NCBI RefSeq assembly: GCF_030503675.1
Contig: NZ_CP129964.1
Span: 1,736,001 to 1,800,000, forward strand
Length of the DNA: 64,000 nucleotides
Origin: Lutimonas zeaxanthinifaciens
Lineage (GTDB): Bacteria; Bacteroidota; Bacteroidia; Flavobacteriales; Flavobacteriaceae
Reading direction: 5' to 3'
The notes under the pieces were generated by a model, which saw only the letters and a list, made by a program, of their open reading frames with translations, ran no database searches and was not told the origin of the DNA. Below are positions 1 to 64,000 of the stretch, piece after piece (position 1 is the stretch's first letter; the number at the start of each line of letters is the position of its first letter). The position numbers and the translations under genes are program-made.

Positions 1-879
1 CATACAAGAGTTTATAAACCACATCTGGCTGTTTCAGATAGTAAAAGAGCCTTGGAAATAGATCCGAATAATATCGAGTCTATGTACAATTTATCCTTTG
101 TGTATAGGAATTTTGACTTGAATTTTAGAGAATCGCTTGAGACTCTTCAAAAAATTGAAGTGCTGGTCCATTCTCAGGAGGAACTATGGAGACTCTATGG
201 AGAGTTTGCAGAATTTTATGTTCAATTGGATGATGTTGAAAAGGAGGAGTATCATTTGAAAAAGCAGCAGGATCTAAAACCTGGTGACATTGTGAATTTC
301 TGGTTTACATATGCCCGTACAAAAAGGATGAAAGAATGCATTGATTACATTGATACGCATCAAAAGGAGATCAACCAATACAGGGTTTCTTCGCTGGCAG
401 GTTGCTATTATTTTGGCGGAGATTATCAGAATGCCATCCGGTATTATGATGCAATGGAGCAATTGTTACAGGAAGAAAATTTTAATTATGCAGTTGTGAT
501 CAGAGATTCTCACAGATTTGGGCACACCTTAATTGAAACTGGTAATAATGAGAAGGGAATGGAGATGATGCGAAGACAGATCCAAATCAATAAGAGACTT
601 ATAGAACTAAATCGTCCTGATTATGGACTTATATATGATTTGGTAGGTATTTATTCTTTTTTGGGACAAAAAGAAGAGGCATTGAGATGGATGGATCTTT
701 TTAATGAAGGCGAAGGCTGGTTAAAATATGGGTCCGTCTATTCTTTGGTGCAAATCGATCCGTTATTTGATAGTGTAAGAGAGGACCCTGTCTTTATCAA
801 TTGGGTGGAAACCGGAGGTAAAAAGTTGGAGAAAGCAAGGCGAGAAATAAATACTTATTTGGAAAAAGAAAATAACTAA
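1..879 (+). CDS. TPR-repeat protein, C-terminal part (5' end cut by window)
   Basis: The frame is open from base 1, so the true start lies upstream; a TTG at 52 is internal. The readable part carries tetratricopeptide signatures such as ALEIDPNN and repeated amphipathic helices, and ends with a segment of the type DPLFDSVREDPVFINWV, which closes the TPR arrays of many TolB-like, adenylate-cyclase-linked or kinase-linked TPR proteins. The N-terminal effector domain, if any, is not in the window, so function cannot be given beyond protein-protein interaction. The stop codon TAA directly abuts the ATG of the next gene, which suggests co-transcription. Confidence 0.75.
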   Translation, partial: HTRVYKPHLAVSDSKRALEIDPNNIESMYNLSFVYRNFDLNFRESLETLQKIEVLVHSQEELWRLYGEFAEFYVQLDDVEKEEYHLKKQQDLKPGDIVNFWFTYARTKRMKECIDYIDTHQKEINQYRVSSLAGCYYFGGDYQNAIRYYDAMEQLLQEENFNYAVVIRDSHRFGHTLIETGNNEKGMEMMRRQIQINKRLIELNRPDYGLIYDLVGIYSFLGQKEEALRWMDLFNEGEGWLKYGSVYSLVQIDPLFDSVREDPVFINWVETGGKKLEKARREINTYLEKENN

Positions 880-1083
880 ATGGCTACAAAAAAAGAATCA
901 AAACCAAGATTTGTCAAAGGACATCAACTCGAGTGCCAGGTATGTAAAAACGACACTTTCTGGGAACGTGAAACCCTTATGAACACCCCGGGAATGACCC
1001 TGTTTGGCATAGAGTGGGCCAATAAAAGAGCTCAGAATTATATTTGCGATCATTGTGGTTATGTACACTGGTTTTTGGAATGA
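880..1083 (+). CDS. small zinc-ribbon protein
   Basis: This 67-residue protein has two CxxC pairs (C19/C22 and C56/C59) that would form one zinc ribbon around a short beta hairpin. It has no signal peptide, so it should be cytoplasmic. The ATG begins on the base after the stop of the upstream TPR gene. Small zinc ribbons like this often bind nucleic acid or ribosomes, but nothing in the sequence proves a partner. The residues ending in GYVHWFLE are typical of a conserved family of hypothetical zinc-ribbon proteins. A second, different zinc-ribbon protein lies at 28904. Confidence 0.7.
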   Translation: MATKKESKPRFVKGHQLECQVCKNDTFWERETLMNTPGMTLFGIEWANKRAQNYICDHCGYVHWFLE

Positions 1084-1266
1084 AACACGTAGTACATATA
1101 TTTGAGTCAGGTCTGATATTTGGGTTCTTCAAAGGGCTCAATAGCTTGAAAAAGCCTTTCACTCAAGTATCATTCATCCATATTTTTTTCCTCTTCGGAA
1201 AGTATTTAGGTCCATTCGCACCAGATTGTTTTATAAAATGGGACTTGAATCCTAAATTTGAGAGAT

Positions 1267-2277
1267 ATGAAAAATAACAAACGAACTCTTAGCTTGATAC
1301 TTCTAATTTCTTTACTTGTAGCAGCATTTAGATACACGAAAGATTCTCCTGTATCGGATTTTCTAAAATCTCTGGATCAGGAGCAACTTGAAAAAGCCCA
1401 ATTGCCTTTTGATGACCTCAGTAGGGAGGTATGGCATTTCCTTCCGGGTAAGATGTGGCCCAGAAAAGGGATTCTGCTTAAGGATTTGAATCCCAAACAG
1501 AAAGAACTCGCCTTCAGACTCCTGCATGATCATTTAAGTGAGGCAGGCTATCAAAAGATCATGAATATCATAGACCTGGAAAATGTACTGATTGAGATGG
1601 GTCAGGATAAGGATTTCAGGGATCCGGACAGGTATTTTGTTGCCATTTATGGAGACCCTTTGCAAGATGATCTATGGGCCTGGTCGTTTGAAGGACATCA
1701 CTTGTCACTTAATTTTACGATCACGAACAAAAAGGTAAGCATGACGCCACGTTTTCTGGGAGCCAATCCGGCTACAATACCCATTGGAAAGAAAAAAGGT
1801 CAACGGGCTTTGAAGGCAGAAGAAGACCTGGCTTTTGAATTGATTAATTCGTTCGACACCAACCAGAGGATCAAAGCTATTTTTAGTACACGCCCTTATT
1901 TTGAAATCGTCACCTCCAATGCTATGGAAATTGGGCCTTTACGCCCCGTAGGAATTGCATTTGCCGAATTGAATGAGCAGCAGCAAAAACATTTATTGGC
2001 CCTGATCAATGAATACTTGTCTGCCATGCCCGTGGATATTGCGAAACGACGCATGAAGGAAATTGAAAAGGAAAATTTATATGATATAAGATTTGGCTGG
2101 GCAGGCGCCACAGAACCGGGACAAGGTCATTATTACAGGATCCAGGGCCAGTCTTTTTTAATTGAATTTGATAATACGATCAACAATGCCAATCATATTC
2201 ATACCGTCTGGCGTGATTTTGACGGAGATTTTGGCAAGGATATCATCAGGGAACACTATCTGGAATCGAGTCATTAG
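1267..2277 (+). CDS. DUF3500 family protein
   Basis: The product of 336 residues starts with an N-terminal hydrophobic segment (LSLILLISLLVAAF), so it is probably exported or membrane anchored. The body matches my memory of DUF3500: a central EGHHLSLNF motif and a C-terminal stretch GHYYRIQGQSFLIEFDN followed by NNANHIHTVWRDFDGDFG. The many conserved His, Glu and Asp residues suggest a metal site, but the biochemical role of the family is unknown to me. The ATG at 1267 is preferred to a TTG three codons upstream. The gene is convergent with the next one, and the two stops overlap by four bases. Confidence 0.75.
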   Translation: MKNNKRTLSLILLISLLVAAFRYTKDSPVSDFLKSLDQEQLEKAQLPFDDLSREVWHFLPGKMWPRKGILLKDLNPKQKELAFRLLHDHLSEAGYQKIMNIIDLENVLIEMGQDKDFRDPDRYFVAIYGDPLQDDLWAWSFEGHHLSLNFTITNKKVSMTPRFLGANPATIPIGKKKGQRALKAEEDLAFELINSFDTNQRIKAIFSTRPYFEIVTSNAMEIGPLRPVGIAFAELNEQQQKHLLALINEYLSAMPVDIAKRRMKEIEKENLYDIRFGWAGATEPGQGHYYRIQGQSFLIEFDNTINNANHIHTVWRDFDGDFGKDIIREHYLESSH

Positions 2278-3005
2278 CGTTCAATTTTACTCAATCTTTG
2301 ATCTATTTTTTCAATTAATTCAGTAGAGGCTTGAATTGTATTGAGAAGAATTCTTAAATTCATTCTATTGACATCCATAAATATTCCCAATGACAGCTTG
2401 TATGTCATGTCTTCCTTGAGAGCCTCAAAATCACGAGGTTCAGCTTTTGAATCTATATTTCTGTAATACTTAAAGTCTTCCCGTAGATAGGTCAGCATAT
2501 AATTGTAGAAATCATCTCTGATTTCTCTTATACCATCTTCCATATCCTGCACAGAATAATCATAATAATTATTGATATCAAAGCGCAGGCTGTTATCATC
2601 GATCAGTTGATTGCCAGAAATTTTAATGGATTCATAAATTCCCTTATGAAAATCCATGTCATCATATACCATAGCCAATCCAAAATAAATATTCAAAGAA
2701 TCATGATAGGGCTGATCGCTTGACAAACTTTGTATGATAATTTCACAGGCTCTAATACGGCTATTTAAACTAGTCTTCATTAGATCCATTGATTCAAGAT
2801 CTGTTTCAATATTTTTTTTGAGTTCTGCAAGTGTTAAAAACTCCAGTTTCCTTGCCTCTTTATCAGCATTCCAGGTATTGATCTGCAAGGCGATCAAGAT
2901 TCCGATGACCACAAGTATGATCTCCCCAATGGCATAACGGGCATATTTTATAGGCCGGTTATCATCAGCCATTTTTTTACGGATTTTTCTAAAAAAAGGT
3001 ATCAT
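2274..3005 (-). CDS. DUF6090 family membrane protein (copy 1)
   Basis: This 243-residue protein begins with the hallmark FFRKIRKKMADDNRP region, followed by one transmembrane helix (YAIGEIILVVIGILIALQI, about residues 24-42) and NTWN. The rest is a predominantly helical soluble domain. The family (DUF6090) is common in Flavobacteriia and has no assigned function. The basic N-terminus and single anchor suggest an inner-membrane protein with most of its mass on the periplasmic side. A second copy at 4425-5198 has an almost identical first 46 residues but an unrelated-looking C-terminal part. Confidence 0.75.
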   Translation of the reverse strand: MIPFFRKIRKKMADDNRPIKYARYAIGEIILVVIGILIALQINTWNADKEARKLEFLTLAELKKNIETDLESMDLMKTSLNSRIRACEIIIQSLSSDQPYHDSLNIYFGLAMVYDDMDFHKGIYESIKISGNQLIDDNSLRFDINNYYDYSVQDMEDGIREIRDDFYNYMLTYLREDFKYYRNIDSKAEPRDFEALKEDMTYKLSLGIFMDVNRMNLRILLNTIQASTELIEKIDQRLSKIER

Positions 3006-3084
3006 GAGTTGGTTTGTTGAATCCTAAATATAGGGAAATGAATTCAAAACCGAGAAAAATGAAGAAGATCAGAAAGGCAAAAAG

Positions 3085-3133
3085 AAAAACACAGTTAAAA
3101 AGAATAAACCTTTTTCTTTTTAACTGTGTTTTT
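3085..3133 (-). terminator. terminator hairpin after the HMA gene, 18-bp perfect stem
   Basis: Bases 3085-3102 and 3116-3133 are perfect inverted complements (18 bp) around a 13-base loop. The arms begin and end in A5/T5, so the hairpin can work on both strands, but only the minus-strand HMA gene (stop at 3178) reads into it, about 45 bases downstream. Confidence 0.75.
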
Positions 3134-3177
3134 GGTTGAAACTTAACAATTGATATATGGATCAATTCTCAGACTCT

Positions 3178-3525
3178 TTAATGACCTGCCTTTGCTTCAT
3201 CCTTCCTGTATTGACAACATCCGTGAATTGATTGGTAAGCTTCATCTGAAGCTTTGACAGCCTGGGTATCGTGCCCGACGGCTGCAATGCTTTCCGAAAT
3301 GCTTTCTAAATTGGTTTTACTTTCATCGTAAATAAGGGCCAATTCATGAGTTTGGATGCTCCAAACCGCAGATTTAACGCCCTCGGTCTTAACGGCAGCT
3401 GTTTCAATACGCTTCTTGCACATTCCACAAACGCCATCAACTTCAATAGTAGCTCTGGCATTCTTGTCCTGAGCAAAAGTAACATTCAAGATTAAAAGTG
3501 CTAAAATGGTGATAAACTGTTTCAT
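3178..3525 (-). CDS. secreted heavy-metal-associated (HMA) domain protein
   Basis: The protein has 115 residues, with a signal peptide ending in VTFAQ and then a single HMA fold whose metal motif is GVCGMC (C33, C36). A further His/Cys group near the C-terminus (HGCC, about residues 101-104) may add ligands. HMA domains of this type bind Cu(I) or similar soft metals; this one would act in the periplasm. The neighbour at 3921 is an HYC_CC_PP protein, which in other Bacteroidota is usually found with copper-related TonB receptors and HMA proteins. The gene ends at a strong hairpin at 3085-3133. Confidence 0.85.
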   Translation of the reverse strand: MKQFITILALLILNVTFAQDKNARATIEVDGVCGMCKKRIETAAVKTEGVKSAVWSIQTHELALIYDESKTNLESISESIAAVGHDTQAVKASDEAYQSIHGCCQYRKDEAKAGH

Positions 3526-3642
3526 AATTTCTGTTTTTATTTATTTACTTATTTATTTAATTTTTTTAAAACGAAGTCCGGCATAGTACTTACTACCATG
3601 TTACGGACATGGACAAAATATATTTCAAATCAGGGTGAAAAT

Positions 3643-3846
3643 TCATCGGGGTTGACAAGCCACCGGACTCAGTGAAATATCCGGAAAACGATGCTCACTC
3701 AGCGAGTAAAAACTTGTTAGGATGAGCTGTGTTTCTTTGCCATCCAAAACCTCTAAAACTTCACCTTTCAATGTTTCCCGAACCTGAATAAACAGGGCCA
3801 GGGCATAGTACAAGGCTAATAATTTATTTTCATATGTGTGTATCAT
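3643..3846 (-). CDS. doubtful small ORF between HMA and HYC_CC_PP genes
   Basis: This 67-codon ATG frame sits in the gap between the two metal-related genes and on the same strand. It has a helical N-terminal half (YENKLLALYYALALFIQV) and no recognisable domain. It may be a real small protein, a remnant of a gene lost from the cluster, or a chance frame. I list it only because its position and strand fit the operon. Confidence 0.28.
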   Translation of the reverse strand: MIHTYENKLLALYYALALFIQVRETLKGEVLEVLDGKETQLILTSFYSLSEHRFPDISLSPVACQPR

Positions 3847-3920
3847 GAAAATTAATTTGATTGATCATTATAATAGTTTACCCACAGCTAAGCGGGTAGC
3901 GCTCGAATAATGAGTCTAAA

Positions 3921-4352
3921 TCAAATTAAGAATACCTGGTTCAGGACTTGGATATCCCTGACGTAGGTGGGGGGAGAATAATCTTCAAAGGGTGGGTCTT
4001 TCTGAACCTCAAAAAGGTTTAATCGGCTAAATACTGCGGCAAATGAAAGGATAAATACTTTTTGATCTGTATCGAGAACCTGGTTTTTTTCTACACTCAG
4101 TTCATCCTGCCCTTCATACAGATCCACAACATCTTTGCAACAGGATTTTTTTGTCACGAATGTGCCTTCATCTGGAACATCCATTCCTCTTTCCGAGCCT
4201 TCCATTCCGCAATTTTCTGCATCAGCAAAAAAGGCCATATCAACTAGATGGTCTCCACAGTAATGTTTTCCAATGCTCACAGAAAGCGTTGAAAAGAATA
4301 CCAGCAGCGCCATGGCTACGGCGATCGATTGTTGCAAACGATTATAATTCAC
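3921..4352 (-). CDS. HYC_CC_PP family protein
   Basis: A signal-like N-terminal hydrophobic segment leads to the defining motifs: KHYCGD (H30-Y31-C32), a later cysteine at 48, the CC pair at 71-72 in KKSCCKD, and the SPP motif near the C-terminus. Family members are secreted or anchored and lie next to metal-uptake or copper-handling genes in Bacteroidota; their biochemical role is not established. Here an HMA protein is nearby, but the TonB-dependent receptor often found between such genes is missing. A weak hairpin near 3880-3903 may end its transcript. Confidence 0.8.
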   Translation of the reverse strand: MNYNRLQQSIAVAMALLVFFSTLSVSIGKHYCGDHLVDMAFFADAENCGMEGSERGMDVPDEGTFVTKKSCCKDVVDLYEGQDELSVEKNQVLDTDQKVFILSFAAVFSRLNLFEVQKDPPFEDYSPPTYVRDIQVLNQVFLI

Positions 4353-4424
4353 GCGGCAAATTTAGCAATTATTTTAAAATGTATAACTACTTTATGAATT
4401 CTTTAACTCCTGAATTATGCCAAA

Positions 4425-5198
4425 TTAATCCTCGTTTATTTGGACCTCAAGCAATTTTAGGTTATGCTCCAGATATTCCTTGATTTTCACGTATTCACCT
4501 ATCAGATAATTAAAATTCAAGGCATGGAAATCAATTAGATTTTCAAACTCCTTGTCCCGCATAAAATCGTTGTAGTCAGAAGGGAAGTGGGAAGTGGATG
4601 ACATGTTCAACCCTGTTCTTTCTATGATTCTTTCGGGCCTGGGTAAATTTTTAAGGTTAGCCTTTTCCGTAAGATAGTCAAGCAGTGCATTAAAGGTATG
4701 GTTATTTGCTATATCAATATCCTTTTTGGCATCGCTAAGCATTCCGGACCAGTTTGAAATATTTTCTTTCAGTTCATTGTTTTGAAGGATGTTGAGTTTA
4801 CCTGAATTAATAATGTTATCTATTGCCCCGGTAGAAGGATCATAGGTCGTATAATTGATCATATGGCTCAGCAAGGTATCCACTTCATAATTGGTATATC
4901 CTGAGGCATCCGGACCTATCAAGGTTAGCATTTTTTTACTCGCATCATAAGCTTTCATTGAATTGAATAGCACGAAATTTAGGTTGTCTAAATTATTGGA
5001 AAAGGTTTTGCGAAGACTCTTGAGTATGGATTGTTCCTTTCGCCTTTCGATTCGATCTTCATTCCAGGTATTTATCTGAAGTGCAATCAGTATACCAATA
5101 ACGACCAGGATGATCTCACCGATGGCATATCGGGCATATTTTGCGGGCCGATTGTCATCTGCCATTTTTTTACGGATTTTTCGAAAAAATGGGATCAC
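4425..5198 (-). CDS. DUF6090 family membrane protein (copy 2)
   Basis: The product of 257 residues opens with the same FFRKIRKKMADDNRP block and single transmembrane helix as the gene at 2274, differing there in only a few residues, while the helical domain after NTWNEDR diverges strongly. This pattern of a constant membrane module and a variable distal part suggests gene duplication followed by diversification of what the domain recognises. The two copies flank the HMA/HYC_CC_PP genes on the same strand. Function is unknown. Confidence 0.75.
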   Translation of the reverse strand: MIPFFRKIRKKMADDNRPAKYARYAIGEIILVVIGILIALQINTWNEDRIERRKEQSILKSLRKTFSNNLDNLNFVLFNSMKAYDASKKMLTLIGPDASGYTNYEVDTLLSHMINYTTYDPSTGAIDNIINSGKLNILQNNELKENISNWSGMLSDAKKDIDIANNHTFNALLDYLTEKANLKNLPRPERIIERTGLNMSSTSHFPSDYNDFMRDKEFENLIDFHALNFNYLIGEYVKIKEYLEHNLKLLEVQINED

Positions 5199-5253
5199 TG
5201 GTTTTTAGTTGATTGAGAGATAAATATAGGAATTAAATCCTTTGAAGAATCTT

Positions 5254-5775
5254 TTATCTTTTCAGAAACTTAAATCTCAAGTTTTTCATGTCATCAGGGC
5301 AGATCTCAAAACCGTCTACGTTATCATTGGTTCTGTCAAGATAAACGATTTGTTCATTATTATTCATAGATACGAAAGTAATTTTCAATCTGTTTCCGTC
5401 TATGGTCATAGTCCATGTTTCTTCACCCTGATAGGTAAACTTTAGTTTGTTGGAGGAATTCTCAAGAATTTCTGTTTCTTCGTCTATTAAATCTGTACTG
5501 TAGTAGTAACATTCAGAGTCATCCCTATTTTTATCAAGATCCATACTACTCATCCAGATCTCGATGGGTTTGGTCATATCATCATTTATTCGCATATAGA
5601 CAAAAACTCCTTCGTCAAGGATCTTCCATTTTGTACCATCATTATTTTCTAAAAAGGTTTTATCTTTAAAATCATCGTCATCATCTGAGTCACAATTGAT
5701 TGTAAACATCAGTAATGCGATAAACGTAAAAAACCATAATAACCTGCTTCCTAAGTATGCTGTTCTTGTTTTCAT
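5254..5775 (-). CDS. surface lipoprotein, lipocalin-like, unknown function
   Basis: I place the start at the ATG at 5775 rather than a TTG at 5802, because it puts a normal lipoprotein signal (LLWFFTFIALLMFTINC) at the N-terminus. The lipobox cysteine is followed by DSDDDDDF, an acidic run of the kind that directs Bacteroidota lipoproteins to the outer leaflet. The remaining 150 or so residues alternate short polar and hydrophobic strands (KLKFTYQGEETWTMTIDG) like small beta-barrel lipocalin-type proteins. No active site can be recognised. Confidence 0.65.
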   Translation of the reverse strand: MKTRTAYLGSRLLWFFTFIALLMFTINCDSDDDDDFKDKTFLENNDGTKWKILDEGVFVYMRINDDMTKPIEIWMSSMDLDKNRDDSECYYYSTDLIDEETEILENSSNKLKFTYQGEETWTMTIDGNRLKITFVSMNNNEQIVYLDRTNDNVDGFEICPDDMKNLRFKFLKR

Positions 5776-5910
5776 CCTAAAGATTTTAGTAATTAAATTC
5801 AATAGGATTAAAGGTAGGAGGGGAATCAGGAAGAAGCAATGACCGGAGTCATCAATTATCTTGATTGTGGTTTCCTTGATATTGCATACAAAAACGATAA
5901 ATAAAAAGAT

Positions 5911-5942
5911 AGTATAAGCTACATGTTACTGTAGCTTATACT
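5911..5942 (-). terminator. terminator after the cupin gene
   Basis: A perfect 13-bp stem (AGTATAAGCTACA with its complement) surrounds a six-base loop, 27 bases beyond the minus-strand cupin stop. On the minus strand the stem is followed by ATCTTTTTATTT, a usable U-tract. Confidence 0.7.
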
Positions 5943-5968
5943 AATCAAAGTTGGCTAGTTGGTAAGAT

Positions 5969-6433
5969 TTATTGCATTCGTGGCCTAAAGATTTCTGTAA
6001 TAAGAAGTCTAAGTCTGGTGTCACCGGTATTCTTTGCAGCATCGGTAAGTGGTCCGCCCAGCCATCCCTGGCCCGCTTCAAAAGACATCTCTCTTGATTC
6101 TTTTCCTCCTACCCAGACAGTTCCGGTACCTCCTTCGAGAACATAAATGGTATGGTCAAGATGGGCATGCAGGCCTATAGAATCTCCGGGTTCAAGTATG
6201 AGTTCATACATCTGTACATTTAATGAGTCGGCAAAGATTTTGGTTTTGTCACGGTAAACATTCAATGGATTCAAAGCATCATCTACTGTATAAACTTCTG
6301 TTATTTGAGGGGCCTGAGGAGCCTCGGGTGCTTCCGGTGCGGCAGGTGCTTCTTTTGGTTTTTGTTCGCAATTAACACTGGTCATTCCAATGAACAACAG
6401 AAGGGTTAGACTCAATAGTTTGGCTAATTTCAT
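5969..6433 (-). CDS. cupin-domain lipoprotein
   Basis: This is a lipoprotein of 154 residues (lipobox TSVNC) with a short linker of EAP-type repeats, then a single cupin barrel. The cupin core reads EPGDSIGLHAHLDHTIYVLEG, giving two histidines and a glutamate as likely metal ligands. The residues after the cysteine (EQKPKEA) do not form the acidic export signal, so it probably faces the periplasm. Cupins of this size are usually metal-dependent enzymes or binding proteins; the substrate cannot be told. It is transcribed alone and ends at the hairpin at 5911-5942. Confidence 0.8.
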   Translation of the reverse strand: MKLAKLLSLTLLLFIGMTSVNCEQKPKEAPAAPEAPEAPQAPQITEVYTVDDALNPLNVYRDKTKIFADSLNVQMYELILEPGDSIGLHAHLDHTIYVLEGGTGTVWVGGKESREMSFEAGQGWLGGPLTDAAKNTGDTRLRLLITEIFRPRMQ

Positions 6434-6611
6434 TATCGCTGGTTTAGGTTATGTATTTTATTTCGATCAAATATAGCCTTCCTCAAATTTTTAAAATAAT
6501 GGATAAGGACGAACGGACTTAATATTTATTCGAAGACCCTGAAAAATTTATCGAATACATTTTTTCAGGTTTAGAATTGATAAGGATCATGGTATTAGTT
6601 GATTCATATCA

Positions 6612-6642
6612 TTGAATGATCATGACACGGTGAATAACTTTA
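6612..6642 (+). promoter_or_regulatory. possible promoter of the LRR gene
   Basis: A TTG at 6612-6614 is 20 bases from TAACTTTA at 6635-6642, close to the Bacteroidota -33/-7 pattern but with A in place of the final G. It lies 27 bases before the ATG. Confidence 0.3.
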
Positions 6643-6669
6643 ATTATTCAACCCGTAAAGATTGCTTTC

Positions 6670-8040
6670 ATGAAAAACAGCTACCTTTTTTCCCTCGTTT
6701 TATGTTTTGGTTTGATGTTTGGTCTTCGCGCCCAATCAACTTATGTTCCTGATGATAACTTTGAAGTTGCCCTGATCAATCTGGGCTATGATGATGTTCC
6801 GGATGATTATGTCCTAACCGAAAATATTTCGGGTCTTAGAGAATTGAATCTCGATAATCAATCTATCAGTGACCTTACCGGAATTGAAGATTTTAGAGCG
6901 CTCGAGAGCTTGACTCTTCAAGATAATCAAATTACATCGATAGACTTATCAGGAAATTCTCAGCTCAGGGAAGTCTGGGTCAATTTTAATAATCTTACAA
7001 GCCTTGATCTTAGTTCAAATAAATCCTTGATAAACGTCATGGCTCATGCAAATAAATTAACGGAATTGATCACGGATGGCGCAGACGCTTTAGAATTTCT
7101 GGAGTGTTCAGAAAATCAATTAACAAGCCTGGACCTGTCTAAAAATACAAATCTAAAGGGACTGCATATTGGAATGAACCCTTTGACCGAAATTGACTTG
7201 AGCAACTTGATAGAATTGCATACACTAACCATGTCTGATACTGATATAACTTCTTTGGATTGTAGTTTAAATAAAAACCTGGAAGATTTATATTGCTACA
7301 ACAATAAACTGATTAAATTACATGTTAAAGGAGCCGATAAGCTTGAAAAACTGGATTGTTCTGAAAATAATATTACCGAACTCGATCTCAGTGAGAATCT
7401 ACTTTTAAAAGAACTCTCTTGCCACAGCAATCAGATCACTTGGCTGGATCTGAGTGGGCTCTCAAAACTCACTCATGCCTGGACAGACAATAATCAGTTC
7501 ATAAGTTTAAAAACGGATGGCGCCATCGGCCTGGAACAAATAGATTGTTCCTTCAATAAAATTGAAGATCTTGATTTTTCGACCAACGTCAGTTTGAATT
7601 TTTTCAATTGTAGTGATAATGCCTTAAAGAGCCTAAACGTAAAAAACGGAAACAATGAGAACATTTTTGAAATGGATGCTCGCAACAACCCGTTATTAAC
7701 TTGTATTCAGGTAGATGACCCCGTTTATGCCATAGCAAATTGGATCAACATAGATGGTAATACTACTTTTGCCGCAGATTGCTTTTATGCCTTAAGTGTT
7801 GCTGATGAAGAACTCAATAGTGGACTGCAGTTTTATCCGAACCCTACGAGTCATTCATTGACCATAGAGTCTAGTGTTAATCTCAATTCCGTTGAAATAT
7901 ATTCTTATCTTGGAGAACGATTGCTCGAAATCAAAAACCCTAAGGAATCTATTGACCTGAGTTCATTAAACCACGGACTATATCTTGTGCGATTCATAGG
8001 GGAGGAGGCCGTCTCCGTTAGAAGGGTCGTGAAAAATTAG
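6670..8040 (+). CDS. leucine-rich-repeat protein with type IX secretion sorting domain
   Basis: The product is 456 residues long. A signal peptide (up to about residue 22) is followed by roughly a dozen irregular LRRs of about 20-23 residues, recognisable by motifs such as LTSLDLSSN, ITELDLSEN and LEKLDCSEN. The last 70 residues form a type A T9SS C-terminal domain (QFYPNPTSHSLTIES, then YSYLGERLLEI and GLYLVRF), so the protein should be exported across the outer membrane and anchored or released. It is probably a surface adhesin or ligand-binding protein. The LRRs with conserved cysteines resemble those of internalin-like proteins in other Flavobacteriia. Confidence 0.88.
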   Translation: MKNSYLFSLVLCFGLMFGLRAQSTYVPDDNFEVALINLGYDDVPDDYVLTENISGLRELNLDNQSISDLTGIEDFRALESLTLQDNQITSIDLSGNSQLREVWVNFNNLTSLDLSSNKSLINVMAHANKLTELITDGADALEFLECSENQLTSLDLSKNTNLKGLHIGMNPLTEIDLSNLIELHTLTMSDTDITSLDCSLNKNLEDLYCYNNKLIKLHVKGADKLEKLDCSENNITELDLSENLLLKELSCHSNQITWLDLSGLSKLTHAWTDNNQFISLKTDGAIGLEQIDCSFNKIEDLDFSTNVSLNFFNCSDNALKSLNVKNGNNENIFEMDARNNPLLTCIQVDDPVYAIANWINIDGNTTFAADCFYALSVADEELNSGLQFYPNPTSHSLTIESSVNLNSVEIYSYLGERLLEIKNPKESIDLSSLNHGLYLVRFIGEEAVSVRRVVKN

Positions 8041-8067
8041 GGAAGTAAACTGGAGTAAAATTAATCA

Positions 8068-8796
8068 ATGAAGGATATCAACTTTATTTTTTTGCTGCTG
8101 GCATTAGTGGCTGAAGTAATTGGTACGATTGGGGGCTTTGGTTCATCAGTGTTTTTTGTCCCTTTGGGAAACTTTTATTTCGATTTCTATTCTGTTTTGG
8201 GGTTGACTGCGATATTTCATCTGTCGAGCAATCTGAGTAAAATTCTATTGTTTAAAAAAGGATTAGACAAAAAGTTGTTGCTAAACATTGGGGTTCCTTC
8301 AGTGGTTTTTGTTATTGTTGGGGGAGTATTATCTAAGTGGCTAAAAAGTGACCTGCTGGAGGTTGTTTTGGGGCTCTTCTTAGTTGGGTTCAGCCTTTTG
8401 TTTTTGATCAAAAGTGAGATCAAAATTTCACCAAATAGGAAGAATGCTGTTTTAGGCGGGACATTTTCCGGTTTTTCAGCAGGTTTATTCGGAACTGGTG
8501 GTGCCATAAGAGGTTTAACCATGGCAGCATTCAATTTAGAAAAAAGTGTATTTTTAGCAACTTCGGCCGTTATCGATTTTATGATCGATTTTTCAAGAAC
8601 CTTTGTTTACTACAGTAACGGATACATACACAGTCACGATCTGAAGTATATTCCCTTCTTGTTTGTTATTGGCCTGGTTGGTTCGTTTATTGGTAAGAAG
8701 ATACTGGCTTATATCCCTCAATCTAAGTTTAGAAGACTGTCTTTATTCTTTATTCTTATTATCGGAATAATAACGCTTATTCAGCTTATTGCATAA
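8068..8796 (+). CDS. TSUP (TauE/SafE) family permease
   Basis: The protein has 242 residues and about eight hydrophobic helices in two repeated halves. The glycine-rich motif GTIGGFGSS in the first half and GLFGTGGA in the second match the TauE/SafE family of exporters or importers of sulfonates, sulfite or organic anions. The substrate cannot be told. The gene follows the LRR gene by 27 bases and faces a convergent lipoprotein gene. A second TSUP member of different context lies at 60331. Confidence 0.8.
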   Translation: MKDINFIFLLLALVAEVIGTIGGFGSSVFFVPLGNFYFDFYSVLGLTAIFHLSSNLSKILLFKKGLDKKLLLNIGVPSVVFVIVGGVLSKWLKSDLLEVVLGLFLVGFSLLFLIKSEIKISPNRKNAVLGGTFSGFSAGLFGTGGAIRGLTMAAFNLEKSVFLATSAVIDFMIDFSRTFVYYSNGYIHSHDLKYIPFLFVIGLVGSFIGKKILAYIPQSKFRRLSLFFILIIGIITLIQLIA

Positions 8797-8863
8797 TAAA
8801 AAAACCCCGCCATTTCTGACAGGGTCGTTCTTTGTTGATAAGAAATTAGTTCTCAAAAATGAG

Positions 8864-9229
8864 TTATGCTCTCGTCAGGACGGTGATTTCGCCTTCATCA
8901 TCAGTAATGGTTAATTTGTTTCCCACTATTAAATAAGTTGAAACTTCGGTCTCACCTTCCATAGTCATGGTCAATTGATCTCCCTCAGTACTCCATGAAA
9001 AAGAACTGTTTTCTGAGGCTGACTCACCGGCAAAACTTACCGTGGCCACCATGGTTCCTTTATTGTTCTCATGGAAAGTAGCTTCAAGGCTGATTTCAAT
9101 TCCTTCCGCTGATTCTGATAAGACCCAGGTTCCTATAATCGGGTTCACATCATCTGTACCATCATCAGTACATGAAACTGCTGTCGTTAAGGCGACAAAC
9201 ATGATCAGCATATATTTAATTTTTTTCAT
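8864..9229 (-). CDS. lipocalin-like surface lipoprotein
   Basis: This 121-residue protein has a lipobox (TTAVSC) followed by TDDGTDD, an acidic export-type signal. The mature part begins with IIGTWVLSE and continues with alternating strands, the pattern of the small lipocalin-like lipoproteins common in Flavobacteriia. These are thought to bind hydrophobic ligands or to be structural; no ligand can be inferred. Confidence 0.7.
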   Translation of the reverse strand: MKKIKYMLIMFVALTTAVSCTDDGTDDVNPIIGTWVLSESAEGIEISLEATFHENNKGTMVATVSFAGESASENSSFSWSTEGDQLTMTMEGETEVSTYLIVGNKLTITDDEGEITVLTRA

Positions 9230-9445
9230 CTTATTTGATTTTGATAGTTAATCATCTCTACTCATATGGCTTTTCAAGTACGGCCTGTTTATTATATAGT
9301 TTCTACTCTATAGACCCTTTGAAAACGGATAAAAGCCTGATTTAGTATATTAAACAGGTTGTTAGTGGTTAGATCAGGGGAAATAATAAGCTATCTTTAT
9401 CAGATAAAAATGAAATTTTGCTCTTAATTAAGCACGTTGCCTTCT

Positions 9446-10399
9446 ATGAAATTATTCTATAAAATTATCAAAGCCTTACTCTTGTTTATTGGTATCATGA
9501 TCATTGTTGTCAGTTTATTTTTTGGTCACAAAGACATACCGTTAGAAGAATTAAAATCAAAGTATGCACAGGCACCTTCTCAGTTTGTTGATATAGAAGG
9601 AATGCAGGTGCATTTTAGGGATGAAGGGGATCAAATGACTGACATGCCAATTGTATTGATCCATGGAACCGGAGCCAGCTTACACACCTTTGATGAATGG
9701 GCAGAACGTTTAAAAAGAGAGCATCGTGTGATCCGAATGGATCTGCCTGGATTTGGACTTACCGGCCCTTTTCCTGACAGAAATTATTCCATGGAAAACT
9801 ATGTAGACTTTATAAAAGAATTCTTAGAAAGTAGAGGCGTGGGTACATGCATCCTGGGTGGTAATTCATTAGGGGGCGCCATCGCCTGGCAGTTTACCGC
9901 TAAAAACCCGGAGATGGTGGAAAAACTCATTTTGATTGATGCTGCAGGCTATCCCATGAAATCAGAAAGCAGGCCGATTGCCTTTACGCTGGCACGTATC
10001 CCGGTAGTGAATAAAGCATTAACGTTTATTACCCCGCTTAGTATGGTTCGATCAAGTGTAGAAAATGTATATGCCGATAAATCCAAGGTGTCAGATCAAC
10101 TTGTTGAGCGCTATTTTAAACTTACCTTAAGAACAGGAAATCGACAAGCCCTGGTTGACAGAATGGCTATGGAAACTGACATGTCCAAAACAGGGTTGAT
10201 TAAAAATATTAATCAAGCGACCCTGGTACTCTGGGGAGACGAAGATCTTTTGATTCCTGTTGCTAATGCGTATCTTTTTCATAAGGACCTTCCAAATAGT
10301 GAACTGGTGATCCTGAAAAATTCCGGACATGTTCCGATGGAAGAGAGTCCTGAGGAAAGCCTTGAGGCCCTGTTTGAGTTCCTTGGTGTTACACCTTGA
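9446..10399 (+). CDS. membrane-anchored alpha/beta hydrolase
   Basis: I prefer the ATG at 9446 to the TTG at 9437. The protein opens with a transmembrane anchor (KALLLFIGIMIIVVSLFF), then an alpha/beta hydrolase fold. The oxyanion loop is LIHGTGAS, the nucleophile elbow GGNSLGG, the acid WGDEDLL and the catalytic histidine SGHVPMEE, so the Ser-Asp-His triad is complete. Length and layout fit the broad esterase, epoxide hydrolase and dehalogenase group; the substrate is not predictable. It ends 13 bases from a convergent gene. Confidence 0.85.
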   Translation: MKLFYKIIKALLLFIGIMIIVVSLFFGHKDIPLEELKSKYAQAPSQFVDIEGMQVHFRDEGDQMTDMPIVLIHGTGASLHTFDEWAERLKREHRVIRMDLPGFGLTGPFPDRNYSMENYVDFIKEFLESRGVGTCILGGNSLGGAIAWQFTAKNPEMVEKLILIDAAGYPMKSESRPIAFTLARIPVVNKALTFITPLSMVRSSVENVYADKSKVSDQLVERYFKLTLRTGNRQALVDRMAMETDMSKTGLIKNINQATLVLWGDEDLLIPVANAYLFHKDLPNSELVILKNSGHVPMEESPEESLEALFEFLGVTP

Positions 10400-10412
10400 G
10401 CTAAACTTCATT

Positions 10413-12833
10413 TTAACCAAGGCTCGTGGCATTAGTTCCTTTGATCAGGAAACTGCTTAAAAAGGCTATTAAATAAGCTGCGCATGCCAGGATCATCACC
10501 ATGGTAAAACCTGTTTCTACGGCTATAATTGTGGCGACAGAAGTACTTATGACGGATAGGCAACCGTTAATGCCCCAGGCCCAGGGAACCAGATGTTCTT
10601 GTTGCTTACTCAACAATTTTAATCCCATCGGAAAAGGCATACCCATCAGGAAAGCAGGAATTCCGATTGATACCAGTGTCAATATGAGTCTTAACATAAT
10701 AGGCCATCCTTCGGTCTGGTTGAGCAGGTAACCAAAAAACAACACATAAACTATGATGATTGCGCCTATGGATGCGGTTACGCGGCGCAGTAGTTTTTTA
10801 CTAAGCTCAAGCCGGGATGAATACAAACTTCCCAGACCCGAACACAGGAGCATCACGCTGATCACAGTGGCCACGGCATAGATAGGATGCCCAATATAGC
10901 GGACAAGATATTTTATGAGTACGATTTCAAGGAACATATAGCCCAGACCCAGGCCGGAAAAATAGAATAGTACCCAGGTCTTGTTTCCTCCTTTAAAACC
11001 AAGTTTGAACAAGGGAAGGATGATGAGCACAAAAGCAAGTATAAAAACCTGTATCAGGGTAACCAAAACGATCAGATAGCCCAGTTCAAGGAAAGCGGCT
11101 CGTTCCCCGAGCTGATTCCACTGCCTGCCAATATTTTTTAATCTGAGAAACTGAAAGAAGTAAGGGCGGTTATCAGTGGGTATATTAATGTTAAAATCGT
11201 TGGCTTGGATAAGCTGATCTCTCTCCGGGCCGAACATTCCTCGAATAAGATCAAAAACTTCTTCATTTTCAAAACTATTGTTAGCTTCTGTTGCTTCATA
11301 TCCCGGTAACAGCACGGGATCAAAACCTTTTGAATCACAAAAATCGATCACTTTATTGATGTGATCCTGGTTTAAGGGACTCTTTTTTACAACATAGGTA
11401 AGCGTGGCCCAGCTTCTTATGGCTGCCACATACTGCATGGGGTTCTCTATTTCAAGGCTTTGAAGGAGACCGGAAATCATGGCGGCATTTTTAAGTGCAA
11501 TTCGAGGAGGAATGTCAATATAAGAGGAAAACACGATCATGCCTTCATCCGTTAGTTTATGCCACATTTCAGATAAGGCTTCTGCTGTTAACAAATTTTC
11601 TTCTTGAAGTGCATTCAGGCCAACGGAACCGCCAAAAGATCCTGACATAGGAAACTGGATCAAGTCAAACGTTTGAGGGGTTTGCTTGAGGAAGGATCGT
11701 GCTGTGGTATTGTAAAATTTTATTCCTTTCTTAAAATACAAGGAGTCAGTTTGCTGAGCATAAGGTCCTTTGATCAATTCTGTTATACTGGCATTAGGTT
11801 CAATGGCATAGATTTTTTTGGCTCCCTTTTCAAGAGCATGTGCCACATCCAACCCGGCACCTGCGTGGAAAATAAGTACCTCCCTTGGGTTTTCGAGATG
11901 ATAGGGAAGGGCTATCGTAGTATGGTCCAAAACATTTGCCTGGTCTGTTTCTGCTCTATGAGGAAGGGCCGCAAACCAGTTTCCATTGTTAAAAACTACT
12001 TTTGACGGCTCGATGGGTGCTGTATAATTAAGACTCAAACCAGGAGCATAGCGTTGCACGGGAGAAGACACTACCTGAACCAGCCCGTAAGGACTAGTTG
12101 ATTCATGTTCTACAACTGCATCCGGGAGATTCATGGCGTAGCTTATACTTTTAAACTGTGATGGTTTCAGGTCAAAAGAATGATAGCCCTGATAGATACA
12201 GATTGCCATAACGATCAGGCCGTAGATGAACAAGAGTTGTCGTTTCGATCTTTTGACAATCAGAAGGGCCCCAAAAACCGGTAGCAGTGCAATTACCCAC
12301 GGAAGATCTGTCGGCCCAAGGTACCAAAGTAAAAGGACGCCCATCGCGCCTCCAAGGCCCGAACCGAACATGTCGGCAAAATAGTAAACCCCGATCTGAT
12401 CTACTTTTTTAACAAAAATGAGTCCAAGGGCCATGGAACCCATTAAAAAGGGAAGAAAAAATAGCAGGTAACTACCGAGCAATCTTCCAAATTGCGAGGG
12501 ATCAACAAAGAGCAGATAGGAATCAAACAATAAAATATCCATTCGAGACATTCTGACCCCCAAGCTCATAAGCAAGCCACAGCTGATCATAAAAAAGGGC
12601 AGCATCCATTCTGATCGGGCCAAAAAATATTTTCTATAAAGTGACAGGAGGGTTCCTCCGGCACCAAATCCCAAAAGAGCAATGGATATGACCATATAGG
12701 CAAAATGATGCCATTGCACGATGGTAAAAAAATGCATCAATTGTATTTCATAGGCAACAATGGCTGCTGATAAAACTGCCACTGACAGGGCCAGCCTTAT
12801 GGTATTGCCGTTGTATTTGATTTGATCACTCAT
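10413..12833 (-). CDS. membrane-embedded spermidine-synthase-like protein
   Basis: The product of 806 residues has an N-terminal set of transmembrane helices (about residues 12-230), a central soluble Rossmann domain of the spermidine synthase class, and a C-terminal block of helices. The nucleotide motif is VLIFHAGAGLDVAHALEKG with the acidic IYAIEPN strand. Typical polyamine-substrate residues of true spermidine synthases are not clear, so the donor may be SAM or decarboxylated SAM and the acceptor unknown; similar fused membrane proteins are widespread and uncharacterised. It lies 24 bases behind an exported PCMT homologue on the same strand, so the two are likely an operon. Confidence 0.75.
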   Translation of the reverse strand: MSDQIKYNGNTIRLALSVAVLSAAIVAYEIQLMHFFTIVQWHHFAYMVISIALLGFGAGGTLLSLYRKYFLARSEWMLPFFMISCGLLMSLGVRMSRMDILLFDSYLLFVDPSQFGRLLGSYLLFFLPFLMGSMALGLIFVKKVDQIGVYYFADMFGSGLGGAMGVLLLWYLGPTDLPWVIALLPVFGALLIVKRSKRQLLFIYGLIVMAICIYQGYHSFDLKPSQFKSISYAMNLPDAVVEHESTSPYGLVQVVSSPVQRYAPGLSLNYTAPIEPSKVVFNNGNWFAALPHRAETDQANVLDHTTIALPYHLENPREVLIFHAGAGLDVAHALEKGAKKIYAIEPNASITELIKGPYAQQTDSLYFKKGIKFYNTTARSFLKQTPQTFDLIQFPMSGSFGGSVGLNALQEENLLTAEALSEMWHKLTDEGMIVFSSYIDIPPRIALKNAAMISGLLQSLEIENPMQYVAAIRSWATLTYVVKKSPLNQDHINKVIDFCDSKGFDPVLLPGYEATEANNSFENEEVFDLIRGMFGPERDQLIQANDFNINIPTDNRPYFFQFLRLKNIGRQWNQLGERAAFLELGYLIVLVTLIQVFILAFVLIILPLFKLGFKGGNKTWVLFYFSGLGLGYMFLEIVLIKYLVRYIGHPIYAVATVISVMLLCSGLGSLYSSRLELSKKLLRRVTASIGAIIIVYVLFFGYLLNQTEGWPIMLRLILTLVSIGIPAFLMGMPFPMGLKLLSKQQEHLVPWAWGINGCLSVISTSVATIIAVETGFTMVMILACAAYLIAFLSSFLIKGTNATSLG

Positions 12834-12857
12834 ATAAAAGAGCGAATGAGCATTTGA

Positions 12858-13556
12858 TTATTCAGATTTTCTGGTAAAAGGAACGAACCGAACAAACATG
12901 AGGTTTCTGGATTTTGTTTTTCCTCCCTTTTTTGTTACCATAAGGAGTTGTTGCGTTGCAAAAGGAGTACCTACGGGAATGATCATTCGTCCGCCTTCTT
13001 TTAACTGAGCGATAAGTGGTGGTGGCACAAATTCAGCCGCCGCTGTAACCACAATGGCATCAAACGGCCCTTTATCTTCCCATCCATAATAACCATCAGC
13101 ACTTTTGGTTAGCACATTGTTATAGCCGAGTTCCTTGAGTTGTTTATTGGACCTTAGGTGTAGCTCGTCTATGATCTCAATGGTATAGACACTATCTACT
13201 ATCCTGCTGAGTATGGCAGCCTGGTATCCTGATCCGGTACCTATTTCAAGCACCTTGAAATTGCTTTCAGGTCTGATAGCTTCTGTCATAAACGCTACAA
13301 TATAAGGTTGAGAAATAGTTTGTCCGAAACCGATAGGTAAGGGGCCATCACGATAGGCCTGCGATCTGATTTCCTGAGGCACGAAAAGGTGTCGCGGCAC
13401 CTCAAGCAAAGCCCTTAACGTCGCTTTGTCCTTTACACCCCTCGACTTTATGCCATCAGCGATCATTCTTTCTCTTGACTCCAGATAGTCATTTTGTGAA
13501 GCCAGAAAAAGAGGCAGGAATAAAAATATCCCTAAATATAACCTATTCATCTTCAT
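12858..13556 (-). CDS. pcm: exported protein-L-isoaspartate O-methyltransferase
   Basis: This is a PCMT with its usual motifs: the GFGQTISQPYIVAFMTE substrate loop, the SAM motif VLEIGTGSGYQAAIL, and the later strand DAIVVTAAAEFVPPPL. It repairs L-isoaspartyl residues using SAM. A clear signal peptide precedes the domain (LYLGIFLFLPLFLASQ), which is unusual because SAM is not expected in the periplasm, although such exported forms occur in Flavobacteriia. It is the first gene of a two-gene operon with the spermidine-synthase-like membrane protein. Confidence 0.88.
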   Translation of the reverse strand: MKMNRLYLGIFLFLPLFLASQNDYLESRERMIADGIKSRGVKDKATLRALLEVPRHLFVPQEIRSQAYRDGPLPIGFGQTISQPYIVAFMTEAIRPESNFKVLEIGTGSGYQAAILSRIVDSVYTIEIIDELHLRSNKQLKELGYNNVLTKSADGYYGWEDKGPFDAIVVTAAAEFVPPPLIAQLKEGGRMIIPVGTPFATQQLLMVTKKGGKTKSRNLMFVRFVPFTRKSE

Positions 13557-13633
13557 AAGACTTTTTCAAAGGTTTATGACACCCTTAAAGTTACAACAAT
13601 AAGGGGTCAATTCAAAGTCATTAGGGATGGGAA

Positions 13634-15064
13634 TTATGCATTTCCGTGAGTTCTGGTTTGGTTCTTAAAATAATAGACAAAGCAAATTAGCACGATAAGG
13701 GTAGCAATCAAAATCAGACTTATTCCGCTGGCCGGGTCATGATTGATGATTACCTTAAGGGTTGTTTGATACATTACGGGAAAAATTATTACCCAGAGGG
13801 ATCCAAACAGGATTCCCAGTATCAACAAAAGATTCGGTTTGAGATTTTTACTCAGGCCTGTTCTGAAATTTACGGCCCTCCATTTTTTGAGCTGAAGCAC
13901 CAGAATGATGAGGAGTGCCACAACCAACAGAGGAATACTTCTTATCATGTAAAAAAAGGTTTTGGAATAGGACTTAGGTTCTTTTTCAGCCAATATATTC
14001 GAAATGCCTGAAGCAATTTCAAAGGCGGTATCGACTCCTGAATTTATGGCTACAAAAATGGCGGTTTCTGTTTCGGGATCAAGGATCATACAAGTGTTAA
14101 ACCCTTCAGTAAGACCAGTATGATAAAGGACCAATTGATCTTGACGCTTATTGATGAACCAACCCATACCATAACCAGATTCAGTCTTGTTCTTCGTGGT
14201 AAAAAGAGAAGTTGCAAGATTCTGGTCAATGAACTTACTGGAATCATTTGTATATCCCTTGAGGTGTTCTCTCAAATAAATGGCCATATCATGAGCGTTA
14301 CTAGCTATATGTCCTTCGGGAATCTGGTCTCTGTAATAGGAGGAAGTGTAAGGAATTATCGGATAGTAGAGAAAATAATTATAACTGCCCGGAAAACCTT
14401 TACGCTCAGGGTCAAGTACAAATCCTGATGTATGGTTTAATTCCAGGGGTTGCAGAATCTCTTTTTTCAGGTTCGCACCATATTGACTTCCTGTTACCTC
14501 TTCTACAATGTATCCCAGTAATCGGTAATTGATATTTGAATATTGGTATTCGAATTGTGAAGAATCAAGGGATAGTTCAGACAACATGAGCTCGACTTCC
14601 TTTTGGGTTGACCCGGTACTATCTTCCTCAATGGTAATTCTTCCAAGAATGGAAGGGATTCCTGAGGCATGATGCAGTAAATCTTTGATAGTGATTATAT
14701 CTGATACGCCTTTATCAGCATATTGAAACCAGTTGAGATACTTAACCACCGGATCATTTATATTCAGCAATCCTTTTTCCTGCAGTTTTAATATCAAGAG
14801 TGCCGTAAAGGATTTACTACAGGAACCGATCAGTACCTGTTCACTACTGTTGATCTTTCCAAAATAGTTTGAATATAGTGTTGAGTGGATGTCTGTGATT
14901 GAAACCGCAACCCCGGGAAGATTATAGGAATCTTTAATTCCTAGCACATAAGTTGTTATTTTTTCCGAATCTATTTTGGATTGCGACCAGAGTGAAAAAA
15001 AGGATAACAGAAAAAAAAGTGGGAGTAGCTGACGATAAAAATCCCGGAATAAAATGCGTATCAA
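13634..15064 (-). CDS. beta-lactamase-family serine hydrolase with C-terminal membrane segments
   Basis: The 476-residue protein has a signal peptide (LLPLFFLLSFFSLWSQ) and a class C beta-lactamase/DD-peptidase fold. The SxxK motif is SCSK (within IGSCSKSFTALL) and the YxN motif is in YQYSNINYRLLG. After about residue 370 there are three hydrophobic helices, so the catalytic domain is held at the inner membrane facing the periplasm. Proteins of this type are esterases, D-aminopeptidases or peptidoglycan enzymes; which one cannot be said. A related hydrolase without the membrane tail lies at 21059. Confidence 0.85.
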   Translation of the reverse strand: MIRILFRDFYRQLLPLFFLLSFFSLWSQSKIDSEKITTYVLGIKDSYNLPGVAVSITDIHSTLYSNYFGKINSSEQVLIGSCSKSFTALLILKLQEKGLLNINDPVVKYLNWFQYADKGVSDIITIKDLLHHASGIPSILGRITIEEDSTGSTQKEVELMLSELSLDSSQFEYQYSNINYRLLGYIVEEVTGSQYGANLKKEILQPLELNHTSGFVLDPERKGFPGSYNYFLYYPIIPYTSSYYRDQIPEGHIASNAHDMAIYLREHLKGYTNDSSKFIDQNLATSLFTTKNKTESGYGMGWFINKRQDQLVLYHTGLTEGFNTCMILDPETETAIFVAINSGVDTAFEIASGISNILAEKEPKSYSKTFFYMIRSIPLLVVALLIILVLQLKKWRAVNFRTGLSKNLKPNLLLILGILFGSLWVIIFPVMYQTTLKVIINHDPASGISLILIATLIVLICFVYYFKNQTRTHGNA

Positions 15065-15122
15065 TTGAAGCGAAGTTTAAGTTTCAACGCTAAAGATAAT
15101 ACAGACAGTTAGAAAAATGATA

Positions 15123-15281
15123 TTACATCAGATTTAAATCAATTCTGTCGTTTTTTGAAACTTCAACTTCAATGATATTGAACTCCTGGTTGTGTTCTAT
15201 ATCATATAAAACAAAAGGTAATTTTTTCTGCTTCGGATCTAATTTCTGTAATTCCTTAATCAGGTCATTTATCGTTTTCAT
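15123..15281 (-). CDS. small conserved-looking protein of unknown function
   Basis: The frame extends to 15341, but the ATG at 15281 gives a natural start (MKTINDLIKELQKLDPKQKK). The 52-residue product has an N-terminal amphipathic helix and two predicted strands (LPFVLYDIE and FNIIEVEVS). It resembles small proteins that start with a KTVxELIxxL helix found in phages and chromosomes, but I cannot name a family. It is alone between the hydrolase and cyclase genes on the same strand. Confidence 0.5.
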   Translation of the reverse strand: MKTINDLIKELQKLDPKQKKLPFVLYDIEHNQEFNIIEVEVSKNDRIDLNLM

Positions 15282-15397
15282 AGGTAAGCAATTATTGGTA
15301 AAGTATGATATAAAACGAACCAACAAGGTATTATATTGCATGAAAACAAATTGGTATTCAATTATTTACAACTCACAAACAAATGGTAAAGCAGAAT

Positions 15398-17233
15398 TTA
15401 TCCATGAACAAGATTCATTTTCACCTCTTCCTGAGCCTGATTGATTTTTTCGTTTACAAAATACATTTTCATCTTTAAATTGTATTTGCATTCGATTTCA
15501 CCACGATAGGAGCAATGGAATTGATCCTTCACAATTTGATAGGTGTTTTCAGAAATATTGATTTTCCCTGGTATGGAGTTTGACTCCATACGTGAAGCAA
15601 TATTCACGGTGTCTCCCCAAATGTCGTAGGCAAACTTTTTGGTGCCGACAACCCCGGCTACAACAGGACCGGTATTTATTCCTATGCGTATATCAAATCG
15701 GGTCAGATTATTTGGATCGGATATTTTAGATTCTTCAACAAAGTCCTTGATCTCAAAAGCCGCCATAAGGATTCGGTTGGCGTGATCATGTGTTGGAAAG
15801 GGAAGCCCTCCGGCGCACATATAGGCGTCACCAATGGTTTTGATCTTTTCCAGGCCATATTTCTCCATAATCTGATCGAATTTTGAAAAATAGAAATCAA
15901 TACTTTCAACCAGTTCTTCGGGAGATAATTGACCTGAATTTATGGTAAAGGCTTTAAAATCAGTAAACATTACCGTTACGGCTTCAAAATGTTTGGCTTT
16001 CACTCTACCTGCCTGTTTGAGTTCCTGGGCGGTTTTTTCAGGAAGTATATTGCATAGGAGGCTTTCTGACCGGTCTCTTTCTTCTGCAATAATACTACTG
16101 GTTTTTTTGATAAAATGGTTTCTGTGGAGAAGGCCGATAAGTAAAAGTAAGATCAGAATAAGTGCTATAAAACTGGTAATGGCAAGAATCCTTTGATTAT
16201 ACTGTTTTGCGCTCATGAGATCGAGTTCCGTCTGCTTTAATGAGAGTTCATGATTCAATTTTAGGTTGGCTGCTTTGGTTACATTCTCAAGATTCAGCGT
16301 GTTTTCGCGATAACTGTAATACTTTTTCAAATATGCATTCGATTCTTTATAATCTTCGGCATATTCATATAACAATGACAATTTTAAATTGGCTTCAGCA
16401 ATTTGCTCCTGCAAATCGTGTTTTTCGGATAGTTCCAAGCTCCTTTTGGCATAAGAATAAGCTTTATCCCAATTGTCTTTTCGCAAATAAATATCAGACA
16501 TATAAGTCAGGTACACCGCAATAGGATAATAATCTTCATATTGATCGAGGATTTTGATGGCTTCATTGATGTTAGCCTCAGCAGCTTCATCATGTCCAAG
16601 GCTTGCCTGTATCATCCCAGTGTTTCCCATACAATAGGCCTCTCCCAATTTAAACCCTTTCCGCTTAAATATTGCCCAGCCTTCATTGGTTGCTTTCGTA
16701 GCTAAGGAATACTTTTCCATGGTGATATACAGATCACCCAAATTGACGAGAGCAGTTCCTAATTTTCCTTCCTCATTCAAGGACCTGAAAAGTTCAATGC
16801 TTTCTACATAATATTTTTCTGCTTCGTCATAATTTTCCATGGCCGAATAGGTGCCTGCAACTGCAGTCATGGTACTGGCAACCCTTCGTTGATCATCCAT
16901 TCGCCAAGCGTACATCTGAGCCTTTAAATAGGATTCTCTGGCCTGAACATTATTTCCCAGTTTTGTCAGTGCATTTCCTTTTTGCAGATGACCGGCATAG
17001 AGGTATTCAAATATGGAATCCTCTGCTGCTTTCTGAATGATCAATTCAGAATATTGCAGAACGCGATCGTAGTTAGTGTCATAGTCTGTTATTTCAGCAA
17101 GCATTTTAAGCTCGCTATAGCTGTAGGCTCCTGAACGGTACTGTAAAATCAGGCTATCTGCTTTTTTTTGATCTTGAGCGAATAAGAAATTTCCCAAAAA
17201 GGAAAGGATAATGAGGATTGTATGTATTTTCAT
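15398..17233 (-). CDS. TPR-containing class III adenylate cyclase
   Basis: I use the ATG at 17233, which gives a clean signal peptide; an upstream TTG adds 17 unlikely residues. Order: signal peptide, six to seven TPRs (about 60-330), a transmembrane helix (ILAITSFIALILILLLLIGL), and a C-terminal cyclase domain. Metal aspartates are in VMFTDFKAFT and IGDAYM. The purine-selecting pair is Lys in KIKTIGDAYM and Asp in AYDIWGDTVNIASRME, the adenylate-type rather than guanylate-type combination. The periplasmic TPR part probably senses a signal or partner and controls cAMP synthesis in the cytoplasm. Confidence 0.88.
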   Translation of the reverse strand: MKIHTILIILSFLGNFLFAQDQKKADSLILQYRSGAYSYSELKMLAEITDYDTNYDRVLQYSELIIQKAAEDSIFEYLYAGHLQKGNALTKLGNNVQARESYLKAQMYAWRMDDQRRVASTMTAVAGTYSAMENYDEAEKYYVESIELFRSLNEEGKLGTALVNLGDLYITMEKYSLATKATNEGWAIFKRKGFKLGEAYCMGNTGMIQASLGHDEAAEANINEAIKILDQYEDYYPIAVYLTYMSDIYLRKDNWDKAYSYAKRSLELSEKHDLQEQIAEANLKLSLLYEYAEDYKESNAYLKKYYSYRENTLNLENVTKAANLKLNHELSLKQTELDLMSAKQYNQRILAITSFIALILILLLLIGLLHRNHFIKKTSSIIAEERDRSESLLCNILPEKTAQELKQAGRVKAKHFEAVTVMFTDFKAFTINSGQLSPEELVESIDFYFSKFDQIMEKYGLEKIKTIGDAYMCAGGLPFPTHDHANRILMAAFEIKDFVEESKISDPNNLTRFDIRIGINTGPVVAGVVGTKKFAYDIWGDTVNIASRMESNSIPGKINISENTYQIVKDQFHCSYRGEIECKYNLKMKMYFVNEKINQAQEEVKMNLVHG

Positions 17234-17440
17234 CTTGACAGTAGGGATAATAACTAAGAACGTCATCGCCGAGACCCACTTCAAACCTCTTTCAATGATA
17301 TTTTAGATTGTAAAAACTAAATCATCTTATTTGAGTTTCAAAAATAAAGAGTTTTCATTTTTTAATAAAATCATTTAGGATGAATGGTATGGTTTTCTTT
17401 CCAAACAGCTTAAAATTTCTTTCAAATGAATTTTGTAAAG

Positions 17441-17448
17441 TATATTTG
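17441..17448 (+). promoter_or_regulatory. -7 promoter element of the epimerase/AraC operon
   Basis: TATATTTG is a perfect match to the Bacteroidota TAnnTTTG element, 15 bases before the ATG at 17463. No clear TTG -33 box was found at the usual spacing. Confidence 0.5.
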
Positions 17449-17462
17449 TTAAAACAAATTGA

Positions 17463-18269
17463 ATGGATCAATACGTAATTACCAGTCCTGATAAAGAAAG
17501 CACTGTGGTCACGGATCATGGAGAGTTAGTTGGTTACAGTCATTTTGGCGAAGAATTGATCCATCAAAAAGGAGACAGGGGCTGGAGAAACTCAGATACC
17601 GAAATGTTTCCTGTAATCGGGCCGACTTCTGCTAATGATTTTAAGGTAATCACCTCAAGAGGGTATGCCCTTCAGGATCAACATGGTCTGTTGCGTGAAA
17701 TGGACTATAAAGTAATCGAGGTGAAGGATGATGAAATTACATTTGAGAAGGTCTATAAAAAAGGTACACATTTAAAGAATTCAAAGTATCCGGACAAATC
17801 CAGTATTGAGACTGTTTTTTGGCCCTATGATTTTACCTTCCGAAAGAAATTAAAAATCACAGATCATTCACTTGATATACGTTTCGAAATAGAAGCAGAA
17901 GAGGGTATGCCTTATATGCTGGGATATCATCCCGCTTTCAGGTTATCGGGGCAGAATACGGAATGCATTGAATATGGCAAGGATCAAATCAGGTTGCAGG
18001 ATGTTCTTGACGTGGGTTCTGTTGCTTATCAGGTAAAGGATACAGATTACATAAGACTAGTAAAACAAGAGGGACAATCTCTTGATCTAAGAACAAAAGG
18101 ATTCGGAAATTTTATGCTCTGGACCGAAGTGCCGAACATGATTTGTATCGAGCCCATTACTTCGTATCCCTATACCGGTAAAAAGGAACTGGGGAAAGAG
18201 CTGTTTACTCATGCGAAAAAAGGTGAAACAGCTTATTTTGAGGTAATCATCAAACCTATAAAAGCATAG
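17463..18269 (+). CDS. aldose 1-epimerase family protein
   Basis: The product is 268 residues of galactose-mutarotase fold. The key motifs are GYHPAFRL (catalytic-type histidine) and ICIEPITSYPYTG near the C-terminus (catalytic-type glutamate), as in GalM and YeaD-like proteins. It should interconvert alpha and beta anomers of a sugar or bind one; the Bacteroidota branch is not well defined as to substrate. It is followed three bases later by an AraC-type regulator, which suggests the pair works on a sugar-responsive circuit. Confidence 0.85.
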   Translation: MDQYVITSPDKESTVVTDHGELVGYSHFGEELIHQKGDRGWRNSDTEMFPVIGPTSANDFKVITSRGYALQDQHGLLREMDYKVIEVKDDEITFEKVYKKGTHLKNSKYPDKSSIETVFWPYDFTFRKKLKITDHSLDIRFEIEAEEGMPYMLGYHPAFRLSGQNTECIEYGKDQIRLQDVLDVGSVAYQVKDTDYIRLVKQEGQSLDLRTKGFGNFMLWTEVPNMICIEPITSYPYTGKKELGKELFTHAKKGETAYFEVIIKPIKA

Positions 18270-18272
18270 CGC

Positions 18273-19139
18273 ATGATCAATTTGTATTCTTTTATAAAAG
18301 AATCTGATTCCTTCAGAAAAATGGAGGTTAATGATCTGCTTTTTGTTGAATACACTTGTTTGCAGGAAGAGACAAAATTCGGAATCTGGTCTGACAGTAA
18401 CTATTTTGCCTTTATCACCTCCGGTAAAAAAATGTGGAAAAGTATTTATCATGAGTATATCGCCGAACATGGGGATATTCTTTTTATAAAGAAAGGGGCC
18501 AATCTGACACATCAATTTTTCGAAGATGAATTTTGTGCTATTTTCTTTTTCCTCCCCGATGATTTTATTCGATCCTTTATGCAAAAGAACTCTTTTCTTT
18601 CAGATAGTAAACAAAAGGATCTTTCATCACAGGATGCTGTTCTTAGAGTAAATCAGGATACAATCCTCCAGGGATATGAAAGCTCAATCATTACCTATCT
18701 TCAGTCTTCTCAAAATATTAACGAACAGTTACTTACGCTTAAATTTGAAGAGTTGTTATTGCATCTTTGTACGGATAACAAACACAGTAAACTCAAAGAT
18801 TATTTTATTTCATTGTGCCAAAGCAGGATCTATCATATGACCCGGGTAATGGAAGAGAATTTTGCATATCATCTAAAGCTTGAAGATTATGCCCGTTTAT
18901 GCCATATGAGCCTTTCAACGTTTAAAAAGAACTTCAAGGATCATTATAAAACCACTCCTGCTGTATGGTTAAAAAACAGGAAACTGGACCTGGCACTACA
19001 TCGTTTGGTGAATTCTGATTTGCCTATCCATCAATTGTCTTTTGAATGCGGTTTTGAAGACCCTTCACATTTTTCGAGAGTTTTTAAACTCAAACATGGC
19101 AAGACCCCATTACAGTGTCGCTTAGATAGTTCGGAATAG
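18273..19139 (+). CDS. AraC-family transcriptional regulator
   Basis: This 288-residue protein has an N-terminal cupin-like sensing part (about 1-140) and a C-terminal double helix-turn-helix: first helix pair around LEDYARLCHMSLSTFKKNF, second around IHQLSFECGFEDPSHFSRVF followed by KLKHGKTPLQCR. It is co-transcribed with the aldose epimerase (3-base gap). Downstream, between this gene and the one at 19267, are two 21-bp-spaced direct repeats that look like its binding sites, so it probably activates the next gene. Confidence 0.9.
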   Translation: MINLYSFIKESDSFRKMEVNDLLFVEYTCLQEETKFGIWSDSNYFAFITSGKKMWKSIYHEYIAEHGDILFIKKGANLTHQFFEDEFCAIFFFLPDDFIRSFMQKNSFLSDSKQKDLSSQDAVLRVNQDTILQGYESSIITYLQSSQNINEQLLTLKFEELLLHLCTDNKHSKLKDYFISLCQSRIYHMTRVMEENFAYHLKLEDYARLCHMSLSTFKKNFKDHYKTTPAVWLKNRKLDLALHRLVNSDLPIHQLSFECGFEDPSHFSRVFKLKHGKTPLQCRLDSSE

Positions 19140-19164
19140 ATTTTTAATGACATTTTTTGGTTTT

Positions 19165-19194
19165 GACTTTTTAGTCGATTTATTCGACTTTTTA
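19165..19194 (+). promoter_or_regulatory. candidate AraC operator: two direct repeats 21 bp apart
   Basis: GACTTTTTA occurs at 19165-19173 and again at 19186-19194, an exact 21-bp offset (two helical turns), which is the arrangement used by AraC-type proteins. The second copy ends 27 bases before the -7 element at 19222. A short palindrome AGTCGA/TCGACT at 19173-19189 joins the two copies. Confidence 0.5.
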
Positions 19195-19221
19195 TCCTAT
19201 CACAAAAGGCAGTACTGAACC

Positions 19222-19229
19222 TAATTTTG
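19222..19229 (+). promoter_or_regulatory. -7 promoter element of the monooxygenase-like gene
   Basis: TAATTTTG matches TAnnTTTG exactly, 37 bases before the ATG. No TTG box sits at the usual -33 spacing, as expected for a promoter that needs an activator bound at the repeats 19165-19194. Confidence 0.5.
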
Positions 19230-19266
19230 TACTAAACAAATTAATAATCATTTAAACCTAAGAATT

Positions 19267-19581
19267 ATGAAAAATGTAAAATCAGTATTGTCTGTAAAAT
19301 TTAAGTCGAACCACAGCCCTGAAAAATTAATGCAGATTTGTCACGAGGATCTTGAAATTTTCAGAAATGTACCTGGCCTTGTTGAAAAATACTATATTGG
19401 CGAAGAAGGTACAGGAGCAATAAGCGGTATCTATCTATTCGAAACTCAAAGCGCGCGCTCTGATTTCTGGACCTCTGAATTGGCCGCTACCATCCCTTCT
19501 AGATATGCCGTGATTCCTGAAACGTTAAGAGTTGAAGAATACGAAATGGCTATTGTCCTGAATGAAAAAGTTTCTGCATGA
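19267..19581 (+). CDS. YdhR-like small monooxygenase-fold protein
   Basis: The product of 104 residues has the ferredoxin-like dimeric alpha/beta-barrel pattern (SVLSVKFKSN, then NVPGLVEKYYIGEE, GAISGIYLFET and DFWTSEL). The order fits the putative mono-oxygenase YdhR group, in which the fold can oxidise quinol-like compounds or simply bind them. It is transcribed alone, from a promoter with AraC-type direct repeats, and ends at a strong terminator at 19646. Catalysis is not proven by any residue I can see. Confidence 0.75.
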   Translation: MKNVKSVLSVKFKSNHSPEKLMQICHEDLEIFRNVPGLVEKYYIGEEGTGAISGIYLFETQSARSDFWTSELAATIPSRYAVIPETLRVEEYEMAIVLNEKVSA

Positions 19582-19645
19582 ATCTGTTGATTCATTCTTT
19601 TCTTGAGACAAACATGTGAACCTTCAGGGTCTTGATAAATCAAAC

Positions 19646-19679
19646 TAAAACCAAACTTCAATAAAGGAGTTTGGTTTTA
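19646..19679 (+). terminator. terminator after the monooxygenase-like gene
   Basis: A perfect 12-bp stem (TAAAACCAAACT and its complement) with a 10-base loop ends in GGTTTTA, 64 bases after the stop codon. Confidence 0.65.
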
Positions 19680-19764
19680 CGGTTTACCGTACAAAAATTT
19701 CAATCTTATCCCTTACATTTCGGCTGTTTTAAAAATTACAGCATTCATCAAAATAATATTTCTC

Positions 19765-20961
19765 ATGATAAAGAATATTCTGGGCCTTGCCATTCTGTTT
19801 TCATTATTAATAAGTATCTCGTGTAGTGATGACGATGAAAAATTTAAAATTGTTGCCTCTGATGCCGAATTCTATATCGATGAGAATCCTGATCCCGGAG
19901 ATATAATCGGAAAGATCAATATTACCTCTGAAAGCGATGATCTTGTTTATAATATTATAAAATCCTCTTATTGGAATTCCTTTTCTGTCAATTCTAATGG
20001 TGAGATCATTGTGAAACAAAATACTGCTTTTGATTATGAACATAATCAGTTGATTCTCGGGGTGATCCATGTTTCAAATCAAAAACAATCAGATGAGTCA
20101 CATATCATGATCTTCATCAATGACGTGAATGAAATATATGCTGAAAATTTTGTAATGACTATGGATGAGGGAGTTTCTGAAAATCAATCTTTAGGTTTCA
20201 TGCAGGCACGTGCGGATCAGGGATCGATGAATTTTGAATTGCTTTCACAGACTCCGGAAAATGCCGTTAGCATTGATCATGAAACAGGTGAAGTCTTGGT
20301 CAAGGACCCGTCACTTTTTGCCTACGACCTAAACTCCTCAATCACAGGAATGGTCAAAATTTCAAATGCAGATTCTGAAAAGGAAGTTTTGTTTAGTATA
20401 AATCTTAATAAAATTGTTGTTCCGGAAGAACCCCAGGAACCTGTGGAAACTGCACCAGGAGTATTGACAGGTGTTGTATCAATAACAACGCAAACAGAAC
20501 TTGATGAATTCGTTAAAAACAATTACCATACGATTCAAGGAGACCTTATTATTGATGAAGATCCTGAAGGAGAGGGAATAGTTTCGCTTGAAGGTTTGGA
20601 AAGTTTATTGGAGATACAAGGTAGTTTAATTATCAGGAATACAAATTCAATTACAAACCTCAAAGGTTTAGAGGGTCTTTCGATTGTTTATCAGCTCTAT
20701 ATTCAAAATAATATGGAACTAAGCAATTTAGATGCTCTGTCAGGAATAGAGAATGCAGCTATAATCATCATTACTGACAATATTCTTCTGAAAGACTTTT
20801 GTCCTCTACAAGAGTTATTGAAAAATAATAGTTTTCAAGATGCTCCCGGATATTATAACAAAGGCTATACTATTCCACCACTGCCGCCTAAATCATTTGG
20901 AGCTTCTGGAAATATGTTAAACCCAACGGTAGCAGAAGTACTGGAACTTGATTGCAATTAA
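19765..20961 (+). CDS. surface lipoprotein with cadherin-like and receptor-L-like domains
   Basis: This 398-residue lipoprotein (lipobox ISISC then SDDDEKF, an outer-surface export signal) has two cadherin-type repeats, each with FxVNSNGEIIVKQ- or VSIDHETGEVLVK-like beginnings and DYEHN or YDLNSS strand ends. The C-terminal third (about 260-345) has a receptor-L-type solenoid: IQGDLIIDED, LEIQGSLIIRN, IVYQLYIQNN and AAIIIITDN at regular spacing. It is probably an adhesion or glycan-facing surface protein. Confidence 0.75.
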   Translation: MIKNILGLAILFSLLISISCSDDDEKFKIVASDAEFYIDENPDPGDIIGKINITSESDDLVYNIIKSSYWNSFSVNSNGEIIVKQNTAFDYEHNQLILGVIHVSNQKQSDESHIMIFINDVNEIYAENFVMTMDEGVSENQSLGFMQARADQGSMNFELLSQTPENAVSIDHETGEVLVKDPSLFAYDLNSSITGMVKISNADSEKEVLFSINLNKIVVPEEPQEPVETAPGVLTGVVSITTQTELDEFVKNNYHTIQGDLIIDEDPEGEGIVSLEGLESLLEIQGSLIIRNTNSITNLKGLEGLSIVYQLYIQNNMELSNLDALSGIENAAIIIITDNILLKDFCPLQELLKNNSFQDAPGYYNKGYTIPPLPPKSFGASGNMLNPTVAEVLELDCN

Positions 20962-21058
20962 CACAAGATTTTAGTAATAATAAGAACTTCAACTAATTGT
21001 TTGATTAAGCTCTCAATTTTCCTAAATTGTGACCTTATGTAATCAATACTCTTTTTCG

Positions 21059-22591
21059 ATGAAAATAGTCAGAACACTTATTTTATTACTCGTTTTTGCG
21101 AGTCAGTCCTTGTTTACTCAGGCGCAATCCAATGTTGATCTCAAGGCACTTGACGCCTATTTTGCACAAATGGTTGAAGACTGGGACTTGCCCTCAGCTT
21201 CAATTGGGGTTGTTAAAGACGGTAAACTTGTATTCAAAGGAAATTATGGAGTTAAGGAAATAGGAGAGAAGGATGTTCCTGATGAAAACACTCTATATGC
21301 CGTGGCCTCGAACTCAAAGGCTTTTACATCTGCTATATTAGGTATGCTTGTGCAGCAGGGTAAACTGAAGTGGGATGATAAGGTAAGGGACTATCTACCT
21401 TATTTTGCAGTCTATGACGACTGGGTCAGCGAGCATGTAACGATTCAGGACCTGCTAAGCCACCGAGTTGGCTTGGGCACTTTTAGTGGTGACAATATCT
21501 GGTATAAATCGAACCGCTCTGCTGAGGAGATTATAAAGAGTATAAAATATGTCCCTCAGGCCTTTGACTTTAGGGCAGGGTACGGGTATTCAAATCTTAT
21601 GTACATCACGGCCGGGGAACTTATCAAAAAGATTACCGGTAAATCATGGGGAGAGAATTTGACAGAGCGGATACTTGAACCCTTAGGGATGAATCGCAGC
21701 ATATATAAACTTGATGATCTGGATAGAATTGGAAATTATGTAACTCCTTATGTATATCGAGACGGCGAAAATATTAAGATTGACTGGGTAGACTGGGAAA
21801 CCGTTGCCGCTACCGGAGGATTGATTTCAAGTGTCTCCGATATGTCAAAATGGATGGTTTTTAACATGAATCACGGCATACACGGCAAGGATACCTTACT
21901 GACGGCTTCTACCCGGAATATGATGTGGAAACCACACAATAGCTTTATGGTAGATCAAACCAAACCGAACAATCTGGGGCGTCGTTTTTCAAGTTACGGG
22001 CTTGGATGGGGTATAAGTGATTATAAAGAAAAGCTTCGTGTGAGTCATACGGGAGGGTATGACGGAATGATAACTGCAGTTACCATGTTGCCGGAGGAAA
22101 ATCTTGGAGTAGTTGTTCTGACCAACGGAACACAGAGCCCAATCATGGCGGCAACCTATTACGCGCTGGATCGATTTTTAGGTGAAGAAGAAATGGACTG
22201 GTCCAAATACTATTTGGGAAGAACGAAAAAGCGTGCAGCCAATGATAAAAGAGTGAGTTCTATAAAAAATAAGCGGGTAATGAACACCCAGCCAACATTA
22301 AGTAAAGGTTCAATCACAGGATCATATTATTCTGACATGGTGGGTGGTATTGAAATAAAAGAAACAGATGGAGAACTTAGATTGGAATTTAAGCATCATC
22401 CTTTGCTCAGGGCCAGATTGAGCCACTGGCATTATGATACTTACAAAATTGAATGGGATGAAACACAGGCCTGGTTCAATTTTGGCACCATCAAATTTAA
22501 CAGTGACAATAACCTTGAGGTTACAGGTTTTGACTTTGATGTGCCCAATGATGATATATTTTTCGAAGAGTTAAAGCCGAGACGGAAGTAA
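21059..22591 (+). CDS. secreted beta-lactamase-family serine hydrolase
   Basis: The ATG at 21059 is preferred to an upstream GTG at 21029 because it directly precedes a signal peptide (LILLLVFASQSLFTQAQ). The catalytic domain has SxxK as SNSKAFTSAIL, YxN as YGYSNLMY, and the HTG motif in SHTGGYDGM. After about residue 400 there is a C-terminal beta domain (GSITGSYYSDMVGGI) of the DUF3471 type often attached to such hydrolases. Likely periplasmic esterase or peptidase; substrate unknown. Confidence 0.88.
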   Translation: MKIVRTLILLLVFASQSLFTQAQSNVDLKALDAYFAQMVEDWDLPSASIGVVKDGKLVFKGNYGVKEIGEKDVPDENTLYAVASNSKAFTSAILGMLVQQGKLKWDDKVRDYLPYFAVYDDWVSEHVTIQDLLSHRVGLGTFSGDNIWYKSNRSAEEIIKSIKYVPQAFDFRAGYGYSNLMYITAGELIKKITGKSWGENLTERILEPLGMNRSIYKLDDLDRIGNYVTPYVYRDGENIKIDWVDWETVAATGGLISSVSDMSKWMVFNMNHGIHGKDTLLTASTRNMMWKPHNSFMVDQTKPNNLGRRFSSYGLGWGISDYKEKLRVSHTGGYDGMITAVTMLPEENLGVVVLTNGTQSPIMAATYYALDRFLGEEEMDWSKYYLGRTKKRAANDKRVSSIKNKRVMNTQPTLSKGSITGSYYSDMVGGIEIKETDGELRLEFKHHPLLRARLSHWHYDTYKIEWDETQAWFNFGTIKFNSDNNLEVTGFDFDVPNDDIFFEELKPRRK

Positions 22592-22594
22592 CGG

Positions 22595-23035
22595 CTAAGG
22601 AGCTTCTAAAACGGTAATCGTATACTTTTGATTGTCGTAGTCTTTAGCAAAGCAGAATCCGTCTCCGGGTCCGTAAAGATCTGTTCTCAGTTCTACCCGA
22701 ACCTTAATTTCTTTGCTGCCGGCAAGATTCGGCGTGCCATAAATGATAAAGGTCCTTCCTTCTGCTCTGTATTTAAGCCCTGAAGGAAGCAGGCCGTCCA
22801 AGCTGAAACTGTATTGAAAAGCATCATCATCGGCATTTCTGATATAGGCATCTATAGTCTCCATATACGGGACTCCAACTTGTCCTGTCTGAAGGGTTTT
22901 ATCTTGAAGTTTGGGCCTGATCTTGTTAATGCATTCCTCTATTTCTTCATTAAGAAGCTCACATGAACTCAAAGAAAGGATAAATACTACGGCTAAAACA
23001 TATTGTGCAGATCTTGTACGTATAAATCTAATCAT
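22595..23035 (-). CDS. lipoprotein with a putative-Ig (He_PIG-like) domain
   Basis: This 146-residue lipoprotein (lipobox LSLSSC) has residues ELLNEEIEE after the cysteine, so the acidic export signal is weak. The mature part contains one putative immunoglobulin repeat: GLLPSGLKY followed by IIYGTPNLAG, the classic He_PIG signature, with an extra cysteine in GFCFAKDYDNQ. It is convergent with the hydrolase (three bases apart). Function unknown. Confidence 0.7.
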   Translation of the reverse strand: MIRFIRTRSAQYVLAVVFILSLSSCELLNEEIEECINKIRPKLQDKTLQTGQVGVPYMETIDAYIRNADDDAFQYSFSLDGLLPSGLKYRAEGRTFIIYGTPNLAGSKEIKVRVELRTDLYGPGDGFCFAKDYDNQKYTITVLEAP

Positions 23036-23140
23036 ATATTTATTATTGAGGGTCTAATTGATCTTTTTCAAAATTCGTGCCACAGCCAAAGTGCCTGATA
23101 TTTTCATATCTTTAGGACTAACTAAAAAATCAAATTCCTT

Positions 23141-24016
23141 ATGCCAAAGATTTCCCCCGATGATTACATTGTAAATAGTTCCATATCATTAAAAGACAGA
23201 AAGACACTTGTTCAGCTGGACGAAGATGAGAAAGTTGAAAAACAACTGAGAAAACTGAGAAAAAAGCTTGGTAAACTGCAGGACACCCTTTATGCACATG
23301 GTAAATATGCTGTTCTGATTTGTATTCAGGGCATGGATACGGCAGGTAAAGACAGTATGATCAAGGAGGTTTTTAAAGATTTTAATACCAGCGGCCTGAT
23401 TGTTCACAGTTTTAAGGTTCCCACACCTCTGGAACTCGACCACGATTACCTGTGGAGGCATTATATTGCACTTCCGGCACGGGGTAAGTTTGCTATCTTT
23501 AACCGGACACATTATGAAAATGTACTGGTTACCCGGGTTCACCCATCTTATATTCTGGGTGAGAATCAACCCGGTATCCATACCGTTAAAGATGTAAACG
23601 ACGCTTTTTGGGATAGAAGGTTCGAAGAAATAAAGAACTTCGAGAAGCATCTGGCCGACAATGGGACCATTATCTTCAAGTTTTTCCTGCATCTGTCAAA
23701 AGAAGAACAGAAAAATCGGCTGCTGCGACGCCTTAATATTGAAGACAAACACTGGAAGTTCTCTCCCGGAGATCTTAAAGAGCGTAAACTATGGGATAAG
23801 TACCAGGTTGTTTATGAAGATGCATTAAACAGAACCTCTGCCAAGCATGCACCCTGGTTTACCATACCTGCTGACAATAAACCCTCTGCACGTTATATTG
23901 TGGCTTCAATTCTCTATCAGGCCTTAAAGGGATATTCTGATATCAAAGAACCTCCACTTGATGATGACATCAGGGCCCGATTGGAAGAATACAAGGCTGA
24001 ATTAAATAATGAATAA
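23141..24016 (+). CDS. ppk2: PPK2-family polyphosphate kinase
   Basis: The 291-residue length and motifs are those of a one-domain PPK2: Walker A GMDTAGKD (about residues 64-71), FNRTHYENVLVTRVHP, the lid region and the second basic segment KNRLLRRL. It transfers phosphate between polyphosphate and nucleotides or nucleoside monophosphates; which nucleotide (ADP, GDP or AMP) cannot be settled by eye. The gene ends 12 bases before the next lipoprotein gene on the same strand. Confidence 0.92.
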   Translation: MPKISPDDYIVNSSISLKDRKTLVQLDEDEKVEKQLRKLRKKLGKLQDTLYAHGKYAVLICIQGMDTAGKDSMIKEVFKDFNTSGLIVHSFKVPTPLELDHDYLWRHYIALPARGKFAIFNRTHYENVLVTRVHPSYILGENQPGIHTVKDVNDAFWDRRFEEIKNFEKHLADNGTIIFKFFLHLSKEEQKNRLLRRLNIEDKHWKFSPGDLKERKLWDKYQVVYEDALNRTSAKHAPWFTIPADNKPSARYIVASILYQALKGYSDIKEPPLDDDIRARLEEYKAELNNE

Positions 24017-24028
24017 ATCAATTTCACC

Positions 24029-24604
24029 ATGAAAAAAATACTGCCACTCTTACTTGTAATGATCCTTTGGATGAGTTGTGATAAAATTAAATCAATTCGA
24101 GATGCTGATGAGAAAGAGGTTATCGAAAAGGAGATCGTTCCTGAGAATATAATCGAAGAAAAGAAAGTTGTAAAAGAAACCCATGAAATAGTTATACCTG
24201 ACGTTCCCTTAGGTTTTTTAGTGACCTACGAGGGTAAATATGCTGCCAGGGAAAAGTTGTTTGAAAACGAAGATTTTGCCAGTAGACTGAAATCACTGGA
24301 TCGTTTTAATTATGAGGCACTATTAAAAAATTACAATACCGAGACACCAGTAAGTATTGTCGATAATGTGGTGCACATGAGCGGATGCAGGCAGCATGAC
24401 TGCCCTGCCAGTGCGTACGATTTCTTTATAGACCTTGATAATGACAATATTAATATTTTTCATTTCAGGTCGAATATGCTCAGGGTTTATCAGGAAAAAG
24501 GATTTATTGAATTACCTCCTGCTTTTGCGAAGGAAATGGAAATCAAAAAATCAAATGCCGGCATTGGCAATACGGAAACAACAGAATCTAAATATGAACT
24601 TTAG
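24029..24604 (+). CDS. lipoprotein with Ivy-like CxxHDC motif
   Basis: This 191-residue lipoprotein (lipobox WMSC, then DKIKS, no export signal) has a charged coiled linker (about 25-55) and a globular domain. The stretch TPVSIVDNVVHMSGCRQHDC at about 107-125, followed by a strand ending FHFRSN, resembles the inhibitory loop of the Ivy lysozyme inhibitors, whose motif is CKPHDC. Two cysteines (C120, C125) could form the loop disulfide. I therefore suggest a lysozyme-inhibitor-like fold facing the periplasm; overall similarity is low and this is an inference. Confidence 0.6.
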   Translation: MKKILPLLLVMILWMSCDKIKSIRDADEKEVIEKEIVPENIIEEKKVVKETHEIVIPDVPLGFLVTYEGKYAAREKLFENEDFASRLKSLDRFNYEALLKNYNTETPVSIVDNVVHMSGCRQHDCPASAYDFFIDLDNDNINIFHFRSNMLRVYQEKGFIELPPAFAKEMEIKKSNAGIGNTETTESKYEL

Positions 24605-24619
24605 TTAAATCAGGTATTA

Positions 24620-25939
24620 TCATTCTTTCCAAAAGGGAATTGTTTTGTTATGCTGCATGACTATGGTATCCTTACCATCTTGTCGCTTTTTTTGCAAGGC
24701 ATTGATTTTTATCTCATATTCACCTCGATCTAAATAATCAACATCCAAAACAGTTAATAATCCAATGTTCTTTCGTTCCGGATGCTGATAGAATCTGTAC
24801 TTTAGATCAGTAACAACACTGTCATTCACTAAAATCTCAAATCGTTTTGCATGGCACGCCAAAGCTTCATCCGCATCCATTGTTAAGCGTTCCTTAAAAT
24901 CTGTGTTAAAAATAAAAACCCCTTTTTTGGCAGGTAAAAGGTCCGGGCATATTTCCGAAATGACTTCATCATCGGACCTCCCAAAATAAGGGAGGAACAA
25001 CTCTATATATGCGTTTTTTACATATCGAGAGCCAATACTTGCCTCACCCAAAAATTCAGAACGATCCCAGGTGTCATCATAGAAATTGTTATTAATGGAT
25101 TGCATCGTTCTTCGGCCGGGAAGATAGCCATGTGGCTCTACGCGCATGCTTGTAAAAAGAGCAAAAATAAATAGATAGGGAATGAGAAAAAGAACTACTT
25201 TTTTCCCATATCGATTGTCTATAAGATTGTAGTAAATGGGCCTGTAAATAAAAGAAAGCGTTACAAAATTGTAAAATCGATAAATGGGGTAATAAATTTT
25301 ACTAAGGGATTTATTTCGCTTAAACCATCCCAAGGTCATGAAATCGAAAAAATAGATAATGCCGCCAATGATGTATATCAATAATATGGGAATCAGAAGA
25401 CCAAGCCATCCCGAGCTGTAATAATCCTGCACTGCATTAATGGCAAGACTTATTAAAATAATTCCCATTACATAAAAGCCAATGGAAATCAATATAAAAA
25501 TGATGAGAAAGGTAAAACCAAAAACAATACTGCACAGGCTCTCAAGGCGCTCAATATAGTTGTCAAAACTGACTATTTTTCTTCGGAGGAACTTATCAAA
25601 TTTCGGGCTAAATTTCAGGCCGTCAAAATCAATTTCATCAGAAACATAGCGCAAGCCTATAGTACTGATCCATAATCCTCTCAATAAAACATGTAAAATC
25701 AAGTTGATGATCAAAACATACCAGGTACCAACCGCTATTTGTAACGGAAGAAACAAGGCCCCGTAATAACTGCCACCCATTGTTAAGAGCCTTAAATCAT
25801 AATTTAATTGTACGAGGGGGTCATAAGCGCTGGCGAGTAAAAAAATAGCAAACCCCGATATAAGCAGTTCAAGTTGCCAGCTTTCCTGTTGAAGGATTTC
25901 TAACCATTTGGCAAATGATTTCTTGTTATTTTGCTCCAT
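24620..25939 (-). CDS. polytopic membrane protein of unknown function
   Basis: This 439-residue protein has about six transmembrane helices in the first 270 residues (for example LLISGFAIFLLASAY and FGFTFLIIFILISIGFYVMG) and a C-terminal extracytoplasmic domain of about 160 residues. The membrane part has conserved features such as YDLRLLTMGGSYYGALFLP and LRGLWISTIGLRYVS. I do not recognise a named family; similar uncharacterised proteins occur in other Bacteroidota. It faces the Ivy-like gene convergently, with 15 bases between the stops. Confidence 0.7.
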   Translation of the reverse strand: MEQNNKKSFAKWLEILQQESWQLELLISGFAIFLLASAYDPLVQLNYDLRLLTMGGSYYGALFLPLQIAVGTWYVLIINLILHVLLRGLWISTIGLRYVSDEIDFDGLKFSPKFDKFLRRKIVSFDNYIERLESLCSIVFGFTFLIIFILISIGFYVMGIILISLAINAVQDYYSSGWLGLLIPILLIYIIGGIIYFFDFMTLGWFKRNKSLSKIYYPIYRFYNFVTLSFIYRPIYYNLIDNRYGKKVVLFLIPYLFIFALFTSMRVEPHGYLPGRRTMQSINNNFYDDTWDRSEFLGEASIGSRYVKNAYIELFLPYFGRSDDEVISEICPDLLPAKKGVFIFNTDFKERLTMDADEALACHAKRFEILVNDSVVTDLKYRFYQHPERKNIGLLTVLDVDYLDRGEYEIKINALQKKRQDGKDTIVMQHNKTIPFWKE

Positions 25940-26002
25940 GTGAGAAATTACAAATTGTTTGGTCTAAGTTAAACAATTTGATCTTTTCCTAAATAAGTTG
26001 GA

Positions 26003-26326
26003 TTAACTTCGTTTTTCCCGTTTTGATACAACGAGCCAGTAATAAATAATCAGGGTATAAAATATTCCTCCAAAGCCCATTAATATAGCTATCGCAGGTG
26101 AGAACAGCAATAAGAGCGCTGCAGTAAAATAGTACAATCCGACACCCTGCATACATTTTTTAAGCCTGCGTCGCTCAAGATCATCCGAGGGCCACAGACG
26201 TGTACCCCTAAAGAGATTTTTATAAGCGGGATGAACAAATTTTTCAAAAAGTATGGCAATCCATAAGATCAAGGTGATAATCACCAAAATGGTACTTCCA
26301 ACATCGATAACCAGGATCATATTCAT
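26003..26326 (-). CDS. small membrane protein, unknown function
   Basis: This 107-residue protein has an N-terminal helix (VGSTILVIITLILWIAILF), a basic cytoplasmic-type loop (KNLFRGTRLWPSDDLERRRLKK) and two or three further helices ending YYWLVVSK. It lies 63 bases upstream of the 439-residue membrane protein on the same strand and may be co-transcribed. No family recognised. Confidence 0.6.
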   Translation of the reverse strand: MNMILVIDVGSTILVIITLILWIAILFEKFVHPAYKNLFRGTRLWPSDDLERRRLKKCMQGVGLYYFTAALLLLFSPAIAILMGFGGIFYTLIIYYWLVVSKREKRS

Positions 26327-26613
26327 AGATAAAAGTTGGTAAATAGCTGATTTACGTATATAAAACTCTAAATATCAGGCTTTAGTATAATCCTTATGAA
26401 TAAATATGCTAAAAGAAGTTTTAATCCTGATTTTTCTGTTGCATTAATTGGCTCCATTCCGGGGTGACAAAGCTCTTTTTTTTATTCAATGATCAGAATC
26501 ATTTTTTTTGATGACCGTGATCATTTATAATCGTAAAATTGATGTTTACATTTGAACAAATTTACTTCACTTCCCCTCTAAAAAACCGGTTCCAGTTTGC
26601 TGCAGCTGGTTTT
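26327..26613. other. AT-rich intergenic region with nested palindrome
   Basis: No gene is visible. It contains AATGATCA at 26488-26495 and its complement at 26518-26525, with a smaller ATCA/TGAT pair inside, which could be an operator or a cruciform. The 3' end of the SGNH terminator (26580 on) closes the region. Confidence 0.4.
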
Positions 26614-26615
26614 TT
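26580..26615 (-). terminator. terminator overlapping the SGNH hydrolase stop
   Basis: A 12-bp stem with two G-T wobbles (A6CC with GGT6 as the outer part) has its 3' arm across the stop codon. The T-run serves either strand, but only the SGNH gene enters it. Confidence 0.5.
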
Positions 26616-27354
26616 ACTGTTCAAGTAACTCAAGAACCACTGGAATAATCTCTTCTACCCACAGGCTGTATTGATAACCACTGGGATGAAGAGCATCTGA
26701 AGCAAGTGCCCCCTCAGAATCGGCAAGAGTTCTTGATATCTCCGTAACATCAACGAATGGGACCTTGTTTTCTTCACAATGCATTTTTATAAACCCGTTG
26801 TAGTTATTTATTTCTGAAGCGATTCCTCCAGGATTTGCGGATCCGTATCTGGTGACTCCATAATCAGGAATGGATACAACAAATACTCTTTGAGACTCAC
26901 CTGAGAGATTTAAAGCAATGTCGAGAAGCTCTATGAATTCCTCTTTAAATTCTTCGAATGGTTTTCGTTGATATTGATTGTTTACTCCAATTAATAAAGA
27001 TACCATATCGTATTGACCAGGTTTTTTCTGATCTATCGCATTCAGCAGGGCAGAAGTGGTCCAGCCTGTTTGGGCAATGATATGAACTTTATTCAAAGTA
27101 ATCGATTCTTTCAGTAACCGATCCTTTAACTGATTTGGCCATCTCATTTCTTCAGAAACACCCTGGCCAATGGTGTAGGAATCGCCTAGTGCCAGAAAAG
27201 TGAATGTATTTTCCGTTGAGGGTGGATTCATAGTATTGTTGTTTGAAACAGGATTGACCGGCTCGAAATAATCCAGGTTAGAAGTCGAATCATCTGAACA
27301 GGACCATAACAAAGGCACAATAAAAGTTAAAACTATGAGCCGACAAAACTTCAT
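26614..27354 (-). CDS. SGNH/GDSL-family lipoprotein esterase
   Basis: This 246-residue lipoprotein (lipobox PLLWSC then SDDST, an export-type signal) has a Ser/Asn-rich linker and an SGNH hydrolase domain: block I FLALGDSYTIGQG with the nucleophilic serine, block III LLIGVNNQYQ, and block V SDALHPSGYQY with the Asp-x-x-His pair. It should hydrolyse an ester on a carbohydrate or lipid at the cell surface. The substrate is unknown, but an acetyl-ester role on polysaccharide is common for the fold. Confidence 0.87.
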   Translation of the reverse strand: MKFCRLIVLTFIVPLLWSCSDDSTSNLDYFEPVNPVSNNNTMNPPSTENTFTFLALGDSYTIGQGVSEEMRWPNQLKDRLLKESITLNKVHIIAQTGWTTSALLNAIDQKKPGQYDMVSLLIGVNNQYQRKPFEEFKEEFIELLDIALNLSGESQRVFVVSIPDYGVTRYGSANPGGIASEINNYNGFIKMHCEENKVPFVDVTEISRTLADSEGALASDALHPSGYQYSLWVEEIIPVVLELLEQ

Positions 27355-27453
27355 TCTTGTTTCGTTGTATAAATAGATATAGCTTTATGTATCGATCAGA
27401 CTATCTGATCAATGGCAGGATACATCAAAAATACAAATTATCTGTAATTATCT

Positions 27454-28125
27454 CTAAATTGGGTCAAAGGGCGACAGCAGTTCGTATTCCAACGTAGCGT
27501 CTTTCATATCAATAATTGAAAACCTGAGCCCCTCGCATTCATAGATCGTGTCTTCCTGCAATCGAAAGGAGTATTCTTTTTCTTTTGCTATTTTATTAAG
27601 TACCCCGGACAGTAACTGGTATCTAAACTTTAGTTCATCATTTTGTGCCCCGAGATAGATCAGCTTCTGAGTATAGCAATCATTGCAGGACTGAAGGGAT
27701 TCAATGCGTTCAATCTTGTTTTCAATTTTATATTTTTTTTGTTTTGACATGTCACCTTCAGGGGTGACAAGAACTGAAATCACATCGAGTGAATCCTTTT
27801 GATTGATCCCGATGCCCCAGTATTTACCATCGATCAATCTGTCATTGGCATAATAAAGATCGTATCCTTTTTTAGCTCTTCGAAGCGGATATTTGACATC
27901 TTTTTCATGCATGTATTTTGTAAACCCACTTTTTACTTCGAAAGACTCAAGGATCTGAACCTGAACCGTTTTAGCCAATAATTTTGAAGAAGCGAATAGT
28001 TCACCGGGGGATGCCATCATGGTTTTATTAAGTTGAGCAGGTATGATTACCCGATCCTGGGCAGATAAGGTATCAGGATACAAAACAATAAAAACAATTA
28101 GACAGGCAAATGAGAGAAGTTTCAT
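27454..28125 (-). CDS. exported protein of unknown function
   Basis: This 223-residue protein has a signal peptide ending in LSAQ. The rest is beta-rich, with a CNDC pair in the middle (ESLQSCNDCYTQKLIYLG) and many lysine/aspartate pairs. I do not recognise a domain. It is transcribed with the membrane protein at 28150 just upstream (24 bases between). Confidence 0.6.
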   Translation of the reverse strand: MKLLSFACLIVFIVLYPDTLSAQDRVIIPAQLNKTMMASPGELFASSKLLAKTVQVQILESFEVKSGFTKYMHEKDVKYPLRRAKKGYDLYYANDRLIDGKYWGIGINQKDSLDVISVLVTPEGDMSKQKKYKIENKIERIESLQSCNDCYTQKLIYLGAQNDELKFRYQLLSGVLNKIAKEKEYSFRLQEDTIYECEGLRFSIIDMKDATLEYELLSPFDPI

Positions 28126-28149
28126 ACAATAAAATTTAGGCTATAACCC

Positions 28150-28572
28150 TTAAAAACTTTTTTTAGATAATTTCTGAGCAATTTTTCCACCCAGCCAGGC
28201 CATTGGAAGATACGCCAGAGCTATATCTGTAATTGTGAACCAAACGGGCCCCGGAATCAAATAATTGACCCAGATTCCACCAAGAAAAAACAAGATTCCA
28301 ATCCCAATTGAAAATTTCATTTTTTCGCTTGAAGCGATCCATCCAGCTAAAATTGCTCCTGACAAGGTTCCAAGGGCGTGGGCTAAAAAAGGAAAAATGA
28401 AATATTTAAAATTGAGTGTAGGCATAACTCGGGCAAGGGATTCCATATCATTTGGATCCAAATCCTTAATGGGCAACACAAGGTGTCCTGTTTGTATTAT
28501 ACCCATGTTTATAATGCTTCCGGCTAACCAGCCAAAAAGAACTGCCAAGATGTTTCTTAAGATCGGATTCAT
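28150..28572 (-). CDS. four-helix membrane protein, unknown function
   Basis: The ATG at 28572 starts a cleaner hydrophobic profile (MNPILRNILAVLFGWLAGS) than the longest frame, which begins at 28611. Four helices contain small residues, as in HALGTLSGAILAGWIA and IGIGILFFLGGIW. No family can be named. It is divergent from the 34-codon frame at 28721. Confidence 0.6.
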   Translation of the reverse strand: MNPILRNILAVLFGWLAGSIINMGIIQTGHLVLPIKDLDPNDMESLARVMPTLNFKYFIFPFLAHALGTLSGAILAGWIASSEKMKFSIGIGILFFLGGIWVNYLIPGPVWFTITDIALAYLPMAWLGGKIAQKLSKKSF

Positions 28573-28720
28573 CTTATTTAATTTTCGGGATAAACTTAAT
28601 CCAATTTTCAAGATATAAAATTATTCCCATTAAAAATATTCTCTTTGAAAAATGTTTATGACTAAACTCATACTTCAATTCATTTAAAGTTCTAACCTTT
28701 AGGTCTTTAAAAATCAACTT

Positions 28721-28825
28721 ATGAAAAACTTATTGGAACTGATGCTCGCCATGTGTGTTGCTCTGATCCTGATCATTTCTCTCCCCCTGTTAATGATCCA
28801 TGACACCAAGGTAATTATTGAATAA
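28721..28825 (+). CDS. candidate 34-residue small membrane protein
   Basis: A 34-codon ATG frame encodes a charged start and one strongly hydrophobic helix (LAMCVALILIISLPLLMI) before IHDTKVIIE. The stop is 78 bases before the next gene, which begins with its own ATG. The composition fits a single-span membrane peptide, but no promoter or database support is available. Confidence 0.45.
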   Translation: MKNLLELMLAMCVALILIISLPLLMIHDTKVIIE

Positions 28826-28903
28826 ATTTTCCTCTTTTGAGTTTATGGTTGAAAAGATAATAAATCGATTCACTATCTTTATCAAAACCGAAACTCCCTA
28901 TTT

Positions 28904-29179
28904 ATGAATATTGCTGATAATATTAAGCGTTTTTTTAAATCCAAGTCTAACAATGAACCTGTGGGTGATGCCCCTGAGGGAATATGTCCTAACTGCTGGG
29001 GAAGACAGGAATGGGAAGGGAATTATTACAAGCTTATGAAAGCGAAAAATATCACTCCTGAAAACAATACTTATAATAGTTTTATCAATGAGGTAGCTTC
29101 CAAAGTCTACAAAATCACTTTAAAGGAGGACACCTTTGAATGCATGACCTGCCATTCAAAACATCAAAAAGAGGCATAG
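28904..29179 (+). CDS. zinc-ribbon-like small protein
   Basis: This 91-residue protein has CPNC at about 28-31 in PEGICPNCWGRQEWEG and a second CxxC in FECMTCHSKHQKE, so it should bind one zinc. The WGRQEWEGNYYK region is characteristic of a small family seen in Flavobacteriia. It is followed one base after its stop by the aldo/keto reductase, so the two are probably co-translated. Confidence 0.7.
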   Translation: MNIADNIKRFFKSKSNNEPVGDAPEGICPNCWGRQEWEGNYYKLMKAKNITPENNTYNSFINEVASKVYKITLKEDTFECMTCHSKHQKEA

Positions 29180-29180
29180 T

Positions 29181-30137
29181 TTGAGCAATACCAAAATAGG
29201 ATTGGGTTTGGCGGCAATCGGCAGACCTGAATATATTAATTTAAGGCATGAAACTGATATTGATAAATCAGAGGCCTTCTACAGAGAAAAGGCCTTTAAT
29301 ATCTTAAGTTTTGCCTATGACCAGGGAATTAGGCATTTTGATACTGCACCTTCTTATGGAAAGGGGGAAGAATTTCTTCAACAGTGGTATCTGAAGAACC
29401 CTTATCAAGATCTTTCATTGAGCACCAAATGGGGGTATACCTACATGGCAAATTGGGAGCTGGGTTATGCGAAACCACATGAGATCAAAGAACATTCGTT
29501 GCATAAACTGAAAGAGCAGTGGTCGGTTTCCAGGAATTTATTACCTGCTTTAAAAACCTACCAGATACATTCCGCAACTTTCGAAAGCGGAGTCCTGGAA
29601 AATGCAGAAGTTCATCAGGAACTTCATCGAATCAAAAAAACAACGGGATTAAAAATAGGACTATCCGCCAGTGGAGTTCAACAAAATGAAATTTTGGAAT
29701 ATGCTTCAAAGATCATGATTCATGGAGAGCCGCTTTTTGAAAGTTTTCAGGTAACTTATAATGTCTTGGAAATGAGTACCCACGACATACTTAAGAAATT
29801 GATCAATGCCGGAAAATCCATAATTATAAAAGAGGCTTTGGCCAATGGAAGAATCTTTAAACATAAAGACTATGGCCATTATGCTAACTTGGTTCGATTC
29901 CTGGAAAGTCTGGCTGTGAGGTACGGGGTATCAATTGACGCCATCGGTTTACGCTTTGTTATGGATATTTTGGAACCTGCTCTGGTTTTAAGCGGGGCAT
30001 CTACCCAAAGACAATTAGCAGAAAACTTAAGGGCCCAATATTTTAAACTTGACTTGCAAGATCAATTACATTTAAAACAGTTTGCGGTGGATAGTGAATT
30101 CTATTGGAATGAGCGAAAAAACTTAAAATGGCACTAG
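29181..30137 (+). CDS. aldo/keto reductase
   Basis: This 318-residue TIM-barrel AKR starts with a TTG two bases after the stop of the zinc-ribbon gene; an internal ATG would cut off the first beta strand (KIGLGLAAIGRPE). Landmarks include the catalytic Asp/Tyr area (HFDTAPSYGKGEEF), the lysine in LSLSTKWGYTY, and the histidine in KTYQIHSA. The NADPH-binding tail is SGASTQRQLAENL. It reduces aldehydes or ketones of unknown identity. Confidence 0.85.
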   Translation: MSNTKIGLGLAAIGRPEYINLRHETDIDKSEAFYREKAFNILSFAYDQGIRHFDTAPSYGKGEEFLQQWYLKNPYQDLSLSTKWGYTYMANWELGYAKPHEIKEHSLHKLKEQWSVSRNLLPALKTYQIHSATFESGVLENAEVHQELHRIKKTTGLKIGLSASGVQQNEILEYASKIMIHGEPLFESFQVTYNVLEMSTHDILKKLINAGKSIIIKEALANGRIFKHKDYGHYANLVRFLESLAVRYGVSIDAIGLRFVMDILEPALVLSGASTQRQLAENLRAQYFKLDLQDQLHLKQFAVDSEFYWNERKNLKWH

Positions 30138-30171
30138 TTTATTAACCAGGAGGATAAATTTCGTAATCTCA

Positions 30172-31248
30172 TTAATATACATAAGGAATGATCCGGTATT
30201 TTACTTTCTGGATATATTCCTTCCATAGATCACCATATTTAATACTGCATCTTTTATCATCATCAATTTGTCTGGGAAATAGCAAAGCCACATAATATAA
30301 AGGGTATAACCATACCCATAAAACTTCCGGGTAGCCAACACTCAAGGCGATTGCAACTCCCATGAGAATTTCTCCCAGATAATTTATGTGGCGGCTGAGT
30401 CCCCAAAAACCATTTACCAATAGTACTCTATTTCCATCAGAAATTGTTTTTGGTTTGATTCCCAAAAATGATTTTTCCGGAGACGTTTTAAAGAAATATT
30501 TTTGCATGTTGGCTCCTCGTGCAAGGCTCCATCCCAATAAGAAAATTATTGCATAACAAACCAGTAACCAAACCGGTGTGCGCGGATCGGGTAAATCTAC
30601 GGTGGCCCAAATTGCGATCGAGTAGAAGTAAGGGTAAAAGGCAAGGCAACCCCATCCTAATTTAATGCCTACTCGTTCTGCAAAAATATCATAGGTGTAC
30701 AAATGTACCTTTTCAAAGCTTAGATAGTCGAGAATGAAATAGGTCAGCATGCTCCCGCAAAGGATCAGTCCGGGTGCAATTGTTTCATAGGTTTGATAAT
30801 GATGTGCAATAAAACTCAATATGTTTAATTCAAGCATTACCGCGCCTATTAGGTATAACCACATTTTTGCATCGAGTCTTCCACCTTTTAGTTGTGGATT
30901 TATCATTCGTCCCAAATACAAATCTGACAACCAGGATCTGTCCGTTACAGGAGCAGATAATACGATCCAGAAAGAAAACAGCAATCCAAAAAAAAACGCG
31001 CCTGCAAGACTATACCACCTGATCGTGTAAAGCCAGTCATAAGGTACCCAGCCTAAATATCCCAATATAAACCAAAGAAAAACAGTTGTGAATAAAACAA
31101 GTCGTCCATTCAACCTGTACCTCAGTAGCTCTCCCGTTTCTGTATTTTTCACATAACCGGTTTCCCATTTTCCCGGGAGATAATAATGTAACATTGTAAT
31201 TATCAGGTAAACGATCCAGGGTGAAAAAAAACCAAGTGTTTGTGTCAT
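30172..31248 (-). CDS. ERG4/ERG24-type sterol reductase family protein
   Basis: This 358-residue polytopic protein (about eight to ten helices) carries the signatures of the Delta-14/Delta-7 sterol reductases: DLYLGRMINPQL at 109-120, ANMQKYFFKTSPEKS at 246-260, GFWGLSRHINYLGE at 280-293, and a C-terminal RCSIKYGDLWKEY near 333-345 with YRIIPYVY at the end. Family members use NADPH to saturate ring double bonds of sterols. Its ATG overlaps the stop of the SDR gene by one base, so translation is coupled. The natural substrate here is unknown. Confidence 0.85.
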   Translation of the reverse strand: MTQTLGFFSPWIVYLIITMLHYYLPGKWETGYVKNTETGELLRYRLNGRLVLFTTVFLWFILGYLGWVPYDWLYTIRWYSLAGAFFFGLLFSFWIVLSAPVTDRSWLSDLYLGRMINPQLKGGRLDAKMWLYLIGAVMLELNILSFIAHHYQTYETIAPGLILCGSMLTYFILDYLSFEKVHLYTYDIFAERVGIKLGWGCLAFYPYFYSIAIWATVDLPDPRTPVWLLVCYAIIFLLGWSLARGANMQKYFFKTSPEKSFLGIKPKTISDGNRVLLVNGFWGLSRHINYLGEILMGVAIALSVGYPEVLWVWLYPLYYVALLFPRQIDDDKRCSIKYGDLWKEYIQKVKYRIIPYVY

Positions 31249-32030
31249 TATGATAGATCTTTAGTGTTTTTGTCCATGATTGAAATTGTCCATTTCCTGG
31301 GGAGTATACGATTCATAAAAAAATTAGCCAGTTTGTTTGTACTACCGGGTATCACTGATGGTCCTTTTCCCAAAGCATTCAATGAAGTTGAAGCCACTTC
31401 CTTTGGCGACAGGGTTCCAGGGGCATCACCAGTGTTTTGAGCACTCTTGTACCCTGGAGTTGATATGGCTCCGGCACGAGAAGCCAGCACATCGACCCCA
31501 TGCTTTTTTAATTCCTTCCAGAGCCCTTCGGCCAAGATGGTGTTAAAGGCTTTAGAAGCCGCGTAAGTTGTGATTTTTGGGCTTCCCTGGCTACCTGCAA
31601 GGGATGACATCAAAATGATACCTCCTTGTTGTCTTTTTATCATTCCCTTAGAAAGCAGTTTGGAGAGTAACAGAGGGGTTTTGATATTTACATCCACTAT
31701 CTGTTCCAGGTTTTCCTCTTCTATATTTTTGAAATAACCAATAGGTGAATAAGCTGCATTGTAAATAAGTAATCCTATTGATTCTTTGCTTTTGGAGATC
31801 AAAGTTTTGATCGAACTGAAATCTGCAAGGTCCGCGCAATGCGTTGCAACATCAACAGAATAGGTGGTTCGCAGATATTCCGCCAGAGACTCTAACTTAC
31901 TTTGTCTCCTGGCAATTAAGATCAGGTTCAACCCCTTACTTGCAATAATTTCAGCGAAGGCCGCACCTAATCCTTCTGAAGCTCCTGCCACAAGAGCCCA
32001 GGGCCCATATTTTGATTTGAAATCAATCAT
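31248..32030 (-). CDS. SDR-family oxidoreductase
   Basis: This 260-residue classical short-chain dehydrogenase has the cofactor motif VAGASEGLGAAFAE (GxxxGxG), NAAYS, and the active-site Ser/Tyr/Lys in IILMSSLAGSQGSPKITTYAASKAF. It ends in FMNRILPRKW, as in SDRs of the steroid/ketoacyl type. It is first in a pair with the ERG4/ERG24-type reductase (TAATG overlap), which suggests the two act on the same ring compound. Confidence 0.87.
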   Translation of the reverse strand: MIDFKSKYGPWALVAGASEGLGAAFAEIIASKGLNLILIARRQSKLESLAEYLRTTYSVDVATHCADLADFSSIKTLISKSKESIGLLIYNAAYSPIGYFKNIEEENLEQIVDVNIKTPLLLSKLLSKGMIKRQQGGIILMSSLAGSQGSPKITTYAASKAFNTILAEGLWKELKKHGVDVLASRAGAISTPGYKSAQNTGDAPGTLSPKEVASTSLNALGKGPSVIPGSTNKLANFFMNRILPRKWTISIMDKNTKDLS

Positions 32031-32069
32031 CTCCTAAACTTTCGTGAAGATAACGAAAATGAGATTGAT

Positions 32070-32483
32070 TTATGTATGAAAAACGTGTTTAGGATTCTTA
32101 AAACTTTTAAATTCAACTTTATACTCATTTGGGTCGGTTATAAAGAAAGATATATGCTCTCCAGGCTCGCCTTTAAGAAATGTTGTTTTACCTGTTATTT
32201 TAAAATTCTTACTGCGTAATCGATTATAAACCTCATTAAAGGATTCAATGTCTAATATCGTCCCAAAATGAAAGGATGGTAAAATACTACCTTCAAATTT
32301 GTAATTAGGAACCGAAAAATGAAATGATCCTGCATTCGTAAACGTGATCTGATGGCCAAATAAATCAATATCTAACCAGTTTTGGGAAAATCTTCCCATT
32401 GATGCTCCAATATTATCAATATAAAACGATTTAGTCTCAACTAAATTCAGGCACGGAAGTGATAGGTGAAATGATTTTCTCAT
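32070..32483 (-). CDS. VOC-family (glyoxalase/bleomycin resistance fold) protein
   Basis: The product of 137 residues has the pattern of a VOC protein: LSLPCLNLVETKSFYIDNIG at the start, FGTILDIESFNEVYNRL in the middle, and HISFFITDPNEYKVEFK, with histidine/glutamate positions that could bind a metal. The DPNEYKVEFK end is typical of extradiol-type or uncharacterised VOC enzymes. The gene is 39 bases upstream of the SDR gene and may be co-transcribed. Confidence 0.8.
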   Translation of the reverse strand: MRKSFHLSLPCLNLVETKSFYIDNIGASMGRFSQNWLDIDLFGHQITFTNAGSFHFSVPNYKFEGSILPSFHFGTILDIESFNEVYNRLRSKNFKITGKTTFLKGEPGEHISFFITDPNEYKVEFKSFKNPKHVFHT

Positions 32484-32574
32484 GAATAATTTAATTAGTG
32501 TTTAATAGTTCAAAATATTCTATTTTGTTGACTTCGAAGTGATCTTCAGCATCAACGACATTTTAATGAAATAA

Positions 32575-32859
32575 CTACTCGCTAAAGTCTTCAGTACTTA
32601 AAAAATCCAAGTCTTTATTATTTGAATTATTACTTTCTTCTTCCTCAATAAAATCTTCAATAGCCCCGATCAATTTTACTCCGATTTTTACCAAGTATAT
32701 GGTATCTTCTGTTTTTATTTCCACGGCTTGTATAACTTGACCCTTGGCATTTTTAAAAGTTATGATATCATCATCACCGTATCCATCTGGAAATTTTTTA
32801 ATTAAAAGGTTAAGAATATTATTACTCAACTTTTGATAATCAATTATTTTACGCACCAT
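32575..32859 (-). CDS. acidic small protein at the end of the polyamine operon
   Basis: This 94-residue protein has a globular first half (KFPDGYGDDDIITFKN, then VIQAVEIKTEDTIYLVKI) and an acidic Asn/Glu-rich tail (FIEEEESNNSNNKDLDFL). It begins 11 bases after the deoxyhypusine-synthase-like gene. Homologues with the GYGDDDIITFKNAKG motif seem to accompany polyamine genes in Flavobacteriia, but the role is unknown to me. A polyamine sensor or enzyme partner is a speculation based only on context and charge. Confidence 0.65.
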   Translation of the reverse strand: MVRKIIDYQKLSNNILNLLIKKFPDGYGDDDIITFKNAKGQVIQAVEIKTEDTIYLVKIGVKLIGAIEDFIEEEESNNSNNKDLDFLSTEDFSE

Positions 32860-32870
32860 ATCATTGAATA

Positions 32871-33845
32871 TTACATATTTAATAAATAAGCAAAAATTAA
32901 AGGCGCCACGATAGTAGCATCACTTTCTATGATAAACTTTGGAGTGTCAATATCTAACTTTCCCCAAGTAATTTTTTCATTTGGCACAGCTCCAGAGTAA
33001 GATCCATAACTGGTTGTTGAATCACTTATCTGACAGAAGTAACTCCAAAAAGGTGTATCAGTCTGCTCTAAATCCTGATATAACATTGGCACAACGCAAA
33101 TTGGGAAATCTCCGGCAATGCCCCCTCCAATTTGAAAAAACCCAATTCCTTTATCCGAATTTTTGGTATACCAACCTGCCAGAAACGTCATATATTCAAT
33201 TCCAGACTTCATAGTATTTGCGCTTAATTCTCCTTTCAATACATAACTGGCGAAAATGTTTCCCATCGTGCTATCTTCCCATCCAGGACAAACTATAGGC
33301 AGATTCTTTTGTGCCGCAGCATACATCCAAGAATCTTTTAAGTCTATTTCATAATAGGCTTCTAAAACGCCTGATAAGAGTAACTTGTACATAAATTCAT
33401 GAGGTAAATAACGTTCTCCTTTATCGTTTGCCTCTTTCCAAAGTTCATAAATATGTACCTGTAACCTTCTAAAAGCTTCTTCTTCAGGAATACAGGTATC
33501 TGTAACACGATTTAAACCATTCTTCAATAGGCCCCATTCATCTTCAGGAGTTAGATCCCGATAATCAGGTATTCGCCTGTAATGGGAATGTGCCACTAAA
33601 TTCATCAGGTCTTCCTCAAGGTTTGCACCTGTGCATGAAATTATATGTACTTTGTCCTGACGAATCATTTCAGCAAATATCTTACCCAACTCCGCGGTAC
33701 TCATCGCACCCGCGAGAGAAACCAGCATTTTGGAGCCATTGTTGAGCTGGGTTTCATAAGCTTTTGCCGCATCAACAACAGTGGCTGCATTAAAATGCAA
33801 AAAGTATTTTTCTATGAAATTTGAAATTGCCCCTTTAGTATTCAT
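32871..33845 (-). CDS. deoxyhypusine-synthase-like protein, probable homospermidine synthase
   Basis: The sequence (about 324 residues from ATG 33845; another ATG lies at 33857) has the NAD-dependent DHS fold with VSLAGAMSTAELG, ISCTGANLEEDL, and the C-terminal motif NEKITWGKL carrying the catalytic lysine (about residue 296). Bacteria have no eIF5A, and bacterial DHS-like enzymes can make sym-homospermidine from two putrescines. Behind arginine decarboxylase and agmatinase this is the expected activity. The start overlaps the agmatinase stop. Confidence 0.85.
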   Translation of the reverse strand: MNTKGAISNFIEKYFLHFNAATVVDAAKAYETQLNNGSKMLVSLAGAMSTAELGKIFAEMIRQDKVHIISCTGANLEEDLMNLVAHSHYRRIPDYRDLTPEDEWGLLKNGLNRVTDTCIPEEEAFRRLQVHIYELWKEANDKGERYLPHEFMYKLLLSGVLEAYYEIDLKDSWMYAAAQKNLPIVCPGWEDSTMGNIFASYVLKGELSANTMKSGIEYMTFLAGWYTKNSDKGIGFFQIGGGIAGDFPICVVPMLYQDLEQTDTPFWSYFCQISDSTTSYGSYSGAVPNEKITWGKLDIDTPKFIIESDATIVAPLIFAYLLNM

Positions 33846-34776
33846 CTTCTTCTTCATTAAATTTCATATAATTACTTAATCTATTTTGCTCCTCGTAATT
33901 GTCCTCATAGTTTTCTTCAGGCTCATCATTCAGAAATTTATAGCTCAACATCTTATAATATAATTTAGCGGCCAGAAAATCTGATGATTTATCATTGCTA
34001 TTTGGGCATAATTCAACAATGTCAAAACCAACGACATTTTTTTCTCTAAACACCTGCTTTAAAAAATCCAGAGTTTCATACCAAAACAGTCCTCCGGGTT
34101 CAGGAGTTCCGGTACTTGGCATTATGGAAGGATCGAAAGCATCTAAGTCAAATGTGATATAAACATTCTGGGTCATTTGTTCTATTGCAGAATCCATCCA
34201 GGTATCATCCATGGCCATATCATGTGCAAAGTAAGTTTTATCAAAGTTCATTACTGACTTTTCCCCCACATCCATAGATCGAATTCCGACCTGAATTAAA
34301 TTAGTCGATTGACTTGCTTCATATACTGCGCAAGCATGATTGCAAGAACTTCCTTCATAGGATTTTCTCAGATCGGCATGGGCATCAATATGTAAGACCG
34401 TCAGGTTTTCAATCACCTCGTTAAAGGCTTTTATAGTTCCTATAGAAACCGAATGTTCTCCTCCGAAGATGGTAACAAACTTATTTTTCTTAATGTATCG
34501 TTTGGTCTCTTGATGAACGGCATCCACCATCGCTTCTGGTGATGAGTTAATAGTCACCGGATCTGCCAGATATATACCTTTTATATACACTTCTGAATCT
34601 GTTTCGATATCATAGAGTTCCATGTTCTCTGAGGCCTCCAAGAAAGCCTCCGGACCTTTGTCAGCTCCCTTTTGCCATGTGCTTGTTCCATCATATGGAA
34701 CTGGAATTAAAACGATTTCCGCTCGCTCTAACTTTGCATATTCTTCAGGTATGCCTGCGTAAGTTTTTGTTTTCAT
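33835..34776 (-). CDS. speB: agmatinase
   Basis: The 313-residue ureohydrolase carries all manganese-site motifs: FGGEHSVSIG, HIDAHADLRKSYEG and FDLDAFDPSIMP, plus the substrate-end loop STGTPEPGGL. It converts agmatine to putrescine and urea. It starts three bases after the arginine decarboxylase stop and overlaps the DHS-like gene, so the trio is one transcript. The C-terminal EPEENYEDNYEEQN acidic tail is longer than in typical agmatinases. Confidence 0.9.
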   Translation of the reverse strand: MKTKTYAGIPEEYAKLERAEIVLIPVPYDGTSTWQKGADKGPEAFLEASENMELYDIETDSEVYIKGIYLADPVTINSSPEAMVDAVHQETKRYIKKNKFVTIFGGEHSVSIGTIKAFNEVIENLTVLHIDAHADLRKSYEGSSCNHACAVYEASQSTNLIQVGIRSMDVGEKSVMNFDKTYFAHDMAMDDTWMDSAIEQMTQNVYITFDLDAFDPSIMPSTGTPEPGGLFWYETLDFLKQVFREKNVVGFDIVELCPNSNDKSSDFLAAKLYYKMLSYKFLNDEPEENYEDNYEEQNRLSNYMKFNEEEDEY

Positions 34777-34779
34777 ATT

Positions 34780-36243
34780 CTATTTATTTGCTGCAAATTG
34801 CAAATCATTTGTTGTTACTGTATTTTGAATCGCGATATTGAAAGGCTCTTTTTTGTAGCCTAGAATTTCAAGCAATTCTTCGCTCTTTTGCTGGTCTCTG
34901 TAAATCTGGGTATGGATGCTACCGTTTCTATCTTTATTGATTAAAATATGTTTTGGAGCAGGAATTAAACAATGCTGTAATCCACCATACCCACCAATCG
35001 TTTCCTGATATGCTCCCGTGTTAAAAAAGCCTACATATAAGGGTTTATTCTTGTCGTATTTAGGCAGGTATATGGCATTAATATGTTGTTCGCTATTATA
35101 ATAATCATCACTGTCACAGGTTAAACCTCCCAACAGCACGCGTTCATAGGTGCTATGCCAACGGTTAATTGGCAACATTATAAAACGCTTGTTTATAGCC
35201 CATGTATCTGGAAGGGTAGTAATAAATGAAGAGTTGATCATATTCCATTTCTCCCTGTCATTCTGTTGTTTTTGATACAACACTTCATATATAGCCCCAC
35301 CGCTTTCACCAACCGTGAAACTTCCAAACTCAGTAAATATATTTGGTACATCAACCCCTTCTTCTTCACAAGCTAACTTGATTTGATTAACAATTTCATC
35401 AACCAAATATTGATAGTCAAAATCAAATGCCAATGAATTCTTAATTGGAAATCCTCCTCCAATGTTCAAACTATCAAGGGAAGGGCAAATCTTTTTTAAA
35501 CTGGTATATACTTTTAAACACTTTAAGAGTTCATTCCAGTAATATGCATTATCTCTTATTCCAGTATTAATAAAGAAATGAAGCATTTTAAGTTGAACCC
35601 TGGAGTTGTCCTTTATCTGCCTGTTATAAAATGGTACGATATTTTTGTAGCCAATACCTAATCGCGAGGTATAAAACTCAAATTTTGGCTCTTCTTCTGA
35701 AGCGATACGGATGCCAATATTGAAATCCCGTTCAATTTGATTAGACAATAAATCGATTTCTTCATAATTATCGATTATCGGAATACAGTTTTGATGCCCG
35801 CCATTGATAAGCCTGGCGATATTAGATATATACTTTTCTCGCTTAAACCCATTACATATAACGTAGGTGTTATCTTTTATCTGCTGCTTGGTTTTAAGAG
35901 TTTCAATTATATCAATATCAAAAGCTGAAGATGTTTCTATATGAATATCATTCTTTAATGCTTCATCCATTACATGCTTAAAATGAGAGCTTTTGGTGCA
36001 ATAACAATATTTATATTCTCCTGTGTATTTGTATTTTCGAAAAGCATTATCAAACCATTTCTTGGCTCTGTTAATATTATTTGAAATTTGCGGTAAATAA
36101 GTAAACTTTAAAGGAGATCCATAAACTTCAACTAATTTGTTTAAGTCTATATCATGAAAAAAAAGATGATCTCTCTCTAATCCAAATTCAGGCTGAGGAA
36201 AATCAAATGTTTGATTGATTAAATCAATATATTTAGTATTCAT
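34780..36243 (-). CDS. speA: arginine decarboxylase (short, fold III type)
   Basis: The 487-residue PLP enzyme has the lysine in YCTKSSHF (K84) that would form the Schiff base, the glycine-rich phosphate loop NIGGGFPI, and the GLTCDSDDYY segment with the cysteine/aspartate that act at the second active-site half. It matches the short Bacteroidota arginine decarboxylase better than the long enterobacterial SpeA. It starts the polyamine operon and has a long AT-rich leader containing a 10-bp perfect hairpin. The start is the first in-frame ATG. Confidence 0.88.
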   Translation of the reverse strand: MNTKYIDLINQTFDFPQPEFGLERDHLFFHDIDLNKLVEVYGSPLKFTYLPQISNNINRAKKWFDNAFRKYKYTGEYKYCYCTKSSHFKHVMDEALKNDIHIETSSAFDIDIIETLKTKQQIKDNTYVICNGFKREKYISNIARLINGGHQNCIPIIDNYEEIDLLSNQIERDFNIGIRIASEEEPKFEFYTSRLGIGYKNIVPFYNRQIKDNSRVQLKMLHFFINTGIRDNAYYWNELLKCLKVYTSLKKICPSLDSLNIGGGFPIKNSLAFDFDYQYLVDEIVNQIKLACEEEGVDVPNIFTEFGSFTVGESGGAIYEVLYQKQQNDREKWNMINSSFITTLPDTWAINKRFIMLPINRWHSTYERVLLGGLTCDSDDYYNSEQHINAIYLPKYDKNKPLYVGFFNTGAYQETIGGYGGLQHCLIPAPKHILINKDRNGSIHTQIYRDQQKSEELLEILGYKKEPFNIAIQNTVTTNDLQFAANK

Positions 36244-36335
36244 CTTAGATTATTTAAAAGTTATAAGAAGAGAAGGCCTATCAAAATTCCTTCACCAATT
36301 GTAATTGAATAACTTTTATCAAATCTTAATCTGAT

Positions 36336-36361
36336 ATTGTGTTTTGGGAATAAAACACAAT
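36336..36361. repeat. perfect 10-bp inverted repeat in the polyamine operon leader
   Basis: ATTGTGTTTT at 36336-36345 and AAAACACAAT at 36352-36361 enclose a six-base spacer, 93 to 118 bases upstream of the speA ATG. It could be an operator or, in RNA, a hairpin that senses polyamines. It has no T-tract placed as for an ordinary terminator. Confidence 0.5.
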
Positions 36362-36981
36362 TTGTACTGTGCAGCGATACTTTTAAATACGGAAGTTAGC
36401 TCTAAATTTCGGGTACTTACACCATAAGCTGCTTTTGAATATGACTTCCTAATTTTCAAAAGCCCGAACGTAAAAACACTTCTCACTTTGTTCAGCTAAA
36501 AAGCTCCTATGACTAAAGCTTTCTGTTACAAATGAAAAACAAAAAATTTAATAAAAAAAATTAATGTTTGTAAAAACTTATTTATTCATTAATAATTTAA
36601 ACTAATTATAAGTCAAGGAGATAAAGTAAATCTAATAACGTCAATTTCTACATAATGAATTAAATGTGCCTAATCAAAGGTTGGTTGCATTTTTTAACTG
36701 GAGATTATACTTAAAATTATTATAATCCATTAGATTTTGAAACCAGATAACTCTGTAAACTAAACTATTTACCCGATTTTTTACAAGTTTATAATATGTA
36801 CTTTGGTGCTCACGACAGGATTACTCCGTGATCCTGATTGCGTTCCGTTTTGAGAATAAAAAAGCCTTACCGTCTAATGCCGGCTCTTTTTATATTCACT
36901 CCAACTGCTTTTGAATGAATTCAACGCAATTGTCGTAAATATAAAAACCTCGCTGAAGCGAGGCTTTTTTTGATTGATTCG
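36362..36981. other. long AT-rich region between speA leader and tRNA-Arg
   Basis: No frame longer than chance is visible. Features seen: a CAGGAT/ATCCTG hairpin at 36816-36836 whose first arm matches a stretch of the tRNA-Arg T-arm, a GCC/GGC hairpin-like stretch near 36862-36890, and the terminator 36948-36971. No DnaA-box cluster is obvious. Confidence 0.4.
36948..36971 (-). terminator. terminator of tRNA-Arg
   Basis: The stem CCTCGC-TGAA-GCGAGG, flanked by A5 and T7 on the plus strand, acts in either direction. tRNA-Arg, ending at 36982, reads into it from the right. Confidence 0.75.
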
Positions 36982-37055
36982 TGATCGCGACAGGATTCGA
37001 ACCTGTGACCGTCTGCTTAGAAGGCAGATGCTCTATCCAGCTGAGCTACGCGACC
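36982..37055 (-). tRNA. tRNA-Arg (anticodon TCT)
   Basis: The minus strand reads a full cloverleaf: acceptor GGTCGCG with CGCGATC (one G-T pair), D-arm GCTCAGCTGGATAGAGC, anticodon stem TCTGC around the loop CTTCTAA (anticodon TCT), and T-arm ACAGGTTCGAATCCTGT. The length is 74 bases. No CCA is encoded. Confidence 0.95.
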
Positions 37056-37228
37056 CGTTACTTGATTGTTTTAAGCGGGTGCAAATATAATCTGACATTC
37101 CAAATAAAACAAACTATACGAGATAATTTTTTTCAAGCAGACTAAAAAAACAGGTTTGTATTAACCCTAAATTTTACACAAAGAAATAAATCGTATCTTT
37201 AAGGTCTTAATCATAAATCCCCCTCACT

Positions 37229-37534
37229 ATGATAAAGAAGCTATCTTTGCTATTCTTAGCTCTCCTATTTCCTACCATTACATTCGCCCAAATAAGTGTG
37301 TCTGAAGACAAAGTTGAAGAAGTTTTAATTAAACTTGAAGACGCTGATGTTGATATTATCAAACTTAAAACACTTAAAAAATGGAAGGCCTTGGAATTAA
37401 GCCATGAGATGAAGCCACAAATGGATTACAACGTCGTATTGGTCAAATATGAATCCAAAGGGCAGGAGAAAACTGTAATCATCGATCAGCATCTGGTACC
37501 CATCCGATTTGATTATCTGGACAAATCCGAATAA
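37229..37534 (+). CDS. small secreted protein, unknown function
   Basis: This 101-residue protein has a signal peptide (LLFLALLFPTITFAQ) and a mature part of about 80 residues with two lysine-rich helices (KLKTLKKWKALELSHEMK) and a C-terminal strand pair (VVLVKYESKG and KTVIIDQHLVPIRFDYL). It is not assigned to any family I know. It ends before the strong terminator at 37677. Confidence 0.6.
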   Translation: MIKKLSLLFLALLFPTITFAQISVSEDKVEEVLIKLEDADVDIIKLKTLKKWKALELSHEMKPQMDYNVVLVKYESKGQEKTVIIDQHLVPIRFDYLDKSE

Positions 37535-37676
37535 TCCATGAGGCCCTTATGCAAGAACAGGCCTACATGACAAAAATCATTTCCTTATCTTTAAATAGGT
37601 AGTACTTTTGAGTACTTTAAGTTTTTTTGGGGGGAAGAATTTAGAGTAAATCTTAAGTAAGATTATAATTTTAAGA

Positions 37677-37711
37677 AAAAGCCCGAGTGAATAAATTTCA
37701 TTCGGGCTTTT
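37677..37711 (+). terminator. terminator after the small secreted protein
   Basis: AAAAGCCCGA pairs with TCGGGCTTTT and extends to about 15 bp with one G-T pair around a short AT loop. It lies about 140 bases past the stop. Confidence 0.75.
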
Positions 37712-37806
37712 CATTTAGGGCAAGGGATTTTATTATAATGTTCAAGTTATAAACATATTTCTTAGACATTTTTATTCAAAATATTTTTTTTGTTCACTTT
37801 TAGTTG

Positions 37807-37814
37807 TATATTTG
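37807..37814 (+). promoter_or_regulatory. -7 promoter element
   Basis: TATATTTG matches the Bacteroidota TAnnTTTG element 20 bases before the ATG at 37835. A TTTG at 37789-37792 is only 14 bases upstream, shorter than usual. Confidence 0.4.
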
Positions 37815-37834
37815 TTGAACATTAATTTTGAATT

Positions 37835-38164
37835 ATGAACGCTTTATTAGAAAAAATGAATCCAAGAACTGATCACTATAGCACTACTGAGGTGAGCAGC
37901 CATTCATTGATTCAAGCGTTTGATTTGACAACTGCAGCAGAAGCTGTCAACAGACATTTAAATCGATTCATTGTTATTCTCTTAATTTCCTGTTTGGCTT
38001 TATATGAGGCTTTTTACAGAAATAGTGAGACAGGTAGGGTCCTTGCTTTTCTGTATTTAATTCTTGTTGCATTTAGGTCTTGGTTTCTGCTTGTAAAGTC
38101 TTCAGATTATTTTGGGAAGAAGGTGAGTCGATCTTTTAAAGAGAAGTTTGGAGACACCCCATAA
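37835..38164 (+). CDS. small membrane protein of unknown function
   Basis: This 109-residue protein has two hydrophobic segments (IVILLISCLALYEAFY and VLAFLYLILVAFRSWFLLV) and soluble ends: an N-terminal STTEVSSHSLIQAF part and a basic C-terminus (KKVSRSFKEKF). No family can be named. It lies upstream of the CHRD gene (64 bases). Confidence 0.55.
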   Translation: MNALLEKMNPRTDHYSTTEVSSHSLIQAFDLTTAAEAVNRHLNRFIVILLISCLALYEAFYRNSETGRVLAFLYLILVAFRSWFLLVKSSDYFGKKVSRSFKEKFGDTP

Positions 38165-38228
38165 GTCTCCAAACAACTCTTAAAACAACGTTTAAAGTAC
38201 AACAAGAATAATTAAACAAATAGAAGCC

Positions 38229-40181
38229 ATGAAACCAGATTACCTTTCCAAATTAAAGCGATTTATGTTTTTATTCCTCATCTTATCCTTTGTAGGGTGT
38301 AGTGATGATGATGAACCTATTATAACACCTGATCCGGATCCTGTGGATCCACCAGTAACTGTTTCTAAAAGTACTGAGTACGATCTCAATGCTGTTGCCG
38401 TAGCTGATATTTCAGGTAAAGCGACATTCATAGAATATTCCGATAATACGGTGGCAATTGAACTTGAACTTTCAAACACTCCGGCAGGAGGTCAGCATCC
38501 AGCACACATTCATTATAATACCGCCGCAGAAGGAGGAGATGTTGCTCTTACTTTGGGTACGGTAGATGGAACTACAGGGAAAAGTTCGATTACAGTTACT
38601 GCCTTGAATGATGGAACAGCTGTTGGATATGATGATTTAGTAGCTTTTGACGGTTATATTAATGTACACCTAAGTTCCGATGATTTAGAAACAATCGTGG
38701 CCCAGGGAGATATAGGTGAAAATGCCTTGACGGGAACCTCTAAGTCTTATGACCTCATGGAAAAGGCTGTCCCCGGTATTGCCGGTACGGTCACGTTTTA
38801 TGAAAGACAAAATGGAGAGGCCTTGAGCGTTATTGAGTTGGCCAATACTCCGGAAGGAGGAATACATCCTGCTCACATTCATACTGGAAACGCCCTGGAA
38901 GGAGGAGGAATAGCTGTATCACTAAATCCGGTGGATGGTACCTCAGGGATGAGTAAAACCAGTATAACTCAACTGGATGATGGCACAGCAGTTTCATATG
39001 ATGATTTATTAGACTTTGACGGATACATTAATGTTCACTTAAGCCCTGAAGAACTTTCAACAATAGTTGCGCAAGGAGATATTGGAGGCAATGCCTTGTC
39101 CGGAACTGAAATGATGTACATGTTAGGCGAAAAAGATGTGGCTGGTATATCAGGAATGGTCCATTTCTACAAAAGAAACAACGGTGAAACTTTAGCGAAA
39201 CTTGAATTAATAAATACTCCTGCAGGAGGTATCCACCCGGCACACATACACAATAATTCAGCTATTGAAGGCGGAGGAATTGCTGTAAGCCTTACACCCG
39301 TTGATGGATCAACAGGAATGAGCTACACAAATATAGCGGCGTTAGATGATGGCACAACCATATCTTATGATGACCTAATGAATTTTGACGGATATTTAAA
39401 TGTACACCTAAGCCCTGAAGATCTTGCAGTTATTGTTGCGCAAGGAGATATAGGCCAAAATGAATTAACCGGAATGACAATTATGTATGATTTAGGTGAA
39501 AAGGATGTTCCCGGAATTTCAGGTATGGTAACTTTCTATGAAAGAAAAAGTGGAGAGGCATTAGCCATGTTAAAATTAATGAATACTCCGGCTGGAGGAG
39601 TGCATCCGGCTCACATTCATAATAACTCCGCGTCAGAAGGAGGAGGAATAGCATTTTCTTTCAATCCAGTGAATGGTGATACGGGTATGAGTTCTACGCA
39701 TGTAGCTCAGCTTGATGATGGGTCTTCTTTTGGCTTCGATGATATTGAGAACTTCGATGGATACATCAATGTACACCTGAGCCCTGATAATCTTGCAACC
39801 ATTGTGGCACAAGGTAACATAGGGTCCAATCTGGGTGATAATGGTGGAGGCGATGGAGAGTCAGTGACTTATGCCGTTGGAAATACGGGTTCAAGCGCCT
39901 ACGTATTTACTGGTGGTGACCTTAATAATGAATCAAATCCTGACTTTACTTTTAAACGAGGGCAAACTTATATATTTAATGTAAATGCACCAGGACATCC
40001 GTTCCTGATTAAAACAACCGAAACACTTGGGACTGGTGACTCCTACAATGATGGTGTCACCAATAATGGAGCTGCTCAAGACACAATTACTTTTACTGTG
40101 CCAATGGACGCTCCCGATACCCTTTTCTACATATGCGAGTTCCATTCCGAAATGGCTGGAACGATCAACATTGTTGATTAA
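38229..40181 (+). CDS. surface lipoprotein with four CHRD domains and a C-terminal cupredoxin-like domain
   Basis: This 650-residue lipoprotein (FVGC then SDDDEP, outer-surface signal) has four CHRD repeats. The motif HPAHIH starts at residues 90, 213, 336 and 459, exactly 123 residues (369 bases) apart, and each repeat ends in YINVHLS or YLNVHLS followed by IVAQGDIG or a near variant. After a glycine-rich linker the last 100 residues form a cupredoxin-like domain with GHPF (H590), C636, H639 and M642 in the classic His-Cys-His-Met type 1 copper layout. CHRD domains are otherwise of unknown biochemical role. Confidence 0.87.
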   Translation: MKPDYLSKLKRFMFLFLILSFVGCSDDDEPIITPDPDPVDPPVTVSKSTEYDLNAVAVADISGKATFIEYSDNTVAIELELSNTPAGGQHPAHIHYNTAAEGGDVALTLGTVDGTTGKSSITVTALNDGTAVGYDDLVAFDGYINVHLSSDDLETIVAQGDIGENALTGTSKSYDLMEKAVPGIAGTVTFYERQNGEALSVIELANTPEGGIHPAHIHTGNALEGGGIAVSLNPVDGTSGMSKTSITQLDDGTAVSYDDLLDFDGYINVHLSPEELSTIVAQGDIGGNALSGTEMMYMLGEKDVAGISGMVHFYKRNNGETLAKLELINTPAGGIHPAHIHNNSAIEGGGIAVSLTPVDGSTGMSYTNIAALDDGTTISYDDLMNFDGYLNVHLSPEDLAVIVAQGDIGQNELTGMTIMYDLGEKDVPGISGMVTFYERKSGEALAMLKLMNTPAGGVHPAHIHNNSASEGGGIAFSFNPVNGDTGMSSTHVAQLDDGSSFGFDDIENFDGYINVHLSPDNLATIVAQGNIGSNLGDNGGGDGESVTYAVGNTGSSAYVFTGGDLNNESNPDFTFKRGQTYIFNVNAPGHPFLIKTTETLGTGDSYNDGVTNNGAAQDTITFTVPMDAPDTLFYICEFHSEMAGTINIVD

Positions 40182-40204
40182 TCCCCCGATTTTTAGAGTA
40201 AGAG

Positions 40205-40228
40205 CCCCGGATTTTCCGGGGTTTTTTT
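40205..40228 (+). terminator. terminator after the CHRD gene
   Basis: The stem CCCCGG-ATTTT-CCGGGG is followed by T7, 24 bases after the stop. Confidence 0.8.
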
Positions 40229-40308
40229 ATTAAAACTATGATTTTTGTCAATATTATATTCTTTCTTGGATAGTAACTTTACCTAGTTGTAATTTTAACA
40301 TCTCCGCC

Positions 40309-40722
40309 ATGAATAGATACAGTAAAATTTGGAAGAAAAGAGTAGAAGGAGCCATAAGTTCAGAATGGTCCCCGTTCCCGGGCCCTATGAGCCTAAGGAT
40401 TAAAGAAGAGAAGCCTAGCAAGATTTTTATCTCTGCATCCCTTGGATTTAAGGGTAAACCCGCCACAAGGGATCATGACAACCCCAATAGCTCTTTGTAT
40501 TACAGAATACTTGTTAATGGTGAAAAGGTTGTGGAGTACCATGTTCCAAATCCAAGGAAACTGGAAAAATTGTCAGATGTAAGTATTCAGGGAGTTTCTG
40601 AAATTCCTCCTGGAGAAAGCACAGTTGAAGTTTATTACAAGGGCTCAAAACAATGCTCCTGGAATATTAGGCAAAACCAGGCTGAAGCTGAATTAAGCGT
40701 TTTGGCAGTGCCCGTTAACTAG
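40309..40722 (+). CDS. conserved-looking cytoplasmic protein, unknown function
   Basis: The product of 137 residues has no signal and a beta-rich pattern (KIFISASLGF, LYYRILVNGEKVVEYHVPNP, ESTVEVYYKGS and CSWNIRQNQ). I recognise no family. It starts at the first ATG and lies alone between the CHRD gene and a cluster of 21-bp repeats. Codon use does not look foreign. Confidence 0.5.
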   Translation: MNRYSKIWKKRVEGAISSEWSPFPGPMSLRIKEEKPSKIFISASLGFKGKPATRDHDNPNSSLYYRILVNGEKVVEYHVPNPRKLEKLSDVSIQGVSEIPPGESTVEVYYKGSKQCSWNIRQNQAEAELSVLAVPVN

Positions 40723-40731
40723 TATTTTTTG

Positions 40732-40793
40732 AAATAAATATTTGTTTCGGTAAATAATATTTAACTTTCGATAAATAAAATGTAACTTTCGGA
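40732..40793. repeat. three tandem 20-21-bp repeats
   Basis: Copies at 40732-40751, 40752-40772 and 40773-40793 share AAATAA at the start and a TTTCG core near the end. The 21-bp period equals two DNA turns, as for multiple binding sites on one helix face. They lie ten bases after the stop of the gene at 40309 and about 86 bases before the ATG at 40880. Confidence 0.6.
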
Positions 40794-40879
40794 AAGAATA
40801 AAGCTTAATTCATCCTTGTAAAAGTTATTTAGTGATGCTTTTTTGCTAAATTCATTATTGACAATTAAAATCCCTTTTT

Positions 40880-41230
40880 ATGAAAATCATTGTAAGTGAA
40901 ATAAACCATTACTGGGTTCATTTTCAAGCCGGACGTACCGGAAGTAATCTTATTTATCCAAAAATTATTATCAAATGTTATCATGATGATGATTATGTTT
41001 TACAGGCAAGCTTTTATCCTGACAATAAAACCCTTCCTGAAAACTATCATGACGTAAATTCAAAACTAGTGTATTTAAGATATCCTGTTTCCATGTACGC
41101 CAATGTGGTGGATCTTTTAAGAAATGAGAAACCGATCTATTTCAGTTATTCTGAAAAGTCAAAGCTTGGATATATTCGAACAGGTAAGGAGCCTATAGGT
41201 GAAGGTGAAAACGACGCCGATTTTAATTAA
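40880..41230 (+). CDS. small protein of unknown function
   Basis: This 116-residue protein has alternating strands (KIIVSEINHYWVHF, KIIIKCYHDDDYVLQASFYP and LVYLRYP) and no signal peptide. It does not match a family I know. The upstream 21-bp repeats may regulate it. The stop is about 30 bases from the tRNA-Leu gene on the other strand. Confidence 0.55.
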   Translation: MKIIVSEINHYWVHFQAGRTGSNLIYPKIIIKCYHDDDYVLQASFYPDNKTLPENYHDVNSKLVYLRYPVSMYANVVDLLRNEKPIYFSYSEKSKLGYIRTGKEPIGEGENDADFN

Positions 41231-41261
41231 ATCCCGTAATCGGGGCTGAGACAGTTAAAAG

Positions 41262-41345
41262 TGCACATGACTGGACTCGAACCAGCACGTTCTTGCGAAC
41301 ACAGCCCCCTCAAGGCTGCGTGTCTACCAATTTCACCACATGTGC
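41262..41345 (-). tRNA. tRNA-Leu (anticodon GAG)
   Basis: The minus strand gives a class II tRNA: acceptor GCACATG with CATGTGC, a long variable arm (TGTTCGCAAGAACG), anticodon stem CAGCC around TTGAGGG (anticodon GAG), and T-arm CTGGTTCGAGTCCAG. It is 84 bases long and has no encoded CCA. Confidence 0.93.
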
Positions 41346-41365
41346 ATAGTAGTAGATACAAAACT

Positions 41366-41391
41366 AAAAAAAAATCCCGCTGCGGCGGGAT
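41366..41391 (-). terminator. terminator of tRNA-Lys
   Basis: The stem ATCCCGC-TGCG-GCGGGAT (7 bp) has A-run and T-run flanks. On the minus strand it lies 16 bases beyond the CCA end of tRNA-Lys. Confidence 0.75.
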
Positions 41392-41406
41392 ATTTTTTTG
41401 AATATC

Positions 41407-41482
41407 TGGTGACCTGGCTGGGGCTCGAACCCAGGACCCTCTCCTTAAAAGGGAGATGCTCTACCAACTGAGCTACCAGGTC
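41407..41482 (-). tRNA. tRNA-Lys (anticodon TTT), CCA encoded
   Basis: The cloverleaf on the minus strand has acceptor GACCTGG with CCAGGTC, D-arm GCTCAGTTGGTAGAGC, anticodon loop CTTTTAA (anticodon TTT) and T-arm CTGGGTTCGAGCCCCAG. Bases 41407-41409 encode the 3' CCA, unlike the other two tRNAs in the window. Confidence 0.95.
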
Positions 41483-41591
41483 AAATAATTCGGATGCAAA
41501 GATACATTCAATTATTAATAATACAAGTGTTTTTTTTAAAAAAAATTAAAGATATTTGCTGTCAATTTACAAACCTATAAATCAGTATTTT

Positions 41592-42116
41592 ATGAAATTT
41601 GTGTTGCTGGGCTACATGGGAAGCGGTAAGTCAACCGTTGCCAAGGCACTCTCAAATAAGTTGCATTTACCTTGTGTGGATCTCGATGATTATATAGAGG
41701 AAAAAGAACAAATGACGGTCAATAAAATCTTTCAGACCCAGGGAGAGGTCTATTTCAGGCTTCAGGAAAGTAAATACCTTAAGGAGATACTGGAAATGGA
41801 TTCAGAACTTATACTTTCAGTTGGAGGAGGAACTCCTTGCTATTCAAATAATATGGAATTGATCAATCAGTATTCCAGATCGATCTATTTGAAAGGAAGC
41901 ATTCCCACGATCTGCCAGAGACTCAGGAACGAAAAGGATCAAAGGCCCTTGATTGCTGATTTGAATGACGGACAGCTCACCGAGTTTGTGGCCAAACATT
42001 TATTTGAAAGGAGAAATTATTATGAAAAGGCTGATACGATCATCAATGTTGACGGCAAATCCCTGGAAGACCTGGTGAGTGAATCAACCTTGAGCCTAAA
42101 GGAATATCTAAAATAG
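41592..42116 (+). CDS. aroK: shikimate kinase
   Basis: The ATG at 41592 starts just before the P-loop (LLGYMGSGKSTVAK); an upstream start at 41556 is less likely. Other landmarks are the shikimate-binding DLDDYIEE region, FRLQESKYL, and GGGTPCY, then DQRPLIAD with the lid arginine. It phosphorylates shikimate in chorismate synthesis. It is convergent with the phosphoribosyltransferase gene, ten bases apart. Confidence 0.9.
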   Translation: MKFVLLGYMGSGKSTVAKALSNKLHLPCVDLDDYIEEKEQMTVNKIFQTQGEVYFRLQESKYLKEILEMDSELILSVGGGTPCYSNNMELINQYSRSIYLKGSIPTICQRLRNEKDQRPLIADLNDGQLTEFVAKHLFERRNYYEKADTIINVDGKSLEDLVSESTLSLKEYLK

Positions 42117-42125
42117 ACAAACCGA

Positions 42126-42623
42126 TTAATCCAGATAGGCTTCGGCTTTTTTTCCCTTAAATTCTACATAAATATGTTCCTGCATGGAAGTAGACAATGA
42201 AATACCCTTGAAATCGGCTTTTATCGGGTATTTTTTGTGATTTCGGTTCACCAGCACCCCTGTTTTAAATCGTTTAAGCGGTACTTCTAAAAAGTGTTTT
42301 GCTGCATAAATCAGCGTTGTTCCCGAATTTAGGACATCATCAACCAGCACAAGGGGTTTGTTTTTATATTCCTTAGGAGAAATACTTGTGGTAATCTGTT
42401 CCCTCGGCTTCTTTTTATTTATTTTTACTTCGCAAAGGATAACCCGAATAGGAGAGATCTCTTCGAGCACCTCTCTGATCTTTTTAGCAAAGATAAATCC
42501 ATTCTCCTTGATTCCGGCCAGCACGATTTCGGTCTCATTAATGTTCGATTCATAAATCTGATAAGCAATTCGTTTTGTTTTGTGCTGAATTTGCTCATTG
42601 TTTAAGATAATGGTTCTTTGCAT
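42126..42623 (-). CDS. phosphoribosyltransferase-family protein (PyrR-like)
   Basis: This 165-residue protein has the PRPP motif LVLVDDVLNSGTTLIYA and the type I PRTase layout (IVLAGIKENGFIFAKKI before it). The general arrangement resembles PyrR, but I cannot show whether it is a uracil phosphoribosyltransferase, a regulator or another enzyme. It forms a minus-strand block with the methyltransferase and S4 genes. Confidence 0.8.
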   Translation of the reverse strand: MQRTIILNNEQIQHKTKRIAYQIYESNINETEIVLAGIKENGFIFAKKIREVLEEISPIRVILCEVKINKKKPREQITTSISPKEYKNKPLVLVDDVLNSGTTLIYAAKHFLEVPLKRFKTGVLVNRNHKKYPIKADFKGISLSTSMQEHIYVEFKGKKAEAYLD

Positions 42624-42629
42624 GTTTAC

Positions 42630-43214
42630 TCAATTTCTTTTCACAAAATTAATAAAAAGTTCATTCCCAAGTCTCTGTTTTATCGAATTATAACAAGGAG
42701 ACATGGTGCGCAAATGAAAACGTTTTTGAAATGCCAGGCTGTAAGCATCGGCATCACCTCCAAAAGGCGGGCCTTCATCCGTCAGGCGAAAGTCAAAAAG
42801 CAGTCCCACAAGCTTACCTCCATCTTTAAGTAAGGAATTCATTTTATTGATATAATCCATTCTTAAAGAAGGATCTAGAGCGCAAAAAAAAGTTTGCTCC
42901 AGGATCAGGTCATATTGACCCTGATGCTCAAAAAAGTTTCCCTGTACAAGATGACTATCCGGAAATTCAGGTACGCGCTTTTTAAAATTTATCAACGGCT
43001 CTTTCACCAGGTCAAGTACCGTTACATCGGTAAAACCGCTTTCAAACAGATAAGCTGCTTCATAGGCGTTTCCTGCGCCAGGAATTAAAATCGATAAATC
43101 ATTGTTATCAAGCTGATCGACATAAGCTTTCAGAGGAGGGGAGACCTCCCCCATATCCCAGCCCGTTTGGTTGGAATTGTATTTCCCGGACCAGAATGAG
43201 GCATCAAAAGTCAA
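42630..43214 (-). CDS. TPMT-family SAM-dependent methyltransferase
   Basis: The frame may begin at TTG 43238 or TTG 43214; the second gives TFDASFWSGKY, which fits the family start. Landmarks are TGWDMGEVSPPLKAYVDQL and the SAM motif ILIPGAGNAYEAAYL, as in thiopurine methyltransferase-like and halide/thiol methyltransferases. The substrate is unknown. The start overlaps the end of the S4 gene. Confidence 0.8.
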   Translation of the reverse strand: MTFDASFWSGKYNSNQTGWDMGEVSPPLKAYVDQLDNNDLSILIPGAGNAYEAAYLFESGFTDVTVLDLVKEPLINFKKRVPEFPDSHLVQGNFFEHQGQYDLILEQTFFCALDPSLRMDYINKMNSLLKDGGKLVGLLFDFRLTDEGPPFGGDADAYSLAFQKRFHLRTMSPCYNSIKQRLGNELFINFVKRN

Positions 43215-43581
43215 AATCTTCGTCGTTATAGTTATCAATGTCCCTTCGATCTTTTTTCGTGGGCCTGCCAGTTCCTTTTTTACGATAATAATCCTTGGAG
43301 TATTTCAACAATTCCTGATTTTCAAAAGCCTCCTTAGGAGTAACATCTTTTCGATAAAGATCGACAAGTTTGGCCCCGACGCGATTCTTAGGCAAATCCA
43401 GAACGATCATTTCATAATTGACCTGATTCTTTCTGATCGTCAGCTTCTCTCCATTAAAAACCTCTTTCGAGGGTTTCACGTTACTGCCATCCAGTTTTAC
43501 ATGTCCTTTCTTGCAAGCCTCGGTAGCTATACTTCTTGTTTTGTAGTACCGCGTGCACCATAAGTACTTGTCAATACGCAT
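43204..43581 (-). CDS. S4-domain RNA-binding protein (Hsp15-like)
   Basis: This 125-residue protein begins with the S4 domain (MRIDKYLWCTRYYKTRSIAT, then GHVKLDGSNVKPSKEV) and has a basic C-terminal tail (KKGTGRPTKKDRR). It resembles Hsp15/HslR, which binds ribosomes stalled with nascent chains on the 50S subunit. The acidic end EDFDF is typical of Bacteroidota members. First gene of the minus-strand block. Confidence 0.85.
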   Translation of the reverse strand: MRIDKYLWCTRYYKTRSIATEACKKGHVKLDGSNVKPSKEVFNGEKLTIRKNQVNYEMIVLDLPKNRVGAKLVDLYRKDVTPKEAFENQELLKYSKDYYRKKGTGRPTKKDRRDIDNYNDEDFDF

Positions 43582-43611
43582 TTGTTTTAAAGTCTAAATA
43601 TGAAACAAATA

Positions 43612-45123
43612 TTAATTCAAAGAAAATAAATGATCAAAGTACATCACGTCATCGTTATCCTCGGGTGATTTAACGTCAATTCTTTTTGAATTGAGTTGAA
43701 ACTTCGTCAATTCCCTTTTAGAGGAAATCCCTTCTATATCGTCAAGCGCAGCCTTCAATAAGGTTTCGTTTCTGTCACCAAAAGGTAAAATTTCATTCCA
43801 GTTCAAGGAATCATCAATTTCAATATCCGGCTCAAACCCCTGAATATAGTCACTTTGACCATCCTTGTTAAACACCTGAATACAAATTGGCTGCATTGCA
43901 TATTTATGGGCCGGATTTGCATACTCTTCTCCCAGATAGTCTCTAATCTCAGGAGTATCGTATAAAGTAAGGGATCCGACATTTTTTCCTGAAGTAGTTA
44001 AACCTATCAACTTGACTGAATTCATATATGGAAGCAGACCATTAATTACCAGTTCACTTGCCGACGCAGTACTTCCGGTAGTTAACACATATAACCTGCT
44101 TAAGGTATTCAATCTATTCACAGGTTCTTCTCCAATAACCTCCAATTGGGTATTTCTAATTTGCATCACATCCTGAAACCTGTCCTCGCTATCGTACTGT
44201 GAATGTTTTGAATTAAATTTAGTCTCATACATGATTCCGGTTCCTGCCTGGGCATAGATCATACTGCCGAGATAGGTCGTAGCCTCCCCGGATCCTCCAG
44301 AGTTAAATCTCAAATCCAGTACCAATTCATCAATTCCGGCAGCCTTAAATTCTGCAAAGACAGCATTTAACTCGTCATTATAAGAATCGCTAAATTGGTT
44401 GTATAGCAAATAACCAACTTTTTTTCCTCCGATATCATTGAAGATTTTGTAATAGTGAACAGGATTAGCCGATACAACAGCCTTAGTCATCGTTATATCT
44501 TCTGTCGGGGTCAGCACACCTTCTGATTCTGATACCAGTGAAAGCGTAGCTGTTTCATTAGCCAGTTGACCATAAACAGAATTGAAATTACCAGTATTCA
44601 TAACTGTACCATTAATAGCGTTTACGATATCTCCTCGTTTAAGGCCCGCAAGTTCTGCAGGTGAGTTTTGTTCCACTAAAAGAATAGATACAACAACAAA
44701 TCCTCCTTCGATCTCCACCGCATTTGCTGTAAATCCGAACCGGGTCCTAATACCCTGAAAAGCATTATTCTGTTCTTCATAATCATCGATGAACCAGGAA
44801 TACCTGTCCACGGCATTTGCTGCCCCAACAACGGATATATGCCTGTAACATAAATTATACATCAGATCTCTGTAATCATTATAACCATTCAAAAAGGTGT
44901 AGTAATCATCTTGATTATCATCTTTTGAGTCTGACAGGTTTGCAGAATCCTCCTGCCAGTTATACCAGGAATTTAATCCTCGCCATATAAAATCGTTAAC
45001 AGGATCATTTAAGGTAACACCATTACTTCCATTACCATTTCCCGGATCAATTACAGGATCATCATCACTACAAGAGGCGACTAAGAAAGTCAAACCTAAA
45101 AAAAGGAGGAAAAATTTTTTCAT
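43612..45123 (-). CDS. S41-family peptidase lipoprotein (paralogue 1)
   Basis: This 503-residue lipoprotein (LVASC then SDDDPVID, outer-surface signal) has a PDZ-like domain (about 140-220, with GLKRGDIVNAINGT) and a tail-specific-protease core. The catalytic serine is in TGSTASASELV and the lysine in TTSGKNVGS, 26 residues apart. It should cleave C-terminal tails or surface peptides. The gene at 45226 is a close paralogue, 102 bases away on the same strand. Confidence 0.85.
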   Translation of the reverse strand: MKKFFLLFLGLTFLVASCSDDDPVIDPGNGNGSNGVTLNDPVNDFIWRGLNSWYNWQEDSANLSDSKDDNQDDYYTFLNGYNDYRDLMYNLCYRHISVVGAANAVDRYSWFIDDYEEQNNAFQGIRTRFGFTANAVEIEGGFVVVSILLVEQNSPAELAGLKRGDIVNAINGTVMNTGNFNSVYGQLANETATLSLVSESEGVLTPTEDITMTKAVVSANPVHYYKIFNDIGGKKVGYLLYNQFSDSYNDELNAVFAEFKAAGIDELVLDLRFNSGGSGEATTYLGSMIYAQAGTGIMYETKFNSKHSQYDSEDRFQDVMQIRNTQLEVIGEEPVNRLNTLSRLYVLTTGSTASASELVINGLLPYMNSVKLIGLTTSGKNVGSLTLYDTPEIRDYLGEEYANPAHKYAMQPICIQVFNKDGQSDYIQGFEPDIEIDDSLNWNEILPFGDRNETLLKAALDDIEGISSKRELTKFQLNSKRIDVKSPEDNDDVMYFDHLFSLN

Positions 45124-45225
45124 TGTTTTTTGTTAAGGTTAAATAGAATTATTTCACTTCGTCATTTTCAATTTCCACAAAATATTTAATTTCATGAATT
45201 TTCATAAACGGAGATGATGCTACCT

Positions 45226-46737
45226 TTAGGGTTGCGCGAAAAAATCAGCATGAATATACATCTCTTTTTCGAACTTTTGATCCGGATCATCGAAATCCAG
45301 TTTTTTCGCATCTGAATGCCTTTTTACCGTTTCAGGCTTCGCAGCAAAACCCCTGATATCATCTAAAGCCGTCTTTAAAATAATTTCATTTTCATCACCA
45401 AAGGGTAGGATGTTGTCCCAGTATTGCCATTCTTTCACTTCAATATCAGGTGCAAATCCTTGCGTGTAATCACTTTCTCCAGACTTATTATAGATCTGAA
45501 ATACAATGGGCTGCATGGCGTTCTTATGACTCTGATTGGTTGATTTCGCTCTAAAATCAGTTCCAGGAGAATCATAAAGCGTTATAGACCCAACATTTTT
45601 ACCATAGGTACGAGTTCCTATAACCTTGACCGGCATAAAAGGTTTTAGACCGTTTATGATCATTTCACTTGCAGAAGCCGTACCTCCGGAGGCCAAGACA
45701 TATAATTGATTAATCGAACTTAAGCGATTAATTGATTCCTGGCCTTCTGAATCTCCTTCTGCATTATACTTGTTTAAGGTGTTGGAAAAATTATATGCCC
45801 CGTTTGAACCGCTATGCTTTGAATTAAAGATCAATTCTGCAAAGATATCTGTACCGGCTTCCGCATATATCATACTGGCCAGAAATGTCGTTGTTTCAAC
45901 AGAACCACCTCCATTCAATCGTAGATCCAAAACCAGTTCATTAATTCCTTCTGATTTAAAAAAGGCAAAAGCTTCGTTGAGCTCATCATTGTAAGAAAAA
46001 CGAAAACCATTATAAACCAAATAACCAACCTTTTTTCCGCCTACATCCTCAAATACCTTATAAAAATGCACAGGGTTATCAGCTACAACCGCACGGGTGA
46101 TAGTTTTGGAATCCAATTCTTTTAAGGAATTTCCTTCTATCTCTGCAATGGTAAAAGTTACAGTATTATCTGATAAAGAACTCATTACGCTACTGTAATT
46201 CGAAGTGTTAATACTTGTACCATTTAGCCCGCTGATGAGATCTCCTCGTTTCATCCCTGCTGTTCCGGCAGGAGAATCAGGAGATACAAATTCAAGATAC
46301 AGGATAACGTCTCCATCATTTGTAACCTGAACAGGCTGATACCTGATACCGAAGGAGGTTGTAATACCCTGAAAAGCCTTTTCCTGAACTTCATAATCCT
46401 CTATAAACCAGGAAAACCTGTCAACTGCATTTCCATCTCCAACAACACTCCAATGTTTATAACATAGTTGATACATAAAATCTTCTGCATCGTTGTAAGA
46501 ATTTAAAAATGTATGATAGTCATTTGTAATATCATCCTTGGTATCAGCAAGATTCTGAGAATCAGTTTGCCAGTTGTACCAGGAATTCATCGCCTTCCAA
46601 ACAAAATCATTAATAGGTTCATTCAGGGTAACTTCCTGGCCATCACCATTTCCTCCGCCATCAATTACGGAGTCATCATCAGTACATGAGGCTATAAACA
46701 TAGCCATTCCTAAAAACAGGGGCAACACTCTTTTCAT
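45226..46737 (-). CDS. S41-family peptidase lipoprotein (paralogue 2)
   Basis: The ATG at 46737 starts at the lipoprotein signal (MAMFIASC then TDDDSVID). Layout matches the gene at 43612: PDZ (GMKRGDLISGLNGT) and protease core with serine in SGGTASASEMI and lysine in RTYGKNVGS, 25 residues apart, the standard S41 spacing. The copies diverge in the region before the lysine and in the loop after the PDZ domain, so they may differ in substrate. Probably an old tandem duplication. Confidence 0.85.
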   Translation of the reverse strand: MKRVLPLFLGMAMFIASCTDDDSVIDGGGNGDGQEVTLNEPINDFVWKAMNSWYNWQTDSQNLADTKDDITNDYHTFLNSYNDAEDFMYQLCYKHWSVVGDGNAVDRFSWFIEDYEVQEKAFQGITTSFGIRYQPVQVTNDGDVILYLEFVSPDSPAGTAGMKRGDLISGLNGTSINTSNYSSVMSSLSDNTVTFTIAEIEGNSLKELDSKTITRAVVADNPVHFYKVFEDVGGKKVGYLVYNGFRFSYNDELNEAFAFFKSEGINELVLDLRLNGGGSVETTTFLASMIYAEAGTDIFAELIFNSKHSGSNGAYNFSNTLNKYNAEGDSEGQESINRLSSINQLYVLASGGTASASEMIINGLKPFMPVKVIGTRTYGKNVGSITLYDSPGTDFRAKSTNQSHKNAMQPIVFQIYNKSGESDYTQGFAPDIEVKEWQYWDNILPFGDENEIILKTALDDIRGFAAKPETVKRHSDAKKLDFDDPDQKFEKEMYIHADFFAQP

Positions 46738-46760
46738 TTTCAATTTTTTTATTAGCACCT

Positions 46761-46768
46761 CAAAAATA
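46761..46768 (-). promoter_or_regulatory. -7 promoter element of S41 paralogue 2
   Basis: The minus strand reads TATTTTTG, a TAnnTTTG match, 23 bases before the ATG at 46737. Confidence 0.4.
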
Positions 46769-46869
46769 ACGATTTTTTTACTTTTTTTTATTTTCTATGT
46801 AACAAAAGAGATGCCAAATCGTGTTAAAGGTGTAGCAGAATTTATAAATTGCTTTTTTTACTGAAATAA

Positions 46870-47379
46870 ATGGACCAAAAAGAATTTCTAGAAACGGTTT
46901 TACCTTTTAAAGATAAGGTGTTTCGATTGGCGAAAAGACTGCTTGTGTCTTCGGATGAAGCAGAAGATGCCACACAGGAGCTGTACTTTAAATTATGGAA
47001 AAATAAAAGTAAGATTGAGCAATATGATAATGTTGAGGCTTACGCCATGATGATGACTAAGAATTATTGTCTTGACCAGTTAAAATCAAAAAGAGCATCA
47101 AATCTGACACTGGTTCACAGTAATTATAAGGACGAATCAAGCAGGGAGGAAGAAAATTTGGAATATAAAGACAGCGCAGATATTTTAAAAATAATGATGA
47201 ACGATCTGCCCGCTAAACAAAGAATGATCATTCAGTTAAGAGATGTTGAGAATTATGAATTTCAGGAAATTGGAAAGATCATGAATATGGAACCTACTGC
47301 GATAAGGGTGGCCTTGTCGAGAGCGAGAAAAACATTAAGAGAAAAATTTATTAAAAAACAGAATTATGGAATTGGCTAA
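46870..47379 (+). CDS. ECF-type RNA polymerase sigma factor
   Basis: The 169-residue protein has region 2 (about 10-85, with SDEAEDATQELYFKLWKN) and region 4 (about 110-160, with QRMIIQLRDVENYEFQEI and AIRVALSRARKTLRE), and no region 3, as in ECF sigma factors. It would direct RNA polymerase to a small set of promoters, probably including its own. The last 14 bases overlap the next gene, typical of a sigma and its regulator. Confidence 0.9.
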   Translation: MDQKEFLETVLPFKDKVFRLAKRLLVSSDEAEDATQELYFKLWKNKSKIEQYDNVEAYAMMMTKNYCLDQLKSKRASNLTLVHSNYKDESSREEENLEYKDSADILKIMMNDLPAKQRMIIQLRDVENYEFQEIGKIMNMEPTAIRVALSRARKTLREKFIKKQNYGIG

Positions 47380-47830
47380 AATTGAAAAATTACTGGAAAA
47401 ATATTTTGAAGCTGAAACCTCATTAAAAGAGGAGGCAATTCTAAAGAATTTCTTTAACCAGGAGGACGTACCGGCACATTTAGCAGAGCATAAGGAAATG
47501 TTCAATTTCTTTAGCGCGAGTTCTACGGAGACTTCAGAAAGAAAGATTGAGTTAAAGAAACCCGTGAATTTGAACCTGAGATGGCTTTCCATAGCAGCAA
47601 TGCTCATCTTCTTCATAGGAGTCTATTCTGTTTACCAGGAAAACGAAAGAGAACAGGAAGAGGCAAGATTAGCATATATGGAAACTCAAAAGGCACTTGA
47701 GCTGATCTCTCAAAGCCTTAATAAAGGAACAGGTGCTATAGCGCAACTGGATAAATTTAACAAAGGAACTGAAGCCATGGCCCAGCTTAGAACCTTTGAG
47801 AACACGAAGAATAAAGTTTTTAATCAATAA
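47366..47830 (+). CDS. putative anti-sigma factor (membrane)
   Basis: This 154-residue protein starts within the sigma gene. It has a soluble N-terminal half (MELAKIEKLLEKYFEAETSL) and one transmembrane helix around 72-90 (RWLSIAAMLIFFIGVYSVY), then a periplasmic helical part. Overlap with an ECF sigma gene and one-span topology suggest an anti-sigma factor, though no zinc or ASD motif is seen. Confidence 0.7.
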   Translation: MELAKIEKLLEKYFEAETSLKEEAILKNFFNQEDVPAHLAEHKEMFNFFSASSTETSERKIELKKPVNLNLRWLSIAAMLIFFIGVYSVYQENEREQEEARLAYMETQKALELISQSLNKGTGAIAQLDKFNKGTEAMAQLRTFENTKNKVFNQ

Positions 47831-47857
47831 ATCTAATAAACAAGTAACAACAAAATT

Positions 47858-48379
47858 ATGAAAATCAATAAAATCATTTTAGTAGCGGTGATGGTAATGT
47901 CAGGATGGATTGCCAATGCCCAGTCACAATTCGATAAATTTGAAGATATCGAAGGCGTAACTTCAGTGGTCGTAACTCAAAAGGCATTTTCCTTAATGAG
48001 TAAGATCGGCCAGGATTCTGATGAAGAATACATGGATCTGATAAAGAACATCAATTCACTTAAGGTTTTTGCAACGGAAAGTGCAGAAGTTGCTAAGCAA
48101 ATGGAAAGCGCAGCAAAGAGTTATTTAAAGTCAGCCAACCTTGAAGAACTGATGCGTGTAAAGGATGATGGTAGCAACGTAACCATCTATGTAAAAGAAG
48201 GTAAATCTGAAGATTTTGTAAAAGAACTGTTCATGTTTGTAAAAGATAGTGACAGTACTTCAAAAGAGTCCGTAATTATTTCTTTAACCGGTGATATCGA
48301 TTTGAATCAAATAGCCAAATTGACCGATAAAATGGATCTTCCGGGCGGAGAACATTTAGAAAAGGCCAGCAAACAATAA
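47858..48379 (+). CDS. DUF4252 protein (exported)
   Basis: This 173-residue protein has a signal peptide ending in ANAQ and the DUF4252 pattern (VVTQKAFSLMSKIG, then INSLKVFATES, and LMRVKDDGSNVTIYVKEG). Members often lie in ECF sigma operons in Bacteroidota; biochemical function is unknown. It precedes a second, lipidated DUF4252 protein by 12 bases. Confidence 0.8.
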   Translation: MKINKIILVAVMVMSGWIANAQSQFDKFEDIEGVTSVVVTQKAFSLMSKIGQDSDEEYMDLIKNINSLKVFATESAEVAKQMESAAKSYLKSANLEELMRVKDDGSNVTIYVKEGKSEDFVKELFMFVKDSDSTSKESVIISLTGDIDLNQIAKLTDKMDLPGGEHLEKASKQ

Positions 48380-48391
48380 AATCTAGAAACC

Positions 48392-48943
48392 ATGAATAAC
48401 AAAATAAAGTCACTTTCAATATTCGTCATAGCAACCTTGTTCTTTGTATCCTGTAATAAGGAAATGACAATCCAGGAATACTATGTCAAAAAGCAGGAAA
48501 ACTCTAATTTCTTAGCCATCGATATCCCAGCCAGTTTGTTCAAAGTGCAGGAAAGTGCTTCGGAAGAAACAAAATCAACCATGGCCAGCATAAAGAAACT
48601 GAATGTTCTGGCATTCAAGATCAATGACGAGAACGCTGCTCAATATGCGACAGAGTACGAGGAGGTAAAAAAGATCATTAAAGGAAGTAAGTACAATGAA
48701 TTAATGCGAATGAAGCATGACAACATGAACATTGTGATCAATTACCAGGGAGAGGATGATGCTATTGATGAGTTCGTATTGTTTGCCGCCGATAATAATA
48801 AAGGATTTGCCATTGCCAGGGTTCTTGGTAATAAAATGGATCCTGCAAAGATTATGAAAATGGCAAAGGATATGGAAAATATCGATAAAGAAGGAGCCGG
48901 AGATGCACTCGGACAACTATCTGAGTTGTTTGGAGATATCTAG
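48392..48943 (+). CDS. DUF4252 lipoprotein
   Basis: This 183-residue lipoprotein (FVSC then NKEMTI, no acidic export signal) shares the DUF4252 core (IKKLNVLAFKI, then LMRMKHDNMNIVINYQGE) with its neighbour. The different anchoring suggests a pair that works together at the inner leaflet or periplasm. It ends the sigma operon before a strong terminator. Confidence 0.8.
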   Translation: MNNKIKSLSIFVIATLFFVSCNKEMTIQEYYVKKQENSNFLAIDIPASLFKVQESASEETKSTMASIKKLNVLAFKINDENAAQYATEYEEVKKIIKGSKYNELMRMKHDNMNIVINYQGEDDAIDEFVLFAADNNKGFAIARVLGNKMDPAKIMKMAKDMENIDKEGAGDALGQLSELFGDI

Positions 48944-48962
48944 GTCGGGTTTAATTTCTATC

Positions 48963-49001
48963 AAAAACTGCTTCAGCAAAGTGCTGAAGCAGTTTTTTTT
49001 T
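48963..49001 (+). terminator. terminator of the sigma operon
   Basis: A perfect 16-bp stem (AAAAACTGCTTCAGCA with its complement) and a three-base loop are followed by T9, 20 bases after the last stop. Confidence 0.9.
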
Positions 49002-49017
49002 AACCTTACTTTAACGA

Positions 49018-49046
49018 TTTGATTTCTAACATTTAATCTATATTTG
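49018..49046 (+). promoter_or_regulatory. promoter of the M1 aminopeptidase gene
   Basis: TTTG at 49018-49021 and TATATTTG at 49039-49046 with a 17-base spacer fit the Bacteroidota -33/-7 pattern. The ATG follows 31 bases later. Confidence 0.6.
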
Positions 49047-49076
49047 CGTTCTCAACAAATTAATTTTATAAAAACC

Positions 49077-51530
49077 ATGAATTTCAAAGCACTCTTGCTA
49101 TGCTTTTTTCTAAGTATAGGAATAACATTTGCTCAGGAAGCTGAGACGATCAATACTGAATACAGAGCTGAACGCGAAAAGGTTAGTGACCTGGTTCACA
49201 CTAAATTAAAAGTGGATTTTGATTTTAAAACCAGCCAGATGAATGGAGAGGCCTGGATCACATTAACACCTCACTTCTACAACGTAAATGAATTAGAACT
49301 GGATGCAAAAGCCATGCTGATTCATAAAATTACCTCCAACGGAAAGGACCTGAAGTATGAATATGATGGCAATAAACTTCAGATCAAACTTGGCAACACC
49401 TACGGAAAAGGAGAAGAATATGAAGTCTATATCAAGTACACGGCAAGGCCGGAGGAAGTTACTCAGCAGGGAAGTGCTGCTATAACCAGTGCAAAAGGAC
49501 TTTATTTTATTGACCCTCTTGAAGAGGATCCGGAAAAACCAACCCAGATCTGGACTCAGGGAGAAACAGAGGCAAGTAGCTGCTGGTTCCCAACGATCGA
49601 TTCTCCGAACCAGAAAACCTCTCAGGAGATCTATATGACCGTTCCAAATCAATATGTAACGCTGTCAAACGGATTATTGAAAGAGCAGACAAGCAATACT
49701 GACGGGACCCGAACCGATTACTGGAAGTTTGATCAAAAACACGCGCCGTATTTGTTTTTTATGGGTGTTGGTGAATTCAGTGTGGTTCAGGATAAATGGA
49801 AAAATCTTGATGTAGACTATTACGTAGAGAAAGACTACGAATCGGTTGCCAGAGGAATTTTTGGCCTGACACCCGAAATGATGGATTTCTATTCTGACTA
49901 TACGGGAGTTGAATATCCCTGGCCAAAATATGCGCAAATGGTCGGACGTGATTATGTAAGTGGAGCTATGGAAAATACAACAGCAGTATTACATGGTGAA
50001 ATGGCCTACCAGACAGCGGGAGAACTCGTAGACGATAATACCTGGGAAGCAACAATTGCTCATGAATTGTTCCATCACTGGTTCGGTGATCTTGTTACCG
50101 CAGAAAGCTGGAGTAATTTAACCATAAATGAGTCATTTGCCAATTACAGCGAATACCTATGGTTAGAGCATAAGTATGGCAGAGATCATGCGGATGCCCA
50201 CAGGTTAAAGGATGTTAAGGGATATTTGACACCTGGAAATGACCTTAAAGATCTTGTGAGATTTCATTATAACAGCAGAGAAGATATGTTTGATGCCGTT
50301 TCATATAACAAAGGTGGTTCGATCCTTCATATGCTCAGAAGTTATCTGGGAGATGAAGCCTTTAAGGCCGGTATGAATCAGTTTTTGAATGACAATATGT
50401 ACGGAACCGGAGAAGCCCATCAATTAAGGCTGGCCTTTGAGGAAGTAAGCGGAAAGGACCTGAACTGGTTTTTTAACCAATGGTACTTTGGCAATGGCCA
50501 TCCAAAACTTGATGTGAACTATGTGTATAGTGAGGATGCAAAGATTGTAACGGTTCAGATTGAACAGACTCAGGAAAATATATTTGAATTTCCGCTTGCT
50601 ATAGAAGTATTTGAAGAAGACTCCCCAAAACGATATGAAGTATGGGTGGATCAAAAGACGAATTCTTTTTCGTTTAAATATGAAAACATGCCTAAACTGG
50701 TTAATGTTGATGCAGACAGAACGCTTTTGGCTGAATTCAACGATGAAAAGTCAGTTGAAAATCTGGTGCATCTGTATAAAGTTGGGAAGAATTACGCAGA
50801 CAGAAAAGAAGCTCTTGAAAAACTGATAGCACATCAGGAAAATGAGGCCGCCTTTGAAACGTACAAAAGTGCTTTAAACGACCCGTATTACGGCCTTAGG
50901 ATCTTAGCGATTAAAAACATTGACCTTGAAGTCAATGGTGCCAAAAAAGCGATTAAATCCATTGAAGAGCTGGCAGGTAATGATCCAAAAACACTTGTAA
51001 GAGCAGCAGCTATTGATAAATTATTTATTTTGGACGGAGGTGCCTATGTAGATCTGTATCGCGTCGGATTAAAAAGTGAATCAAGTGCCGTTAAAGGAAG
51101 TTCCCTTACATCACTTTACTGGGAAGATAAGGAAGCCGCACTGGCTTATGCAGGATCGATTTCAGATAAAATGGAAAAAGAAAGCTTGAAAGAAGCCTTG
51201 ATCCCGGTTTTCATTATGGACAAAACTGAATCGGAAATGCCTTTCGTAGCAGATAATATTATTGCCGGGATGTTCTTTACTCAAGACAAAGAAAAAGCCG
51301 ATACTTATAAAGATGGTTTTCAGTGGATCGCAGCCAGCTCCAATGAAGAGGCAACCCAAAACCTGGTAGATTCTTTTGTTCAGGTGGGAAATCAGTACAA
51401 GCAATATGGTGCTGATAAAATGGCAAGACAAGTTTTACAGCAAGTGCTTGCCCTTAAAAGCGAATCTGATTATGAGAATAAAGAAACTTTGGTAAACATT
51501 GTTGAGGACGGGATAAGCCGAATAAATTAA
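49077..51530 (+). CDS. M1-family metalloaminopeptidase
   Basis: The ATG at 49077 starts the signal peptide (ALLLCFFLSIGITFAQ); an earlier start is unlikely. The enzyme has the substrate motif SGAMENTTAV, zinc motif AHELFHHWFG and the second glutamate in NESFANYSEYLW, so the active site is complete. The C-terminal third is helical HEAT-like. It removes N-terminal residues from peptides in the periplasm or outside. It stands alone between terminators. Confidence 0.92.
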   Translation: MNFKALLLCFFLSIGITFAQEAETINTEYRAEREKVSDLVHTKLKVDFDFKTSQMNGEAWITLTPHFYNVNELELDAKAMLIHKITSNGKDLKYEYDGNKLQIKLGNTYGKGEEYEVYIKYTARPEEVTQQGSAAITSAKGLYFIDPLEEDPEKPTQIWTQGETEASSCWFPTIDSPNQKTSQEIYMTVPNQYVTLSNGLLKEQTSNTDGTRTDYWKFDQKHAPYLFFMGVGEFSVVQDKWKNLDVDYYVEKDYESVARGIFGLTPEMMDFYSDYTGVEYPWPKYAQMVGRDYVSGAMENTTAVLHGEMAYQTAGELVDDNTWEATIAHELFHHWFGDLVTAESWSNLTINESFANYSEYLWLEHKYGRDHADAHRLKDVKGYLTPGNDLKDLVRFHYNSREDMFDAVSYNKGGSILHMLRSYLGDEAFKAGMNQFLNDNMYGTGEAHQLRLAFEEVSGKDLNWFFNQWYFGNGHPKLDVNYVYSEDAKIVTVQIEQTQENIFEFPLAIEVFEEDSPKRYEVWVDQKTNSFSFKYENMPKLVNVDADRTLLAEFNDEKSVENLVHLYKVGKNYADRKEALEKLIAHQENEAAFETYKSALNDPYYGLRILAIKNIDLEVNGAKKAIKSIEELAGNDPKTLVRAAAIDKLFILDGGAYVDLYRVGLKSESSAVKGSSLTSLYWEDKEAALAYAGSISDKMEKESLKEALIPVFIMDKTESEMPFVADNIIAGMFFTQDKEKADTYKDGFQWIAASSNEEATQNLVDSFVQVGNQYKQYGADKMARQVLQQVLALKSESDYENKETLVNIVEDGISRIN

Positions 51531-51555
51531 TAAGACCCCTTTTTTCAAAAAGAAT

Positions 51556-51586
51556 AACCCCTGATCGATGCATCAGGGGTTTTTTA
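51556..51586 (+). terminator. terminator after the aminopeptidase gene
   Basis: AACCCCTGAT and ATCAGGGGTT pair perfectly (10 bp) around CGATGC, followed by a T-run that runs into the end of the convergent XRE gene. Confidence 0.85.
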
Positions 51587-51970
51587 TTTGATATATTCTT
51601 TAAAAGTCCCGTTTTTAAAGAAAATTACAATCCGCTCAATATCGTTTGATATTATCTTTTCTTCTACAACTCCTTCGTTAATGTTTTCCGAAATCCCCAC
51701 ATGCGCATCTGGTTTTGAAATATTTTCCGAGATAAGGGATGCCTGCATAGGAAAGTTTCCTTTACCATTCAAAAGCCAATATAATTCAACCTCGTCGAAT
51801 TCTTTTATAACCTTCATAACAAAGTCCAGGCTTGGTTTATTCCTACCCGAAAGCAAATGAGAAATACTCGATCTGGGAACCTTAATTCTATCAGCAAAAC
51901 CAGAGGCTGACAGCTGGTAAAACTCCATGATTCTTTTAAGCCTTTCAGAAAATTCAGTGTTGTTTATCAT
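51584..51970 (-). CDS. XRE-family transcriptional regulator
   Basis: The 128-residue protein has a HTH domain at about 5-65 (QLSASGFADRIKVPRSSISHLLSGRNKPSLDFV) and a C-terminal part that probably dimerises. Its ATG is three bases from the first of four TTTACA-like palindromes. The second palindrome contains a TAnnTTTG element on the coding strand, so binding there should block its own transcription. It resembles chromosomal XRE repressors, not a phage cI with a protease tail. Confidence 0.9.
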   Translation of the reverse strand: MINNTEFSERLKRIMEFYQLSASGFADRIKVPRSSISHLLSGRNKPSLDFVMKVIKEFDEVELYWLLNGKGNFPMQASLISENISKPDAHVGISENINEGVVEEKIISNDIERIVIFFKNGTFKEYIK

Positions 51971-51972
51971 TA

Positions 51973-52010
51973 TTTACATTTGTAAAATATAATATTGTTA
52001 CAAATGTAAA
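51973..52010. promoter_or_regulatory. XRE operators 1 and 2, overlapping the -7 element
   Basis: Palindrome 1 (51973-51986, TTTACA-TT-TGTAAA) is 3 to 16 bases before the XRE ATG. Palindrome 2 (51997-52010, core TTACA-AA-TGTAA) carries TACATTTG on the minus strand. Centres are 24 bases apart. Confidence 0.65.
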
Positions 52011-52195
52011 ATTTATTATTGATTAACATAATAGTATTTATGAATTCTGCAGTATTTAAAGATAATATCATCTATTTTTTATTTAAGTAAAATTGTTTAA
52101 AAATCTGATATATATTATTTTATACAATATTTTTACTATGAATAAAAATATTTTATAAAGCCTTAGTGTCAATTCTTAATTAAACCTGCCCATCG

Positions 52196-52244
52196 TTTAC
52201 ACTTGTAAATTTTATATTCGAATAAACATGTTTACAATTGTAAT
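52196..52244. promoter_or_regulatory. XRE operators 3 and 4
   Basis: TTTACA-CT-TGTAAA is at 52196-52209 and TTTACA-AT-TGTAAT at 52231-52244, 35 bases centre to centre and about 300 bases before the lipoprotein ATG. They share the half-site of operators 1 and 2. Confidence 0.6.
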
Positions 52245-52385
52245 TTTAAACGGACTTTTGATCTTTATATTCTAATAATGGCAATAGTATAATGATATAA
52301 GTGCTGGTATGAAACCTTCCCAAAAATCTGTCAAAGTCATAACCTAAAAGATTTAAACTCAAAAGTTCCAAATAATTGTGTAGCC

Positions 52386-52409
52386 TTTACTTGACTTCAG
52401 TCAGGTAAA
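52386..52409. repeat. 11-bp inverted repeat with two-base centre
   Basis: TTTACTTGACT faces AGTCAGGTAAA with one G-T pair. It is 133 bases before the lipoprotein ATG. It could be an operator or a leader hairpin; no T-tract follows. Confidence 0.4.
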
Positions 52410-52541
52410 AATTTGCCTTCGACAATGGAGGGGGTTTTTATTGATAACAATCAATGAATTAATTGATTATGGTCATTTTTACTCTTTCTGATACTGTGTA
52501 ATTTGGAAGTTTAATTTCAAAACAACCTAAAATTAAACATT

Positions 52542-53096
52542 ATGAAAAAAATATTTCTTTTAGTGGCCGGAGCATTCTTCCTTTTTGTTTCCTGCCAATC
52601 CGATGATCTGCAAATTGACGAGGCAGCAAAAAGCGCCAAGGCCAAAGAAGTCACCAAAAACATCACCTTCAATTCTTACCAAGGATTGATCGAATATTTT
52701 GAGAACACAGGAGGTTGTGATTTACAATTTGTGCAAAAAGGATATGGCCAAGCCAGTCATATCGGGGCCTATACTTTCGTGAATACAGCTTGTTATACTT
52801 CTTACGGTTTGACAGGTTTTAAAGGCGTAATGACTGCCGCAAATGGGGATGAGATTCATTATACTACAGACGATCCTTTTGTCGAATGTGACAATAATAA
52901 TCCATATGGTTATTGCCCAGGTGAAAAGGCAACCTTCAATTATAAAATCGATGGAGAGCACAGTACCGGAAGATTTGAAGGAGCCACAGGATGGTTAAAA
53001 TTTTACGGTATTTTTCAACCTATAGATCCAGATTCCAATTTACCGGAAGGCGAATTCGAAATTTTCAAAAACGGATGGGGAGAAATCACCTATTAA
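52542..53096 (+). CDS. surface lipoprotein of unknown function
   Basis: This 184-residue lipoprotein (LFVSC then QSDDLQID, outer-surface signal) has cysteines in GGCDLQF, TACYTSYG, VECDNN and GYCPGEK that could make two disulfides. The rest is beta-rich. The long upstream region with XRE-type operators suggests that it is regulated. No family known to me; not obviously an adhesin. Confidence 0.6.
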   Translation: MKKIFLLVAGAFFLFVSCQSDDLQIDEAAKSAKAKEVTKNITFNSYQGLIEYFENTGGCDLQFVQKGYGQASHIGAYTFVNTACYTSYGLTGFKGVMTAANGDEIHYTTDDPFVECDNNNPYGYCPGEKATFNYKIDGEHSTGRFEGATGWLKFYGIFQPIDPDSNLPEGEFEIFKNGWGEITY

Positions 53097-53573
53097 TTTG
53101 ATCCTTTATAAGATATCAAAATTAGCAAATCAAACTTTTTTGATAGCCTCTCCATCTCTGGAGGGGCTTTTTTTACATGGTTATCTAGTTTAAGATTTGT
53201 CACAAAAATACCTTTCTTCATTCTACAACTAACCGACGCATTATGTCATACCATCACCAATAGTAAGGCTTTTCATTACCTCAATTCGAAGTCAGAAAGT
53301 TGTTTCCTTGGTGTTATAAATCAGAGGTTGTTTTTCAGATAGCTCTGGAATTAGACTTAATTTTATATTATTGTTGTTTAAAATCATTATTTAGTCTTAA
53401 ACAACCAAAATAAACTTTCAAGTGTCTTGTATTTCGTTTATAAAATACTATTTACCTCTTACAGAAAAGGTGCATTTTATTTTGTAACATATTTTGGAAA
53501 AAAATCACAAAATAGACACTTAATATACAGAATAACAATATGTTATATAATTTGAAAAATTATCATTTGTAAA
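53097..53573. other. AT-rich intergenic region
   Basis: It holds the terminator at 53145-53174 and otherwise only AT-rich sequence with no credible gene. No perfect TAnnTTTG box was found before the M14 gene. Confidence 0.6.
53145..53174 (+). terminator. terminator after the lipoprotein at 52542
   Basis: A 10-bp stem (AGCCTCTCCA with TGGAGGGGCT, one G-T pair) with loop TCTC is followed by T7, 48 bases after the stop. Confidence 0.8.
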
Positions 53574-54692
53574 ATGAATGAAAAAGAAGTCCATATAATT
53601 ATTGATAATTACGAGGCGTTCAGAGCAGAGAATCTGGATGAACGCCACCTAACCCTTGAAGATGTAAAACCATATTTATCTTCCTTATCAAGAGATTTTA
53701 ATCTTTCTAAAATTGGTCAATCTTTTGAGGGACGAGATATAAATAAAATTGTCTTCGGAAACGGGCCTGTAAGGATTCTTTTATGGACTCAGATGCACGG
53801 AAATGAAAGTACCGGTACAAGAGGTTTGTTCGATCTATTCTCTTTCTTTGAAAAATTTGATGGATTAAGAACGCTCAAGGATCAAATACTTGATAGGTGC
53901 ACCATTCATTCTATTCCAATTCTGAACCCTGATGGTGCATTAGCGTATACTCGGGTCAATGCACAGGGAATTGACCTTAACAGAGACGTGATTGACAAAA
54001 AAGCACCGGAAAGTAGAATCTTGCAGGATATCCTTCAACAAATCAAACCAGATTATTGCTTTAACCTACATGACCAAAGAACCATATTTAGTGTAGCACC
54101 TGATAACAATACGGCCACCATGTCCTTTTTAGCTCCCTCGGTGGATGTTCAAAGAAGCATAACAAAGGGGAGAAAGAAGACAATGAGTGTGATTTCATCG
54201 ATCAATAAAACCCTGCAGCAGATCATGCCTGGCAGGATTGGGCGTTATACGGATGAATTTTACCCCACAGCTACCGGCGATAATTTTCAAAAAATGGGCT
54301 TTAATACCATACTCATTGAGGCAGGTCACAGTAAAGGGGATTATCTAAGGAAAGAATCAAGACTAGGGACTTTTTTGGCACTTCTTGAGGGTTTACGATT
54401 TATTTCAGTTGAATCCGGGTCTGACCAGCATCAGGACTATTTCAATATTCCGAATAATGAAAAGAAATACCTTGACATTATTGTTCGGAACATAGGCCTT
54501 CAGGGTAATCAAACAGATATTGGTATTTTATTTATTGAAAAACTTAAAGAAGGGAAATTGGTGTTTGAGCCAAGCGTGAATCAGTTGAAAAACTTAGCTG
54601 ATTTTAATGCAGATAAGATTCTAGAGGGCAAAGACCTTGAATTTAATGATGAAAAAGATGTCGAGATTTGGGCTAAAAACACGTTTAATTAA
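53574..54692 (+). CDS. M14-family zinc carboxypeptidase
   Basis: The 372-residue protein has zinc ligands H75 and E78 in TQMHGNESTG and H166 in CFNLHDQRTIF, the arginine in LNRDVID and the catalytic-type glutamate E249 in TILIEAGHSKGDYL. There is no signal peptide, so it should act in the cytoplasm, on peptides or amide conjugates. An Lrp gene follows about 93 bases downstream. Confidence 0.85.
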   Translation: MNEKEVHIIIDNYEAFRAENLDERHLTLEDVKPYLSSLSRDFNLSKIGQSFEGRDINKIVFGNGPVRILLWTQMHGNESTGTRGLFDLFSFFEKFDGLRTLKDQILDRCTIHSIPILNPDGALAYTRVNAQGIDLNRDVIDKKAPESRILQDILQQIKPDYCFNLHDQRTIFSVAPDNNTATMSFLAPSVDVQRSITKGRKKTMSVISSINKTLQQIMPGRIGRYTDEFYPTATGDNFQKMGFNTILIEAGHSKGDYLRKESRLGTFLALLEGLRFISVESGSDQHQDYFNIPNNEKKYLDIIVRNIGLQGNQTDIGILFIEKLKEGKLVFEPSVNQLKNLADFNADKILEGKDLEFNDEKDVEIWAKNTFN

Positions 54693-54785
54693 ATATAAAC
54701 CATAAAAAGCTAATCTTTTTTAATAAAAAATGTAATTATTTTACCAAATTTTGTCATATTTGCAATATAAACAAATGCAATACTT

Positions 54786-55271
54786 ATGTCAAAATTCAAA
54801 TTGGATGAGTTGGATCATCAAATTTTAGAAGCCTTAATTGAGAATGCAAGAACACCGTTTACGGATATAGCTAAGAACCTTCTGGTCTCAGCCGGTACGA
54901 TTCATGTCAGAGTGAAAAAGATGGAAGATGAAGGTGTAATTAAAGGCTCCACCCTAAGTGTAGATTATAACAAGATGGGATATACTTTCATCGCCTATGT
55001 TGGATTGTTTTTAGAAAACTCATCCACAACTCAGTTGGTCATAGAAGAAGTAAGAAAGATCCCGGAAGTTACTGTAGCTCATCTTACCACAGGTAAATTT
55101 TCAATTTTCTGTAAAATACGTGCAAAGGATACCATGCATGCCAAGGAGATTATTTTCAGACTGGACAGAATTGAAGGGATCAAAAGAACTGAAACTTCAA
55201 TTTCTCTGGAAGAAGTAATCAATGATAAGAAAAGGCTCATGCACCAGATATTCAAGGAAATATCTTTTTAA
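54786..55271 (+). CDS. Lrp/AsnC-family transcriptional regulator
   Basis: The 161-residue protein has the N-terminal HTH (LDELDHQILEALIENARTPF, then TDIAKNLLVSAGTIHVRVKK) and the C-terminal RAM domain (AYVGLFLENSSTTQL, then TTGKFSIFCKIRA). It probably senses an amino acid. Its position next to the branched-chain 2-oxoacid dehydrogenase gene suggests leucine or a related amino acid as effector. A CATATTTG stretch before it is a near-match to a -7 element. Confidence 0.9.
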   Translation: MSKFKLDELDHQILEALIENARTPFTDIAKNLLVSAGTIHVRVKKMEDEGVIKGSTLSVDYNKMGYTFIAYVGLFLENSSTTQLVIEEVRKIPEVTVAHLTTGKFSIFCKIRAKDTMHAKEIIFRLDRIEGIKRTETSISLEEVINDKKRLMHQIFKEISF

Positions 55272-55290
55272 AGAAAAATAAAACACTTAT

Positions 55291-55326
55291 AAATCCTCTT
55301 TGTTATATTTAATAAGGAGGATTTTT
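55291..55326 (+). terminator. terminator of the Lrp gene
   Basis: A stem of about 15 bp with two G-T pairs (AAATCCTC arm against GAGGATTT) is followed by T5, 19 bases after the stop. Confidence 0.7.
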
Positions 55327-55409
55327 AATTTATGATGGTTAAAAGATGATAAAAAAATCGATATTTGAGTAGAATTACTTTGTGTCATACTTATTGAATA
55401 TTTTTTTCT

Positions 55410-57389
55410 ATGAATTTTGACTATTCCAAGCCTGAATTAGAGGCTTCCCGACTCATTGACTTGTATAAGGCAATGCTTAAATCAAGAATGATAGAGGAGA
55501 AAATGCTTATCCTCTTGCGGCAGGGAAAAATTTCAAAATGGTTCTCAGGAATTGGCCAGGAAGCGATCTCTACAGGAATTACTCTGGCCATGAGGGAAGA
55601 TGAGTACATCTTGCCCATGCACAGAAACCTCAGTGTATTCACAAACAGAAAAATTCCGTTATATCGATTATTTTCTCAATGGCAGGGCAAAATGAATGGT
55701 TTTACAAAAGGGCGCGATCGATCGTTTCATTTTGGAACACAAGAATTTAAAATTGTGGGAATGATCTCACATCTGGGTCCTCAGCTTGGGGTTGCCAACG
55801 GAATCGCCCTGGCACATAAATTGAGAAATGAAGAAAAGGTTACAGCTGTTTTTTCAGGTGAAGGAGCCACCAGTGAAGGTGATTTTCATGAAGCCTTGAA
55901 TGTGGCTTCTGTTTGGAACTTACCGGTTCTATTTTGTATAGAGAACAATGGTTACGGCCTTTCAACGCCCATAAGTGAACAATTCAACTGCGAACACATT
56001 GCCGACAAAGGAAAAGGGTATGGAATGGAAAGCCATATAATCGATGGAAACAATATTGTTGAAGTATATTCGAAAGTGGCAGAACTCACCCAAAGCATGC
56101 GGAAAGATCCGAGGCCTGTATTATTAGAGTTCAAAACCTTTAGAATGAGGGGGCATGAAGAAGCGAGCGGGACCAAATATGTACCCAAAGATCTTTTGAA
56201 TGAATGGTCAAAAAAAGATCCCATTTTAAATTTTCAGGAATTTTTAAGAAATCAATCTATTCTTTCAGAGAAGGAAGAAGTAGAAATAAAAACCAAAATC
56301 GCTCACGAAATCAATGATAATCTTGAGATTGCGTTTCAAGAAAAAGAAGTGGATTCTACCTTGGAAAAAGAATTAAGTGACGTGTACGAATCCTTTGATA
56401 ATGAAATTATTGAACCAAGTCAAAAAACTTCCAGGATTCGACTGGTCGATGCGGTTTCCAAAGGTTTGTATCAAAGCATGGAAAGGCATCCGGAGCTGGT
56501 CATCATGGGGCAGGATATCGCTTCTTATGGCGGGGTTTTTAAAATTACAGAAGGATTTGTAAAAAAGTTCGGCCTCGAAAGAGTGAGAAATACCCCGATC
56601 TGCGAGTCCTCCATTATAGAAGCTGCATTTGGCTTAAGCGTATCAGGTATAAAATCCGTGGTGGAGCTTCAATTTGGAGATTTTATAAGCTCCGGGTTCA
56701 ACCCGGTGGTAAATCTTCTGGCTAAATCTTTTTACCGATGGGGCCAGAATTCTGATATTGTTTTAAGGATGCCTTGTGGAGCAGGTGTAGGTGCGGGGCC
56801 CTTTCATAGTCAGACGAATGAAGCCTGGTTTACAAAAACCCCTGGATTAAAAGTAGTCTACCCGGCTTTTCCGGCGGATGCGAAAGGTCTATTGGCCTCT
56901 GCGATTGAGGATCCGAACCCAGTTATGTTTTTTGAACACAAGCAATTATACAGATCTGTTTATCAGGAAGTTTCTGAGGATTTCTATACAATTCCTCTAG
57001 GTAAGGCCTCCTTAATTCAGGAAGGTGAGGATGTATCAGTAATAACTTACGGGGCAGGAGTTCACTGGGCCATTGAGTCTTTAAAAAAACTCGAGCTGAA
57101 CGCAGATCTGGTAGATTTACGATCGCTTCAACCTCTTGATATTCAAACGATCTACAAATCTGTTAAGAAAACAGGAAAAGTCATCATTCTTCAGGAAGAT
57201 TCATTGTTTGGGGGTATTGCGTCCGATATTTCCGCGCTTATTAGTGAAAATTGCTTCGAATTTCTGGATGCTCCGGTGGTTCGCGTTGCTTCACCGGAAA
57301 TGCCCATTCCATTTGCAAAAAACCTCGAAGCCATCTATCTTCCTAATCAAAGATTTGAATCTGCATTGACAGAACTTCTTAACTATTGA
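55410..57389 (+). CDS. fused branched-chain 2-oxoacid dehydrogenase E1 (alpha and beta)
   Basis: This 659-residue protein joins E1-alpha (about 1-335) and E1-beta (about 345-659). The TPP-binding motif is FSGEGATSEGDFHEALNV followed by IENNGYG; the usual GDG is GEG here. In E1-beta, GQDIASYGGVFKITEG, NTPICESSIIEAAFG and the transketolase C-domain (LVDLRSLQPLDI) are clear. It decarboxylates branched-chain 2-oxoacids in the first step of their breakdown or of branched fatty-acid priming. E2 and E3 are not in the window. Confidence 0.9.
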   Translation: MNFDYSKPELEASRLIDLYKAMLKSRMIEEKMLILLRQGKISKWFSGIGQEAISTGITLAMREDEYILPMHRNLSVFTNRKIPLYRLFSQWQGKMNGFTKGRDRSFHFGTQEFKIVGMISHLGPQLGVANGIALAHKLRNEEKVTAVFSGEGATSEGDFHEALNVASVWNLPVLFCIENNGYGLSTPISEQFNCEHIADKGKGYGMESHIIDGNNIVEVYSKVAELTQSMRKDPRPVLLEFKTFRMRGHEEASGTKYVPKDLLNEWSKKDPILNFQEFLRNQSILSEKEEVEIKTKIAHEINDNLEIAFQEKEVDSTLEKELSDVYESFDNEIIEPSQKTSRIRLVDAVSKGLYQSMERHPELVIMGQDIASYGGVFKITEGFVKKFGLERVRNTPICESSIIEAAFGLSVSGIKSVVELQFGDFISSGFNPVVNLLAKSFYRWGQNSDIVLRMPCGAGVGAGPFHSQTNEAWFTKTPGLKVVYPAFPADAKGLLASAIEDPNPVMFFEHKQLYRSVYQEVSEDFYTIPLGKASLIQEGEDVSVITYGAGVHWAIESLKKLELNADLVDLRSLQPLDIQTIYKSVKKTGKVIILQEDSLFGGIASDISALISENCFEFLDAPVVRVASPEMPIPFAKNLEAIYLPNQRFESALTELLNY

Positions 57390-57428
57390 GCACTCAACTT
57401 AAAATTATGAGCGAAGATTATATTTTCG

Positions 57429-57436
57429 TAAATTTG
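57429..57436 (+). promoter_or_regulatory. -7 promoter element
   Basis: TAAATTTG matches TAnnTTTG, 26 bases before the ATG at 57463. No clear -33 TTG was found at the right distance. Confidence 0.4.
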
Positions 57437-57462
57437 AGAAATCATTAACTAGAACCCCAATT

Positions 57463-57969
57463 ATGAAAAAATTACTACTTCTAACGCTAGTCATTTTATT
57501 TGTCAGCTCATGTGGCTCAACTCAATCGAGTTCAGCTGCAAAACCAAGCAAGAAAACCTTAAAAGGAACCTGGGAAATTACCAACATTAAGTTTGTTGGC
57601 GAAAAAGGGCTCTATAAGGCCAATTTATTTGATATGGCAGATTCAGCCTGTTTTAAAGGAAGTCAATGGGTATTTATACCGAATAACGGATCCGGTAAAT
57701 ACACTATTAATGATGGTTCTCAGTGTGAAGGTGTATCCACACGGATCCATTGGTCATTTTATGAACCGGGAGACGGAACATATCAATTTCAATTTAAGTA
57801 TGTTGATGAAAAGAATAAGCCCATTGATTCTGCAAACAGAGGATATCGTTCAGATATTGAATCTCTTGAGGAAAATACAATGTTAATGCGTGTTAGAACG
57901 AGTTACGAAGGAAGTGAGTTTGACGTTGTGCTGACTTATACTAAAGTTTCTGATGATTTTGCCTTATAA
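57463..57969 (+). CDS. lipocalin-like lipoprotein
   Basis: This 168-residue lipoprotein (LFVSSC, then GSTQSSS, no export signal) opens with LKGTWEITNIKF and has CFKGSQWVFIPNNGSG and RIHWSFYEPGDGTYQF, the pattern of lipocalin-type lipoproteins in Flavobacteriia. The ligand is unknown. It lies 12 bases before an OmpA-type lipoprotein, and the two are probably co-transcribed. Confidence 0.75.
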   Translation: MKKLLLLTLVILFVSSCGSTQSSSAAKPSKKTLKGTWEITNIKFVGEKGLYKANLFDMADSACFKGSQWVFIPNNGSGKYTINDGSQCEGVSTRIHWSFYEPGDGTYQFQFKYVDEKNKPIDSANRGYRSDIESLEENTMLMRVRTSYEGSEFDVVLTYTKVSDDFAL

Positions 57970-57981
57970 AAACTGAGTAAC

Positions 57982-58656
57982 ATGTTAAAACAAGTAAAAA
58001 TATATGGATTGTCATTGGCGGTTATACTCTCATTGAATATGAGTTGTACGGCCGTACAAAACTCGAACAAAACTCAACGCGGGGCAGGAATAGGGGTTGC
58101 TGCCGGAGCACTGGTTGGGGGATTAATTGGAGGAAATATAGGTGGCGCTTTAATTGGAGCGGCTATTGGAGGTGCTGCCGGAGCTGTGATCGGAAATCAA
58201 ATGGATAAACAGGCCGATAAGATCGAAGAAGCAGTTCCCGGAGCTGAAGTAAAACGTGTGGGGGAAGGAATCCAGATCATATTTGATGATAAGAGCGGTG
58301 TCAACTTCGCCTTTGACAGTTCGGATTTAACAGCTGAAGCCAAAAAAAACCTGGATGCCGTTGCGGAGATATTCATTGAATTTCCGGACACTGAATTAAT
58401 GATAGAAGGACATACCGACAGTGTAGGGGATGAAAATTATAATATGAAGTTGTCACAGCGAAGAGCAAATTCTGTTGTGGCCTATTTGAAATCCAAGGGC
58501 GTTGCAGGAAATCGATTTAAAGTTGAAGCTTTTGGAGAAACAAGGCCTCGATTTGAAAATGACACAAAGGAGAACCAGGCTAAAAACCGTCGTGTAGAAA
58601 TTGGTGTTGCTGCCAATGAACAAATGATAGAGGATGCAAAAGCGCAAACAGAATAA
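57982..58656 (+). CDS. OmpA-family lipoprotein with glycine-zipper
   Basis: The 224-residue lipoprotein (LNMSC) has a glycine-zipper region at about 34-72 (repeated GG, GA and GN spacing), then the OmpA peptidoglycan-binding domain: NFAFDSSDLTAEAKKN, IEGHTDSVGDENYN, LSQRRANSVVAYL and GETRPRFEN. It should tie the outer membrane to peptidoglycan. The Gly-zipper may insert in the membrane or self-associate. Confidence 0.87.
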   Translation: MLKQVKIYGLSLAVILSLNMSCTAVQNSNKTQRGAGIGVAAGALVGGLIGGNIGGALIGAAIGGAAGAVIGNQMDKQADKIEEAVPGAEVKRVGEGIQIIFDDKSGVNFAFDSSDLTAEAKKNLDAVAEIFIEFPDTELMIEGHTDSVGDENYNMKLSQRRANSVVAYLKSKGVAGNRFKVEAFGETRPRFENDTKENQAKNRRVEIGVAANEQMIEDAKAQTE

Positions 58657-58693
58657 TTAATTCTAAATTAGGCCTAAAATATCTATTTGAGCT

Positions 58694-59725
58694 ATGACAC
58701 ATGAACTGAAACAAATTATTCAAGGCTATCTGAATGCACGTCATTTAGGGCTTGAATGTGTTTTGGCCACGGTAGTTGATCTTGATGGCTCTTCTTACAG
58801 AAGGCCTGGAGTCCGGATGTTGATCAATGAACATGGGCATATGACCGGTGCCGTGAGCGGAGGATGCGTTGAAAAAGAAATCCTCAAGCAATCCGGAACC
58901 GTTTTTAAAAAGGGTATATCCAAGATGATGACCTATGATGGCCGTTACAGGTTAGGGTGTGAAGGAGTCTTATACATTTTAATCGAAAAATTCAGTCCAG
59001 GTCAGGATATGATCAAGGCGTTTGAGCAAATACTCGAAAACCGTTCTACTTTTACAATAAAAAGTCAATTTTCAAGAGAACCGGGAGAGAACATCAAACT
59101 CGGTTCCTTTATTGATTTCGGTTCACAGGGATCCTTTACTTTTGTCGATCGTAAGTCCAAAACTGAGGACACTGAACTTAAAGTTTTTGAGCAGAAGTTA
59201 AAGCCTTGTTTTCATCTGATGATCATCGGGGCAGAGCACGATGCTTCACAATTATCCCTTATGGCCGCTTCCCTGGGCTGGGATGTTACCGTAGTTGTAA
59301 GTCCGTCAAGTCCTCAGGTTTTAACAGATTTCCCGGGGTGCCAGGCCTTGGAAAAAGCTGTTCCTGCAGAACTTAAACTTGAAGGAATTGATAGTAACAC
59401 AGCAGTAGTTCTTATGACACACAGTTATGTTAAGGATCTGGACTTTCTTTTTCATTTGATCAAAAGCAAACCCTGCTATATTGGCTTATTAGGGCCTTCA
59501 AACCGCAGAGAACGAATGCTAAATGACCTGATTGAAAAATTCCCATCGATCGATGAGGAAGTGTTTGACATAATGTTTGGACCTGCTGGCCTGAACATCG
59601 GGGCGGAAACTCCTCAGGAAATAGCCTTATCTATCTGTTCGGAGATCCTTTCTATAACAAGAGGCCAGGAGCCAAAATCCCTTAAAGATAAAATTGGCAG
59701 AATTCACTTAAATACCAAACTCTAA
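58694..59725 (+). CDS. XdhC/CoxI-family protein
   Basis: The 343-residue protein has the N-terminal XdhC signature (ATVVDLDGSSYRRPGVRM, then GAVSGGCVEKEIL) and a C-terminal Rossmann domain (HLMIIGAEHDASQL, then GLLGPSNRRERML). XdhC proteins insert sulfurated molybdenum cofactor into hydroxylases such as xanthine dehydrogenase. It starts an operon with a MocA-like and a TSUP gene; no molybdo-enzyme is in the window. Confidence 0.88.
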   Translation: MTHELKQIIQGYLNARHLGLECVLATVVDLDGSSYRRPGVRMLINEHGHMTGAVSGGCVEKEILKQSGTVFKKGISKMMTYDGRYRLGCEGVLYILIEKFSPGQDMIKAFEQILENRSTFTIKSQFSREPGENIKLGSFIDFGSQGSFTFVDRKSKTEDTELKVFEQKLKPCFHLMIIGAEHDASQLSLMAASLGWDVTVVVSPSSPQVLTDFPGCQALEKAVPAELKLEGIDSNTAVVLMTHSYVKDLDFLFHLIKSKPCYIGLLGPSNRRERMLNDLIEKFPSIDEEVFDIMFGPAGLNIGAETPQEIALSICSEILSITRGQEPKSLKDKIGRIHLNTKL

Positions 59726-59726
59726 A

Positions 59727-60338
59727 ATGAGTGGAATTTCTTTTCGTCCAAAGGTCGCAGGAGTTGTGTTGGCAGCGGGAGCTTCGAGCAGAATGAAACA
59801 GATCAAACAGCTTTTACCCTGGAAGAAAACAACCCTTCTTGGACATGCCATTGATCAGTTGAAAGATTCAGGGGTAGAAAAAGTATTTGTAGTATTGGGA
59901 GCTAATGAAAAACTTATCCTGGAGCATTTAAATACTGAGAATATCCAGTTCCTAAGCAATGATAACTGGAAAGAAGGAATGAGCTCCTCCATTGTCAAAA
60001 CGATCGAACACTTTGAGGAAATGAACTATAATTTTGATGGTTTGCTAATTTCAGTTTGCGATCAACCACTACTTGATGAAAATCATTATAAAAAGCTTGT
60101 AATGAGCTGTATAAGTCCTGACAGAATTATTGCATCTTCTTATGGGGATCAAGTAGGTGTACCTGCATTATTTGGTAAGAATTTCTTTACAGAATTAAAG
60201 AAACTCAAGCAAGACTATGGAGCAAAATCAGTAATCCAAAAACATTTGAGCAAAATGATTCAGCTGGACGCTCCAAATGGCCTTATAGACCTGGATACAA
60301 TAGACAAATACAATCATTATTACGCTGCTTTTGGATAG
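59727..60338 (+). CDS. MocA-like nucleotidyltransferase (molybdenum cofactor)
   Basis: This 203-residue protein has the NTP-transferase motif GVVLAAGASSRMKQIKQLL and LISVCDQPLLDENHY with the metal aspartate, as in MobA and MocA. Together with XdhC it would convert molybdopterin to a cytosine-dinucleotide form for a hydroxylase. It starts one base after the stop of the XdhC gene. Confidence 0.87.
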   Translation: MSGISFRPKVAGVVLAAGASSRMKQIKQLLPWKKTTLLGHAIDQLKDSGVEKVFVVLGANEKLILEHLNTENIQFLSNDNWKEGMSSSIVKTIEHFEEMNYNFDGLLISVCDQPLLDENHYKKLVMSCISPDRIIASSYGDQVGVPALFGKNFFTELKKLKQDYGAKSVIQKHLSKMIQLDAPNGLIDLDTIDKYNHYYAAFG

Positions 60339-61080
60339 TTTTTCTCTTAGTTTTATAGATATCCTCCTGGCGTTTCTGGCTACCTTACTTTTAGGAATGG
60401 GTAAATCCGGGCTAAAGGGCCTTGGTGTTGTCATCGTGACTTTAATGGCCATTGTGTTCGGAGGAAAAGCTTCTACCGGAATTTTAATGCCGATGATGAT
60501 TGCTGCAGATATATTTGCTGTTATTTATTATCACAGACATACGCAATGGTATTTTTTAAAGAAACTCTTACCCATGATGGTCTTGGGGGTGTTACTGGGG
60601 GTTTGGTTGGGAAATGATATCTCCGAAGAACTCTTCAGGCAGGTCATGGCTGCATTTATTCTTTTAACTGTCCTGGTCATGATCTGGATGGATAGAAGAA
60701 GATCATATAGCATACCAAAACACTGGACCTTTAGCAGTTCCTTGGGCCTGTTATCAGGAATTACCTCAATGATTGGAAATCTTGCCGGATCTTTTGCCAG
60801 TATCTATTTTCTGGCCATGAGATTGCCTAAAAACGAATTCATTGGCACAGCGGCATGGCTTTTCTTTATTATCAATGTCTTTAAACTTCCATTTCATATC
60901 CTGGTCTGGAACACGGTTACCATCAAAACCTTAACCATGAATCTCTGGCTTTCCCCGGCTATACCCTTAGGATTCTTTTTGGGAGTTCGACTGGTTAAAT
61001 TGATCAATAACGACTTCTACAGAAAACTCGTTCTTATTGTGACCGCTGTGGGAGCCATCGTCATTTTGTTCAAAAAATAA
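60331..61080 (+). CDS. TSUP-family permease (second member)
   Basis: The 249-residue protein starts at a TTG inside the end of the preceding gene (8-base overlap), so translation is coupled. It has about eight helices with a glycine-rich repeat (LLGMGKSGLKGLGVVIV and SGITSMIGNLAGSFASI). Members of TSUP with XdhC and MocA-like genes may export or import a sulfur or molybdenum-related anion; this is inference from context. Confidence 0.8.
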   Translation: MDSFSLSFIDILLAFLATLLLGMGKSGLKGLGVVIVTLMAIVFGGKASTGILMPMMIAADIFAVIYYHRHTQWYFLKKLLPMMVLGVLLGVWLGNDISEELFRQVMAAFILLTVLVMIWMDRRRSYSIPKHWTFSSSLGLLSGITSMIGNLAGSFASIYFLAMRLPKNEFIGTAAWLFFIINVFKLPFHILVWNTVTIKTLTMNLWLSPAIPLGFFLGVRLVKLINNDFYRKLVLIVTAVGAIVILFKK

Positions 61081-61140
61081 GTAAGGATCAAAGTATTGGA
61101 ATTCATGTTTTTTCACCAAATACTTATGATAATAATTCCT

Positions 61141-61148
61141 TACATTTG
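61141..61148 (+). promoter_or_regulatory. -7 promoter element of the symporter gene
   Basis: TACATTTG matches TAnnTTTG, 38 bases before the ATG at 61187. No TTG -33 box at a good distance was found. Confidence 0.4.
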
Positions 61149-61186
61149 GTGGAATTTTTCCTAAATCAAGTTATTTAATCAATTTA

Positions 61187-62830
61187 ATGTCAGACTCAAA
61201 GAATCATCAAAAAGATGCACTATCACCCATTTCACTGAAGGAAATACTTGGCTATGCAGTAGGTGATGCAGGATTTAATTTTTACTGGATCATTATAGGG
61301 TCCTACCTTTCCTATTTTTATACAGATATTTTCGGAATGTCCGCCGCCGCAGCAGGAACAATGTTTTTGGTAACCAAGATCGTCGATGCTTTCACGGACC
61401 CGGCTATGGGTGCCGTTGCTGACCGGACAAATTCAAGATGGGGAAAATTCAGGCCCTACCTCTTGTTTGGAGCCATCCCAATGGCTGGGGCAGCTATTTT
61501 AACCATGAGCACCCCGGACCTGGGAGATACCGGTAAAATTGTATGGGCCTATGCCACCTATACGATGATGATGTTGTGCTATACAATCCTCAGCACTCCT
61601 TATTCTTCACTGGCAGGCGTCATTACGGCCAATGCCGATGAGCGAAATAAAATTTTCGGATGGAGATTCTTCTTTGCCTATACTACCGGAATCATTGTGG
61701 GTGCCTTTACTCCGGGTCTGGCAGATTATTTTGCCAATGGGAGTGAGGCTCACGGGTGGCAAATGACCATGGTACTTTATGCTTCTGTTGCAACAGTATT
61801 GTTTTTGATCACTTTTGCCACAACAAAAGAAAGGATTAAGCCGCCAAAGGGCCAGGAAACAAAGCCTATGAACGACATTATAGATCTGTTGAACAACAAA
61901 CCATGGATCATACTTTTTGCCTTGGCAATGATCATCATGATGACCATCGTATTCAGAGGCAGTTCCGCTACTTATTATTTTAAATATTTTGTGCAGAGGC
62001 CCGATTTAATGGGAGCCTTTATAGGGGTTCAAATGGCCGCTTACGCTGTGGGCTGTTTGTTATCGCCATATCTTACAAAGTTGATGGACAAGGCGAAACT
62101 ATTAATGGTCCTGATGACTCTCGTGGGAGTCTTTTCAATAGCCTTCGCTTTTATCCCTAAACCGCAGGCAGTAGGGGTAGTTACAGTAGATAACTCAAGT
62201 CGGGTAGAATTACAGGCGGAAGACCTGCTCGATCATATCGATAAAAATTCAGATCGTTTTAAATGGGTAGAGCATAAAGCCGGAATATTTTGGTTTCTTA
62301 AGGACCTGGTTCCGGTAGGTGACAATTCAAGTTCCTTAATACTAGAGCCTGTAAAAGGTGACAATCCCAATAGGGTGATCAGTGTTTTTCAAATCGATGA
62401 AGATGGTGCTGTAATTCAAGACAGTTCTGACCTTCCTAAGGAAATTATATGGATGTTCCTGTTGAACATCATGATCAGCCTTGCCCTTGGGCCAAAATCT
62501 CCAATTACCTGGTCGATGTATGCGGATGCCGCGGATTTTAATGAATGGAAAACAGGAAGAAGGGCCACGGCCATGACTTTTTCTGCTGCCACCTTCTCTC
62601 AAAAACTGGGAGGAGCCCTGGGTTCTGCTGGCATTCTGTGGGTCCTGGCCTCTTTGGGGTATTCAGCCAACCAGATCCAGGAAGGCGCCTCGCTATCAGG
62701 TATCGTTTGGTTGCAGACCGTTGTTCCTGCATTTTTTGCCTTTATTGCCATTTTTGCCCTAAAATTTTATGATTTGAACGAGGGGAAACTAGAGCAGATC
62801 CAAAAAGATCTTAGTGAAAGAAATTCCTAA
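61187..62830 (+). CDS. GPH-family sugar:cation symporter with an extra periplasmic domain
   Basis: The 547-residue transporter has the MelB/GPH signature DPAMGAVADRTNSRWGKFRP near residues 71-90 and about 12 helices. Between TM9 and TM10 (about residues 325-420) is an insertion of about 95 mostly polar residues that odd-helix topology places in the periplasm. It probably imports an oligosaccharide or glycoside. It is 16 bases from the phosphorylase gene downstream, so the pair likely imports and then phosphorolyses the same sugar. Confidence 0.87.
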   Translation: MSDSKNHQKDALSPISLKEILGYAVGDAGFNFYWIIIGSYLSYFYTDIFGMSAAAAGTMFLVTKIVDAFTDPAMGAVADRTNSRWGKFRPYLLFGAIPMAGAAILTMSTPDLGDTGKIVWAYATYTMMMLCYTILSTPYSSLAGVITANADERNKIFGWRFFFAYTTGIIVGAFTPGLADYFANGSEAHGWQMTMVLYASVATVLFLITFATTKERIKPPKGQETKPMNDIIDLLNNKPWIILFALAMIIMMTIVFRGSSATYYFKYFVQRPDLMGAFIGVQMAAYAVGCLLSPYLTKLMDKAKLLMVLMTLVGVFSIAFAFIPKPQAVGVVTVDNSSRVELQAEDLLDHIDKNSDRFKWVEHKAGIFWFLKDLVPVGDNSSSLILEPVKGDNPNRVISVFQIDEDGAVIQDSSDLPKEIIWMFLLNIMISLALGPKSPITWSMYADAADFNEWKTGRRATAMTFSAATFSQKLGGALGSAGILWVLASLGYSANQIQEGASLSGIVWLQTVVPAFFAFIAIFALKFYDLNEGKLEQIQKDLSERNS

Positions 62831-62846
62831 TTTTTTAATACTAAAT

Positions 62847-64000
62847 ATGCTTACAGAATCGATAAATAACGGGGAACGTGTTAACTTGTACAGCCCTACA
62901 TCCATGCCTAAAGCTTCTTCTTTTCTTTGGAATCGAAAAATGATGATCCATATGAATTGCAGAGGGTATGCCGTAGCCCAGTTCATGCAGCCCGAACCCG
63001 CAAAATACGCTCATGCGCCCAATTTGGAAGCCAAGACCTTTATGCAGCCTGAGCAGCCTTATTATTCGCATCATCCAGGTCGTTTTTGCTATATCAAAGA
63101 TCTTGATTCCAATGAATTGTTTTCTGCTCCGTATGAACCTGTAAGGTATTTACCGGATGAATTTTGTTTTTCAGCGGGAAAACATGATATACAGTGGAGG
63201 ATTGTAAAAAATGAGATCGAAGTAAAAATGACGCTGAATTTAACAAGGGACGATCTTGTTGAAATGTGGCATTTTGAAATTCGAAACCTGAGCAACAAAA
63301 CGAGGCAGCTACAGGTTTTTCCTTTTTTTCCGGTAGGTTATATGTCCTGGATGAATCAATCCTCAGACTATGATGCAAAATTGAACGCCATTGTATGCAG
63401 TAGTATTTCACCCTATCAGAAATACCAGGATTATTATAAAATAAAGAGGTTCAAAGACAAAACGTTTCTTCTTGCTGAAACTAAACCAGATGCATTCGAG
63501 GCAAATCAGGAAGCTTTTGAAGGAGAAGGAGGATTACATTCGCCTTCCTCAATTAGCTCGGGTGGATTAAAAAAAGGCAAGGCCATATATGAAACCCCCA
63601 CTTGTGCCATGCAATACAACCTTAATCTGGACCCGGAAAAAGGAAAGGATCTTAAGTTTATTTTTGGACCAGCCAAAGATCACTCTGAAATTGAGCAGAT
63701 CTATAAAAAGTATATTGAGGAACCCTTTGGATTTGAAAAAGCAAAAAACGATTATAAAGAATATATTGAGGAAGGCGTTAACCTTATTTCAATTGAAACA
63801 CCAAATAAAAAGCTCGATGAGTTTGTCAATCAATGGTTACCCAGACAAATTTATTACCACGGAGAAACCAACAGGCTGTCCACTGACCCCCAAACCAGAA
63901 ATTACCTTCAGGACAATATGGGAATGGGTTATATCAAACCGGGAATAGCTCGTAAAGCCTTTGAGAAGGCCCTGTCTCAACAGCAAGTTTCAGGTGCCAT
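62847..64000 (+). CDS. GH94-like glycoside phosphorylase or GH36-type hydrolase, N-terminal part (3' end cut)
   Basis: The ATG at 62847 opens a frame that stays open to the end of the window, so the protein is incomplete. The N-terminal beta-sandwich (about 1-300) has SSFLWNRKMMIHMNCRG and EMWHFEIRNLSN; the start of the helical barrel is FVNQWLPRQIYYHGE, then NYLQDNMGMGYIKPGIARK. This layout is that of GH94 phosphorylases or GH36-type relatives. The catalytic residues lie beyond the end, so substrate is not set. Confidence 0.75.
   Translation, partial: MLTESINNGERVNLYSPTSMPKASSFLWNRKMMIHMNCRGYAVAQFMQPEPAKYAHAPNLEAKTFMQPEQPYYSHHPGRFCYIKDLDSNELFSAPYEPVRYLPDEFCFSAGKHDIQWRIVKNEIEVKMTLNLTRDDLVEMWHFEIRNLSNKTRQLQVFPFFPVGYMSWMNQSSDYDAKLNAIVCSSISPYQKYQDYYKIKRFKDKTFLLAETKPDAFEANQEAFEGEGGLHSPSSISSGGLKKGKAIYETPTCAMQYNLNLDPEKGKDLKFIFGPAKDHSEIEQIYKKYIEEPFGFEKAKNDYKEYIEEGVNLISIETPNKKLDEFVNQWLPRQIYYHGETNRLSTDPQTRNYLQDNMGMGYIKPGIARKAFEKALSQQQVSGA

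Follow-up and report, generated by a model that had tools for sequence, protein, structure and literature searches.

A probable DNA-looping autorepressor module with operators in helical register in Flavobacteriaceae

Known repression loops and the XRE locus

Most of what is known of repression loops comes from a handful of E. coli operons and phages. The CI switches of phages lambda and 186 combine a Cro/CI-type helix-turn-helix with palindrome clusters at divergent promoters, autoregulation and long-range loops, and lambda-type CI repressors carry a C-terminal LexA-like (S24) domain. GalR is a LacI-family protein. In the E. coli gal system the repressor loops its operators, one per end and 113 bp apart, with HU bound at the loop apex; repression is best at spacings of 103, 113, 123 and 133 bp, is lifted at half turns and is weaker above 19 turns (PMC4693257). 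XRE dimers are often autoregulatory and bind palindromes (PMC12565409).

We analyzed a 64,000-nucleotide stretch of Lutimonas zeaxanthinifaciens DNA (the window), in which an XRE regulator gene adjoins an array of palindromes, together with the related loci of other genomes. We propose that the array belongs to an autoregulated repressor module of Flavobacteriaceae, in which a dedicated autorepressor would close a DNA loop whose apex is probably bent by an IHF/HU-type protein; we put the probability of this reading at roughly two in three. The module would resemble the GalR-HU repressosome, as described in the source above, in whole-turn operator spacing, read here from sequence evolution, and perhaps in an architectural protein at the loop apex. 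In contrast to gal, with its single operator per end and 113-bp spacing, the XRE array usually has two to three sites per end, about 15–20 turns apart (D3 to P2), and its two promoters, those of XRE and of an M14 peptidase gene, are divergent, one of them serving the repressor itself. With the lambda and 186 CI switches the module shares the Cro/CI-type helix-turn-helix and palindromes clustered around divergent promoters, and it would also share their autoregulation and long-range looping. Unlike them, XRE occurs in nearly all sampled genomes of the family and is partnered by a peptidase-AsnC unit. Pfam searches up to E=1 matched no CI-type C-terminal domain in the XRE protein, which sets it apart from the lambda-type CI repressors.

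In agreement with the preliminary description of this DNA, which knew of no described chromosomal system of this kind, we found no account of such a system or of flavobacterial looping in the open-licence papers searched; the main text of PMC12565409 contains none of the strings TTTACA, TGTAAA, Flavobact, Bacteroid, M14 and peptidase. What had been taken for a simple autoregulated pair is probably a conserved, looped module with an unusual evolutionary record. Looping in gal was shown with engineered spacings, and the Flavobacteriaceae seem to have run the spacing experiment naturally, mostly by whole-turn changes. If this is true, natural genomes already supply a series of loops that differ by whole turns and are bent at the apex, as well as a conserved target for studying looping and bending proteins in Bacteroidota. 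In addition, an uncharacterised peptidase-AsnC unit would gain a likely regulator, and the window would represent a natural rewiring that parted the operator array from its old target.

Regulator, operators and divergent partner

The coordinates of the features are given in Table 1. The helix-turn-helix of the XRE protein scores above the curated cut-offs not only of HTH_3 but also of Phage_CI_repr (29.2 bits versus 22). Beyond residue 72 no Pfam family was matched up to E=1; some regulator profiles of PHROGs align as far as residue 116. Eleven PHROGs families match the protein (best E 4e-10), the majority of them regulators of phage transcription. At the tail a short stretch is conserved (consensus IERIVIF-x(3)-GTFK), no oligomerisation domain was recognised in the protein, and residues M1 and N3 do not vary among 29 aligned proteins. 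A HigA-type antitoxin was considered and rejected: TIGR02607 gave 19.8 bits versus 47.7, and the conserved neighbours are M14 and AsnC genes, not a toxin gene. A search for structured RNA near the array gave nine Rfam matches, every one of them under its gathering score.

Table 1. Coordinates of the features of the XRE locus in the window
Feature	Position	Strand	Remarks
XRE (HTH_3) regulator gene, proposed repressor	51584..51970	-	128 aa; Pfam PF01381 29.7 bits vs cut-off 23
Operator P1	51973..51986		Perfect palindrome, 3-16 bp before XRE ATG
Operator P2	51997..52010		Minus-strand core 52001-52008 = TACATTTG = TAnnTTTG, presumed XRE -7 box
Middle element, IHF-like (TATCAG-N4-TTA)	52081..52114	-	Core 52098-52108, centred on D3-P2 midpoint
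Operator D3	52196..52209		Perfect palindrome; 199 bp (~19 turns) from P2
Operator D2	52231..52244		35 bp from D3, 234 bp from P2; on grid, residual -0.5 bp
Segment absent between D2 and M14 of congener L004	52244..53563		BLAST; ends approximate
Lipoprotein gene with few relatives, inside the 52244..53563 segment	52542..53096	+	Not the ancestral partner
Apparent D1 remnant beside M14 ATG	53560..53573	+	TTATCATTTGTAAA, score 0.7; no fit to TAnnTTTG
M14 carboxypeptidase-like gene, conserved divergent partner of XRE	53574..54692	+	PF00246 39.7 bits vs cut-off 21.6
AsnC/Lrp-type regulator gene downstream of M14	54786..55271	+	NCBIfam AsnC model 131 bits, below equivalog cut-off 227

Matches to the regulator (E up to 0.001) were found in 283 of 299 genomes of the family, in 94 of 148 genomes of the order (20 of them from Flavobacteriaceae itself) and in 20 of 148 genomes of the phylum (14 of them from Flavobacteriaceae). 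Beyond the family, many matches span the helix-turn-helix only.

The four palindromes listed in the preliminary description were all found where it had placed them. Its statement that they have one half-site in common is strictly true of P1 and D3, which match TTTACANNTGTAAA exactly, and a little too broad for P2 (GTTACAAATGTAAA) and D2 (TTTACAATTGTAAT), each of which has one mismatch. Its suggestion of a genome-wide search for other targets of the palindrome led, in the whole 3,534,456-base genome, to two perfect matches, both in the array, and to a number of one-mismatch sites near that of the control. The control pattern (the palindrome read backwards) also has two perfect matches, so copy number taken by itself tells little and the improbable part is the clustering. 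When one mismatch is tolerated, the genome contains 42 such places against 33 for the control, and 4 of the 42 lie within the 272 bp of the array, where about 0.003 one-mismatch sites would be expected (from 38 in 3.53 Mb).

To score sites, a matrix was built from 224 hits with at most one mismatch at 90 loci, the window's own included; these first-set loci are the best-listed XRE matches among the family genomes, not a random sample. With this matrix the four sites of the array top the 64-kb window (17.5–21.5; the next site scores 9.3). At a score of 9 or more there is one site in 269.5 kb of flanking DNA versus 2–6 sites per locus in the training region, and 59 new loci have 3–7 sites each. 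The preliminary description would have counted relatives that keep the regulator but lack the palindromes against its reading; at least two sites are present at all 90 first-set loci.

The usual array, with the trained consensus GTTTACAWWTGTAAAC, comprises distal sites D1–D3 and proximal sites P2 and P1. D1 and D2 are 24 bp apart in 75 of the 90 loci, D2 and D3 34 or 35 bp apart in 60. Where both P2 and P1 are present (71 loci), they are separated by 34–36 bp (57 loci) or 24–26 bp (11 loci), together accounting for 68 of the 71. P1 lies at -6, spanning the XRE ATG, in 81 of the 90 loci, and a recognisable P2 is missing in 17. An alternative architecture, with P2 absent and distal sites about 22 and 65 bp from D2, was noted at L019, L032, L082, L107, L173 and L186; at L167, L172 and L188 only the larger offset (~65 bp) of this distal arrangement is seen.

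Two of the sites have a distinct relation to promoters. TAnnTTTG is directed toward M14 in 74 of 75 D1 sites and toward XRE in 68 of 73 P2 sites; the corresponding counts toward XRE and toward M14 are 23 and 20 of 90 for D2, 6 and 3 of 60 for D3, and 4 and 1 of 88 for P1. At their centre, 74 of the 75 D1 sites have the dinucleotide AA, and 69 of the 73 P2 sites have TT, while the centres of D2 and D3 are mixed. In the window, the minus strand of P2 reads TTTACATTTGTAAC and includes TACATTTG, in agreement with the earlier view that the second palindrome carries the regulator's -7 element; comparison across relatives also favors the earlier reading that the promoter of the XRE regulator is itself overlaid by an operator array. 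In Flavobacterium psychrophilum the TAnnTTTG -7 box is described at -12 to -5 and the median 5' leader is 24 bp (PMC9723704). From this box position we infer the XRE start, predicted near 51996 in the window, about 26 nt before the ATG, and the placement of D2 over approximately -38 to -25 of the M14 promoter. Leaderless transcription of XRE was considered and dropped in favor of the -7 box reading. A clearly conserved -33 box before P2 was not seen in the alignment of the loci. At L004 (G253), L128 (G568), L131 (G571) and other loci of the genus, D1 abuts the M14 ATG, which puts the predicted start at or near the ATG (leaderless).

On comparative evidence, the conserved divergent partner of XRE is the M14 gene, and it replaces the lipoprotein of the earlier reading. 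M14 is the divergent neighbour of XRE in 88 of the 90 first-set loci, the exceptions being the window itself and one contig end, and it is present in all 13 further loci of the genus and all 59 new named loci. In a further 13 XRE loci (L115–L127; five from the family, eight from other families of the order) an M14 match was found in 10 of the stretches, several hundred bases away in some of the outside families, and not found in those of L119, L121 and L124. XRE, M14 and an AsnC/Lrp-type gene come in this order at all 15 wider loci, namely the window and 14 others of our choice. Of the 299 genomes tallied, 275 have both XRE and M14 matches, 8 XRE alone, 12 M14 alone and 4 neither, although the M14 matches may include paralogues. 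The M14 protein scores 23.4 bits with the murein amidase MpaA model, far under its cut-off of 157. L119 (G367), which belongs to the family, has six operator-like sites without an M14 match in the stretch; upstream it has another reading frame, of about 500 codons and with the orientation of XRE. In 8 of the 15 wider loci (L205–L209, L212, L214 and L215) a small lipoprotein-like family, RNCSNF, was noted 3' of XRE, at roughly +424 to +848 relative to the start of the XRE gene.

Helical register, the middle element and the proposed loop

D2–P2 distances in the training loci are 192–193, 202–204, 211–215, 217, 221–225, 233–234 and 243 bp. Counts of this distance exclude the 17 of 90 loci without P2. 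The phase at 10.5 bp is strong (R=0.84, n=73), with 10.25 the best among periods from 6 to 16, and 69 of 73 loci fall within 2 bp of 213.5+10.5n, where the chance of doing so is about 43% (27 of 63 whole distances). This grid was fixed before the held-out loci were examined. The first held-out set comprised 40 loci, of which one, at a contig end, has no distal site and nine have no P2; 28 of the remaining 30 are on the grid (R=0.86). From the second set, 80 named loci chosen by closeness to the query, 19 duplicates, identical over 150 bases at the start codon, and two loci that were too short were dropped; six of the 59 left have no D2–P2 pair, and 45 of 53 are on the grid (R=0.77), a count in which near-duplicates may persist. 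Together, 73 of 83 held-out loci agree with the grid. Those outside the 2-bp window (4 of 73 training and 10 of 83 held-out loci) are up to 3.5 bp off it. D3–P2 distances are near 15–20 whole turns and are not independent of D2–P2, and D2–P1 is phased less well (R=0.60; 0.20 for distinct values). As in gal, the operator clusters thus appear to lie whole helical turns apart.

An EM search restricted to the D3–P2 stretch of the 90 loci (window included), without further positional input, returned the pattern T.ttttTCAgt..tTTAaat...tTTAt.TAAAg. The window's own element scores 23.5 against a 95% shuffle limit of 7.5, and this limit was exceeded in 34 of 39 held-out loci. The element starts 107–110, 117–121 or 126–131 bp from D2 in 85 of 88 loci, and 91–95 or 104–105 bp from P2 in 70 of 72; as the latter distance is mostly 93–94 bp, its phasing is weak evidence (block-jitter p 0.007). 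Loci L024 and L090 (2 of 90), where the middle element was misplaced, are excluded from the phase analysis. Relative to the D3–P2 midpoint, the centre of the IHF-like core TCAR-N4-TTR has a median offset of 0.5 bp (51 loci), being about 1 bp or less away in 30 of the 51 and about half a turn away in 21. Among held-out loci it is within about 1 bp of the midpoint in 14 of 21, and one is 50 bp off. This core occurs at the fixed position in 58 of the 90 loci, and the longer WATCAR-N4-TTR in 20. The IHF consensus is given as WATCAANNNNTTR, with DNA bent by IHF up to 180 degrees (PMC8942017). Two genes of the HU/IHF family are present in the window genome. A protein of IHF/HU type would probably bend the DNA at the apex of the proposed loop.

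The proposed mechanism draws on what can be read in the DNA, namely the sites, their arrangement and conservation, the helical grid, the midpoint element, the loss of sites without the regulator and the inserted stretch; from these we infer binding, repression (rather than activation), looping and a bending protein. The XRE protein would bind GTTTACAWWTGTAAAC palindromes at both ends of the divergent intergenic region. D1 would then cover the -7 box of the M14(-AsnC) promoter, with D2 at about its -33 region, whereas at the other end P2 would cover the XRE -7 box, with P1 sitting on the XRE start codon. Such binding may turn off both promoters, M14(-AsnC) and the regulator's own; repression of both is expected because bound XRE would cover both -7 boxes and the XRE start codon. 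With the clusters in helical register and D3 and P2 whole turns apart, bound repressors could meet across a loop of about 160–210 bp (D3 to P2), probably aided by IHF/HU-type bending at the element centred on it.

The register might instead be a matter of descent. If each end were under plain local autorepression, the grid would reflect spacing inherited from a few ancestors, plus chance; two spacing classes do take 58 of the 73 loci (33 and 25), values are common to relatives, and related loci share descent, so that simple p-values are too strong. Yet a quick tree built from M14 plus XRE calls for at least 24 changes of turn class and at least 42 of the exact distance, a block-jitter null, in which each distinct value is moved as one block, reaches the observed D2–P2 value in 0 of 100,000 draws, and the held-out sets reproduce the grid. 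We consider this explanation very unlikely. Less improbable, though still unlikely, is an arrangement without a loop in which the middle element is an activator site for both divergent promoters, the phase reflects activator-polymerase contact and XRE blocks each promoter locally. The position of the element upstream of both predicted starts, its phasing toward both sides and the match of P2 and D1 to -7 boxes all agree with it. Against it, D3, which lies over no promoter box in most loci, is retained in 60 of 90, and the centring of the core on D3–P2 would be superfluous for an activator; moreover, the core resembles an asymmetric IHF site. The loop closed by the autorepressor remains our preferred reading. 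For its broadest form we see even odds: a family-wide, single-target repressosome, in which a small XRE repressor and an IHF/HU-type bender would hold the XRE and M14-AsnC promoters in one loop, its register kept through dozens of spacing changes.

Target range and the rearranged window

Twelve genomes have M14 matches and no XRE match; for the seven M14 loci with coordinates listed among them, six have no site scoring 9 or more and G152 retains one. The highest score for a middle element ranges from -4.2 to 5.8 at five of the seven loci and is 8.2 in G033 and 11.6 in G152, the 95% limit of 7.5 having been set for a shorter search than these. Because the sites vanish where the regulator is missing, the comparison supports the XRE protein as their likely binder. 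At L114, the locus of G152, one operator-like site and a weak middle element precede M14, perhaps after recent loss of the regulator. An RNCSNF-like frame also lies near M14 in this genome (L161:395-772).

A wider regulon was considered and rejected, with one-mismatch sites near the control number in the window genome and no recurrent gene family among the perfect sites picked elsewhere. Outside the XRE locus, 15 perfect sites (centre AA, AT or TT) were picked among the matches listed for 11 other genomes, one of which (G033) has no XRE match; 13 are in reading frames, two are intergenic and no gene family recurs. Among the matches listed, perfect sites counted by eye are more numerous in the forward pattern than in the reversed control in many genomes. 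There may be a few additional targets in some genomes.

In the window, the array is separated from M14. BLAST similarity to the congener locus L004 (G253) ends in D2 and restarts at the M14 start, and the core of the intervening ~1.3-kb segment (52299–53250) shares 89.8% identity with a sequence on a different contig of G253 (BLAST; L141). Of 13 further loci of the genus, 12 carry D1 on the M14-facing side of D2 at a distance of 24 bp, and L136 does not. In the lineage of the window, about 1.3 kb with the lipoprotein gene would thus have come between the array and M14, and the autoregulated regulator would be left with D3 and D2 as distal operators besides the decayed D1.

The preliminary description had named the lipoprotein as the paired target of the switch, and that part of it did not survive the comparison with relatives. 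Among 100 family genomes two match the lipoprotein, namely that of the window and another with 31% identity. Two of 22 genomes of the genus match it, and the second of these has lipoprotein and regulator on different contigs. As the first listed gene past the distal sites on the plus strand, it could be under present-day control in Lutimonas zeaxanthinifaciens; against this, it was not found next to the array in the relatives examined and it starts 298 bp past D2. That it is now the paired target seems to us quite improbable. Relatives without the lipoprotein at this place still have their distal sites in helical phase with the XRE proximal site.

The ~1.3-kb segment was also noted with loci L141 and L159. 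At 52416–52439, before the lipoprotein gene, a short hairpin followed by a T run was seen by eye, possibly a terminator of a transcript from the old M14 promoter.
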